From contig VBKF01000116.1 in assembly GCA_005888095.1 (NCBI GenBank), positions 1 to 42,467 on the forward strand: a DNA stretch of 42,467 bases. The letters are read 5' to 3'. The stretch comes from Deltaproteobacteria bacterium (GTDB taxonomy: Bacteria; Desulfobacterota; Binatia; DP-6). Below the pieces are notes generated by a model. The model had not been told where the DNA came from and did no database searches. It worked only from the letters and a program-made list of their open reading frames with translations. Numbering within the stretch: the stretch's first letter is position 1; every line of letters starts with the position of its first letter. The translations under genes were made by a program, and so were the position numbers. Below are positions 1 through 42,467 of the stretch, in pieces.

Positions 1-147
1 CACCTCGACGACGAGGTTCCAGGGCTGATCGCTGATCGCCGGGTTGGTGATCTGGAGGGCGTTGTAGATCGGCGGGAGGTTGCCGTCGGGGAACTCGACG
101 TCGACGGCGGGGCCGATCACCTGCGTGACGCGTCCGATGCTGGGCAT
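1..147 (-). CDS. atpD: ATP synthase F1 beta subunit, N-terminal fragment (runs off the left edge)
   Basis: Only the first 49 codons are in the window; the gene continues past base 1. The visible protein starts MPSIGRVTQVIGPAVDVEFP and continues with LPPIYNALQI, which is the beta-barrel domain typical of the catalytic beta subunit of F1 ATPase. The Walker A region and catalytic residues lie outside. The ATG at 147 is two bases after the atpG stop, with AAAGGA just upstream inside the end of atpG, so the start is well supported. It is the last gene visible in the minus-strand run atpF'-F-H-A-G-D; atpC, normally next, would be outside the window. Confidence 0.95.
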   Translation of the reverse strand, partial: MPSIGRVTQVIGPAVDVEFPDGNLPPIYNALQITNPAISDQPWNLVVEV

Positions 148-149
148 GG

Positions 150-1004
150 CTATCCTTTGAGCGCCTCGGCGCCGCCGACGACCTCCATCAGCTCCTTCGT
201 GATGGTCGCCTGGCGGGCGCGGTTCATGGAGCGGGTGAGGGCGTCGATCATGTCCGCGGCGTTGGTGGTGGCGTTGTCCATCGCCGTCATGCGCGCGGCG
301 TGCTCGCTCGCAATCGCCTCGAGCAGCGCCTGGCTCACGAGCGCCTCGAGGTAGCGTGGCAACAGACGGGCCAGAAGCTCGGGCCGCGGCGGCTCGAAGA
401 TGTAGTCGGCCGGGGGCCGGTCCACTGCGGGCGCCGCAACCGGCAGCAACGGAACGACGCTCGGGGTCTGCGAGATGGCCGAGCGGAAGCGGTTGTAGAC
501 CAGGTAGACCGCGTCGGTCTCCTGCCGCTCGAAGCGCGCGGCGAGCTCGGCCGCCAGCCCGGACGCCATGGTGGCCGGCGGCGTCGTCAGGATACCGAGC
601 TGGTGGGCGACGATGCGCATGCCGCGCCGGCGGTAGTACTCGAGGCCCTTGCGGCCGACCAGCACGAAGGCCAGCTCCTGGCCGGCACGCTGGCGGAGGA
701 AGCCGGCCACGTGCCGGAACAGGTTCGCGTTGTAGCCGCCACAGAGGCCGCGATCGCTGCTCACCACCAGCAGGTCAATGCGACGCTCCTCGCGGCGCGC
801 GAGGAGCGGATGCGTCTCGGGCTCGATGCCGGCCGCCACCGCCGCGAACATGTCGGCGAGCTTGGCGGCATAGGGGCGCGCGCGCTCCGCCGCCTCCTGC
901 GCGCGGCGCAGCTTCGCGGCCGCGACCATCTTCATCGCCTTGGTGATCTGCTGGGTGGAGCGGACGGTCGCGATCCGTTTGCGCAGCGCCTTGAGGCTCG
1001 GCAT
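150..1004 (-). CDS. atpG: ATP synthase F1 gamma subunit
   Basis: This 284-residue protein is the central rotor shaft of F1, linking c-ring rotation to catalysis in the beta subunits. The N-terminus MPSLKALRKRIATVRSTQQI followed by TKAMKMVAAAKLRRAQ is the conserved first coiled-coil helix, and the C-terminus has the matching helix with MDNATTNAADMI and ATITKELMEVVGGAEAL. The Rossmann-like middle carries SDRGLCGGYN. Length is normal for the family. It lies between atpA (14-nt gap) and atpD (2-nt gap), in the usual bacterial order. No irregularity seen. Confidence 0.97.
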   Translation of the reverse strand: MPSLKALRKRIATVRSTQQITKAMKMVAAAKLRRAQEAAERARPYAAKLADMFAAVAAGIEPETHPLLARREERRIDLLVVSSDRGLCGGYNANLFRHVAGFLRQRAGQELAFVLVGRKGLEYYRRRGMRIVAHQLGILTTPPATMASGLAAELAARFERQETDAVYLVYNRFRSAISQTPSVVPLLPVAAPAVDRPPADYIFEPPRPELLARLLPRYLEALVSQALLEAIASEHAARMTAMDNATTNAADMIDALTRSMNRARQATITKELMEVVGGAEALKG

Positions 1005-1018
1005 CTATCCGGACCGTC

Positions 1019-2527
1019 CTAGGCTTTGAAGAGGCGCGCGAAATCCGCGAGCGCCGCGTCGAGCTTCGCCTTCACGTCGTCGGTGAGCTCGCGCTTTTCC
1101 GCCAGGAGCTTCAATGCCGCCGGGTGCTTCGCCTCGAGAAACGCGTAGAGCTCCGGCTCGTAGCGCCGGATGGCCGGCACGGGAAGGGCATCGAGGTGGC
1201 CGTTGGTGGCGGCGTAGATGATCGCGATCTGCTTCTCGACCGGCAGCGGCGTGAACTGTCCCTGCTTCATCACCTCGACGAGCCGCTCGCCCCGGTCGAG
1301 CTGCCGGCGCGTCGCCGCGTCGAGGTCGGAGCCGAACTGGGCGAAGGCGGCCATCTCGCGGTACTGCGCGAGCTCGAGGCGGAGCGGGCCCGCCACCTTC
1401 TTCATCGCCTTCACCTGGGCGGCGCCGCCCACGCGCGACACCGAGATGCCCACGTTCACCGCCGGCCGCACGCCCGAGTAGAAGAGGTCCGACTCGAGAA
1501 AGATCTGGCCGTCGGTGATCGAGATCACGTTGGTCGGGATGTACGCCGACACGTCGCCGGCCTGGGTCTCGATCACCGGGAGCGCCGTGAGCGACCCGCC
1601 GCCGCGCGTGTCGTTCATCTTGGCGGCGCGCTCGAGCAGGCGGGAGTGGAGGTAGAAGACGTCGCCCGGGTACGCCTCGCGGCCGGGCGGGCGCCGCAGC
1701 AGCAGCGAGAGCTGGCGGTAGGCGGCCGCGTGCTTCGAGAGGTCGTCGTAGATCACCAGGGCGTGGCGACCGCTGTCGCGGAAGTACTCACCCATGCTGC
1801 ACCCGCTGTAGGGCGCGATGAACTGCATCGGGGCGGGGTCCGAGGCCGAGGCGAGGACCACCGTCGTGTAGTCCATGGCCCCGAAGCGCGCCAGCTTGTC
1901 GACCACCTGGGCGACGGTCGAGCGCTTCTGGCCGATCGCGACGTAGAAGCACTGCACGTCGCCCCCGCGCTGGTTGATGATCGTGTCGAGCGCGAGGGCG
2001 GTCTTTCCGGTCTGGCGATCGCCGATGATGAGCTCGCGCTGGCCGCGCCCGATCGGGATCATCGCGTCGATGGCCTTGAGGCCCGTCTGCAGCGGCTCCC
2101 TGACCGGCTGGCGGACGACGATGCCCGGGGCCTTCAGCTCGATGCGCCGGCTGGCCGCCGCCTTGACGGGCCCCTTGCCGTCGACCGGGTGCCCGAGCGC
2201 GTTGACCACCCGCCCGAGGAGACCCTCGCCGGCCGGCACCTCCGCAATGCGGCCGGTGCGCTTGACCTCGTCGCCCTCCTTGATGGCCTGCTGCTCGCCC
2301 ATGATGGCGGTGCCGACGTTGTCTTCCTCGAGGTTCAACACGATGCCGTAGATGCCGTGCGGGAACTCGATCAGCTCGCCCGCCGCGACCCGCTCGAGCC
2401 CGTAGATGCGGGCGATGCCGTCGCCCGCAGAGAGCACGAAGCCGGTCTCCCGCACCTCGAGCTGCTTCTCGTACTCCTTGATCTGGTCGCGGATGACGTC
2501 GCTGATTTCCGCCGCGCGGATCTGCAT
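1019..2527 (-). CDS. atpA: ATP synthase F1 alpha subunit
   Basis: This is the 502-residue non-catalytic nucleotide-binding subunit of the F1 hexamer. The Walker A motif GDRQTGKT is at residues 169-176, and the N-terminal helix [20 protein letters not shown], which contacts the delta subunit, is intact. The downstream segment [20 protein letters not shown] and the [19 protein letters not shown] stretch are typical of alpha. Length is that of ordinary alpha subunits. The gene follows atpH with a 22-nt gap and precedes atpG. Translation probably starts at the ATG at 2527; upstream GGGGGGAACAG gives only a rough ribosome-binding site. Confidence 0.98.
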
Positions 2528-2549
2528 CGATCTGTTCCCCCCCGGGCCG

Positions 2550-3092
2550 CTAGGCGCGACCCTCGGCCATCTGCTTGCTCAGGCGGACGAGCTGCGCCCT
2601 GAGGCTCCCGTCATACACCGTGCCGTCGATGTCGAGCACCACGCCCCCGAGGAGCTCTGCATCCACCTCCGTCGTGGCCAGCACCTCGCGCCGCCCGGTC
2701 AGCCGCCGGGCGAGCTCGACGAGGTCGTTCTTCTCGGCCCCGCTGAGGGGCGTCGCCGACCGGATCAGCGCGCGCGCGCGGCCGAGCGCGTCGTCGACCA
2801 GCTGCTCGAAGACGGAGGCGACGTCGGGCAGGACGTCCAGACGATCGCGCTCCGCCAGCAGGCAGAGCAGGTTGCCGACGGCCGGCGTGAGGCCGAGTGC
2901 GGCCGCCGCCTGACGCGCGATGCGGAGCCGCGCGCTCGCATCGACCGCCGGGCTTCGCAGGACGAGCTTCAGGCGCGGCTCCTCGAGCACGGCGGCCACG
3001 CGCCCGAGCTCCTCCGCCGTCGGGATGAGCGCGTCGCGCGTCAGCGAGAACAGCGCACGGGCGTACCGCTTGGCGAGCCGACGGCCGCCCAC
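2550..3092 (-). CDS. atpH: ATP synthase F1 delta subunit (OSCP)
   Basis: This 180-residue protein is the delta subunit that ties the top of the F1 alpha3beta3 hexamer to the peripheral b/b' stalk. The N-terminal helix bundle starts with [18 protein letters not shown], and the C-terminal part ends in [20 protein letters not shown], close to the conserved delta-subunit signature. The start codon is GTG at 3092 and shares one base with the atpF stop (TAGTG), so the two genes are likely translationally coupled. Length and order are normal. Confidence 0.95.
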
Positions 3093-3553
3093 TACGCGGC
3101 CCTCGCCGACGCGATGAAATCGCGCAGCAGGCGCTGCTGGTCCCCCGGCTTGAGCGCCTGGCGGAGCAGGGCGGACGCCTGGCGGACGGCGTCTTCGATG
3201 AGCTCGTCGCGGAGCGCGTTACGTGCCGCGGCGAACTCCTGCTCCGCGAGCAGGCGGGCATCGGCCCGGATGCGGTCGGCGGCCTGGCGGCCGCGTTCGA
3301 TCAGCTGCTCTCGCTCGCGCTCCGCCGCCGCCAGGAGGTCGGCGCGCAGGCGCTGGCGCAGGGCGGGCAGGTCGGCGAGGTCACGGGCGATGGTGGCCCG
3401 CAGCGCTTCGGCCCGCTCGCGAGCGCGAGCGCCGGCGGCCAGGCCCTCCGTCAACCGCTCGCTGCGGGCGCGGAAGTAGTCGCGGATCGGGACGCGGAGG
3501 AAACGGACGAGGAGGGCGACGAAGAGCAGGAAGTTTACAGTCGCCCAGAGCAT
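3092..3553 (-). CDS. atpF: ATP synthase Fo b subunit
   Basis: This 153-residue protein is one of the two peripheral-stalk b-type subunits. It starts MLWATVNFLLFVALLVRFL, a single N-terminal transmembrane helix, followed by a long charged alpha-helical stretch (from about residue 25 to 140) with many Arg, Ala and Glu, as expected for the stator coiled coil. I chose the ATG at 3553 because it overlaps the preceding stop as TGATG and begins right at the membrane helix; longer in-frame extensions would run into the upstream gene. It follows atpF' and precedes atpH, overlapping each by one base. Confidence 0.93.
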   Translation of the reverse strand: MLWATVNFLLFVALLVRFLRVPIRDYFRARSERLTEGLAAGARARERAEALRATIARDLADLPALRQRLRADLLAAAEREREQLIERGRQAADRIRADARLLAEQEFAAARNALRDELIEDAVRQASALLRQALKPGDQQRLLRDFIASARAA

Positions 3554-3984
3554 CACGCCGGTCGCCCGAGAACCTTCTCCGTGACCATGCGGGCGAGCGC
3601 AGCCGCTTCGTCTCGCAGGGCGCGCCGCGTCCGGGCGACCTCCTCGGCGACCCGCGCCTGGACCTCGGCGAGCGTCCGCTGGGCTTCTGCGCTGGCCTCG
3701 GCGACGAGGCGCTTCTGCTCGGCCTCTGCGCTGCGGACGATCTCCTGGAGCTCCCGCTGGGCCTCGCTCCGGGTCTGATCGAGCGCCGCCGCATGCTCGG
3801 CGCGCAGTCGCTCGGCCTCGGCTTCGATCGCACGCGCTTCCCGGATCGCGCCCTCCGAGCGCACGGTCCGCTCCCGGATGATCCGCAGCGCAGGCTCGAA
3901 CCACAGGCGTCTCACCAGCAGCCAGAACACGACGAAGACCGCGATCTGAATCAGAAAAGTCTGGTCGGGCGGTATCTTGAGCAT
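3553..3984 (-). CDS. atpF': ATP synthase Fo b' (second b-type) subunit
   Basis: This 143-residue protein is a second b-type stalk subunit. It has one N-terminal membrane helix (about residues 8-27, TFLIQIAVFVVFWLLVRRLW) and then a long charged helix rich in AEAERLRAE-type heptads. The arrangement b' then b is known from photosynthetic bacteria, chloroplast-like operons and many deltaproteobacteria, where a b/b' heterodimer replaces the b homodimer. The ATG at 3984 lies 38 nt after the bactofilin stop, so the stalk-F1 block may be read through from the par-bactofilin genes or have its own promoter in that short gap; no clear promoter was seen. Confidence 0.92.
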   Translation of the reverse strand: MLKIPPDQTFLIQIAVFVVFWLLVRRLWFEPALRIIRERTVRSEGAIREARAIEAEAERLRAEHAAALDQTRSEAQRELQEIVRSAEAEQKRLVAEASAEAQRTLAEVQARVAEEVARTRRALRDEAAALARMVTEKVLGRPA

Positions 3985-4022
3985 GTACTACCGGCCGGTG
4001 GGGACGAAGGGAGAACGCGCCG

Positions 4023-4592
4023 CTATTTGGCGACTTCGGAGATCACCTTGTGCTGCTGCGCCCCGTCGCCCGGGCGGTCGTCCTTCGGGAAGAGCGCGAT
4101 CTTGCGATCCTTCTCCGTCCGCAACGCGTCCGGACCGCCCATCGCGCACTGCCCCTCGAACACCACCCCTTCGTGGATGACGAGGCTCGGGGTCGCGATG
4201 TTGCCGAAGAGCTTCCCGGGAGCCCGGATCTCCAGCCGCTTCTGCGCCGTCACGTCGCCCGTGACCCGCCCGTGGATCACGATGGAGCTGCCCGTGATCT
4301 GCGCATTGACGACGGCGCTCTCACCGACGATGAGCGCGTCCTGCGCCGAGATCTCGCCCTCCACGTGTCCCTCGATGCGCACTGTCCCCTCGAACTGCAG
4401 TTTACCGGTGACCCGGCAGCCCTTGCCGAGGAATGCGCTCGTACCGCCCACGCCCGTTTCTCCGGGCTGAACTCTCTCCCGCTCGAGCATCTCCGCCTCC
4501 CCGGATGCCGGACCGTTCGCGGGGACGCCGGGCTCAGAGGAAAGCCCCCGCGGCCGATCGATCCGCTCTCGATCCTTGCCGAATAGCGCCAT
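4023..4592 (-). CDS. Bactofilin family cytoskeletal protein
   Basis: This 189-residue protein has a central bactofilin (DUF583) beta-helix domain, roughly residues 50-155: CRVTGKLQFEGTVRIEGHVE is followed by short beta repeats such as GEISAQDALIVGE, NAQITGSSIVIHGRV and GDVTAQKRLEIRAPG. Flanking tails are charged or Pro-rich, as usual. Bactofilins polymerise without nucleotide and scaffold cell-pole or wall proteins; in Myxococcus a bactofilin organises ParABS components, which fits its position directly after parAB. I chose the ATG at 4592 (MALFGKDRER) because GGAG lies 8 nt upstream; an in-frame start at 4631 would add 13 residues without support. Confidence 0.93.
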   Translation of the reverse strand: MALFGKDRERIDRPRGLSSEPGVPANGPASGEAEMLERERVQPGETGVGGTSAFLGKGCRVTGKLQFEGTVRIEGHVEGEISAQDALIVGESAVVNAQITGSSIVIHGRVTGDVTAQKRLEIRAPGKLFGNIATPSLVIHEGVVFEGQCAMGGPDALRTEKDRKIALFPKDDRPGDGAQQHKVISEVAK

Positions 4593-4688
4593 AGAAGTCA
4601 CTCCGAGGTGCCCCCGAGCGCATGCCCCCATGGCCCGTGGTCGGCTCGCCGTGGAAGGCCCGCTTCTAGCACCGCGCGAGGGACGGTG

Positions 4689-5555
4689 TCAAAGCATCGC
4701 GGCCACACTGGTAGCCGCCACGCGCAGACGATCGACCAGCCGATCGAGCTCGGCATCGGAGTAGAACTCGATCTCGATTGCGCCGCCACGGCCCCGCCGC
4801 GCGATGCGCACTCGGGTGCCGAGCCCGCGAGTCAGCTCCTCGGCGACGGCACGCAGGTGGACGTCGGGCGCCGCGGATACCGATCCGGCGCTGCGCGGGC
4901 GTGGCCTGCGAGCGGCGGCCCGGCTCTCTGCTTCGCGCTTCGACACCCCGGCCACGGCGATCTCACGCGCGAAGCTCGCCTGCTCGGCCGGATCGACCGA
5001 GAGGACCGCCCGGGCATGGCCCGCGGAGAGCTCGCCGGTCTCGACCTGCGCCTTGACGGAGTCGGGCAGTCCAAGAAGCCGGAGCGCATTGGCGATGGCG
5101 GGGCGGCTCTTGCCGACCCGCATGGCGATCTCCTCCTGCGTGAGCCCGAACTCGTCAATGAGCCGCCTGTAGGCCTCCGCCTCTTCCAGCGGGCTCAGGT
5201 CCTCGCGCTGCAGGTTCTCGATGAGGGCCAGCTCGAATCGCCTTTCGGGGCTCGCTTCGCGGAGCACCACCGGCACCCGCTCGAGGCCGGCACGCTGGGC
5301 AGCCCGGAGCCGCCGCTCGCCCGCGATCAGCTCGTAACGGGCGCCGGCCGCTCGCACGACGAGCGGCTGCAGGACACCGTATCGCCGGATCGAGTCGGCG
5401 AGCGCCGCAAGCGTCTCCTCGTCGAAGTGACGCCGGGGCTGGTCGGGGTTGGACACGATGTCCTCCACCGCCACCAGGCGCTCGCCGGGGGCCGGGGGCG
5501 CCGCCGGCGTCGCCGGGAACAGGGCCTCAAGGCCCTTGCCCAACGCCTTGCGCAT
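4689..5555 (-). CDS. parB: Chromosome partitioning protein ParB
   Basis: This 288-residue protein is a canonical ParB/Spo0J. The start MRKALGKGLEALFP is the ParA-contacting N-terminal peptide. Next comes the ParB-N CTPase domain with NPDQPRRHFDEETLAALADS and the GERRLRAAQ phosphate-binding motif, then the helix-turn-helix (LTQEEIAMRVGKSRPAIANA) that reads parS, and a C-terminal dimerisation segment ending AATSVAAML. It overlaps parA by 29 nt, so the two are co-transcribed and coupled. A second ParB gene is present at 21922-22782 without a ParA partner. Confidence 0.97.
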   Translation of the reverse strand: MRKALGKGLEALFPATPAAPPAPGERLVAVEDIVSNPDQPRRHFDEETLAALADSIRRYGVLQPLVVRAAGARYELIAGERRLRAAQRAGLERVPVVLREASPERRFELALIENLQREDLSPLEEAEAYRRLIDEFGLTQEEIAMRVGKSRPAIANALRLLGLPDSVKAQVETGELSAGHARAVLSVDPAEQASFAREIAVAGVSKREAESRAAARRPRPRSAGSVSAAPDVHLRAVAEELTRGLGTRVRIARRGRGGAIEIEFYSDAELDRLVDRLRVAATSVAAML

Positions 5556-6333
5556 GCGGCTCCTCCGTTCGTCTATCTAGTTGACCCAAAAGCTCGCGGG
5601 CGAGGGCGCGGTACGCCGACGCCCCGCGCGAGGCGGGATCGTAGAGCAGCACGGGCACCCCGTGGCTCGGGCTCTCCGACAGCCGGACGTTGCGCGGGAT
5701 GACGGTGCGGAACACCTGGTCGCCGAAGTGGGCCCGCACCTCGTCCTGCACCTGCCGGGCGAGGCTGTTGCGGCCGTCGTACATCGTCAGCACGAGCCCC
5801 TCGAGGGCGAGGCCCGGATGCAGCGTGTCCCTGACGCGGCCGACGGTGTCGAGGAGCGCCGTCAGGCCCTCGAGCGCGTAGTACTCGCACTGGAGGGGGA
5901 TCAGCACGGTGTCGGCCGTGCGCAGCGCGTTCACGGTGAGCAGGTTGAGCGACGGCGGACAATCGATCAGGATCAGCTCGTACCGGCTGCGCACCACTGC
6001 GAGTCCTTCGTGCAGCCGGTGCTCGCGAGACTTCACACCGATGAGCTCGACCTCGGCACCGACCAGGTCTCGCGTTGCGGGGAGGACATGCAGGCGCTCG
6101 ATCGCGGTCGGCCGGATCAGCTCACTCGCCGGCCGACCTTCGACGAGCACCTCGTAGACGGTGCCCTCCGAGGCGCCGCGGGAGCCGACGCCCGTGCTGG
6201 CGCTCGCCTGCGGATCGAGGTCGACGAGCAGCGTCGAACGTCCCTCGAGCGCCAGTGCCGCGGCCAGGTTGACGGCGGTGGTCGTCTTCCCGACCCCGCC
6301 CTTCTGGTTGGCCACCGCGATTACGCGCCCCAT
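5527..6333 (-). CDS. parA: Chromosome partitioning ATPase ParA (Soj)
   Basis: This 268-residue protein is a ParA/MinD-superfamily ATPase that forms DNA-bound gradients and moves ParB-parS complexes. The deviant Walker A motif KGGVGKTT is at residues 11-18, with the A' motif (LVDLDPQASAS) and the Walker B-like LILIDCPPSL. The start ATG at 6333 (MGRVIAVANQ) places the first beta strand directly before the P-loop as in family members; an in-frame start 10 codons upstream at 6363 is possible. It follows rsmG with a 33-nt gap and overlaps parB. Confidence 0.97.
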   Translation of the reverse strand: MGRVIAVANQKGGVGKTTTAVNLAAALALEGRSTLLVDLDPQASASTGVGSRGASEGTVYEVLVEGRPASELIRPTAIERLHVLPATRDLVGAEVELIGVKSREHRLHEGLAVVRSRYELILIDCPPSLNLLTVNALRTADTVLIPLQCEYYALEGLTALLDTVGRVRDTLHPGLALEGLVLTMYDGRNSLARQVQDEVRAHFGDQVFRTVIPRNVRLSESPSHGVPVLLYDPASRGASAYRALARELLGQLDRRTEEPHAQGVGQGP

Positions 6334-6366
6334 CCCCCAGCTCCACCCTGCCAACGCAGGCACGCT

Positions 6367-7068
6367 CTAGCACATGGCCACGAAGAAAAGAAGCCGTCGC
6401 CGTTCGCCGCCCGGCAGATGGTAGTCCCACGCGCCCTTCGGCCGCAGCCCGACATGCTCGCCGGCGCGGACGGTCGCCGGCGCGAGCGCCCGGGGAGTCC
6501 GCATGGCGATCACGACGCCTCCCGGGGCAACGAGCCGCGCCGCGAGCGGGAGAAAGGCGTCGACGCGGACGGCACGGGCGATGACGACGGCGGCCCGGCC
6601 GATCACCTCCGCGTCGGCCACGGCCTCCGCGCGTGCCTCGAGCACCCGAGCGTGCGCCAGGGGGATGGTCCGGATCGCCTCCCGGAGGAAGCTGGCCCGC
6701 CGCCGCCGGGCCTCGACCAGCCGCAGCTCGAGATCGGGCCGAGCACACGCGAGGACGAGACCGGGAAAGCCGGCCCCGCTTCCCACATCGACGACCAGCC
6801 CGGCAGCGGGCAGGTGTCGCACCGGCGCGAGGCAGTCGACGACGTGCTTGCGAAGGAGCACTTCGGGATCGCGCTCGCCCGTCAGGTGTACCCGGCGGTT
6901 CCAGAGAGCCACGAGCTCGAGGAACCGCGCCAGACGGCCGATTGCCTCGAGCCGAAGTTCGACGCCAAACCTCGCCGCGCTCTCGGTGAGGAGCCTCGTC
7001 TCCGCGGAGGTCACCCGCGGCGCCTCAGAGTTCGTGGATGAATCTCCGGGCCGATCGCTGACTCTCAC
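6367..7068 (-). CDS. rsmG: 16S rRNA (guanine-N7-)-methyltransferase RsmG (GidB)
   Basis: This 233-residue protein methylates G527 (E. coli numbering) of 16S rRNA using S-adenosylmethionine. The SAM-binding loop DVGSGAGFPG is at residues 94-103, and the RKHVVDCLAPV helix before it is typical. The start is a GTG at 7068 that overlaps the jag stop (GTGA). In most genomes mnmE and mnmG separate jag from rsmG; here rsmG is fused directly to the jag transcript. The N-terminal 20 residues are low complexity, so translation could begin slightly downstream, but no better start codon is obvious. Confidence 0.95.
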   Translation of the reverse strand: MRVSDRPGDSSTNSEAPRVTSAETRLLTESAARFGVELRLEAIGRLARFLELVALWNRRVHLTGERDPEVLLRKHVVDCLAPVRHLPAAGLVVDVGSGAGFPGLVLACARPDLELRLVEARRRRASFLREAIRTIPLAHARVLEARAEAVADAEVIGRAAVVIARAVRVDAFLPLAARLVAPGGVVIAMRTPRALAPATVRAGEHVGLRPKGAWDYHLPGGERRRLLFFVAMC

Positions 7069-7793
7069 CCCTCCGGCCGGTGGCCGCTGCCCGACGAGGG
7101 GATGAGCAGGACCTTGCGGTAGTGGCCGCTCCCCTGGCTTCGTGTGGCGACCCCCGGGTCGCCCTGGAGCGTGAGATGCACGATGCGTCGATCGCGAGGG
7201 CTCATCGGATTGAGGGTGACCACCCGGCCGGACAGCTTCGCCTTCTCTGCCAGCCGTCTCGCCAGCTGCTCCAGTGCCTCCCGCCGCCGCTCCCGGTAGC
7301 GTTCGACGTCGACGATGATCCGGTTTCCCTGGCCCTCGCCGTCGCGGCCGACCGCGCGGTTGACGAGGTATTCGAGCGCGTCGAGCGTCTGGCCACGCCG
7401 GCCGATGATGAGGCCGGTTTCCTCGCCGCTCACCGCGAGGAGAACCGATCCCGGCTCGGTGGCCTCATGGATGGCGACGGTGCACGAGACACCGAGGTGG
7501 CCGAGGATCTCCTCGACGAGTGCCCGAGCTCGCGTCGCGCCGCTCGGCGTCGATACCGGTGCCTCGTCGGTCGCGGCGGGGAATGCTTCCCGAGAAACAT
7601 CGTCCTGGAGGGCGCCGACGCGCGGCCGCAGCGTTGCCCGGACGCGCGCTCTGCGGCCACCGAAGCCCCACAGGCCGCGGGCGGCATCCGCCAATATCTC
7701 GATCTCGACCCGGTCCCGCTCCACCTGAAGGGTTCCGAGGGCCTTCGCGATGGCCTCGTCGATGCTCTCGCCTTCGCACTCGACCGATCTCAT
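7065..7793 (-). CDS. jag: Jag/KhpB family RNA-binding protein (Jag-N, KH and R3H domains)
   Basis: This 242-residue protein is KhpB, an RNA-binding partner of KhpA and part of the YidC neighbourhood. The Jag-N domain is residues about 1-50 (EGESIDEAIAKALGTL and GLWGFGGRRARV), then a variable linker, the KH domain near residues 90-160 (SGEETGLIIGRRGQTLDALE) and an R3H domain (MSPRDRRIVHLTLQGD). It lies 13 nt after yidC and overlaps rsmG by 4 nt. The linker DNA at 7584-7599 carries a partial palindrome resembling a ParB/Noc-type site (see findings). Confidence 0.95.
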   Translation of the reverse strand: MRSVECEGESIDEAIAKALGTLQVERDRVEIEILADAARGLWGFGGRRARVRATLRPRVGALQDDVSREAFPAATDEAPVSTPSGATRARALVEEILGHLGVSCTVAIHEATEPGSVLLAVSGEETGLIIGRRGQTLDALEYLVNRAVGRDGEGQGNRIIVDVERYRERRREALEQLARRLAEKAKLSGRVVTLNPMSPRDRRIVHLTLQGDPGVATRSQGSGHYRKVLLIPSSGSGHRPEG

Positions 7794-7806
7794 GCGACTC
7801 CGCTCC

Positions 7807-9393
7807 TCAGGTTGCCGACCGCAGGTTCCAGTACTGCTGCCCGATGGTGAGGAGGTTGTTCACCAGCCAGTACAGCACCAGCCCGGCCGGGAAGTTGATG
7901 AACATGAACGTGAACACGAGGGGCATGAACATCATCATGCGTTGCTGCGCAGGGTCGCCCTGCTGCGGCGTCAGCCATTGCTGGACGAACATGCTGGCGC
8001 CCATCACGAGCGTCAAAACGGGTACCCCTCCGCCGATCAGCGGCCAGCCGGCCGGGACGCCCGGAACCATCAGGCGGTCAGGGGAAGAGAGATCGTTGAT
8101 CCAGAGGGCGAACGGCGCGTGGCGCAGCTCGATCGCGTGCGACAATGCGTTGTACAGGCCGACGAAGATCGGCAGCTGGAGGACCATCGGAAGACAGCCC
8201 GACAGCGGGTTCACGCGATGCCGACGGTAGAGCTCCATCATCTCCTTCTGGAGGGCCACCTGGTCGTCCTTGTAGCGCTCCCGGAGCTTGACCATCTGCG
8301 GCTGTATCTTCTGCATCTCCCGCATGTTGCGAAAGGTGCTCTGGGTGAGCGGCGTGGTCGCGAGTTTCACCAGAGCCGTTAGCACGATGATCGCAACGCC
8401 GTAGTTTCCGGTGATCGTGTGGAGCACCCGAAGCGCCTGGAGCAAGGGGATGGCGATGAACCAGAACCAGCCGAAGTCGAGGGCACGGTCGAGGTCGCGC
8501 CCGGCCCGCGCCAGGACGTCCCGCTCTTTCGGCCCGGCGAAGATGGCAAAGGCGGCCCGACCACCCTCGACCGGCACGTCGAGGCGCACGACGGGAACCT
8601 CCCCGGCGGCCGTCATGACCGCCCGTCCCGCTCCGTCGGCAGGCATCGCCACGCTCATGAAGTACTGGGCGGCGAAGCCTGCCCACGCGGAGTCATCGAG
8701 GGTGACCGGTTGTTTCTCGACGTCGGTGAGCGACTTCTCGACCAGTCGATGCGTGCTGAGGGCGACGGCCGTTTCGCGTCCTGGGGTGCGTCCGCCGCCC
8801 GCGCTCTCGGGGGGCAACGGCGTGAGCGCCACCCCTATCGTTCTCGGGGTACCCTCTCCCGACGCGGTGGCGTTCAGCTGGAAAACGTAGTCGTCCCCGA
8901 CGAAGGTGAAACGCTTCTCCAGGTGGAGGCCGCTCGGCGAGTCCGCGACGAAGGCGAGCTCGGCGCGCTCGGCACCATGCAGGACGAGCCCCGAGCGATC
9001 GGGCCGAAAAGTGAGGCCGGCGTCACTCAGCCCGGGTGCCAGCTGGAGTGTGAGAGGGAGGACTGGCCCTGGCTGCACCAGGTCGAGCGGCGCGCTATCG
9101 GGCTGTACGGTCCGCCGATACTGCTTCAGCTCGAGCTTGAGGAGGCGGGCGCCGAGTGCCGAGATCGTTGCGCGCAGCACGTCGGTCTCGACCGTCACCA
9201 GCTCTGCCTCTTCGCCGGGAGGAGCTCCGAGCTCCGTGGCGGCTGCGGGCGGCGGGGCGCTCGGAGCCTGGGTTTCCTGGGAAACGGGCGCTCGTCGCTG
9301 GGCCGGTCGATACTTGCGGAGAACCAGCTCCTGGTAGAGCACGAGCACCACGAGCGACAGCGCAAAGGCAAGCAGCAGGCGTCGCTGATCCAC
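7807..9393 (-). CDS. yidC: Membrane protein insertase YidC
   Basis: This 528-residue protein inserts and folds inner-membrane proteins, alone or with SecYEG. It has the Gram-negative architecture: an N-terminal membrane helix (LLLAFALSLVVLVLYQELVL), a Pro/Ala-rich linker, a large periplasmic beta domain (about residues 80-330) and a C-terminal five-helix insertase core with NYGVAIIVLTALVKLATTPL, the cytoplasmic MREMQKIQPQMVKLRERYKD hairpin and LPIFVGLYNAL. I chose the GTG at 9393 because GAGG lies 7 nt upstream; a TTG at 9399 overlaps the yidD stop (TTGA) but has the GAGG only one base away. Confidence 0.96.
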   Translation of the reverse strand: MDQRRLLLAFALSLVVLVLYQELVLRKYRPAQRRAPVSQETQAPSAPPPAAATELGAPPGEEAELVTVETDVLRATISALGARLLKLELKQYRRTVQPDSAPLDLVQPGPVLPLTLQLAPGLSDAGLTFRPDRSGLVLHGAERAELAFVADSPSGLHLEKRFTFVGDDYVFQLNATASGEGTPRTIGVALTPLPPESAGGGRTPGRETAVALSTHRLVEKSLTDVEKQPVTLDDSAWAGFAAQYFMSVAMPADGAGRAVMTAAGEVPVVRLDVPVEGGRAAFAIFAGPKERDVLARAGRDLDRALDFGWFWFIAIPLLQALRVLHTITGNYGVAIIVLTALVKLATTPLTQSTFRNMREMQKIQPQMVKLRERYKDDQVALQKEMMELYRRHRVNPLSGCLPMVLQLPIFVGLYNALSHAIELRHAPFALWINDLSSPDRLMVPGVPAGWPLIGGGVPVLTLVMGASMFVQQWLTPQQGDPAQQRMMMFMPLVFTFMFINFPAGLVLYWLVNNLLTIGQQYWNLRSAT

Positions 9394-9395
9394 GT

Positions 9396-9701
9396 TCAAG
9401 CCTCGACCGGGAACCGCGGCTCGGGGACCGGGTCGTAGCCGCCGGGATTCCACGGATGACAGCGCAGCAGCCGGCGTGCTGCGAGGAGGGTGCCGGGGCC
9501 GGCTCCGTGGCGCTCGATCGCCTCGCGCGCGAAGGCCGAGCAGCTGGGCGTGAATCGGCAGGCCGACGCGAGCGCGGGCCGCAGGAGCAGCTGGTAGGCG
9601 CGGAGCAGAACGATCAGCAGGCGTCCGATCGCGTCCGCGCGATGGTCAGCGTTCCGGTACGATCTCGAGGACGTGTTCGAGCTCGGTGGCCGCTTGGGCA
9701 T
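9396..9701 (-). CDS. yidD: Membrane protein insertion efficiency factor YidD
   Basis: YidD is a small membrane-associated protein that assists YidC-dependent insertion. The core [20 protein letters not shown] followed by [15 protein letters not shown] and [18 protein letters not shown] is the full family signature. The only ordinary in-frame start is the ATG at 9701, which gives 101 residues with a 56-nt overlap into rnpA. The family body really begins near residue 26 ([13 protein letters not shown]), where no ATG, GTG or TTG is available, so the true start could be the overlapping ATG or a rare codon near 9625-9630. The gene order rpmH-rnpA-yidD-yidC is universal. Confidence 0.92.
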
Positions 9702-9996
9702 ATGTCAGGGCGCTCGCTCCGGGCTTGGCGATCACGAGGACGTCGGTCGGGGGCACGAGATCTGCCCGCCGATGACGGAACACCTCGCGGACCAGGCGCT
9801 TCACGCGATTCCGTACGACCGAGTTCCCGATCCGCGCGCTCACCGTGACGCCGAGCCGCGAGGCGGCCCCGGTCGACGGGCGGCGGATGACGACGAAGTG
9901 GGGAGTGTGGCGGCGCCGGCCATCGCGCTGGAGCGCGAGAAACTCGCGCCGGCGTCGAATGCGCACCGTCTGGGGGTAGGTGCGGCAATGCTTCAT
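9646..9996 (-). CDS. rnpA: Ribonuclease P protein component
   Basis: This 116-residue basic protein is the protein subunit of RNase P, which trims the 5' leader of precursor tRNAs. The signature [13 protein letters not shown] begins at residue 62, preceded by [16 protein letters not shown] and by FVVIRRPS. I show the ATG at 9996; a TTG at 10005 overlaps the rpmH stop (TTGA) and would add three residues, making translational coupling with rpmH possible. No strong ribosome-binding site separates the two options. It overlaps yidD at its 3' end. Confidence 0.94.
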
Positions 9997-10001
9997 CCCG
10001 T

Positions 10002-10160
10002 TCAACCGGGCTGCTTGGGCGGGACGCTGACGGTCAGCCGTTTTCTACCCTTGGCCCGGCGTCGCTTGAGCACCTGCCGCCCGCCGGGGGTGGCCATGCG
10101 CGCACGGAACCCGTGGGTCCGCTTACGCCGACGATTGCTCGGCTGATACGTCCTCTTCAT
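10002..10160 (-). CDS. rpmH: 50S ribosomal protein L34
   Basis: This 52-residue, very basic protein starts [20 protein letters not shown] and continues [20 protein letters not shown], which is the near-invariant L34 sequence; the last residues (VSVPPKQPG) form a slightly longer tail than the usual 44-46 residues. It begins the rpmH-rnpA-yidD-yidC-jag-rsmG-parA-parB run. Its stop overlaps a possible TTG start of rnpA. A bulged inverted repeat and a TTGACT element lie 50-75 nt upstream. Confidence 0.97.
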
Positions 10161-10206
10161 CGTTCACCGCCGGCCGCTGCCTTGGGGGCACGCAATACCG
10201 CCACAG

Positions 10207-10234
10207 GGCCGCCCCAAAGTCAAATTTGGCGGCC
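10207..10234 (-). promoter_or_regulatory. Bulged inverted repeat with TTGACT element upstream of rpmH
   Basis: On the minus strand the arms GGCCGCCAAA and TTTGGGGCGGCC pair with a two-base bulge and enclose TTTGAC. The hexamer TTGACT (10218-10223) could be a -35 element for rpmH with a loose -10 (GGTATT) about 18 nt further on. The repeat is therefore either an operator over the promoter or an mRNA hairpin between the small zinc-motif gene and rpmH. There is no T tract, so it is not a standard terminator. Confidence 0.4.
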
Positions 10235-10261
10235 ACCTGGCACCGGCGATCCGATCTCCAG

Positions 10262-10513
10262 CTAGGCTGCCGGTGCGGGTCCTTCGCCGCCCACCGCCGC
10301 CTGCTTCCCCGGATAGTCGCGGGCGAAGTGCTCGGCGCAGCGTCCGCGCGCCGCCGTCCGCTTGTGACAGCCTTCGACGCGACAAGTCTTGTAGCGAGCC
10401 TTGGGAAGCTTGCCACGTTTCCAGGCGGCGTAGTGGCGGGCACAGTAGCCCTTACCTCCGTCGCTCGGTCTCTTGCAGCTCTCGTGCTTGCAGGCGACAG
10501 ACGGATTCGGCAT
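10262..10513 (-). CDS. Small twin zinc-motif protein, function unknown
   Basis: This 83-residue protein carries two similar metal-binding-like units: C8-x4-C13-x10-C24-x2-H27 and C44-x4-C49-x9-C59-x2-H62, each ending in a CxxHY or CxxHF turn and followed by basic residues (AAWKRGKLPKARYK after the first). The pattern predicts two small zinc-binding knuckles that could bind nucleic acid or protein, but I do not recognise a characterised family. GAGGAGG lies 4 nt before the ATG at 10513, so it is surely translated. It sits between gyrA (179 nt upstream on the same strand) and rpmH. The C-terminal tail (GKQAAVGGEGPAPAA) is disordered. Confidence 0.8.
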   Translation of the reverse strand: MPNPSVACKHESCKRPSDGGKGYCARHYAAWKRGKLPKARYKTCRVEGCHKRTAARGRCAEHFARDYPGKQAAVGGEGPAPAA

Positions 10514-10581
10514 CGCGCCTCCTCGAAGGGATCAGGCGCGAAGGCTCGCATGAACCACCGCCCAGGCGCAAGGAGGCGATT

Positions 10582-10597
10582 GGTTCGACGTCGAACC
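10582..10597. repeat. Perfect 16-bp palindrome downstream of gyrA
   Basis: GGTTCGACGTCGAACC is an exact palindrome in the 178-nt gap between gyrA and the small zinc-motif gene. Its outline GTTnnACGTnnAAC is shared with the consensus parS site, though the intervening bases differ. It could bind a dimeric regulator or a ParB. The inner 14 bases recur inside purM at 25644-25657. A perfect 16-bp palindrome is expected by chance about once in a window this size, so the functional claim is weak. Confidence 0.5.
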
Positions 10598-10691
10598 TCC
10601 GCGGCGTGCGCGGGGGTGAGGGCGCTGGCGGAGCGACCCGCAGCTCCCGCGCGCGCATGCGGCTGCCGGACGGCAGCTTCGGGGGTGCGCT

Positions 10692-13163
<2,472 letters not shown>

Positions 13164-13175
13164 CAGCGGGGCCGC

Positions 13176-15623
<2,448 letters not shown>

Positions 15624-15638
15624 TCAGCGAGCAAGGCC

Positions 15639-15644
15639 ATTGTA
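15639..15644 (-). promoter_or_regulatory. Possible -10 element for gyrB
   Basis: The minus strand reads TACAAT, a 5/6 match to the sigma-70 -10 consensus, 34 nt before the gyrB ATG. No convincing -35 hexamer sits 16-18 nt upstream, so this is only a candidate. Confidence 0.3.
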
Positions 15645-15670
15645 GCTCGCCGAGGCTCCAGGCGCCATAC

Positions 15671-15719
15671 GGGATACACTAAAAAACGTCCACTATTACA
15701 GATACTTACAGCTATTTAC
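15671..15719. repeat. AT-rich patch with 10-bp periodic TTAC repeats between dnaN and gyrB
   Basis: This stretch is strikingly AT-rich for the window and contains TTACAG at 15696, TTACAG at 15706 and TTAC at 15716, an exact 10-bp period, plus a run of six A bases at 15681-15686. It sits where recF would normally be. It may be an upstream promoter region for gyrB, or a DNA-unwinding type element; no DnaA box is adjacent. A small perfect hairpin GGCGT-AAA-ACGCC follows at 15725-15737. Confidence 0.5.
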
Positions 15720-15767
15720 CGGAGGGCGTAAAACGCCTGCTGAGCGCTGCCGGGCTTGCGTCCTCAG

Positions 15768-16889
15768 CTAGAGGCGCATCGGCATCACCACGTAGGTGTA
15801 CTCCGGGTCGCCGCTACCGGTTACGACGCCGGGTCCGACCTCATCGGTGACGCCGAGCTCGATCACCTCGCCCTCCGCGTGCGCACTCAGCACCTCGATC
15901 AGGTAGCGCGCGTTGAAGCCCACCGTGAGGGGCTCTCCGCCGTAGGAGATCTCGATGTCCTCGGAGGCCTCCCCCTGCTCGGGGTTGCTGGCTGACGCCT
16001 CGAGTCGTCCCTTCTCGAGATGGAGCTTGACGCCACGCGAGCGCTCGCTCGCAAGGAGTGAGATGCGACGCAGCGCTGCGAGGAGGTCGTCGCGGTTGAA
16101 GCGGGCCTTGGCGCGGACTGCACCCGGAATGACCTGGCGGTAATCCGGGAACTCTCCCTCGACGAGCCGCATGAAGAATGAAACGGTTGGCGTGCTCAGG
16201 CGCACATCCTTGGCCGACACCAGGAGCGTCACATCGCCCTGATCGACATCCTCCAGCAGCTTGCGCGCCTCGACCAGCCCCTTGCGCGGCATGATCACGC
16301 CGCGCTCCGGACTGGGGCCCGGCACGCGGCGATCGATCTTGGCCAGGCGGTGACCGTCGGTCGCGACCATACGCAGCACTCCACCTTCCCCACCCTCCAT
16401 GAGCACGCCCGAAAGGTTGAAGCGGGTCTCGTCGGTGGACACCGCGAACAGCGTCTTGTCGATCATCTCGCGCAGCGTGGCCGCAGCGACTTCAATCGCC
16501 ACCGCCCCCTCCGACTCCACCCCGAGCGGTAGTTCTGGGAAGTCCTTCGGATCGAGGCTCACGACCTTGAACTTCGAGCGGCCGGCGAGCACGTCGACCC
16601 ACCCGGCCGTAGAAGCCTTGAGCACCAGCGCCTCGGCCGTGACTTCCCGGCCGATCTCGTAGAGCTTGCGCGCGTTCACCGTGACGGCACCCTTCTTCTT
16701 CACCTCGGCGGGAACCCGCACACGCAGACCAACCTCCATGTCGGTCGCGGTGAATGAGATGCCCCCTTCCGTCGGGTCGAGCAGGACGTTGGCCAGAATC
16801 GGAACGGTGCTCCGTCGCTCGACCACTCCCTGCACGAGGTAGAGCCCGCGCGTCAGATCCTCCCGTCGGATGCTCACTTCCATGGCCAC
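15768..16889 (-). CDS. dnaN: DNA polymerase III beta subunit (sliding clamp)
   Basis: This 373-residue protein is the processivity clamp: three topologically similar domains, length normal. Recognisable segments are VVERRSTVPILANVLLDPTE in domain 1, FAVSTDETRFNLSGVLMEGG and MVATDGHRLAKIDRRVPGP in domain 2, and the C-terminal TYVVMPMRL, the conserved end that lines the client-binding pocket. GGAGGTGAGG lies just before the ATG at 16889, a strong ribosome-binding site. It follows dnaA with a 182-nt gap that holds DnaA-box-like sequences. Confidence 0.98.
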   Translation of the reverse strand: MAMEVSIRREDLTRGLYLVQGVVERRSTVPILANVLLDPTEGGISFTATDMEVGLRVRVPAEVKKKGAVTVNARKLYEIGREVTAEALVLKASTAGWVDVLAGRSKFKVVSLDPKDFPELPLGVESEGAVAIEVAAATLREMIDKTLFAVSTDETRFNLSGVLMEGGEGGVLRMVATDGHRLAKIDRRVPGPSPERGVIMPRKGLVEARKLLEDVDQGDVTLLVSAKDVRLSTPTVSFFMRLVEGEFPDYRQVIPGAVRAKARFNRDDLLAALRRISLLASERSRGVKLHLEKGRLEASASNPEQGEASEDIEISYGGEPLTVGFNARYLIEVLSAHAEGEVIELGVTDEVGPGVVTGSGDPEYTYVVMPMRL

Positions 16890-16928
16890 CTCACCTCCGC
16901 GGTTATCCCCGCTGTCCCCTCTGCCTAG

Positions 16929-16949
16929 TGAGAACGGTTAATCTTCTCA
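16929..16949. repeat. Inverted repeat in the dnaA-dnaN gap
   Basis: TGAGAA and TTCTCA pair across a 9-nt spacer (CGGTTAATC). It lies about 40 nt before the dnaN start on the transcript and could be an mRNA hairpin or a protein site. There is no T tract to make it a terminator. Confidence 0.4.
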
Positions 16950-16978
16950 TTCGAGGATCTCGTTGTCGTCGTAGGTAC

Positions 16979-17046
16979 TGTGGACGACGTGGAGAAGTCC
17001 ACAAGCCTTCTGAATCCTGTAGTGAAGGACGTGGGTCTTGTCCACC
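16979..17046. other. DnaA-box-like cluster between dnaA and dnaN
   Basis: TGTGGAC (16979-16985) and GTCCACA (16997-17003) form an exact 7-bp inverted repeat made of two DnaA-box cores facing each other, and TTGTCCACC (17038-17046) is a third near match. The box variant TTGTCCACA is also used in the 34.8-35.5 kb cluster, which supports DnaA binding here. The dnaA-dnaN gap is an origin or autoregulation site in many bacteria. The boxes are degenerate (7 of 9 at best), so this may be a control region only. Confidence 0.5.
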
Positions 17047-17071
17047 ATCCGGTGTGTGTTGTTCCCCGTCT

Positions 17072-18448
17072 CTACTGTCCTCGTAGGGTTCGCTCGAGAC
17101 ACTCGACCGTTGCCCGCAGCGCCGCGTCGTCCTTCAGCCGGCGCTCGGTTGTCGTGACAGCATGGATGACCGTCGAGTGGTCGCGATGGAATGCCTGCCC
17201 GAGTTGTGGGAACGACGCGCCGAGCAGCCTTCGACAGAGGTACATCGCGAGCTGCCTCGGCATGGCAACGTTCTTGCTCCGGCGCTTCGAGTGAAGATCG
17301 TCTGGCCGAAGCGAGAAGTGGTCGCACACCACCCCGAAGATATCGTTGAAGCTGACCGGGCGGCGCCTGCCCGCTGCCACGGCCTGCAGGACCTCGCGGA
17401 CGAGGTCGACGGTGATCGGTCGGCGATGGAGCGAAGCATACGCACCGAGTCGCGTGAGCGATCCCTCCAGCTCACGGACGTTGGAGGCGATGTGGCCGGC
17501 GATGAAGAGGGCCACCTCGTGATCCAACGGGATGCCCTCTAGGTCAGCCTTCTTCTCCAGGATCGCCACCCGCGTCTCCACGTCGGGCGGCTGGATGTCC
17601 GCGATCAGACCCCACTCGAAGCGGTTGCGCAGCCGCTCTTCGAGGTCCGGGATGTCCTTCGGGACCTTGTCGGAGGTGAGGACGATCTGCCGCCGCAGCT
17701 CGTGAAGGGTGTTGAACGTGTGGAAGAACTCCTCCTGCGTGCGCTCCCGGCCGGCGAGCAGCTGCACGTCATCGAGGATCAGGACGTCGACCCGCCGGAA
17801 GCGCTGCTTGAACTCGCCCATCCGGTCGTTGCGCAGCGAGGCGATCAGGTTGTCGATGAAGGTCTTCGACGAGAGGTAGCCGATCTTCAGGGCGGGTTGC
17901 TTCTCCTGGATCTCGTGGCCGATGGCGTTCACCAGGTGCGTCTTGCCGAGACCCACACCGCCGTAGATGAAGAGCGGGTTGTAGTGGTCACCGGGCTGGC
18001 TCGCGACCGCCTTCGAGGCGGCATGCGCGAACTGGTTCGACGCCCCGACCACGAAGTTGGCGAACGTGTACTTGGCGGTCAGCTCCGAGTAGAGCGCCCG
18101 GCGGTCGGGACGCGTGCGGGAAAGGTCCGGGAAGAGCTCGCCCTGATTGCGCGACGGCAGCTCGAGCGCGACGTGGCGCGACCCGATCACCGCGGCCACC
18201 GCCTCGCGCAGCTGGGGCAGGTAGTTGTCGGTGACGCACACGAGCAGGAGCTGGTTTGGAGCTTCCAGACGGAAGTCCGTCGACGTGAGATCGAGTGGAC
18301 GCAAACGCGCGACCACATGCGACAGCTCATCGGCGCTCACCTCCTCCGCCATGCGCTCGAGGATCCGTCGCCACAGCGCCTCGAGCGAGGCGACGGGCAC
18401 GTTGCGCCTCCCCCTGTCCACAGCTGTTGATAGAGTGGATTCCGCCAT
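17072..18448 (-). CDS. dnaA: Chromosomal replication initiator protein DnaA
   Basis: This 458-residue AAA+ ATPase binds DnaA boxes and opens the origin. Domain I (about residues 22-95, LWRRILERMAEEVSADEL) recruits helicase; domain III starts near 125 (YTFANFVVGASNQFAHAASK) with Walker A GGVGLGKT at 163-170 and Walker B LILDDVQ at 224-230; domain IV carries the box-reading helix-turn-helix with FHRDHSTVIHAV. Domain II is short. I chose the ATG at 18448 (MAESTLSTAV) because AAGGA lies about 9 nt upstream; the frame stays open 39 codons further, but without family similarity. Confidence 0.98.
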   Translation of the reverse strand: MAESTLSTAVDRGRRNVPVASLEALWRRILERMAEEVSADELSHVVARLRPLDLTSTDFRLEAPNQLLLVCVTDNYLPQLREAVAAVIGSRHVALELPSRNQGELFPDLSRTRPDRRALYSELTAKYTFANFVVGASNQFAHAASKAVASQPGDHYNPLFIYGGVGLGKTHLVNAIGHEIQEKQPALKIGYLSSKTFIDNLIASLRNDRMGEFKQRFRRVDVLILDDVQLLAGRERTQEEFFHTFNTLHELRRQIVLTSDKVPKDIPDLEERLRNRFEWGLIADIQPPDVETRVAILEKKADLEGIPLDHEVALFIAGHIASNVRELEGSLTRLGAYASLHRRPITVDLVREVLQAVAAGRRRPVSFNDIFGVVCDHFSLRPDDLHSKRRSKNVAMPRQLAMYLCRRLLGASFPQLGQAFHRDHSTVIHAVTTTERRLKDDAALRATVECLERTLRGQ

Positions 18449-18604
18449 CGTTTCGCTTCCTTGGGTATGAGGTTCGTCGAGGAGTCGAGAAGGCCGTGAC
18501 CGTTCCGAGCCTTCGCTCGGCGGACGAGCCGCGGTGGAGCGTGCGAGAGCAGGGCTAGGCTGCACGACGTTCCTGGGAGCGGCGGAGGTTCAGGGAGCGC
18601 GCCC

Positions 18605-18634
18605 ACTGTAAGCGATCTGCCCGCTGCGCCGCAA
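18605..18634 (-). promoter_or_regulatory. Possible dnaA promoter
   Basis: On the minus strand TTGCGG (18629-18634) and TACAGT (18605-18610) are separated by 18 nt, a moderate sigma-70 match, and would give a leader of about 150 nt before dnaA. The 230-nt dnaA-hemL gap otherwise shows no DnaA box and no terminator; transcription leaves it in both directions. Confidence 0.3.
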
Positions 18635-18678
18635 GAGAGATCGTACATGTGGGTCACGCTTGACGCCTGCCGGGCCGG

Positions 18679-19980
18679 GTGTCACGTTCGCCGAACGTGG
18701 CACACGAGTCCGAGCGTCTCTATGCGCATGCGTGTCGCGTGATCCCGGGCGGCGTGAACAGCCCGGTGCGGTCGTGGAAAGCGGTCGGGGGGCAGCCGCT
18801 CTTTCTCCAGCGCGGCCGCGCTGCGGAGGTGGTCGACGCGGACGGGCGGGCCTATCTCGATTTCCTCGGGTCGTGGGGCGCGCTCATCCTCGGCCACGCG
18901 CCGCCACCCGTGAGCGCGGCCATCGCGCAGCGGGCGGCGGCGGGAACCAGCTTCGGGGCGCCCACCGGCGGCGAGGTCGAGCTGGCCCAGCACCTCGTCG
19001 ATGCGCTCCCGTCCGTCGAGCAGGTTCGTCTGGTGAACTCGGGGACCGAGGCGACGATGAGCGCGCTGCGTCTGGCACGTGCGGCCACCGGCCGCGAAGC
19101 GGTCCTGAAGTTCGCGGGCTGCTATCACGGACACGTCGACGCGCTCCTCGTCCGCGCCGGCTCGGGCGCGCTCACGCTGGGGGTCCCGGACAGTCCGGGC
19201 GTACCGGCGAGCGTCACGGCACTCACGTGGACCGCGGAGTTCAACGACGTGGCGGGAGTGCGGGACTTTCTGCGAGCGCGCGCGCAAGAGCTGGCCGCCG
19301 TCATCGTCGAGCCCGTGGCGGGCAACATGGGTGTCGTGCCGCCGGAACCCGCGTTCCTCGAGATGCTGCGGGAAGAGACCGCTCGCGCCCACTGCCTGCT
19401 CGTCTTCGACGAGGTCATCACAGGCTTCCGCGTCGGGTGGGGCGGCGCGCAGGGTCGCTACGGCGTGACCCCGGACCTCACCTGCCTCGGCAAGGTGATC
19501 GGCGGTGGACTCCCGCTCGCCGCCTTCGGAGGCCGCCGCGACCTGATGGAGCAGCTCGCCCCGACGGGTGCCGTCTACCAGGCCGGCACCCTGTCCGGGA
19601 ATCCGCTCGCAGTGGCAGCCGGCCTGGCCACGCTCGACACGCTCCGCCAGACGCCTGGCGCCTACGATCGCCTCGAGCAACTCGGCGCCCGGGCAGAGGA
19701 GGTGCTCGGGCAGGCACTCGCGGCTGCCCGGCTGCCCGCGTGCGTCAACCGCGTCGGCTCGATGCTCACGCTCTTCTTCGGCGTCGAGCGGGTGCGCGAC
19801 TACGGCGACGTGCGCCGAGCCGACGTCGCTGCCTTTGCGCGCTTCTTCCACGGGATGCTGGCGGAGGGCGTATACCTTCCTCCGTCGCAGTTCGAGGCGA
19901 TGTTCCTCTCCCTGGCACACACCGAGGCGGACATCGATCGCCTGGGTCGAGCGGCGCGCACGGTGCTGGCGGGCCGTTGA
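18679..19980 (+). CDS. hemL: Glutamate-1-semialdehyde 2,1-aminomutase
   Basis: This 433-residue PLP enzyme converts glutamate 1-semialdehyde to 5-aminolevulinate, the first committed tetrapyrrole precursor in the C5 pathway. Characteristic segments are HACRVIPGGVNSPVRSW, LVNSGTEATMSALRLARAAT, KFAGCYHGHVDALLVRAGSG, LLVFDEVITGFRVG and the PLP lysine near residue 272 in CLGKVIGGGLPLAAFGG. The start is a GTG at 18679; another GTG at 18697 (MAHESERLY) fits the family start almost as well, and neither has a clear ribosome-binding site. It is divergent from dnaA and leads the atpZ-I-B-E genes. Confidence 0.97.
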   Translation: MSRSPNVAHESERLYAHACRVIPGGVNSPVRSWKAVGGQPLFLQRGRAAEVVDADGRAYLDFLGSWGALILGHAPPPVSAAIAQRAAAGTSFGAPTGGEVELAQHLVDALPSVEQVRLVNSGTEATMSALRLARAATGREAVLKFAGCYHGHVDALLVRAGSGALTLGVPDSPGVPASVTALTWTAEFNDVAGVRDFLRARAQELAAVIVEPVAGNMGVVPPEPAFLEMLREETARAHCLLVFDEVITGFRVGWGGAQGRYGVTPDLTCLGKVIGGGLPLAAFGGRRDLMEQLAPTGAVYQAGTLSGNPLAVAAGLATLDTLRQTPGAYDRLEQLGARAEEVLGQALAAARLPACVNRVGSMLTLFFGVERVRDYGDVRRADVAAFARFFHGMLAEGVYLPPSQFEAMFLSLAHTEADIDRLGRAARTVLAGR

Positions 19981-20211
19981 TTGCCGCCCCCGAGCCCGCT
20001 CGTCCGCTACGGCCGTTACGGGACATTGGCCTTCGAGTTCTCCGGCACGATCGCAGGCGGCGCGGTCGTCGGCTACCTGCTCGATCGCTGGCTCCACACG
20101 GAACCCTACGCCGTGACTCTGTGCACGCTTCTCGCCGTGGCGGGCGGCTTCGTGCGGCTGATCCAGGTCCTCCGCCGTTTCGAACGGCTCGATCGTGAGC
20201 CCCAGCCTTAG
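19981..20211 (+). CDS. atpZ: AtpZ/AtpI-family Fo accessory protein
   Basis: This 76-residue protein has two membrane helices (FEFSGTIAGGAVVGYLLDRW and AVTLCTLLAVAGGFVRLIQV) joined by a short loop LLDRWLHTEPYA, the signature of the small AtpZ/AtpI-like family found before atpB in split ATP synthase operons. The family is linked to Fo assembly or to ion (Mg/Ca) supply. The start is a TTG immediately after the hemL stop, so it is probably coupled to hemL. It overlaps the next gene by 17 nt. Confidence 0.8.
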   Translation: MPPPSPLVRYGRYGTLAFEFSGTIAGGAVVGYLLDRWLHTEPYAVTLCTLLAVAGGFVRLIQVLRRFERLDREPQP

Positions 20212-20539
20212 CCGGCTGCAGGCGCGACACTGGATGCTGGTCGCGCTGGCCGCCGCCGCCGGGGGCCTTGCCGGACGGGCCGGCGGGGTGGTGCTCGGCG
20301 GCGGGGCAATCGGCCTTTCGGTCGCGCTGTATGTCGTGGCGCTTGGCGCCTTCCTCCGCAGCCGGCGCTCGCGCCTTGCTATTGGAATCCTGTTTGTTAA
20401 ACTCGCGGCGCTTCTGGGCCTGGGCTGGCTCGCCTTCGCCTCGAGGCGATTTCATCCGGACCCGATCGGTTTCGCGGTGGGCGTCAGCTGCTTTCCGGTG
20501 GCGGCCGTCTGGGAGGGGTTGCGGGCGCGAGGGGGCTGA
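20195..20539 (+). CDS. atpI: ATP synthase protein I-like membrane protein
   Basis: This 114-residue protein has four predicted membrane helices (HWMLVALAAAAGGLAGRAGG, AIGLSVALYVVALGAFL, GILFVKLAALLGLGWLAF, GFAVGVSCFPVAAVW). Position between atpZ and atpB and this topology match AtpI, an assembly factor for the c-ring; sequence similarity in this family is low, so the name rests mainly on context. It starts with GTG at 20195 inside the end of atpZ and its stop overlaps the atpB ATG (TGATG). Confidence 0.75.
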   Translation: MSPSLSRLQARHWMLVALAAAAGGLAGRAGGVVLGGGAIGLSVALYVVALGAFLRSRRSRLAIGILFVKLAALLGLGWLAFASRRFHPDPIGFAVGVSCFPVAAVWEGLRARGG

Positions 20540-21225
20540 TGGAGGAGCATAAACCGTTCACCTGGCTCGGCGCGCTGCCGTACCCGGAGCACGCGCTGAC
20601 TGCCGGCCTGGTGGCGATCCTGATCGTCGGCTTCGCGGCCCTGGTGCGCCCGAAGCTCGCCGCCACCGAGGCCGCGATCACGCCCGACCCTCGCGTGTCT
20701 GCCCGGAGCTGCGCCGAGGTCTTCGTCGAGTTCATCAGTGGCCTGGCCGAGGGCGTGATCGGGCACCACGCCGAGCGCTACGTGCCGCTGCTCGCCAGCT
20801 TCTTCATCTTCATCCTCGTCGCCAACCTGATCGGCCTGGTTCCCGGCTTCACGCCGCCCACCGCCGACTTCAACATCACCCTCGCGCTCGGCACGGTCGC
20901 CTTCGTGGCTTACCACGTCGCCGGCACGCGCGAGCATGGCTTCAAGTACCTGCAACACTTCCTCGGTCCGGTGGTCTTCCTGGCGCCCCTCATGCTGGTG
21001 GTCGAGCTGTTCAGCCACATGTTCCGGCCGGTGTCCCTCGGCATCCGGCTCTTCGCGAACATGTTCGCCGACCATCAGGTGGTCGAGATCTTCACGGGCC
21101 TCACGAAGGTGGGCGTGCCGGTGATCTTCTACGTGCTCGGCGCGTTCGTCGCCGTCGTGCAGGCGTTCGTCTTCACGATGCTGAGCGCCATCTACATCGC
21201 GCTCGCCGTCGCGCACGATCATTAG
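20539..21225 (+). CDS. atpB: ATP synthase Fo a subunit
   Basis: This 228-residue membrane protein forms the two proton half-channels against the c-ring. The essential arginine is in SLGIRLFANMFADHQVVE, the conserved fourth-helix motif; VANLIGLVPGFTPPTADFNI and the C-terminal FVAVVQAFVFTMLSAIYIAL are also typical. Five or six membrane segments are visible. It overlaps atpI by one base and lies 94 nt before atpE. As in many deltaproteobacteria, the a-c genes are separated from the stalk-F1 genes. Confidence 0.97.
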   Translation: MEEHKPFTWLGALPYPEHALTAGLVAILIVGFAALVRPKLAATEAAITPDPRVSARSCAEVFVEFISGLAEGVIGHHAERYVPLLASFFIFILVANLIGLVPGFTPPTADFNITLALGTVAFVAYHVAGTREHGFKYLQHFLGPVVFLAPLMLVVELFSHMFRPVSLGIRLFANMFADHQVVEIFTGLTKVGVPVIFYVLGAFVAVVQAFVFTMLSAIYIALAVAHDH

Positions 21226-21293
21226 GAAGCACGGCCAGAGCAGGACTGGGCCGCCGTCCCGGCGGGAGCGGCGAGGATAGAGGAGAGGAAGGG

Positions 21294-21323
21294 ATGCGGG
21301 CGGTCCGGAAGGGAAGCAGATGA
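21294..21323 (+). CDS. Nine-codon leader open frame coupled to atpE
   Basis: A short frame MRAVRKGSR starts with ATG at 21294 directly after GAGGAAGGG, a strong ribosome-binding site, and its TGA overlaps the atpE start as ATGA. A ribosome finishing this peptide would be placed on the atpE initiation codon, which also has its own GGAAGGGA. It may be a translation-boosting mini-cistron for the c subunit, which is needed in many copies per complex. It could also be chance in a purine-rich leader. Confidence 0.4.
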
Positions 21324-21649
21324 GGCGTCTCGGAGGGTTGGTGCTGGCGGTACCGTGGCTCGCTTTCGCGGCGAGCCCGACACTCGCGGCGGAGGCGGCG
21401 GCCGAAGGGGGCGGAGGGATATGGTACAAGGGCCTGATCGCGCTTGCGGCCGGGCTCGGTCTCGGCCTGGCGGCCTTCGGCGCCGCGCTCGGCCAGGGCC
21501 GCGCGACGGCGGCGGCGATGGAGTCGATCGGTCGCAACCCGAACTCGGCCGATCGCATCTTCACGCCTCTGATCGTGGGTCTGGCGCTGATGGAAGCGCT
21601 TGCGCTCTACGCGCTGGTGATCGCCTTCTTCCTGCAGGGGAAGGTCTGA
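21320..21649 (+). CDS. atpE: ATP synthase Fo c subunit (proteolipid) with signal-like extension
   Basis: This protein makes the rotor ring. The mature hairpin is about residues 35-108: helix 1 with [20 protein letters not shown], the polar loop [13 protein letters not shown], and helix 2 with [17 protein letters not shown], where the Glu is the ion-binding residue. The bases after it (EAL, not ES/ET) and the lack of a Gln within helix 1 point to proton, not sodium, coupling. The 109-residue length includes an N-terminal signal-peptide-like segment ([20 protein letters not shown] then TLAAEA), seen in several deltaproteobacterial c subunits. GGAAGGGA precedes the ATG. Confidence 0.96.
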
Positions 21650-21655
21650 CGCAGC

Positions 21656-21696
21656 GCCGTGCCGGCCGGACCTCGGGCGCGCCCGGCCGGCACGGC
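21656..21696. terminator. Bidirectional hairpin between atpE and the fmdB-like gene
   Basis: GCCGTGCCGGCCGG (21656-21669) and its exact 14-base reverse complement (21683-21696) flank a 13-nt loop, directly after the atpE stop and before the stop of the convergent fmdB-like gene. No T tract follows on either strand, so it would act as a strong hairpin barrier or a bidirectional, factor-assisted terminator. Confidence 0.7.
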
Positions 21697-21703
21697 GTCG
21701 ATA

Positions 21704-21904
21704 TCAGGACTTCTTGCCGGTCTGCGCGAAGAACGCCGAGAGGAGCTGGTCCATGCGGGCTGAGCCGCACTTGGGACACTTCGGCCGGCGCGTCTCATGT
21801 TCCTGGATCGACATCACGACCTGGAACTTCCGGTTGCATTTCCCGCACCGGTACTCGTAGGTCGGTATGGCGGGGGCGTTAGTGGAAGCCCCTCGGGAAC
21901 ACAA
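21704..21904 (-). CDS. FmdB-type zinc-ribbon protein with uncertain start
   Basis: The body PTYEYRCGKCNRKFQVVMSI through KCPKCGSARMDQ is the small FmdB/CxxC-CxxC regulatory protein family, with two CxxC pairs forming a zinc ribbon. Family members begin with Met-Pro-Thr-Tyr-Glu-Tyr; here the codon before PTYEY is ATA (21868-21866), not ATG. The nearest conventional in-frame start is a TTG at 21904, giving 66 residues with a 13-residue unrelated N-terminus and no ribosome-binding site. So the gene either uses ATA, starts at the TTG, or has lost its start codon. Confidence 0.75.
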   Translation of the reverse strand: MCSRGASTNAPAIPTYEYRCGKCNRKFQVVMSIQEHETRRPKCPKCGSARMDQLLSAFFAQTGKKS

Positions 21905-21921
21905 CTGCTGGGAGGTGGGGT

Positions 21922-22782
21922 ATGTGGTGGAGCATGCCTGAAACGGAAGCGCGCGCGCCGGGAAGCGGAACGCGCCGGCTCGCGCTCGCCGGCACGATCG
22001 AGCGCCAGCAGCGTACCGTGCTCACGTCGCTGGCGCTGGCCGACGTGCAGCCGAACCCCGATCAGCCCCGCAAGCACTTCGCGCCCGACAAGCTGGCCGA
22101 GCTCGCCGATTCGATCAAGGCGCGCGGCCTGCTCCAGCCGATCATCGTCCGCCGGGTGGAGAGCGGCTACCAGCTTCTGGCAGGCGAGCGGCGCTTCCGG
22201 GCCGCGCAGCTCGCGGGCCTCGACAAGCTGCCGGCGCTCATCCGCGCGGCCGATGATCCGCTCGAGGTCGCCCTCATCGAGAATCTCCAGCGCGAGGATC
22301 TCTCTCCCCTGGAGGAGGCCGAGGGGCTGGCGCTGCTGATCGAGCGCCACGGCTACAGCCACCGCGAGGTCGCGGAGCTGCTCGGCAAGAGCCGGCCGTA
22401 CGTGTCGAACACTCTCGCGCTCACCCGCCTGCCCGACGCCGTGAAGGCGGACCTTCGCCGCGACGGCCCCGGCGTGTCGCGGGAGCTGCTGATGGGAGTG
22501 GCGCGCGAGGAGGATCCCGAGGCTGCGCTGGCGCTGTGGCGGCGGCTGCAGCTCGATCTGCTCTCGGTCCGCCGCTTCCGCGCCGAGAAGGAAGGTGCGG
22601 CGAGCGAGCGGCCCGTCGTGCTCGACGTGCTCGCCGCGGCCCGCCGTCTCAACCGCGCGCTGGCGCGGCTCATCGCCGACGGAGTGCCCGCGGCCGAGGG
22701 TCCCCACCTGGTTCGGACGCTGCGCCGGACCGAGCGGCTCGTGCAGCGGCAGCTGGCCGCTCTCGGGGCGGGAGGCCCGTGA
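21922..22782 (+). CDS. Second ParB/Spo0J-family protein, no ParA partner
   Basis: This 286-residue protein has the ParB-N CTPase domain (VQPNPDQPRKHFAPDKLAEL, then GERRFRAAQ), the helix-turn-helix (YSHREVAELLGKSRPYVSN) and a C-terminal helical region. GGAGGT lies 5 nt before the ATG at 21922. It differs from ParB at 4689-5555: the N-terminal ParA-stimulating LGKGLEALF peptide is absent and the middle and C-terminal parts diverge. It is followed by the MAPEG gene in an overlapping TGATG. An orphan ParB near the origin recalls Noc of Firmicutes, a ParB paralogue that protects the nucleoid; that role is inference only. Confidence 0.9.
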   Translation: MWWSMPETEARAPGSGTRRLALAGTIERQQRTVLTSLALADVQPNPDQPRKHFAPDKLAELADSIKARGLLQPIIVRRVESGYQLLAGERRFRAAQLAGLDKLPALIRAADDPLEVALIENLQREDLSPLEEAEGLALLIERHGYSHREVAELLGKSRPYVSNTLALTRLPDAVKADLRRDGPGVSRELLMGVAREEDPEAALALWRRLQLDLLSVRRFRAEKEGAASERPVVLDVLAAARRLNRALARLIADGVPAAEGPHLVRTLRRTERLVQRQLAALGAGGP

Positions 22783-23234
22783 TGATGCGGGACGCCCTGC
22801 TGGCGAACCCGGCGCTTCGCCTGTTCGCGATCGTCTCGCTGATCCTGGTGCTCAAGATGGCGGCCGTCGGGCTCTACACGAGCACCATGCGTATCGGGCG
22901 CAAGGTGTTCGCGACCCCCGAGGACTACGCGCTGCAGGGGCTGCAGGCGAAGGCGGTGAGCGATCCCGACATCGAGCGCGTCCGCCGGGCGCACCAGAAC
23001 GATCTCGAGAACATCCTCCCCTTCTTCCTCGTCGGCTTCTTCTTCGCGCTCACCCGCCCGCCGCTCCTCGCGGCTCAGATCTTCTTGATCGGCTTCGCCG
23101 TGGCGCGTATCCTGCACAGCGTCTTCTACATCCGCGCCATGCAGCCGCACCGGACGATCGCCTTCACGCTCGGCTCGGTGCTGAGCGGCGTGATGCTCGT
23201 GTGGACGCTGGTGGCGCTCCTGCGGGCGGCGTAG
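22782..23234 (+). CDS. MAPEG-family membrane protein (microsomal PGE synthase-1-like)
   Basis: This 150-residue protein has four membrane helices and the MAPEG pattern: RVRRAHQNDLENILPFFLVG in the loop-helix 2 region and ARILHSVFYIRAMQPHRTIA in helix 3-4, closest in form to the prostaglandin E synthase-1/glutathione transferase branch. Eukaryotic members conjugate or isomerise lipid substrates with glutathione; bacterial substrates are mostly unknown. Two adjacent ATG codons (22782, 22785) follow GGAGG; the first overlaps the stop of the second parB. It ends 16 nt from the convergent crotonase gene. Confidence 0.88.
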   Translation: MMRDALLANPALRLFAIVSLILVLKMAAVGLYTSTMRIGRKVFATPEDYALQGLQAKAVSDPDIERVRRAHQNDLENILPFFLVGFFFALTRPPLLAAQIFLIGFAVARILHSVFYIRAMQPHRTIAFTLGSVLSGVMLVWTLVALLRAA

Positions 23235-23250
23235 GCCGCGCACCTCGGGA

Positions 23251-24015
23251 TCACCGCCACCGCGGAGGACGCTTCTCCGCGAAGGCCCGGATGGCTTCAC
23301 GCCACTCGTCGCGCGCGAAGCCGCGGATCAGCTCGCTCATCTCGTACTCGAGCGCGTCCGGCAGGTCGTGCGACCGGCCGTATTCGATGCACGCCTTCTG
23401 TGCGCCGAGGGCGGCCGGCGGCAGCGCGAGCAGGCGGTCGACGAAGGCCGCGACCGCGGCGTCCAGCTCGTCTCGCGGGACGACCCGATGGACCAGGCCG
23501 AGCTCGAGCGCCCGGAGCGCCGGCACACGTTCGCCGAGGAGCAGGATCTCGGTGGCCCGCGTCATCCCGATGATACGCGGCAGCCAGAACGCCGCCCCGC
23601 TCATCGAGCACATGGCGCGCGGCACGCGTACGTCACCCAGCTCGGCGTCCGCCGCGGCGATCCGGAAATCGCAGGCGAGCGCCAGGTCGAACGCGGCGCC
23701 GAGCGTGTAGCCGTTGAGCGCCGCGACCACGGGAAGCCTGACGCCGCGCAGCCGGGTGATGAGACGGTGATGGCCGCGACGGATGTCCTCGGCAGGATCT
23801 GCGCCGCCCATGTCGATCAGGTCGTCTCCGGCCGAGAACGCCCGGCCGGCGCCGGTGAAGACCAGAGCCCGCAGGTCGTCCAACAGAAGCGTGTCGAGGG
23901 CGGCATGGATCTCACCGAGCATCCGGAACGTGAAGGCGTTCAGCTTCTCGGGCCGATTCAGCACGATCGTGGCGACCGGCCCGTCGCGACGGCAGAGAAT
24001 CTGCTCGTAGGTCAT
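23251..24015 (-). CDS. Enoyl-CoA hydratase/isomerase (crotonase) family protein 1
   Basis: This 254-residue protein is a crotonase-fold enzyme acting on an acyl-CoA. The first oxyanion-hole element is in LVFTGAGRAFSAGDDLIDMG and the second in GYTLGAAFDLALACDFRIAA. The positions that carry the two catalytic Glu residues in true enoyl-CoA hydratase appear replaced (DVRVPRAMCSMSGAAFWLPR), so the reaction may be isomerase- or other crotonase-type chemistry rather than hydration. The ATG at 24015 (MTYEQILCRR) has AAGG 6 nt upstream; the open frame extends upstream without similarity. Confidence 0.9.
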   Translation of the reverse strand: MTYEQILCRRDGPVATIVLNRPEKLNAFTFRMLGEIHAALDTLLLDDLRALVFTGAGRAFSAGDDLIDMGGADPAEDIRRGHHRLITRLRGVRLPVVAALNGYTLGAAFDLALACDFRIAAADAELGDVRVPRAMCSMSGAAFWLPRIIGMTRATEILLLGERVPALRALELGLVHRVVPRDELDAAVAAFVDRLLALPPAALGAQKACIEYGRSHDLPDALEYEMSELIRGFARDEWREAIRAFAEKRPPRWR

Positions 24016-24066
24016 GACCGCCTTATACCGCCAGCCGGCGCGATGCGGCCACGCCCGCCGTGGCGC

Positions 24067-24096
24067 TTCGTTACAGCGCCGGTCACGTTTCGTTAC
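24067..24096. repeat. Direct repeat TTCGTTAC in a divergent promoter region
   Basis: TTCGTTAC occurs at 24067-24074 and again at 24089-24096, 22 nt apart (about two helical turns), in the 186-nt gap between the divergently read crotonase and the gene at 24202. Such spacing suits an operator for a dimeric regulator. No regulator gene is adjacent. Confidence 0.35.
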
Positions 24097-24201
24097 CGTT
24101 GTTTCAGGACGCCAGGCGTACACCGGCCATCCGCCTGCATCCGGCAATGGCACGACATCTGCTGTGCCCCCGTGCTCGTAGAGGGGTGAAGGGAGCGATC
24201 A

Positions 24202-24651
24202 ATGGAAAGCCACGCGAGGATGATCGAAGCGAGCGGCGGGGGCGTCGAGCTCGCGCCCGAGACTGTCCTGCCATCACAGTTCTTCGATCGCTTGCAGGTC
24301 GATGCCTCGCTCCAGCCCGAGAAGCGTCTCATGCTCGCCGTGCTGGAGGACGCCGTCGGGACGTTCCAGAAGTACGTCAACGTCTCCAGCCGTTACGGGC
24401 GCCGCCTCTTCAGCGAAGCGGAGGAATGGTTCGCATCGCCGGATGCCGACTGGCCGTTCGCTTTCGTGAACGTGTGCCAGGCCCTGGGTCTCGACGCCGA
24501 GTATCTTCGGGCGGGGCTGTGGCGCTGGCGCGACCGCCAGCCGCGGCGCGGCGAGGACGCCACCAAGGTGGTACGCTTCCCGTTCCGTCGCGTGAACGGC
24601 AGCCGCCACTCCGTCACCGGACGACCCGTGGGCCTCAGGCGCTCGGCCTGA
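24202..24651 (+). CDS. Conserved hypothetical protein
   Basis: This 149-residue soluble protein has a central region LQPEKRLMLAVLEDAVGTFQ, then RRLFSEAEEWFASPDADWPF and AFVNVCQALGLDAEYLRAGL, followed by a basic tail RWRDRQPRRGEDATKVVRF. I have seen this kind of protein only as an unnamed conserved protein in deltaproteobacteria and cannot give a function. It has no signal peptide or membrane helix. AAGGGAG lies 6 nt before the ATG at 24202. It is divergent from the crotonase gene and 204 nt before purM. Confidence 0.75.
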   Translation: MESHARMIEASGGGVELAPETVLPSQFFDRLQVDASLQPEKRLMLAVLEDAVGTFQKYVNVSSRYGRRLFSEAEEWFASPDADWPFAFVNVCQALGLDAEYLRAGLWRWRDRQPRRGEDATKVVRFPFRRVNGSRHSVTGRPVGLRRSA

Positions 24652-24855
24652 CGATCGGCTGCCGCGCTGGGCGGCGGGCCCCATCCTGTGATACTCGGGT
24701 GGCTCCGCCCGATGCAGCCCGTCGTGTCCCGGCGCTTGTCCAACACCGCAGCGTACGCGTGCCCGCGCCGGCCCGGGGGGCGCGACAGCGGCCCTCAACT
24801 CCTGCTCACTGTGGCGGCATGACGGCGTCCCTCGTGGCCGAGGTTCGAGGGCGGG

Positions 24856-25920
24856 ATGCCCGGGCTCACTGAGCGCGACGCGGCGGCGCCCGGCCTCGAG
24901 GCCCTGCTCCGCTGGGTGCGGCCGACCTTCGCCTACGCGGCGAACGCGCGACCGACGCTGGAGATCGGGTACTTCGCCAACGTCGTGCCCGTCGCGCCGA
25001 ACCTCGGCGTCGCCATCTCCACGGACGGTGTCGGCACGAAGCTGCTCGTGGCGCAGGCGGCCGGGCGCTTCGACACGGTCGGAATCGACTGCGTCGCGAT
25101 GAACGTGAACGACATCCTCTGCGTCGGCGCACGGCCGGTCGCGGTCGTCGACTACGTGGCCCTCGAGGAGGCCGCGCCGGCGCTCCTCGACGCCCTCGGA
25201 CGGGGCCTCGCTCGGGGCTGCGAGCTCGCCGGCGTGGCGTGCCCGGGCGGCGAGCTGGCTCAGGTGCGCGAGATGCTGCGCGGAGCGCGCCCCGGCAGTG
25301 CGGTCGACCTGGTCGGCACGGCGATCGGGACGGTCGCGCTCGATCGCGTGATCGCGGGACAGGACGTCCGCGCCGACGACGTGCTGGTGGGGCTCGAGAG
25401 CGCGGGACTGCACTCGAACGGCTACACGCTCGCCCGTCGCGCTCTGCTCGAGCGGGGTGGCCTGGCGCTCGACGACCACGTGCCCGAGCTCGGCTGCGCG
25501 CTCGCCGACGAGCTCCTGCGGCCGACCCGCATCTATGTGCGGCCCGTGCTCCCGCTGCTCGAGGCTGGCCTGCCCATTCGCGCCCTCGCCCACCTCACGG
25601 GCGACGGTCTGTTCAACTTGACCCGCACGGTGCGTGCCGTGGGGTTCGACGTCGAACGCTGGCCCGAGGTGCCGCCGATCTTCGGCCTCGTGCAACGTCT
25701 CGGTGGGATCGCGGACGAGGAGATGTACCGGGCGTTCAACATGGGAGTGGGCTTCGCGCTCGTGGTCGCACCGGAAGGTGTCGATCGGGTGTCGGCCGCG
25801 CTCGCCGAGGCGGGCCTACGGGCACACGTTCTCGGGCGCGCCGTGGACGACCCCGAGCGCACGATTCACTTCCGGCCCCGGCGGTTGGTGGGCCGGGGTG
25901 GCCGATTCACGCGCGCCTGA
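24856..25920 (+). CDS. purM: Phosphoribosylformylglycinamidine cyclo-ligase (AIR synthetase) PurM-like
   Basis: This 354-residue ATP-grasp-independent PurM-superfamily enzyme makes aminoimidazole ribotide in purine synthesis. STDGVGTKL is at residues 55-63, with AMNVNDILCVGARP, GLESAGLHSNGYTLARRALL and EMYRAFNMGVGFALV following in family order. Two motifs deviate from the bacterial norm: GGETAE is GGELAQ, and the HITGGGL segment is HLTGDGLFNLTR. The latter form also occurs in archaeal-type PurM, so the assignment stays PurM. The ATG at 24856 has GAGGGCGGG just before it. purN is not adjacent. Confidence 0.88.
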   Translation: MPGLTERDAAAPGLEALLRWVRPTFAYAANARPTLEIGYFANVVPVAPNLGVAISTDGVGTKLLVAQAAGRFDTVGIDCVAMNVNDILCVGARPVAVVDYVALEEAAPALLDALGRGLARGCELAGVACPGGELAQVREMLRGARPGSAVDLVGTAIGTVALDRVIAGQDVRADDVLVGLESAGLHSNGYTLARRALLERGGLALDDHVPELGCALADELLRPTRIYVRPVLPLLEAGLPIRALAHLTGDGLFNLTRTVRAVGFDVERWPEVPPIFGLVQRLGGIADEEMYRAFNMGVGFALVVAPEGVDRVSAALAEAGLRAHVLGRAVDDPERTIHFRPRRLVGRGGRFTRA

Positions 25921-25929
25921 TCCCGGGGC

Positions 25930-26373
25930 TCAGGAGACGGGCTCGATCAGGACGCGAGCCACGCCACGCTGCACCATGCCGAGCACGCGCGCGGCGCCGT
26001 AGGACACGTCGATGTCTCGGTGACGCCGGAAGGGCCCGCGGTCCGTGATGGTCACGAGCACCGAGCGCCCGTTCACGAGGTTCGTCACGCGGACCGTGCT
26101 GCCGAGCGGAAGCGTCCGGTGCGCACAGGTCATCCGGTGCAGGTCGAAGCGCTCGCCGCTCGCGGTCGGGCGACGGTGAAAGGCGGCGCCGTACCAGGAG
26201 GCCCTGCCGACCCGTGCCGCCGGCGGCGCTTCTTGCTCGGCTGCCACGACGGCTGCCCCGACCAGGAGGATCGCCATGAGCAAGCCCGCCGACACCGGTA
26301 GTAGATGGCGGCGCGGCGGATAAAAAAAGAGCCGGGGGATCGCTCCCCCGGCCCTGCTGGGCTCGGTCTGCAT
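25930..26373 (-). CDS. rlpA: RlpA-like septal-ring/wall protein with DPBB domain
   Basis: This 147-residue exported protein has an RlpA double-psi beta-barrel (about residues 55-145): GRASWYGAAFHRRPTASGER, MTCAHRTLPLGSTVRVTNLV and VTITDRGPFRRHRDIDVSYG. RlpA proteins bind or cleave denuded peptidoglycan glycans. The hydrophobic segment LLMAILLVGAAVVAAEQEA acts as a signal peptide; no lipobox Cys is present, so it is not a lipoprotein. The ATG at 26373 has AAGGAG 7 nt upstream, directly after a c-di-AMP riboswitch, but the terminator of that switch then lies inside codons 8-17. A GTG at 26295 would avoid this but lacks a ribosome-binding site. Confidence 0.88.
   Translation of the reverse strand: MQTEPSRAGGAIPRLFFYPPRRHLLPVSAGLLMAILLVGAAVVAAEQEAPPAARVGRASWYGAAFHRRPTASGERFDLHRMTCAHRTLPLGSTVRVTNLVNGRSVLVTITDRGPFRRHRDIDVSYGAARVLGMVQRGVARVLIEPVS
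26322..26352 (-). terminator. Intrinsic terminator of the c-di-AMP riboswitch
   Basis: On the minus strand GCCGGGGGA and TCCCCCGGC form a perfect 9-bp GC stem with a four-base loop (GCGA), followed by CTC and seven T bases (26322-26328). This is a textbook intrinsic terminator, 36 nt after the aptamer. It lies within the apparent N-terminal codons of rlpA, so it controls read-through into the gene. Confidence 0.95.
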
Positions 26374-26387
26374 GATCCCGCTCCTTG

Positions 26388-26504
26388 AACGCCGGCGAAG
26401 TTAGCTGACGGGTTCGGGCTCAAAGAGCGTGGCCCGTCCAGGTCTCCCTGGATTGACCCCCAAAAGCTGGGTCCTCCGCTCCCCTGTCGGGGATTAGGCG
26501 CGTA
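26388..26504 (-). promoter_or_regulatory. ydaO/yuaA c-di-AMP riboswitch aptamer
   Basis: The minus-strand RNA shows the conserved ydaO/yuaA elements in order: GCCTAATCC, GGGGAGCGGAGGACCCA, GGGGGTCAATCC, CGCTCTTTGAGCCCGAA, CCCGTCAGCTAACTTCG, and a closing GGCGTT. In known cases c-di-AMP binding favours transcription termination upstream of wall-remodelling or potassium-transport genes, and RlpA-like proteins are an established target class. An intrinsic terminator follows at 26322-26352 and a TTGACC/CATAAA promoter precedes it, so the whole OFF-switch layout is visible. Confidence 0.95.
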
Positions 26505-26519
26505 TGTCGATCTTCCAAT

Positions 26520-26549
26520 TTTATGCCGCAAACCCCTGAAAAGGGTCAA
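26520..26549 (-). promoter_or_regulatory. Promoter for the riboswitch-rlpA transcript
   Basis: The minus strand has TTGACC (26544-26549) and CATAAA (26520-26525) separated by 18 nt, followed by ATT. A start about 7 nt downstream would place the RNA 5' end near 26513, just before the aptamer begins at 26504. Confidence 0.65.
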
Positions 26550-26654
26550 GCACGGCTCATCCGAAGGCCGGTCAGCACATACAAATCCTTTCGAATTCAA
26601 CTGCTTGAGGGTAGGTTCGCGAGGGCCTCGCAGGCCGCACCGGGCGTGTGCGGA

Positions 26655-26885
26655 CTACTGATTCTCGTCGTCGGCGTCCCAGTTGCCCTTGATCGGCGGC
26701 AGGAGCGGGGACTTGTAGTGCGGCGTCCGACTGGGAGTCGGCTTGCGGTAGACGAACTCGGTCTCACAGCCGGCGCACGTCGCGCGCAGACCTCCCGCCA
26801 GGCGCTTCAGGCGCACGGTGACGATTTCGCCGTTGCCGTGCCTGTGCTGGATCGCGGGGTACTCGGCGACGTAGACCGTCCGCAT
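26655..26885 (-). CDS. Small hypothetical protein
   Basis: This 76-residue protein starts MRTVYVAEYPAIQHRHGNGE and contains LKRLAGGLRATCAGCETEFV with one CxxC pair, then a Pro-rich basic stretch and an acidic end (WDADDENQ). I do not recognise the family; a single CxxC might bind metal only as a dimer. GGAGG lies 5 nt before the ATG, so it is likely translated. An exact TTGACA (26922-26927) lies 37 nt upstream with a poor -10. It is divergent from the DUF255 gene. Confidence 0.65.
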   Translation of the reverse strand: MRTVYVAEYPAIQHRHGNGEIVTVRLKRLAGGLRATCAGCETEFVYRKPTPSRTPHYKSPLLPPIKGNWDADDENQ

Positions 26886-26898
26886 GTGCCCTCCTCAG

Positions 26899-26927
26899 CT
26901 AAATGCGCGGTTCGCACTGCTTGTCAA
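26899..26927 (-). promoter_or_regulatory. Possible promoter for the small gene at 26655-26885
   Basis: A perfect TTGACA on the minus strand (26922-26927) is followed after about 17 nt by ATTTAG, a weak -10. Only the -35 hexamer is convincing. Confidence 0.3.
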
Positions 26928-26989
26928 TCGAACGCGGGCGCTCCGACGCGGGCGTTGCGCATTGGGGGGGCCGGTGCAACCATCCGGCC

Positions 26990-29053
26990 GTGGAACACGC
27001 GTCGACGCCGAACCGTCTCGCCAACGAGACGAGCCCATACCTCCTCCAGCACGCCCACAACCCCGTCGATTGGTATCCGTGGGGCGAGGAAGCTTTCGCG
27101 CGCGCGCGCGCCGAGAACAGACCCATCCTGCTCTCGGTCGGATATTCCTCCTGCCACTGGTGTCACGTGATGGAGCGGGAGTCGTTCGAGAACGAGAGCA
27201 CCGCGCGGCTCATGAACGATCTGTTCGTGAACGTGAAAGTGGATCGTGAGGAGCGCCCGGACGTCGACGACGTCTACATGAGAGCCGTCCAGGTGCTCAC
27301 CGGGCGCGGCGGTTGGCCGATGACCGTCTTTCTCACGCCCGACGGCAAGCCCTTCTATGGCGGGACCTACTTCCCCCCGGTCGACCGCCACGGCCTGCCG
27401 GGCTTTCCGCGCCTCCTGCAGGCGGTGGCGCGCGCCTATCGCGACCAGCCGGACGAGGTTGCGAGGTCCGTCGACCGGATCCTCTCCGCGCTCGAAGGTG
27501 TCGAGCAGCCGCGGCCGAGCGAGGGCCCGCTCGACCCGACGCGGCCGCGGCGAGCCGCCGAAGGCCTGCTCGGTCTGGTCGACCGGCACCATGGGGGGCT
27601 CGGTGGGGCGCCGAAGTTCCCGCACGCGGCCGTCTTCCAGCTCCTGCTCCGCCACTACCGGGCGACCGGCCGCCGCGACTTCCTGGACGTCGTGCGCCTC
27701 ACCTGCGAGCGGATGGCGCACGGCGGCCTCTACGACCAGATCGGCGGGGGTTTCCACCGCTACACGGTCGACGGCGAGTGGCTCGTGCCGCACTTCGAGA
27801 AGATGCTCTACGACAACGCCCAGCTCCCGCGCCTGTACCTGGAGACGTTCCAGGTGACGGGTGAGCCGTGGCTCCGCCGGATCGCCGAGGAGACCCTCGA
27901 CTACCTCCTGCGCGACATGCGCGATCCCGAGGGCGGGTTCTACTCGGCCACCGACGCGGACAGCGAGGGGGAGGAAGGCAAGTACTTCGTGTGGACGCCG
28001 GCGGAGGTCGCGCGCCTCGTCGACGCGCGCGACGTCGAGCTCGTGTGCCGGTACTGGAACATCACGCCGGAGGGCAACTTCGAGGGCAAGAGCATCCCGC
28101 ACGTGACCGTGTCGGTCGAGACGGTGGCGAAGATGTTCGGGCGAAGCCCCGAGGATGCGGCCAGCGCGCTGGCGCGGGCCCGTGCGCGCCTGCTCGCGGC
28201 GCGCGCCGAGCGCGTCCCTCCCCTGCGCGACGAGAAGGTCCTGACCAGCTGGAACGCGCTCGCGATCGGCACGTTCGCCGAGGCGGGGCGCGTGCTCCGC
28301 GCCCCGCGGTTCGTCGACGCCGCCGTCCGGGCCGCCGAGTTCGTGTGGACGCGGCTCCGCGCCGGCGGGAAGCTCCTCCACGTCTGGGCGGGCGGCCAGG
28401 CCAAGCAGGACGCCTACCTCGACGACCACGCCTTCCTCGCGGCCGCGCTCGTCGACCTCTACGAGGCCACCGGCCACCCGCACCATCTGGCGCGCGCCCG
28501 CGAGCTGGTCGCCGCGCTGGACGCCCGCTTTCACGACGGGGCGGCCGGCGGCTACTTCTTCACGGCGGTGGACGCGGAGCGGCTGATCACGCGCCAGAAG
28601 TCCGGTACCGATGGGTCCGTGCCCGCGGGCAACGCCGTGGCTGCTCACGCCCTGCTCCGCCTCCATCACCTCACCGGCGAGGCAGGCTACCGCACGCGCG
28701 CCGAGGAGATTCTCCGCCTCTACCACGATGAGGCGGCGAAGAACCCGTTCGCGTACGCCCACCTCCTCCAGGCGCTCGAATTCTCGACCGAGGGACCGAC
28801 CGAGGTGGTCGTCGTGGGCGCCTCGGGCGCACCCGACACTGAGGCTCTGTGGTCGGCCATCGCGCCCGTCTACCTGCCGCATCGGGTCTTGGTGGCGTCC
28901 GACCCGGAGGCGGCCGAGACGCTGTCGCCGGCGCGAGACCGGCCGGCCGTCGACGGACACGCGACCGCCTACGTGTGCCGCAATTTCACCTGCTCGCCGC
29001 CGGTCACCGATCCCGCCGCGCTCCGGGCTCTGCTTGAGGCTGCCAATGGCTGA
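26990..29053 (+). CDS. DUF255/YyaL thioredoxin-fold and (alpha/alpha)6-barrel protein
   Basis: This 687-residue protein has an N-terminal thioredoxin-like DUF255 domain with [20 protein letters not shown] (Cys55 and Cys58 in a CxxC), then a long six-hairpin alpha barrel with [35 protein letters not shown] and [19 protein letters not shown]. The family (spermatogenesis-associated protein 20/YyaL) is widespread; its activity is not established, with redox or sugar-epimerase-like roles proposed. I use the GTG at 26990 because the family begins with [20 protein letters not shown]; an ATG at 26903 would add 29 unrelated residues. Its end overlaps the next gene by 8 nt. Confidence 0.93.
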
Positions 29054-29645
29054 GGGTCCGGCGTCCCTCGAGCCGGCGGCCTTCCTGCGAGAGCACGTCG
29101 CGGACCGCCTGCGCAAGCGAATCGCGGACCTGCGCGCGCAGGTCGCCCGCCTCGAGCGGGAGCTGGAGGACCGCTTGGCGGCGGAGGCAACCCTGGAATT
29201 CGTGCTCGAGGGCGACGGCGGAGGCGCCTGGTTCGTGAACGTCCACGGCGAGGACGTGCGCGTCGAGCGCGCGCCGGCCCGGCCCCCACTCATCCGCCTT
29301 TCGCAGAGCCGTGCCGACTGGGAGGCGCTCGCCCGGTCCGGTCTCGGCATGGGTGCTCCGCCCGGCGCGGGCGACCTCACCCGGGCACGGATCACGCGGC
29401 TCGCCACTTTGAAAGGGACGCTCGAGTTCCGGCTGATCACCGACGACGGCGAGCGACGCGTCCTCGTCCAGTTTGGCCCTGCGGACGCGGCGGGCCCGCG
29501 TTGCGCCGTCACGCTCCGGGCCGATGACGCCCGACGGCTGCAGGGCGGCGAGCTGACGCCGCAGGCTGCTTTCCTGCAGGGGGTCGCGCGGCTCGAGGGC
29601 GACGTGGCCCTCGCGATGCAGGTGGGCGCGGCGCTCTTCTTTTGA
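29046..29645 (+). CDS. SCP2 sterol-carrier-like domain protein with N-terminal coiled coil
   Basis: This 199-residue protein starts within the end of the DUF255 gene (ATG at 29046). Residues about 15-55 ([20 protein letters not shown]) form a coiled coil. The C-terminal half resembles an SCP2 lipid-transfer domain, with the hallmark [20 protein letters not shown] followed by [19 protein letters not shown]2 domains bind sterols, acyl-CoA or other lipids, which suits the acyl-CoA enzymes nearby. The domain call rests on pattern recognition of the last 60 residues. Confidence 0.7.
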
Positions 29646-29656
29646 GAGGCTGACGA

Positions 29657-30430
29657 CTACGCGCCCTTGAACAGGGGCGCCCGCCGCTCGCGCTGGGCGG
29701 TGAGGCCCTCGCGCAGGTCCGAGCTCTCCCGCACCCGTCGTTCGAGCTCCTCCAGGTCGTCGCGCCGCCACTGGCGCCGTTCATCGGCCGCGCGCTGGAC
29801 AAAGGCCTTCATGGTGCGGACGGCGAGGGGGGCGTTGTGCGCGACCTGGCGAGCGAGCGCCGCGACGGCGGCGTCCAGGTCGGCGGCCGCCACGACCCGG
29901 TTGACGAGGCCGAGGCCGAGGGCGGCGTCGGCACCGATGGGCTCGCCGGTGAAGAGCAGCTCCTTCGTCGCGGCGGCGCCGATGGTCTCGACGAGCTTCC
30001 AGGTGAGCGCCACCGGCACGGCGAGCCCGATGCGGGCGAGCGGCATCGCGAAGCGGGCGTTGTCGGCGGCCACCCGGAGATCACAGTGCAATGCCAGCTC
30101 GCAGCCCCCGGCGATCGCGTCGCCCTGCACGGCGGCCAGCGTCGGCTGCGGGCAGCGCTCGAGGACCTCGAGGGCGTGCTCGAGGGTGTGCGTCTCCACG
30201 GCGCCCCCCGCCCGCTGGGCGGCGAGCTCGGCGAGGTCGAGCCCGGCGCAGAAGGCGGCGCCCGCCCCGCGCACGACGATGACCCGCACCGCCGGTGCGG
30301 CGGCGGCGCGCTCGACGGCGGCGCGCAGGTCGGCGATCATGGCGGTGGTCAGCGCGTTGCGCTTGGCAGGGCGGTTCAGGGTGATCGAGCAGACGTGATC
30401 CGCAACGGTGGTGTCGATCTCGTCCGCCAT
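29657..30430 (-). CDS. Enoyl-CoA hydratase/isomerase (crotonase) family protein 2
   Basis: This 257-residue protein is a second crotonase. The oxyanion-hole segments are VIVVRGAGAAFCAGLDLAEL and AVQGDAIAGGCELALHCDLR, followed by RFAMPLARIGLAVPVALTWK. As with the first copy, the usual catalytic Glu of the hydratase (in the GxxPGxG... segment) is not obvious, so the exact reaction is open. It is convergent with the SCP2-domain gene (11-nt gap) and lies 13 nt after gloB on the same strand, so it may share its transcript. Confidence 0.9.
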   Translation of the reverse strand: MADEIDTTVADHVCSITLNRPAKRNALTTAMIADLRAAVERAAAAPAVRVIVVRGAGAAFCAGLDLAELAAQRAGGAVETHTLEHALEVLERCPQPTLAAVQGDAIAGGCELALHCDLRVAADNARFAMPLARIGLAVPVALTWKLVETIGAAATKELLFTGEPIGADAALGLGLVNRVVAAADLDAAVAALARQVAHNAPLAVRTMKAFVQRAADERRQWRRDDLEELERRVRESSDLREGLTAQRERRAPLFKGA

Positions 30431-30443
30431 GTGAGCCCCCTGG

Positions 30444-31223
30444 TTAGAAGCGGTCCTTCAGCTGCCGCACTGCCGCGAAGAGCGCCACCCGATCGCCCGC
30501 CGGGATATCCGGCCGCCGTGCACGCACGGCGGCGGCGAGCTCGGGGCTGTCCGTGCGCAGGAAAGGGTTGGTGGCCTTCTCCTCGGCGATGGTGCTCGGA
30601 ACGGTCGGCCGGTGGGCACGGCGGAGCTCCTCGACGGCGGCGAGCTTCTCCCGGAGGGCGCGGTTTCCGGGCTCGAGCGTCGCGGCGAAGCGGAGGTTCT
30701 TCTCGGTGTACTCGTGGCCGCAGTAGACACGGGTGTCGTCCGGCAGGGCGGCGAGCTTGGCGAGCGACGCCATCATCTGGGCGGCGTCGCCTTCGAACAA
30801 TCGGCCGCAGCCGCCCGCGAAGAGCGTGTCGCCGGTGAACACGGCGCGCTCGGCCGGGAAGTGGTAAGCCACGTGACCGCTCGTGTGCGCGGGGATCAGG
30901 ATGACGCGGCCGTGCAGGCGCCCCACGTCGACCGGGTCGCGGTCGCGGACCCGGTTGGTGATGCCCGGGATGCGGGGCGCGTCGTCCGCGGAGCCGTAGA
31001 CACGGAGGCCGGGGATCGCGGTCAGGAGGTCTAGGTTCCCGCCCACGTGATCGAAGTGATGGTGGGTGGCGAGCACTACGGCGAGGCGCACGGAGCGGCG
31101 ACTCACCTCGTTGAGCACCGGCGCCGCCTCGGCGCAATCGACGACGGCGCCCTCCCCGGTCTCCCCGTCGATGAGCAGATAGGCGTAGTTGTCGCTCAGC
31201 TGCGGGACCGGGACGATCTCCAC
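30444..31223 (-). CDS. gloB: Hydroxyacylglutathione hydrolase (glyoxalase II)
   Basis: This 259-residue metallo-beta-lactamase-fold enzyme hydrolyses S-D-lactoylglutathione in methylglyoxal detoxification. The metal motif THHHFDHVGG starts at residue 53, followed by PAHTSGHVAYHF, AVFTGDTLFAGGCGRLFEG, and the C-terminal YCGHEYTEKNLRFA with EEKATNPFLRTDSP, which is the glutathione-binding part specific to glyoxalase II. Length is normal. It lies between the coiled-coil gene (8 nt) and the second crotonase. Confidence 0.95.
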   Translation of the reverse strand: MEIVPVPQLSDNYAYLLIDGETGEGAVVDCAEAAPVLNEVSRRSVRLAVVLATHHHFDHVGGNLDLLTAIPGLRVYGSADDAPRIPGITNRVRDRDPVDVGRLHGRVILIPAHTSGHVAYHFPAERAVFTGDTLFAGGCGRLFEGDAAQMMASLAKLAALPDDTRVYCGHEYTEKNLRFAATLEPGNRALREKLAAVEELRRAHRPTVPSTIAEEKATNPFLRTDSPELAAAVRARRPDIPAGDRVALFAAVRQLKDRF

Positions 31224-31231
31224 GCGCTCGG

Positions 31232-32074
31232 TCAGTCCTCCGCGGTGATGGTGAGGGGCGGCGCGTCGGGCACGTCCGCCGGGGCGGCAGATGTCGCGGC
31301 GATGCCGTTGGTCCGCTGTTCTACGCGAAAGAGACGCTCGCGGAGGCCGGCGGTCTCGACCGCGCGCGCGAGCTGCTCCTTGGACAGGTCGCTGATGCGG
31401 CCTTCCAGCCGCGTCAGTCGGTCACGGAACCCGGCCGCCTCGCCGGCGCGCGCGACGTGGTCCTTGCTCGCATCGACCACCCGGCCCTCGAGCCTGGTCA
31501 GGCGTTCGCGCAGCGCACCGAGCTCGCCGAGCTTCGTCCCGACCTCCCGGCCGATGTCGGTGAGGCGCTGCTCGATGCGCTCGAGGCGCTGGCGGAACTC
31601 GTCGGCGTCGAGCGTGTCGCGCGTCGTGTCGCGGGCGATGTCCGAGATGCGTCGTTCGGCGTGCTGCAGCCGGACCCCTGCCTCTTCGAGACGGGCGAGC
31701 GCGACGGACGCCCGCTCCGCGGCGCCGTTCGCCACGGTCTGGAGGGGCAGGACGAGCTCCCGCACGCCTTCCTTGGGGACGTCGGCGAGTCGGTTCTCGA
31801 GCGCCCGCACCCGCTCGCGGAGCCGCTCGGCGTCGCGGCGCAGGCTCACGGCGAGACCGCTCACCAGGTCGTCGATACGGCCCGTGAGCTGCTTCTCGAC
31901 GGCGGCGACGAGGGCACTCACCTGCCCCTCCACCTCGCGACCCGCGTCGACGATACGGCTCTGGAGTCCGTCGCGCAGCGCCTGGGCCTGGTCGACCAGC
32001 GCCTTGCTGCCGCCTGCCAGCAGGTCCTGGAGCGTCGCCAGCCGCCCGCGTCTCTCCTCCTTCGCACGCGCCAT
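31232..32074 (-). CDS. Coiled-coil protein with 28-residue repeats
   Basis: This 280-residue protein is predicted almost entirely helical. From about residue 140 it holds consecutive 28-residue repeats (exactly four heptads), each with an RxRLxRxExRxxD core: RQRLERIEQRLTDIGRE, RERLTRLEGRVVDASKD, RDRLTRLEGRISDLSKE and a partial RERLFRVEQR. An earlier unit (RLRERVRALENRLADVPKE) is similar. The N-terminus MARAKEERRGRLATLQDLLA is amphipathic and phasin-like in composition, but I do not recognise a family. It has no signal peptide. It lies between the FIST gene (14 nt upstream) and gloB on one strand. Confidence 0.75.
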   Translation of the reverse strand: MARAKEERRGRLATLQDLLAGGSKALVDQAQALRDGLQSRIVDAGREVEGQVSALVAAVEKQLTGRIDDLVSGLAVSLRRDAERLRERVRALENRLADVPKEGVRELVLPLQTVANGAAERASVALARLEEAGVRLQHAERRISDIARDTTRDTLDADEFRQRLERIEQRLTDIGREVGTKLGELGALRERLTRLEGRVVDASKDHVARAGEAAGFRDRLTRLEGRISDLSKEQLARAVETAGLRERLFRVEQRTNGIAATSAAPADVPDAPPLTITAED

Positions 32075-32088
32075 CCTGTCCTCCTTGG

Positions 32089-33258
32089 CTAGGTCCCCGG
32101 CCCGAGCAGGGTCAAAACGCCCGTGTACTGATGGAGCTGCACGTCGCGCACCCCCGATGCGATCTCGGCTCCGCTGAAGAAGCCGGCCACCGGGAGCGGG
32201 CCGAGATGCTGGCGGATGTAGGCCGTGTCGAGCCCCGGCACGCCGTAGAACCGCCGGCCGCGTCCCACGCAGTTGACGTAGAGCGCGCCCGCGGGACGTA
32301 CCCCCTCGCAGGCGGTCGCCAGACGCCGGAGCGCCTGCTGGAGCTGCTCGCGCGCCGCGTTCGGATCGCGGACGCCGAAGAAGAGCTCCTGTCCGTCGGC
32401 GACCTCGCCGGCGACGGCAACCGCACCGCCGTTGGGGTCTATCCCGGTCAGGTGTCGGACCGCGAAATCCTCGCCGCCGCCGATGGCCGCCAGGACGACG
32501 GCGAGGGCCCGCCGCGGGTCGGCGAGCAGCGGGCTCGGTACCACCGCGGCAAACGCCTCGTAGGCCGGCCGGCCGTCGAGCTCGAAGACCACCCTGCCGG
32601 CCGCACGGGTCACGCGCCGCACCGGGCCCACCCGTCGCACCGCGTGCCCGACGCCGATGCTCGCGCGGAAGTCACCGGTGAGGAGCACGCCGGAGATGGC
32701 GTTCGAAGAAACGGCGTCGCCGGCAAAGACGGAGAGCTCGCCGACGCTGCCGTCCTCCGACGCCCCGCCGCCCACGATGCGCACGCCCGGCAGCCGGCGC
32801 CCGAGCCCGCGCAGGAGCGGCTCCGGCTCGAGGTTGTAGGAGTCGGTGAAGATCACGAGCAGCCGCTCGCCGCCGGAAGGCGCGTCGGGCTCGCGGTCGA
32901 CGAACGAGGCGATCTCCTCGGCCACCGCCTCGGCGCGGGCGCGGAGGCCGGGGATGAAGAAATAGCGCGCCGAAACGTCGCCCGCGAGCGCCATGACGGC
33001 CACCCCCGGCCCGTCCTCCAGCTCCTCGTCGTCCGCCAGCACGCCGGCCGCGCTGCAGCCGACGACGGCGCGCGTGCCGCACGTGGCGCCTACCGTGCGC
33101 GTCACGCGCGTGTAGCCGGGCCCGTGCGGCGTGGTCGCGAACGCCAGCACCGCCTCCGCCTTCGTGAGCCCGGCGGAGTGCAGTGCGGCTTCCGCCGCCT
33201 GCGCAGCAGCGCGCTCCGAATCCCGCTCAGCCGACAGTCCAACTCCGACCCGGAGCAC
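32089..33258 (-). CDS. FIST-domain sensory protein
   Basis: This 389-residue protein matches the FIST N plus FIST C architecture: an N-terminal half with AVVGCSAAGVLADDEELEDG and FTDSYNLEPEPLLRGLGRRL, and a C-terminal half ending in PVAGFFSGAEIASG and LHQYTGVLTLL, the FIST-C signature. FIST domains are proposed small-ligand sensors, often joined to signalling output domains; here the protein is stand-alone. It is followed by the coiled-coil gene with a 14-nt gap, suggesting they work together. The ATG at 33258 begins MLRVGVGLS. Confidence 0.9.
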   Translation of the reverse strand: MLRVGVGLSAERDSERAAAQAAEAALHSAGLTKAEAVLAFATTPHGPGYTRVTRTVGATCGTRAVVGCSAAGVLADDEELEDGPGVAVMALAGDVSARYFFIPGLRARAEAVAEEIASFVDREPDAPSGGERLLVIFTDSYNLEPEPLLRGLGRRLPGVRIVGGGASEDGSVGELSVFAGDAVSSNAISGVLLTGDFRASIGVGHAVRRVGPVRRVTRAAGRVVFELDGRPAYEAFAAVVPSPLLADPRRALAVVLAAIGGGEDFAVRHLTGIDPNGGAVAVAGEVADGQELFFGVRDPNAAREQLQQALRRLATACEGVRPAGALYVNCVGRGRRFYGVPGLDTAYIRQHLGPLPVAGFFSGAEIASGVRDVQLHQYTGVLTLLGPGT

Positions 33259-33341
33259 CGTCCCTCTCCGGCGTTGAATGGGGAGGCTCTCTTAGAGCAG
33301 GAGCGCACGGAAATTGCAAGGGAAATTTCGACGAGAGCGCG

Positions 33342-34787
33342 TCAGCGCGGGGCCTCGGAGGGGAGCGCGCGCAGCACATCGACCAGCCGCCGGACGCCCC
33401 CGCGCAGGTTCTCGACCGAGACGCGTTCGTTCGTGCCGTGCACGGTCCTCTCCTCGTCTTCGGACAGCACGAAGGGGACGAACCCGTAGCTGGCGACGCC
33501 GTGCTCGCGGAGGTAGTGGCTGTCGGTGAAGCCCGGCGTGACGCTCGGCACGACCGACGCGCCGCCGAGCTCCTGGGCGGCCATGTGACGGACGGCGGCG
33601 ATGAGGCCCGAGTCGGGGTCCGAGGACGAGGCGGGAAACGAGAGCAAGGTCTCGATCGAGATGGAATCGTCGCCGATCACGTCGCGCAGCTGGTCGAGGA
33701 ACTCCGAGGGCTTCTCGCCGGGCAGCAGGCGGCAGTCGAGGTGGGCGCTCGCCTCGGCAGGGATGACGTTCGTTTTCGGACTGCCCTCGAGGACCGTCGG
33801 CGTGATCGTGTTCCGGACCAGCGCGTTCTGGCGCGGGTTGCGTGCGAACTCGGCGAGGAAGATGGGGTCATCGAGCGAGGCGGCGAGATGCGCGAACTTG
33901 GTGCGGAGGGGCTCCTTCTCCAGGGGTGCCAGCGCGGCGAAGTAGGCCTCTACCGGTCGCACCACGCGGATCGGCGTGCGGTAGCGGCGGATCTTGTTGA
34001 GCGCGCGGATGAGCCGCGTGACCGCCGTCTCGGACGGCGGCGTCGAGCCGTGGCCGGCCTCGCCATGGGCGACGAGCTTCACCCAGAAAGGCGTCTTCTC
34101 CCCGACGGCCACGTGGACGATCCTGCGACCGCCGGCCAGCAGGTGGATGTGGTCGCCTTCGTTGATGCAGTACTCGGCGTTGCCGACCACGTCCGGCCGG
34201 TGGTGTACGAGCCAGCCGGTGCCCGCCTTGCCCCCCGTCTCCTCGTCGGCGGTGGCGAGCAGGATCAGGTCGCGATCGAGGGGCTCGCCGCTGCGCTTGA
34301 GGGCGATCATCGCCATCAGCTCGACGGCGGCGATGCCCTTGCAGTCGAGCGCGCCCCGCCCGTACACGAAGCCGCCTTCGCGCGTCCCGGCGAACGGCGG
34401 TACGCGCCAGGTCCGCGAGTCGGCGGGCACCACGTCGAGATGCGAGAGCAGGATCACCGGCCGTCCGGCCCCGCGTCCCGGCAGCCGTGCATACAGACTT
34501 CCCCGCCCGGGAGAGGACTCGATGACCTCGACGCGGAGGCCTTCGGCCACGAGCTTGCGTGCGAAGGCATTGGCGGCCGCCGTCTCGCTCCCCGGCGGAT
34601 TGGTCGTGTCGATGCGGAGCACGTCCGCGAGCAGCTCCGCCGTCTCGTCACCGAGCCTGCGCCAGTCGAGCTCGGCCGCGCGCGCCGACGCGGCGACCAG
34701 GATGCCGAGCCCGGCGGCGATGAGCAGGACTCGCCGGGAGCTTCTGGCGGCGCAGCGCACCGCGGGCAAATGAGGCAGCACGGGCAC
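33342..34787 (-). CDS. M20-family metallopeptidase, exported
   Basis: This protein, about 481 residues, is an M20 (carboxypeptidase/DapE-like) dizinc hydrolase. ILLSHLDVVPADSRTWRVPP, GRGALDCKGIAAVELMA, ATADEETGGKAGTGWLVHH and CINEGDHIHLLAG supply the metal and catalytic residues, and TPGFTDSHYLREHG the last His. SSRRVLLIAAGLGILVAASA is a signal peptide, so it acts outside the cytoplasm. The start is uncertain: GTG at 34787 or 34781 just before the signal peptide are best; the frame stays open to 35051 but that part is origin-like DNA. The true substrate (dipeptide or acylamino acid) is unknown. Confidence 0.88.
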   Translation of the reverse strand: MPVLPHLPAVRCAARSSRRVLLIAAGLGILVAASARAAELDWRRLGDETAELLADVLRIDTTNPPGSETAAANAFARKLVAEGLRVEVIESSPGRGSLYARLPGRGAGRPVILLSHLDVVPADSRTWRVPPFAGTREGGFVYGRGALDCKGIAAVELMAMIALKRSGEPLDRDLILLATADEETGGKAGTGWLVHHRPDVVGNAEYCINEGDHIHLLAGGRRIVHVAVGEKTPFWVKLVAHGEAGHGSTPPSETAVTRLIRALNKIRRYRTPIRVVRPVEAYFAALAPLEKEPLRTKFAHLAASLDDPIFLAEFARNPRQNALVRNTITPTVLEGSPKTNVIPAEASAHLDCRLLPGEKPSEFLDQLRDVIGDDSISIETLLSFPASSSDPDSGLIAAVRHMAAQELGGASVVPSVTPGFTDSHYLREHGVASYGFVPFVLSEDEERTVHGTNERVSVENLRGGVRRLVDVLRALPSEAPR

Positions 34788-34830
34788 GGAAGTCAAGCGA
34801 AGCCGCGCCGGGCGCGTGTCCCCGCCGCCC

Positions 34831-35115
34831 GCCCGGGCGCTGCACCGCGTCAGTCGTGCACTTGCGGCCCGCGTCCGCCGCGAACGCGCGTCCCGCAAGG
34901 CGTTGGCGGCCCAACACTTATCAACACCGCGCCTGGCGCGGTCCCACGCGTCGGCGCGCACGCCCTTCCCGAGAGCTGGCGACCGCGAGCGCGGGCGGTT
35001 TCCGCTGCGGGATCGACTGGTTGAAGCGCTGAACGGGCACCTGGAGGGCACGCCGCGTCATAACGTGGCAAGCAGACGGGCCGCGCGGGAGTTGTCCACA
35101 GCTTCTCCACAGCCG
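34831..35115 (+). repeat. Origin module copy A
   Basis: Copy A contains the start element at 34837, box TTATCAACA at 34918-34926, GCGTCATAACG at 35055-35065, and boxes TTGTCCACA (35092-35100) and TTCTCCACA (35103-35111). It is the more GC-rich and more degenerate of the two copies. Confidence 0.75.
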
Positions 35116-35208
35116 CTTCGGCCGAAGGGCCGAGGTGGGTAGGCCCGCGAGCTAGCAGGCTATGTTGCGGTACACGCCCAAGCACCTCGTCGACTCGGCG
35201 TGGTCGTC

Positions 35209-35522
35209 GCCCGAGCGCTGCGCCGCGTCAGTTGCGCACGTGACGCCTGTTTCTGCCGCGAATCCACGTCCAGCAAGCCTTCCCGCTCGGGACACTTATC
35301 AACACCGCATCTGGCGCGGGGTCCGGCGCATCGACCGCTCGCTCCGGGATCGCCGAGGACTCCGAGCCCGCTCGGCCACTGAGGGTAATTTCCCTGCGAG
35401 ATCAAAGTGTTGAGCCACCAAAGCAGATGGTGAGGAGCAGATCGCGTCATAACGCGGTAAGAAGCTGTTGTTTTCGGGAACGGCGGGACAGGCGTGGGTT
35501 ATCCACAGCTTGTCCACACCGA
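35209..35522 (+). repeat. Origin module copy B
   Basis: Copy B contains the start element at 35215, box TTATCAACA at 35296-35304, GCGTCATAACG at 35444-35454, a perfect TTATCCACA (35499-35507) and TTGTCCACA (35510-35518). It is richer in AT (around 35385-35480) and has the only consensus box, so it is the likelier active unit. Confidence 0.75.
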
Positions 35523-35533
35523 TTTTTGGGGGG

Positions 35534-36136
35534 TCACGCTACCGTGGCGCGGTAGCCGGTTCCCACGGCATAGAGCTCCGCCGAGCCACGCCGCGTCGCC
35601 TCCGGCCGGGTCGTCCTGACGTCGTCGAACGTCTTCCGGAGCTGCGCCACGAGCGCCGCCTGCTCCGGCCCCATGAAGACCTTCATCAGGAGCCGGCCGC
35701 CGGGCCGAAGGAGATGGGGCAGTGCGGCGAGCACCGAAGCAGCCAGCTCGCTCCGCCGGGCCTCGTCCGTCGCAGCCACGCCGGTGAGTTTCGGCGCAAG
35801 ATCCGAAAGGATCACGTCGGCGGGGCGGCCGAGTCGCTCGCGCGCCGCGCGAATGACGAGCGGATCGCGGACGTCGCCGGCGATCAGCGCGACATTCGCC
35901 GCCGGCAGCGGCTCGAGCGGCACCACGTCCACGCCGACCGCCCGGCCTTCGGCGCCGATCCGCTCGACCGCGATCTGCAGCCATCCGCCCGGCCACGCCC
36001 CGAGGTCGATGACGTGGTCACCGCGGCGGAGCAAGCGGAAACGCGCCGCCAGCTCGGCGAGCTTGTAGGCACTGCGGGCGCGGTAGCCCGCGGCGCGCGC
36101 GCGACGATGGTATGCGTCCTTCGGCCGGTACGTCAT
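35534..36136 (-). CDS. rlmE: 23S rRNA (uridine-2'-O-)-methyltransferase RlmE (FtsJ)
   Basis: This 200-residue enzyme methylates the 2'-OH of U2552 of 23S rRNA. The SAM motif IDLGAWPGGWLQ starts at residue 43, and the K-D-K-E catalytic tetrad is visible as Lys25 (RSAYKL), Asp112 (LSDLAPKLTG), Lys152 (LLMKVFMG) and Glu187 (GSAELYAVG). Length is normal. Its 3' end faces the origin-like gap and the next gene on the same strand is a small exported protein 25 nt upstream. Confidence 0.96.
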   Translation of the reverse strand: MTYRPKDAYHRRARAAGYRARSAYKLAELAARFRLLRRGDHVIDLGAWPGGWLQIAVERIGAEGRAVGVDVVPLEPLPAANVALIAGDVRDPLVIRAARERLGRPADVILSDLAPKLTGVAATDEARRSELAASVLAALPHLLRPGGRLLMKVFMGPEQAALVAQLRKTFDDVRTTRPEATRRGSAELYAVGTGYRATVA

Positions 36137-36161
36137 CCACGCCGGCGTCCGGCGGCCGGCG

Positions 36162-36452
36162 CTAGTACGGCTCGGACTCGTCGCCCCGGTACGGTTCGCT
36201 GCTGAACGGGTCCTCGTGCGGCACGTGGCCGAAGACGCGTTCGAGCTGCGGCTGCGAGACGGCGAAGTGGATCGGCCTCATTATCAGCCATTCCGTCGCG
36301 AAGCCGATCGGATGGACGAGGTACGCCACCAGCCGGAGCGGATGCGACTGCGAGTCGTCGTAGGCGTCGTGCGCCTCGGCGCGCGCGGGCGCGCCCACCA
36401 CCGCGATCATCAGCCCAAGCCCCAGCCCCAAACCGCAAAGTGCCTTTGTCAC
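36162..36452 (-). CDS. Small exported conserved hypothetical protein
   Basis: This 96-residue protein has a signal peptide (LCGLGLGLGLMIAVVGAPAR, cleavage likely after ARA) and a short mature part with HPLRLVAYLVHPIGFATEWL then RPIHFAVSQPQLERVFGH, which looks conserved and partly membrane-associated. The end is acidic. I know similar unnamed proteins from deltaproteobacteria but no function. GAGGTGTCGCG precedes the ATG at 36452. It is divergent from the acyltransferase gene. Confidence 0.75.
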   Translation of the reverse strand: MTKALCGLGLGLGLMIAVVGAPARAEAHDAYDDSQSHPLRLVAYLVHPIGFATEWLIMRPIHFAVSQPQLERVFGHVPHEDPFSSEPYRGDESEPY

Positions 36453-36553
36453 GCGACACCTCCCCGCGGCCCGCCATTCGCCGGGCCGCTCCTACCGAAG
36501 GTACCAGCGGCGCCCCCGAGCCTCAAGATTGACACCGCGGCGGTCACCGCGCC

Positions 36554-37429
36554 ATGACAGACGCCATGGCGCGCACGTTCCGGCCGCTCCAGCCCCTCAA
36601 GGGCTGGCGGCGCGTCGCGGTGCAGGCGTGGCGCCCGCCGCACGACCCGAGCGTGTATGCGACGCTCGACGTCCCCATGGGGCCCGCCCTCGCCTACCTC
36701 GACCGGCTTCGCGCCGCGACCGGCGTACGGGTGACGGTGACCCATCTCGTGGCGCGCGGCGTCGCGCTCGCCATCCGCCACAACCCGCAGCTGAACGGGA
36801 TCGTGGCGCGCGGCCGCATCATGCTGCGCGACAGCGTGGACATCTTCCTGCAGGTCGCGATCGAGGGCGGAAATGACCTCTCGGGCATCAAGATCGCGCG
36901 CGCCGACGAGAAGGACGTGCTCGAGATCGCGCAGGAGATGGAGGCGCGCGTCACCCGCCTGCGGCAGCGGCGCGACCGCCAGGTCGAGCGCACGAAGTCG
37001 ATCCTCGACCGCCTGCCGCTCCGTCTCCTCGGTCCATTCCTGCGCCTGGTGAGCTACCTGGTGTACGACCTCGATCTCGACCTCTCGCGCTTCGGGGTCG
37101 TGAAGGACGAGTTCGGGAGCGCGATGGTCACCAACGTCGGCACCTTCGGGCTGGCGCACGCGTACGCGCCGCTCGTGCCGTTCAGCCGCACGCCGCTCGT
37201 CGTGCTGATCGGCGAGGTGCAGGACAGGCCCGTGGTGGAGGACGGGCGAGTGGTCGCGCGCCCGATCATGACCCTCGGCGTCACCTTCGATCACCGCTTC
37301 ATGGACGGCTTCCAGGGCGGCGCGATGGCGCAGCTCTTCCGGACGTATCTCGAGGATCCGGCGCGCTTCGATCAGGTGGAGCCCGAGCCGGCTACACGAC
37401 CGGCGGCGATACCCAGCCCACGAAGCTGA
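36554..37429 (+). CDS. Stand-alone 2-oxoacid dehydrogenase E2-type acyltransferase domain
   Basis: This 291-residue protein consists only of the E2 catalytic (chloramphenicol acetyltransferase-like) fold: VYATLDVPMGPALAYLDRLR near the start, VTHLVARGVALAIRHNPQLN, ITNVGTFG-like VTNVGTFGLAHAYAPLVPFS and the active-site motif FDHRFMDGFQGG with catalytic His247. There is no lipoyl domain, no E1/E3-binding domain and no E1 or E3 gene nearby. It therefore may transfer acyl groups from CoA in another context. Its last 38 nt overlap the convergent pgeF gene. The start could also be the ATG four codons later. Confidence 0.88.
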   Translation: MTDAMARTFRPLQPLKGWRRVAVQAWRPPHDPSVYATLDVPMGPALAYLDRLRAATGVRVTVTHLVARGVALAIRHNPQLNGIVARGRIMLRDSVDIFLQVAIEGGNDLSGIKIARADEKDVLEIAQEMEARVTRLRQRRDRQVERTKSILDRLPLRLLGPFLRLVSYLVYDLDLDLSRFGVVKDEFGSAMVTNVGTFGLAHAYAPLVPFSRTPLVVLIGEVQDRPVVEDGRVVARPIMTLGVTFDHRFMDGFQGGAMAQLFRTYLEDPARFDQVEPEPATRPAAIPSPRS

Positions 37430-38081
37430 GCTGCCGGCCGGCACCGGCCCCGTCGCGTCGATACGAGCAGTACCCGGACGCGCACGCCGTGCACGGGCCG
37501 AGGACGGCAACTCGCTCGACGCCGGCGCCGCGCAGCAGGAGGCGGGCCGCGGCGCGCAGGTCGAGGTGCAGCCGGCCGCCGCGATGGGACCAGGCCGGCG
37601 CGGTGAGGTCGCCGACTCGGGCACGGAAGGCGTCGAGCACCTCGTCCCCCACCTCGTAGCAGCATGCCCCGACGGCGGGCCCGACGGCCGCCTCGAGCGC
37701 CCGCGGGGCGACCTGGAATGCCGCCCCGAGCTTCGCGACCGCCGCCTCGAGCACGCCGTCGGCCGCGCCGCGCCAGCCGGCGTGGACCGCCGCCGCCACC
37801 CGGCGCTGGCGGTCGATCAGCAGCACGGGCATGCAGTCCGCCGTCACGACACCGAGCAGCTGACCGTCCGTCGCGCTGACGAGCCCGTCCGCCTCACGCG
37901 GCGGCCCGGGCGCGGCGGTCTCGACGCGGGTGCCGTGCACCTGGCGCGCCGTGACGACCGGGAGCGGAACTCCGGCGCGTGCGACCACGGCGTCCCAGCC
38001 GGCGGCGCCGGCGCATTCGCTCCGCCCGAGAAAGCCGTGGGCGAGGCCCGGGACCGCCCTCCACGGCGCGTACGTCAGCAT
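37392..38081 (-). CDS. pgeF: PgeF/YfiH laccase-domain protein (purine nucleoside phosphorylase-like)
   Basis: This 229-residue protein shows the complete family signature: ARQVHGTRV (His49), GVVTADCMPVLLID (Cys83), AAVHAGWRGAADGVL (His100), VGPAVGACCYEVGDEV and GPCTACASGYCSYRRDGA. Members have been described as multicopper polyphenol oxidases, as purine nucleoside phosphorylases/adenosine deaminases, and as PgeF that corrects peptidoglycan precursors. The ATG at 38081 (MLTYAPWRAV) is the natural start; a GTG at 38099 would add six residues. Confidence 0.93.
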   Translation of the reverse strand: MLTYAPWRAVPGLAHGFLGRSECAGAAGWDAVVARAGVPLPVVTARQVHGTRVETAAPGPPREADGLVSATDGQLLGVVTADCMPVLLIDRQRRVAAAVHAGWRGAADGVLEAAVAKLGAAFQVAPRALEAAVGPAVGACCYEVGDEVLDAFRARVGDLTAPAWSHRGGRLHLDLRAAARLLLRGAGVERVAVLGPCTACASGYCSYRRDGAGAGRQLSFVGWVSPPVV

Positions 38082-38113
38082 CGCGTTGCTGGCGGGCACC
38101 CGGGGCCTTCGCT

Positions 38114-38269
38114 ATGGTGCGCGACGTGCCGGCGCGTGGCCTCGGGCTGTTCGATCTGATGCTCGCGCTGGCGGTGCTGGCGCTGCTCGTCTACGTCGTG
38201 CGGCTCGACTGGCCACGGCGGCCCGATGGTCCTCCTCCCCCCGCGTCGTCGGCCACGGCGGCCCGCTAG
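38114..38269 (+). CDS. Very small single-helix membrane protein (prepilin-like start)
   Basis: This 51-residue frame reads MVRDVPARGLGLFDLMLALA then VLALLVYVVRLDWPRRPDG, one membrane helix followed by a Pro-rich tail. A Gly followed by four residues, an acidic residue and a long hydrophobic stretch resembles a type IV prepilin cleavage site, but with Asp in place of the usual Glu and no globular domain. There is no ribosome-binding site. It lies divergent from pgeF and convergent with the dCMP deaminase gene. It may be a real small protein or a chance frame. Confidence 0.4.
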   Translation: MVRDVPARGLGLFDLMLALAVLALLVYVVRLDWPRRPDGPPPPASSATAAR

Positions 38270-38271
38270 CC

Positions 38272-38724
38272 TCACGGCTTGACGCGCTCGAGCGTCACGT
38301 CGGTGTGGCGGAGCAGCTCGTCGAGCGTCGGTCGCTTGTAATCGTGCTCGTAGAAGATGCGGCGGATGCCGGTGTTGATCAGCACCTTCAGGCAGTGAAT
38401 GCACGGCGTGTGCGTGATGTAGATGTCGGCGTCGCGGATGGTGGCGCCGTTCTTCGCCGCCTGGGCGATGGCGTTGATCTCGGCGTGGATCGTGCGGAAG
38501 CAGTTCTCCTCGGTCTCGCCCGCCGGCGTGCGCGACGCATACACCAGACAGCCGACGTCGGTGCAGTGCGGCAGGCCGGCCGGCGCCCCGTTGTACCCGG
38601 TGGCGAGGATGTTCTTGTCGCGCACGATGACCGCCCCGACCTTGGCGCGGGTGCAGGTGGAGCGCTCGGCCACCTGCCGCGTGATGGTCATGAAGTACTG
38701 GTGCCAGCTCGGGCGCTCGCTCAT
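38272..38724 (-). CDS. dCMP deaminase (ComEB-like cytidine/deoxycytidylate deaminase)
   Basis: This 150-residue zinc enzyme deaminates dCMP to dUMP. HAEINAI at residues 80-86 supplies the zinc His and catalytic Glu, and TPCIHC (Cys108, Cys111) the other zinc ligands. The N-terminal part [20 protein letters not shown] and [11 protein letters not shown] with extra Cys/His agrees with the dCMP-deaminase subgroup. I use the ATG at 38724 ([10 protein letters not shown]); an in-frame extension to 38859 overlaps the M50 gene and has no similarity. It is the last gene of the overlapping minus-strand cluster. Confidence 0.93.
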
Positions 38725-38758
38725 CAGTATTCTTCGCTCGCGCTCATGGGCTCCTCGC

Positions 38759-39637
38759 TCACGGCACGATGCGGATCGGCTCCGGGACGAAGGTGAGGAT
38801 AAAGACGGCGAGGGTTGCCCAAGCCGTGAGCACGCGCCCCGGGCCGAGCGGCCGCGCATCGTCCTGGCTCGGCGGGTGACCCAGCGACACCATGAGCGCC
38901 GTGATCGCGGCCCAGAGGAGCCAGCCCGGCCAGCCTCGAAGACCGAGCCAGAGGAGCGTGCCGAGGAGGAGCGCGGGCAGCAGGCTCGTCCGGCGGCCGA
39001 GCACGGCGTAGAGCACGTGGCCGCCGTCGAGCTGACCCGCCGGAAGCAGGTTCAGCGACGTGACGAAGAGACCCACCCAGCCGGCGAAGGCGACGGGGTG
39101 CAGCATCACGGTGTCCGGGTCCGCACCGAGGACGAGCCGCGTCAGCAGCGTGGTCAGCAGCGAGTCGCCCAGCTCGACGGTGTCGCCGCTCGGCGGCGCG
39201 GCGAGCACCGTCGACAGCCGGAGGCCGACGGCGGTCGCGGCCACCGCGACCACGAAGCCCGCCCACGGGCCGGCGGCGCCGATGTCGAACAGCGCCTGTC
39301 GATCGGGGAAGCGCGAGCGGATGCGGATGAACGCGCCGAAGGTGCCGACCGGGGGCAGCCCCGGTATGAAGTACGGCAGCGACGCGGCCACGCCGTACCG
39401 CCGGCACATGAGATAGTGGCCGGACTCGTGCACGAGCAGGATCGTGATCAGCGTCGCCGCGAAGGGGATCCCGTGGATGAGCTGCCGCGGGTCGGCGATC
39501 GGGTCGAAGCCGCGGGCAAGCGTCGACGCCATGGCCGTGGTGAGCGCCGTCGCGGCGAGCAGGAGGGCGTGGACGAGCGGGAAGCGGCGGGTCCCGGCGA
39601 CGGGCACCGCCCCCACGGCCATCTCGGGCTGGCTCAT
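38759..39637 (-). CDS. Site-2-protease-type M50 membrane peptidase
   Basis: This 292-residue protein has seven or so membrane helices and the M50 signatures HESGH (residues 70-74) and [14 protein letters not shown] with the third metal ligand Asp204. The segment [20 protein letters not shown] separates them, as in the site-2-protease branch without PDZ domain. Such enzymes cleave membrane-embedded anti-sigma factors or other proteins; the target here is unknown. Its ATG overlaps the stop of the SAM hydrolase gene (ATGA). Confidence 0.93.
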
Positions 39638-40434
39638 GAGCTTCGGGACGTCGCCCTCTCCGGCGCTCCGACCGTCACCGGATCGCCCACCCGGGCGCCA
39701 AGGACGGCACTCGCCGAGCCATCGCGCACGGCGATCTCGAGAAGTCCCCAGCTGTTCACGACGGCGACCGCCTGGCCGCGCGGTGCCGCGCCGTACGAGA
39801 CGGCGATGCCGCGCAACCGAGCTCCCGCGATGCTAATGGAAAGATGGGAACGAGGAAAGGCCGCGAGCGCTTCTTCGGTGATGTTCGTCGTGAGGTTCCC
39901 GAAGCGGTCGACGTAGATGACCTGACCTCGAAGCCCTTCCGGCACGGGGACCGCAACGGGGACGCTGAGCCGCTCCATGTCGGATGCCGCCCGGCCGAGC
40001 GTCCCCGGGTCCGTGCCCGTGGCGAGCGCCGCCGCGACCGGCGCGAACACGTCCCGCCCATGGAAGGTGGCGCTCCGCGGCGAGAGGAAGAAGCGTTCGT
40101 CGGTCAGCTCGACGATGCGGCGGGCGCCGCCCGCGGCGAGCGACAGGAGGCCGTTGTCCGGGCCGACCAGCAGCGCCCGATCCGTCACGACACAGAGCGC
40201 GCGGCGGCTCGTGCCGACGCCGGGGTCGACCACCGCCACGTGGACCGCGCCGCGCGGGAAATACGGCACGGCATGGCGGAGGACGAGCGCGCCCGCGAGC
40301 ACGTCCTGCGGCGGAATGCCGTGCGTGACGTCGATCACCGGCACCCCCGGCGCACGCTCGGCGATCACGCCCTTCATGATGCCGACCCACGGGTCGGCCG
40401 TGCCGAAGTCCGTCGTCAGGGTGATCAGCGCCAT
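39634..40434 (-). CDS. S-adenosyl-L-methionine hydrolase (adenosine-forming), DUF62
   Basis: This 266-residue protein belongs to the DUF62 family that uses SAM with water (or, in chlorinase/fluorinase relatives, halide). ITLTTDFGTADPWVGIMKGV, DVTHGIPPQDVLAGALVL, VAVVDPGVGTSRRALCV, LVGPDNGLLSLAAG and TFHGRDVFAPVAAALATG are all family motifs, with the Asp of TTDFG and the RD of GRD in place. The halogenase-type loop is not evident. It starts with ATG overlapping the preceding stop (ATGA). Confidence 0.94.
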   Translation of the reverse strand: MALITLTTDFGTADPWVGIMKGVIAERAPGVPVIDVTHGIPPQDVLAGALVLRHAVPYFPRGAVHVAVVDPGVGTSRRALCVVTDRALLVGPDNGLLSLAAGGARRIVELTDERFFLSPRSATFHGRDVFAPVAAALATGTDPGTLGRAASDMERLSVPVAVPVPEGLRGQVIYVDRFGNLTTNITEEALAAFPRSHLSISIAGARLRGIAVSYGAAPRGQAVAVVNSWGLLEIAVRDGSASAVLGARVGDPVTVGAPERATSRSS

Positions 40435-41420
40435 CAGCGGCGGCGCGCGAGCGCCTCCTCCGCGGCAGCCCACAGGAGCGGAACCATGATCTCGTGATGG
40501 CCGGTCAGCTGGATGCCGCGGCCGCCGGCGGCGGTGGGGCGAGCCACGACGTTCACGCTCGGACGGTACTGGCGGTGGAAGTCCATGTCGATGGTGGTGA
40601 GGTCGCGCACTGGATGGCCGAGGTTACGGGCCAGGTTGAGCGCCTTCACGAAGACCTCGGGGAGGACGACGGCCGAGCCGAGGTTCATATAGACGCCCCC
40701 CGCGAGCCGCGCGACCACGCCCGCGAGCAGGTGAAAGTCGCGCAGGCTGCCGAGCCCCACGGCGGCGCCGTCCGCGCTCGGATGCATGTGGATGATGTCG
40801 GTCCCGACCGCGACGTGCACCGTCACCGGCGTCCCGGCTCGCGCCGCAGCGGCGAGGATGCTCGTGCGGCCGAAGGGCAGGCGCTCGCGCAGCATCGCTC
40901 GGCCGACCGCCTCGCCGAGGCCGAGACCCTGGCCGACGCCGTCGCAGATGGCCTGATTCAGGAACGCCCCGGTCTCGTGCGCCATCCCGAAGGTGCCGCG
41001 GTCGAGACCCGGTCCGACATCCTCCGAGGTCCGCCCGCCCCAGGCGAGCTCGAAGTCGTGGATCAGACAGGCGCCGTTCATGGCGATGGCGGCGAGCCTC
41101 CCGCGCGCGACGAGGTCGGCGACGAGCGGACCGAGGCCGACCTTGATCACGTGGGCGCCCATGCCGAGCACCACCGGCCGCCCATTGCGCAGGGCGCGCG
41201 CGATGCGCGCCGCAGCCTCGCGCAAGTCGTGCGCCGCGAGGATGTCCGGCAGGCCGTCGAGGAGTCCCCGGACCGTGAGCCCGGCGCGCACGGGCCGGCC
41301 GAGGGCGGCCGCCAGCACCTTGCTCGGCCGGCGCGCGAGCGGGACGGTGCGGACGCGGCTCGGGTCGATCGGGGCGATGGCGCGGCGCGGCCGGAGCGCG
41401 CGCGCCCGGCGGCGCGTCAC
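40434..41420 (-). CDS. Deoxyhypusine-synthase-like protein, function unknown
   Basis: This 328-residue protein has a Rossmann-type core with VVLGMGAHVIKVGLGPLVAD, IAMNGACLIHDFELAWGGRT, then TSEDVGPGLDRGTFGMAHET and VHVAVGTDIIHMHPSADGAA, and ends in TAAGGRGIQLTGHHEIMVPL. The GAHVIK...NG...HDFE pattern resembles bacterial proteins loosely grouped with deoxyhypusine synthase, but bacteria lack eIF5A, and I cannot confirm a catalytic Lys. A lyase, hydrolase or sugar-phosphate role is equally open. Its GTG start overlaps the gmhA stop (GTGA) and its stop overlaps the SAM hydrolase start, so it is an internal gene of the cluster. Confidence 0.7.
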   Translation of the reverse strand: MTRRRARALRPRRAIAPIDPSRVRTVPLARRPSKVLAAALGRPVRAGLTVRGLLDGLPDILAAHDLREAAARIARALRNGRPVVLGMGAHVIKVGLGPLVADLVARGRLAAIAMNGACLIHDFELAWGGRTSEDVGPGLDRGTFGMAHETGAFLNQAICDGVGQGLGLGEAVGRAMLRERLPFGRTSILAAAARAGTPVTVHVAVGTDIIHMHPSADGAAVGLGSLRDFHLLAGVVARLAGGVYMNLGSAVVLPEVFVKALNLARNLGHPVRDLTTIDMDFHRQYRPSVNVVARPTAAGGRGIQLTGHHEIMVPLLWAAAEEALARRR

Positions 41421-42010
41421 GCTCGCGCCTCGAAGAGGCGGCGGTCGACCAGCTCGCAGATGACGTGCCCGGCGAGGATGTGCGTCTCCTGGATGCGGGC
41501 GGAGTGCGTGGAGGCCGAGACCCGGAGACACACCTCGACCATGGTCGCCAACGGCCCGCCGTCGCCGCCGGTCAAGCCGACCGTCCGCACCTCGCGCTCG
41601 CGGCACGCCTCGACGGCGCGGAGCACGCTCGGCGAGCGGCCGCTCGTCGAGATGGCCAGCGCCACGTCGCCGCGCTCGCCGAGCGCGCGCACCTGCCGGG
41701 CGAACACCTGCTCGTATCCATAGTCATTCGCGATTGCGGTGAGGGCGGACGTGTCGGTGGTGAGCGCCACGGCCGGAAGCGCCGGCCGTTCGCGCGAGAA
41801 GCGCCCGACGAACTCCGCCGCGATGTGCTGGGCGTCGGCCGCGCTGCCGCCGTTGCCGAAGAGGAGGACCTTCCGTCCGGCGCTCAGCGCCTCCGCGACG
41901 AGGTCGATCGCGCGCTCGAGGGCTGCCGCGTTCTCCTCGAGGAATACCTCGCGCGCCCGGGCGCTCTCCGCGAACAGGCGCCGGATCTCCGCCTGGGTGG
42001 CGGTCGCCAT
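41417..42010 (-). CDS. gmhA: Phosphoheptose isomerase GmhA / DiaA-type SIS protein
   Basis: This 197-residue SIS-domain protein shows FGNGGSAADAQHIAAEFVGR (residues 51-70), TTDTSALTAIANDYGYEQVF, AISTSGRSPSVLRAVE and ARIQETHILAGHVICELVD, including the Gln and His of the sedoheptulose-7-phosphate isomerase active site. This is the first step of ADP-heptose synthesis for lipopolysaccharide. The homologue DiaA, which binds DnaA, is similar; the active-site residues and the lack of truncation favour GmhA. It overlaps the CBS gene by one base. Confidence 0.92.
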   Translation of the reverse strand: MATATQAEIRRLFAESARAREVFLEENAAALERAIDLVAEALSAGRKVLLFGNGGSAADAQHIAAEFVGRFSRERPALPAVALTTDTSALTAIANDYGYEQVFARQVRALGERGDVALAISTSGRSPSVLRAVEACREREVRTVGLTGGDGGPLATMVEVCLRVSASTHSARIQETHILAGHVICELVDRRLFEARA

Positions 42011-42414
42011 CAGCCGACCTCGGGCGCCGGCGGGATGATGTGCTCGACGAAGAAGCGCAGGACGTCGAGGGGCGTGATGATGCCGACCAGCCGGCCCTCG
42101 CGCGCCACCAGCACGTGGTCGACCTGGCGGTCGCGCATCAGCGCCATCACGTTCTCGGTGGTCTCGAACTCGTCGATCACCGTCGGCTCGCGCGCCATGA
42201 TGTCGCTGGCCGGCCGGTCAGCGTTCGAGCTCTGCAGGAGCGCGGTCATCAGGTCCTTCTCGCTGAGAAAGCCGAGGACCTGCCCGTCCCGGTCGACGAC
42301 CGGAACCCCCCCGAATCGCCCGGCGACGAGGATGCGGGCCACGGCCTCGAGCGACGTGTCCGGGCTGACGGCGGTCACGCGCTCGGTCATGATGGTGCGC
42401 GCGTGGCCCTTCAT
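42010..42414 (-). CDS. Tandem CBS-domain protein
   Basis: This 134-residue protein is a bare pair of CBS domains: TIMTERVTAVSPDTSLEAVA with FGGVPVVDRDGQVLGFLSEK, then DIMAREPTVIDEFETTENVM with VDHVLVAREGRLVGIITPLD. CBS pairs bind adenosyl ligands (AMP, ATP, SAM) and regulate partner proteins. Its place before gmhA suggests ligand-controlled regulation of the sugar isomerase or of the cluster. The ATG at 42414 has GAGG about 11 nt upstream. Confidence 0.92.
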   Translation of the reverse strand: MKGHARTIMTERVTAVSPDTSLEAVARILVAGRFGGVPVVDRDGQVLGFLSEKDLMTALLQSSNADRPASDIMAREPTVIDEFETTENVMALMRDRQVDHVLVAREGRLVGIITPLDVLRFFVEHIIPPAPEVG

Positions 42415-42431
42415 TCATGGAGCCTCTACTG

Positions 42432-42449
42432 GACGCCTGCGGGGGCGTC
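42432..42449 (-). repeat. Inverted repeat upstream of the CBS gene
   Basis: GACGCC and GGCGTC flank six bases. On the minus strand a TTGACG overlaps the first arm and TAGAGG follows 17 nt later, so a regulator binding here could control the cluster promoter. The -10 is poor and the right edge of the window cuts the view. Confidence 0.35.
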
Positions 42450-42467
42450 AATTGGCGGCGGGTGCAG

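Follow-up and report, generated by a model that had tools for sequence, protein, structure and literature searches.

The datA locus of Escherichia coli lies far from oriC. It is a non-coding cluster of five DnaA boxes that requires IHF and sits at 94.7 min (excerpts of PMC5295017), and, together with DnaA-box clusters in Bacillus subtilis and Streptomyces, it is described as holding back or inactivating DnaA after initiation (excerpts of PMC5295017 and PMC5742627). B. subtilis carries six such clusters, and the removal of oriC-proximal ones leads to early initiation (Okumura et al., 2012, as related in the same excerpts). In E. coli, many boxes are scattered over the centisomes and enriched near the origin, a distribution suited to titration according to the part of PMC12371093 drawn on here. 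As to origins themselves, the bipartite oriC of B. subtilis and Helicobacter pylori is described in extracts from PMC4285127 as a pair of box-bearing regions close to dnaA, separated by a spacer gene and up to about 2 kb in all, and the published basal-unwinding rule asks for at least three 3′-NAN-5′ DnaA-trios (extracts from PMC8287927). Extra-oriC control loci have so far been studied in a few model bacteria.

The locus described here lies 3′ of rlmE on a contiguous stretch of 42,467 nt, referred to as the window, which is contig C116 of genome G000 (5.46 Mb, 271 contigs). The encoded RlmE shares 88% identity with its counterpart in a metagenome-assembled genome, Deltaproteobacteria bacterium DP_26, and seven more distant named hits (43–52%) include Candidatus Binatota and Binatia; the lineage is therefore treated as Binatota-like. 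Like datA and the oriC-proximal clusters of B. subtilis, it would be a group of DnaA boxes outside oriC, but its layout differs from that of datA and, instead of six clusters, there is one locus with a fixed arrangement of a single box and a box pair, duplicated in tandem. In contrast to the scattered boxes of E. coli it forms a single compact module, although both are near the origin. As in a bipartite oriC, two box-bearing regions are found near dnaA; however, the rlmE gap and the dnaA-dnaN gap of the window are 17.7 kb apart, well outside the dimensions given for such origins. The basal unwinding system finds its likeness in the dnaA-dnaN gap, which has tandem boxes, a spacer and a trio-like run with one canonical trio in G000, whereas the rlmE module has boxes without a trio run. 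Comparisons were made within a ‘family’ of seven genomes (G000–G006), namely the window's genome, two more of its genus and four more of its family.

A duplicated DnaA-box module in the rlmE gap

The features of the rlmE gap and its flanks are as follows.

33342..34773, minus strand: M20-family peptidase gene (PF01546, PF07687; start approximate, the open frame extends to 35051)
34774..35533, no strand assigned: intergenic stretch from the M20-type peptidase gene to rlmE, candidate accessory DnaA-box locus (box scan; flanking genes by profiles)
34830..35118, plus strand: module copy A (aligned to copy B)
34918..34926, plus strand: single box TTATCAACA of copy A (sequence match)
35055..35065, plus strand: GCGTCATAACG element of copy A (sequence match)
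35092..35111, plus strand: copy A box pair TTGTCCACA/TTCTCCACA at 11-nt spacing (pattern match)
35208..35524, plus strand: module copy B, adjoining rlmE (aligned to copy A)
35296..35304, plus strand: single box TTATCAACA of copy B (sequence match)
35444..35454, plus strand: GCGTCATAACG element of copy B (sequence match)
35499..35518, plus strand: copy B box pair TTATCCACA/TTGTCCACA at 11-nt spacing (pattern match)
35534..36136, minus strand: rlmE, 23S rRNA uridine-2552 2′-O-methyltransferase family (PF01728; TIGR00438 below its curated cut-off)

The initial annotation had proposed that two units in this gap share a series of ordered elements, and every one of these was found in both units. The GCGCTGC.CCGCGTCAGT element starts at 34837 in copy A and 35215 in copy B and ACACTTATCAACACCG at 34914 and 35292, with an offset of 378 in each case; the offset is 389 for GCGTCATAACG (35055 and 35444) and 407 for the box pair (35092 + 35103 and 35499 + 35510), the two box starts being 11 nt apart in either copy, as had been claimed. 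A spacing of ‘exactly 81 nt’ applies when the starts of GCGCTGC and TTATCAACA are compared, and measured to ACAC the distance is 77 nt. With an 11-nt step the two boxes of a pair face the same side of the helix, an arrangement that would favour cooperative binding.

Alignment of the two copies gave 212 identical columns out of 281 and a score of 190, compared with a mean of 33 and a maximum of 60 in 500 dinucleotide shuffles. Identity reached 35/37 columns in the box elements versus 177/244 in the remainder (Fisher p = 0.0015), which bears out the proposal that the elements were kept better than the sequence around them. The entire window has eight boxes that differ from TTATCCACA at no more than one position, and six of them fall inside the 760-nt rlmE gap, where 0.04 were predicted from the rest of the window.

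Two parts of an oriC-core definition were applied to the gap: for a box or pair with at most two mismatches it offers six boxes with 0–1 mismatch, and where three or more DnaA-trios are required no further than 16 nt from a box, the longest run anywhere in the gap was two. The lowest 40-nt GC content, found in the stretch of copy B that separates its single box from its pair, was 0.47 against a window mean of 0.70, and a clear unwinding element is not evident from this. No sigma-70-like promoter or terminator pattern was detected in a scan of 34700–35700, and the Rfam scan gave no match in the gap. If oriC is the dnaA-dnaN gap, the rlmE gap presents what defines a cluster, that is, compact near-consensus boxes outside oriC.

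The module stays with rlmE across the family

A comparison of the gap across related genomes, whose alignment the initial annotation had suggested as a check, revealed the DnaA-box module 3′ of rlmE in 7/7 family genomes, and this supports the view of a duplicated DnaA-box module under selection. All seven have the same order, a single box followed by the 11-nt-spaced pair, with 174–204 nt between them: 174 nt in copy A, 203 nt in copy B, 204 nt in G001 (across two overlapping contigs) and 201, 182, 202, 183 and 179 nt in the other five genomes. The single box is TTATCAACA in G000, G001, G002 and G003, TTGTCAACA in G004, TTATCCACA in G005 and TTATTAACA in G006. Mismatches of the pair to TTATCCACA are 1 + 1 in copy A and in G001, G002 and G004, 0 + 1 in copy B, 2 + 1 in G006, 3 + 0 in G005 and 4 + 1 in G003, so that the first box of the pair is degraded in the last two.

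The strict pair pattern TNTCCACANNTTNTCCACA matched six sites in five of the seven family genomes (two in G000 and one each in G001, G002, G004 and G006; none in G003 or G005), every one of them in the rlmE gap, and its reversed control had no site in 98 genomes. It also matches 14 genomes of other families, where it adjoins dnaA in 8 of the 11 loci tested. Within the seven family genomes a looser direct-pair pattern gave four sites, all in the rlmE gap, and TTATCAACACNG gave five, four of them there. TTRTCCACA was found at 39 sites (eight in the rlmE gap) versus 29 for its reversed control, and hence there is no clear excess outside the rlmE gap in these genomes. One or more boxes differing from the consensus at no more than one position lie downstream of rlmE in 7/7 family genomes versus 4/23 other-family loci (within 900 nt); the 23 include one locus (L073) read in the wrong orientation, neither flank of which has a box.

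Two module copies are present in G000 and one each in G002–G006. In G001 the rlmE gap is divided between the ends of two contigs, which share 20 nt near the position of the GCGTCATAACG element, and a second copy is possibly hidden at this junction. Duplication is therefore certain for G000 only, and the proposal of duplicated sub-modules holds for that genome, the five relatives G002–G006 being single-copy. An attempt to date the duplication from the left halves (identities of 108/146 for A and G001, 97/146 for A and B, and 94/146 for B and G001) was abandoned, as these values agree both with an old duplication lost elsewhere and with a more recent one in which copy B changed faster.

In G000, G001, G002, G004 and G006 the gap is bordered on its far side by an M20 gene, and no M20 homologue was present in 40-kb stretches around the rlmE gap of G003 and G005. 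As the boxes stay by rlmE while the far-side neighbour changes, the module travels with rlmE. The distance from the rlmE end to dnaA is 11–16 kb in the five family genomes that have both on one contig. Profile searches also identified gyrA, gyrB and hemL in the window. A c-di-AMP riboswitch (RF00379, 91.5 bits) lies at 26374–26510 on the minus strand of the window.

The dnaA-dnaN gap as the likely oriC

A further candidate for oriC, not considered in the initial annotation, is the gap between dnaA and dnaN.

15768..16889, minus strand: dnaN (TIGR00663)
16890..17071, minus strand: dnaA-dnaN gap, likely oriC core (box scan, conservation, weak class-model match)
16959..16974, minus strand: CTACGACGACAACGAG, at the position of the DnaA-trio run of other families (falls short of the strict trio rule)
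16979..16996, minus strand: tandem boxes TTCTCCACG and TCGTCCACA, likely oriC core (box scan, relatives)
17072..18565, minus strand: dnaA (TIGR00362; DnaA_N, Bac_DnaA, Bac_DnaA_C)

Four two-mismatch boxes are found in these 182 nt versus 0.14 expected. Tandem boxes, defined as having at most two mismatches in the better and at most four in the other, are represented by TTCTCCACG and TCGTCCACA with two each. Read toward dnaN, the layout is a GTGGACAA box, about 40–50 nt, the tandem boxes and then CTACGACGACAACGAG. The GTGGACAA box is present in 7/7 family genomes, and the tandem boxes with a CTACGACGAC-like run, CTAC(GAC)n-like in composition, are kept between dnaA and dnaN in 6/7, with variants such as TTACGACGG in G005 and CTACGGCGACGACGG in G003. 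A core complete in all seven genomes is ruled out by G006 (C272, L081), in which the sequence enters dnaN at about codon 8 directly after the tandem boxes and the usual dnaN start is missing; this gap appears to have been shortened by deletion or misassembly.

In other families a box end is followed by a trio start within 14 nt in 29 of 33 dnaA-dnaN gaps (loose pattern), and trio runs such as CTACTACTACT are common there. Several genomes of family f5 have near-perfect box arrays at 11-nt spacing in this gap. One f5 genome, G061, carries unusually extended TTATCCACAGG tandem arrays in 11-nt steps at two contig ends (C42:12-129 with 10 pattern matches, adjoining dnaA, and C199:11-95 with seven).

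Between G000 and G002, 148/183 columns (0.81) of the dnaA-dnaN gap are identical versus 183/366 (0.50) of the rlmE gap when copy B is used (bounds of this stretch set by the analyst); between genera, with G006 left out, the respective values are 0.44–0.54 and 0.28–0.40. A class sequence model built from 23 dnaA-dnaN gaps outside the family had its best window match, a weak one (7.1 bits, E 0.28), in the dnaA-dnaN gap, followed by rlmE copy A, scored by its boxes only (5.8 bits, E 0.74). Applied to 15 further family stretches, the model detected two sites only, in the dnaA-dnaN gaps of G003 and of G004 at E 0.0028 apiece, and with default filters it missed those of G001, G002, G005 and G006.

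A run of at least three 3′-NAN-5′ trios was not found after the window's tandem boxes, which are followed by one canonical trio and then by CGA CGA CAA. A three-trio run does follow a single box at 17038 on the plus strand, but this means little because runs of three occur at two more places in the window. CGA units occur as well in other-family genomes G087 and G032, on the basis of which loss of trios by drift with GC content seems likely. Boxes in the window's genome have 0–1 mismatch at rlmE versus two at dnaA-dnaN, and the latter, being further from the consensus, are probably weaker. The statement that the dnaA-hemL gap has no box at all stands for near-perfect boxes; one two-mismatch box is present there. 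In the scan, AT content over 40 nt peaked in the dnaN-gyrB gap at 15671–15730, where GC fell as low as 0.33.

GC skew

A skew analysis, also put forward by the initial annotation, was carried out in G003, whose chromosome arms differ in skew sign. The change point fell at 405–482 kb in the whole-sequence skew and at 557–592 kb at third codon positions; these estimates bracket both rlmE (506 kb) and the dnaA-dnaN gap (519 kb), fit neither and favour neither. The fit deficit was 11.9 (chi-square) and 9.7 (log-likelihood) at rlmE, and 7.5 and 8.3 at dnaA-dnaN, which is thus nearly as disfavoured. In the control G022, a single contig with clear box arrays at dnaA-dnaN, the change point was placed at 2.63 Mb versus 2.44 Mb for dnaA, indicating that the method is unreliable in this class. 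With the estimates of G003 on either side of both sites and the control failing, GC skew was dropped as an arbiter of the origin.

A proposed accessory DnaA-binding locus near the likely origin

The rlmE gap had been proposed as the origin, and this was not supported: the dnaA-dnaN gap is better conserved and keeps boxes and run in 6/7 genomes, and no three-trio run occurs in the rlmE gap. The dnaA-dnaN gap (16890–17071) is likely to be oriC, judged from its boxes and their conservation, and the rlmE module is more likely to be a replication control site than an origin. We favour, with moderate confidence, the reading of the rlmE locus as an accessory site near the origin with predicted DnaA binding, and not as the origin itself. 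Replication would start in the dnaA-dnaN gap, at the weaker boxes. The near-consensus boxes at rlmE would bind DnaA and would be doubled early in each round, and because of this DnaA would be held back or inactivated, lowering its free or active amount after initiation, in keeping with the accounts of DnaA-box clusters in B. subtilis and Streptomyces, of datA and of the origin-near boxes of E. coli; in G000 the tandem duplication would double the DnaA-holding capacity. Several points speak against this reading: six boxes are few for simple titration, there is only one canonical trio after the dnaA-dnaN tandem boxes of G000, the class model scores that gap weakly with the rlmE boxes close behind, skew disfavours it nearly as much as rlmE, and the core is interrupted in G006.

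A doubtful but not negligible reading is that the origin of the family has been split or moved. DnaA would then assemble at the rlmE module, 11–16 kb from dnaA, the dnaA-dnaN core having lost most of its canonical trios and the module having been duplicated in G000; initiation would take place at the module, or the module would act on the core over a distance undescribed for bacterial origins in the literature consulted. Should the module indeed belong to the origin, the notion of a bipartite origin would change.

As one form of this, the family may have moved its chromosomal origin from dnaA-dnaN to the rlmE gap, and G000 would have duplicated it. Boxes with at most one mismatch are nowhere denser than in this gap in the scanned stretches of G000, G002, G003, G004 and G005, the box order and spacing of the gap are alike in 7/7 family genomes, canonical trios from the second onward are lost from the dnaA-dnaN core of G000, and the core of G006 is cut short. 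We nevertheless regard a relocated origin as unlikely, since no box in the rlmE gap has a three-trio run after it, a clear unwinding element is not evident in the gap, the dnaA-dnaN gap is better conserved with its tandem boxes kept, and skew disfavours rlmE, though dnaA-dnaN also.

In the other form, DnaA would load first on the strong rlmE boxes and loop to the weak boxes at dnaA-dnaN. The near-consensus boxes at the former and the weaker boxes with an unwinding-type core at the latter would suit such a split, as would the 11–16 kb between the rlmE end and dnaA in five genomes; but with bipartite origins known up to about 2 kb (in the extracts from PMC4285127) and gaps 17.7 kb apart here, we consider it quite unlikely.

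DnaA paralogues and the box-reading loop

Three full-length DnaA-family proteins are encoded in G000. The two additional ones (G000:C177:29970-31295 and G000:C104:49523-50767; L258 and L259) are 42% and 34% identical to the main DnaA and carry DnaA_N, Bac_DnaA and Bac_DnaA_C. A second DnaA was found in 7/7 family genomes and in many genomes of other families, and at most one in the genomes of families f2, f5, f9 and f12 that were searched. The box-reading loop of the main DnaA (window 17072–18565) is one residue short, x-RDH[ST]T, in 6/6 family genomes read, and 32 other-family DnaA proteins have a longer loop, GGRDH, GGKDH, GNRDH or DGRDH. A tie between the shortened loop and the rlmE module was weakened by family f9, as both DnaA proteins read from it have the shorter loop.

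The existence of full-length paralogues in the family raises the question of whether a second DnaA-family protein (DnaA2 or DnaA3), and not the dnaA product, recognises the module. All seven family copies of DnaA2 that were read retain a GGRDH[SA]T box-reading loop, compared with the shortened loop of the main DnaA, and the five genomes in which DnaA3 was found are also the ones carrying the strict pair. However, f9 combines the same shortened loop with a single DnaA, six genomes of other families with at least two DnaA matches (G011, G013, G018, G032, G051 and G075) lack any box of at most one mismatch in the 900 nt 3′ of rlmE, and the paralogues keep a similar recognition helix; we consider a paralogue target quite unlikely.

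Regulation of a neighbouring gene's transcription, unrelated to replication control, is most improbable: although the rlmE gap sits upstream of the M20 gene and DnaA is also a transcription factor (excerpts of PMC8203912), the boxes stay by rlmE in G003 and G005, where no nearby M20 homologue was found, and no sigma-70-like promoter pattern was detected.

Implications of the rlmE locus

In our literature search no paper was found that links Binatota with DnaA, and among the matches listed for DnaA boxes and oriC-proximal clusters rlmE is not mentioned. Thus, while the kind of locus is already known, the rlmE locus appears to be new, and it stands out by its unusual fixed layout and by a tandem duplication that arose naturally. 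As a caution, choosing the densest box cluster as oriC can mislead. Under the favoured reading of an accessory DnaA-binding site, the module would offer a case of how origin and control boxes divide weak and strong sites between them, and a module fixed in position across an uncultured family, together with its tandem duplication, may provide a clean comparative case for the origin of such a locus.
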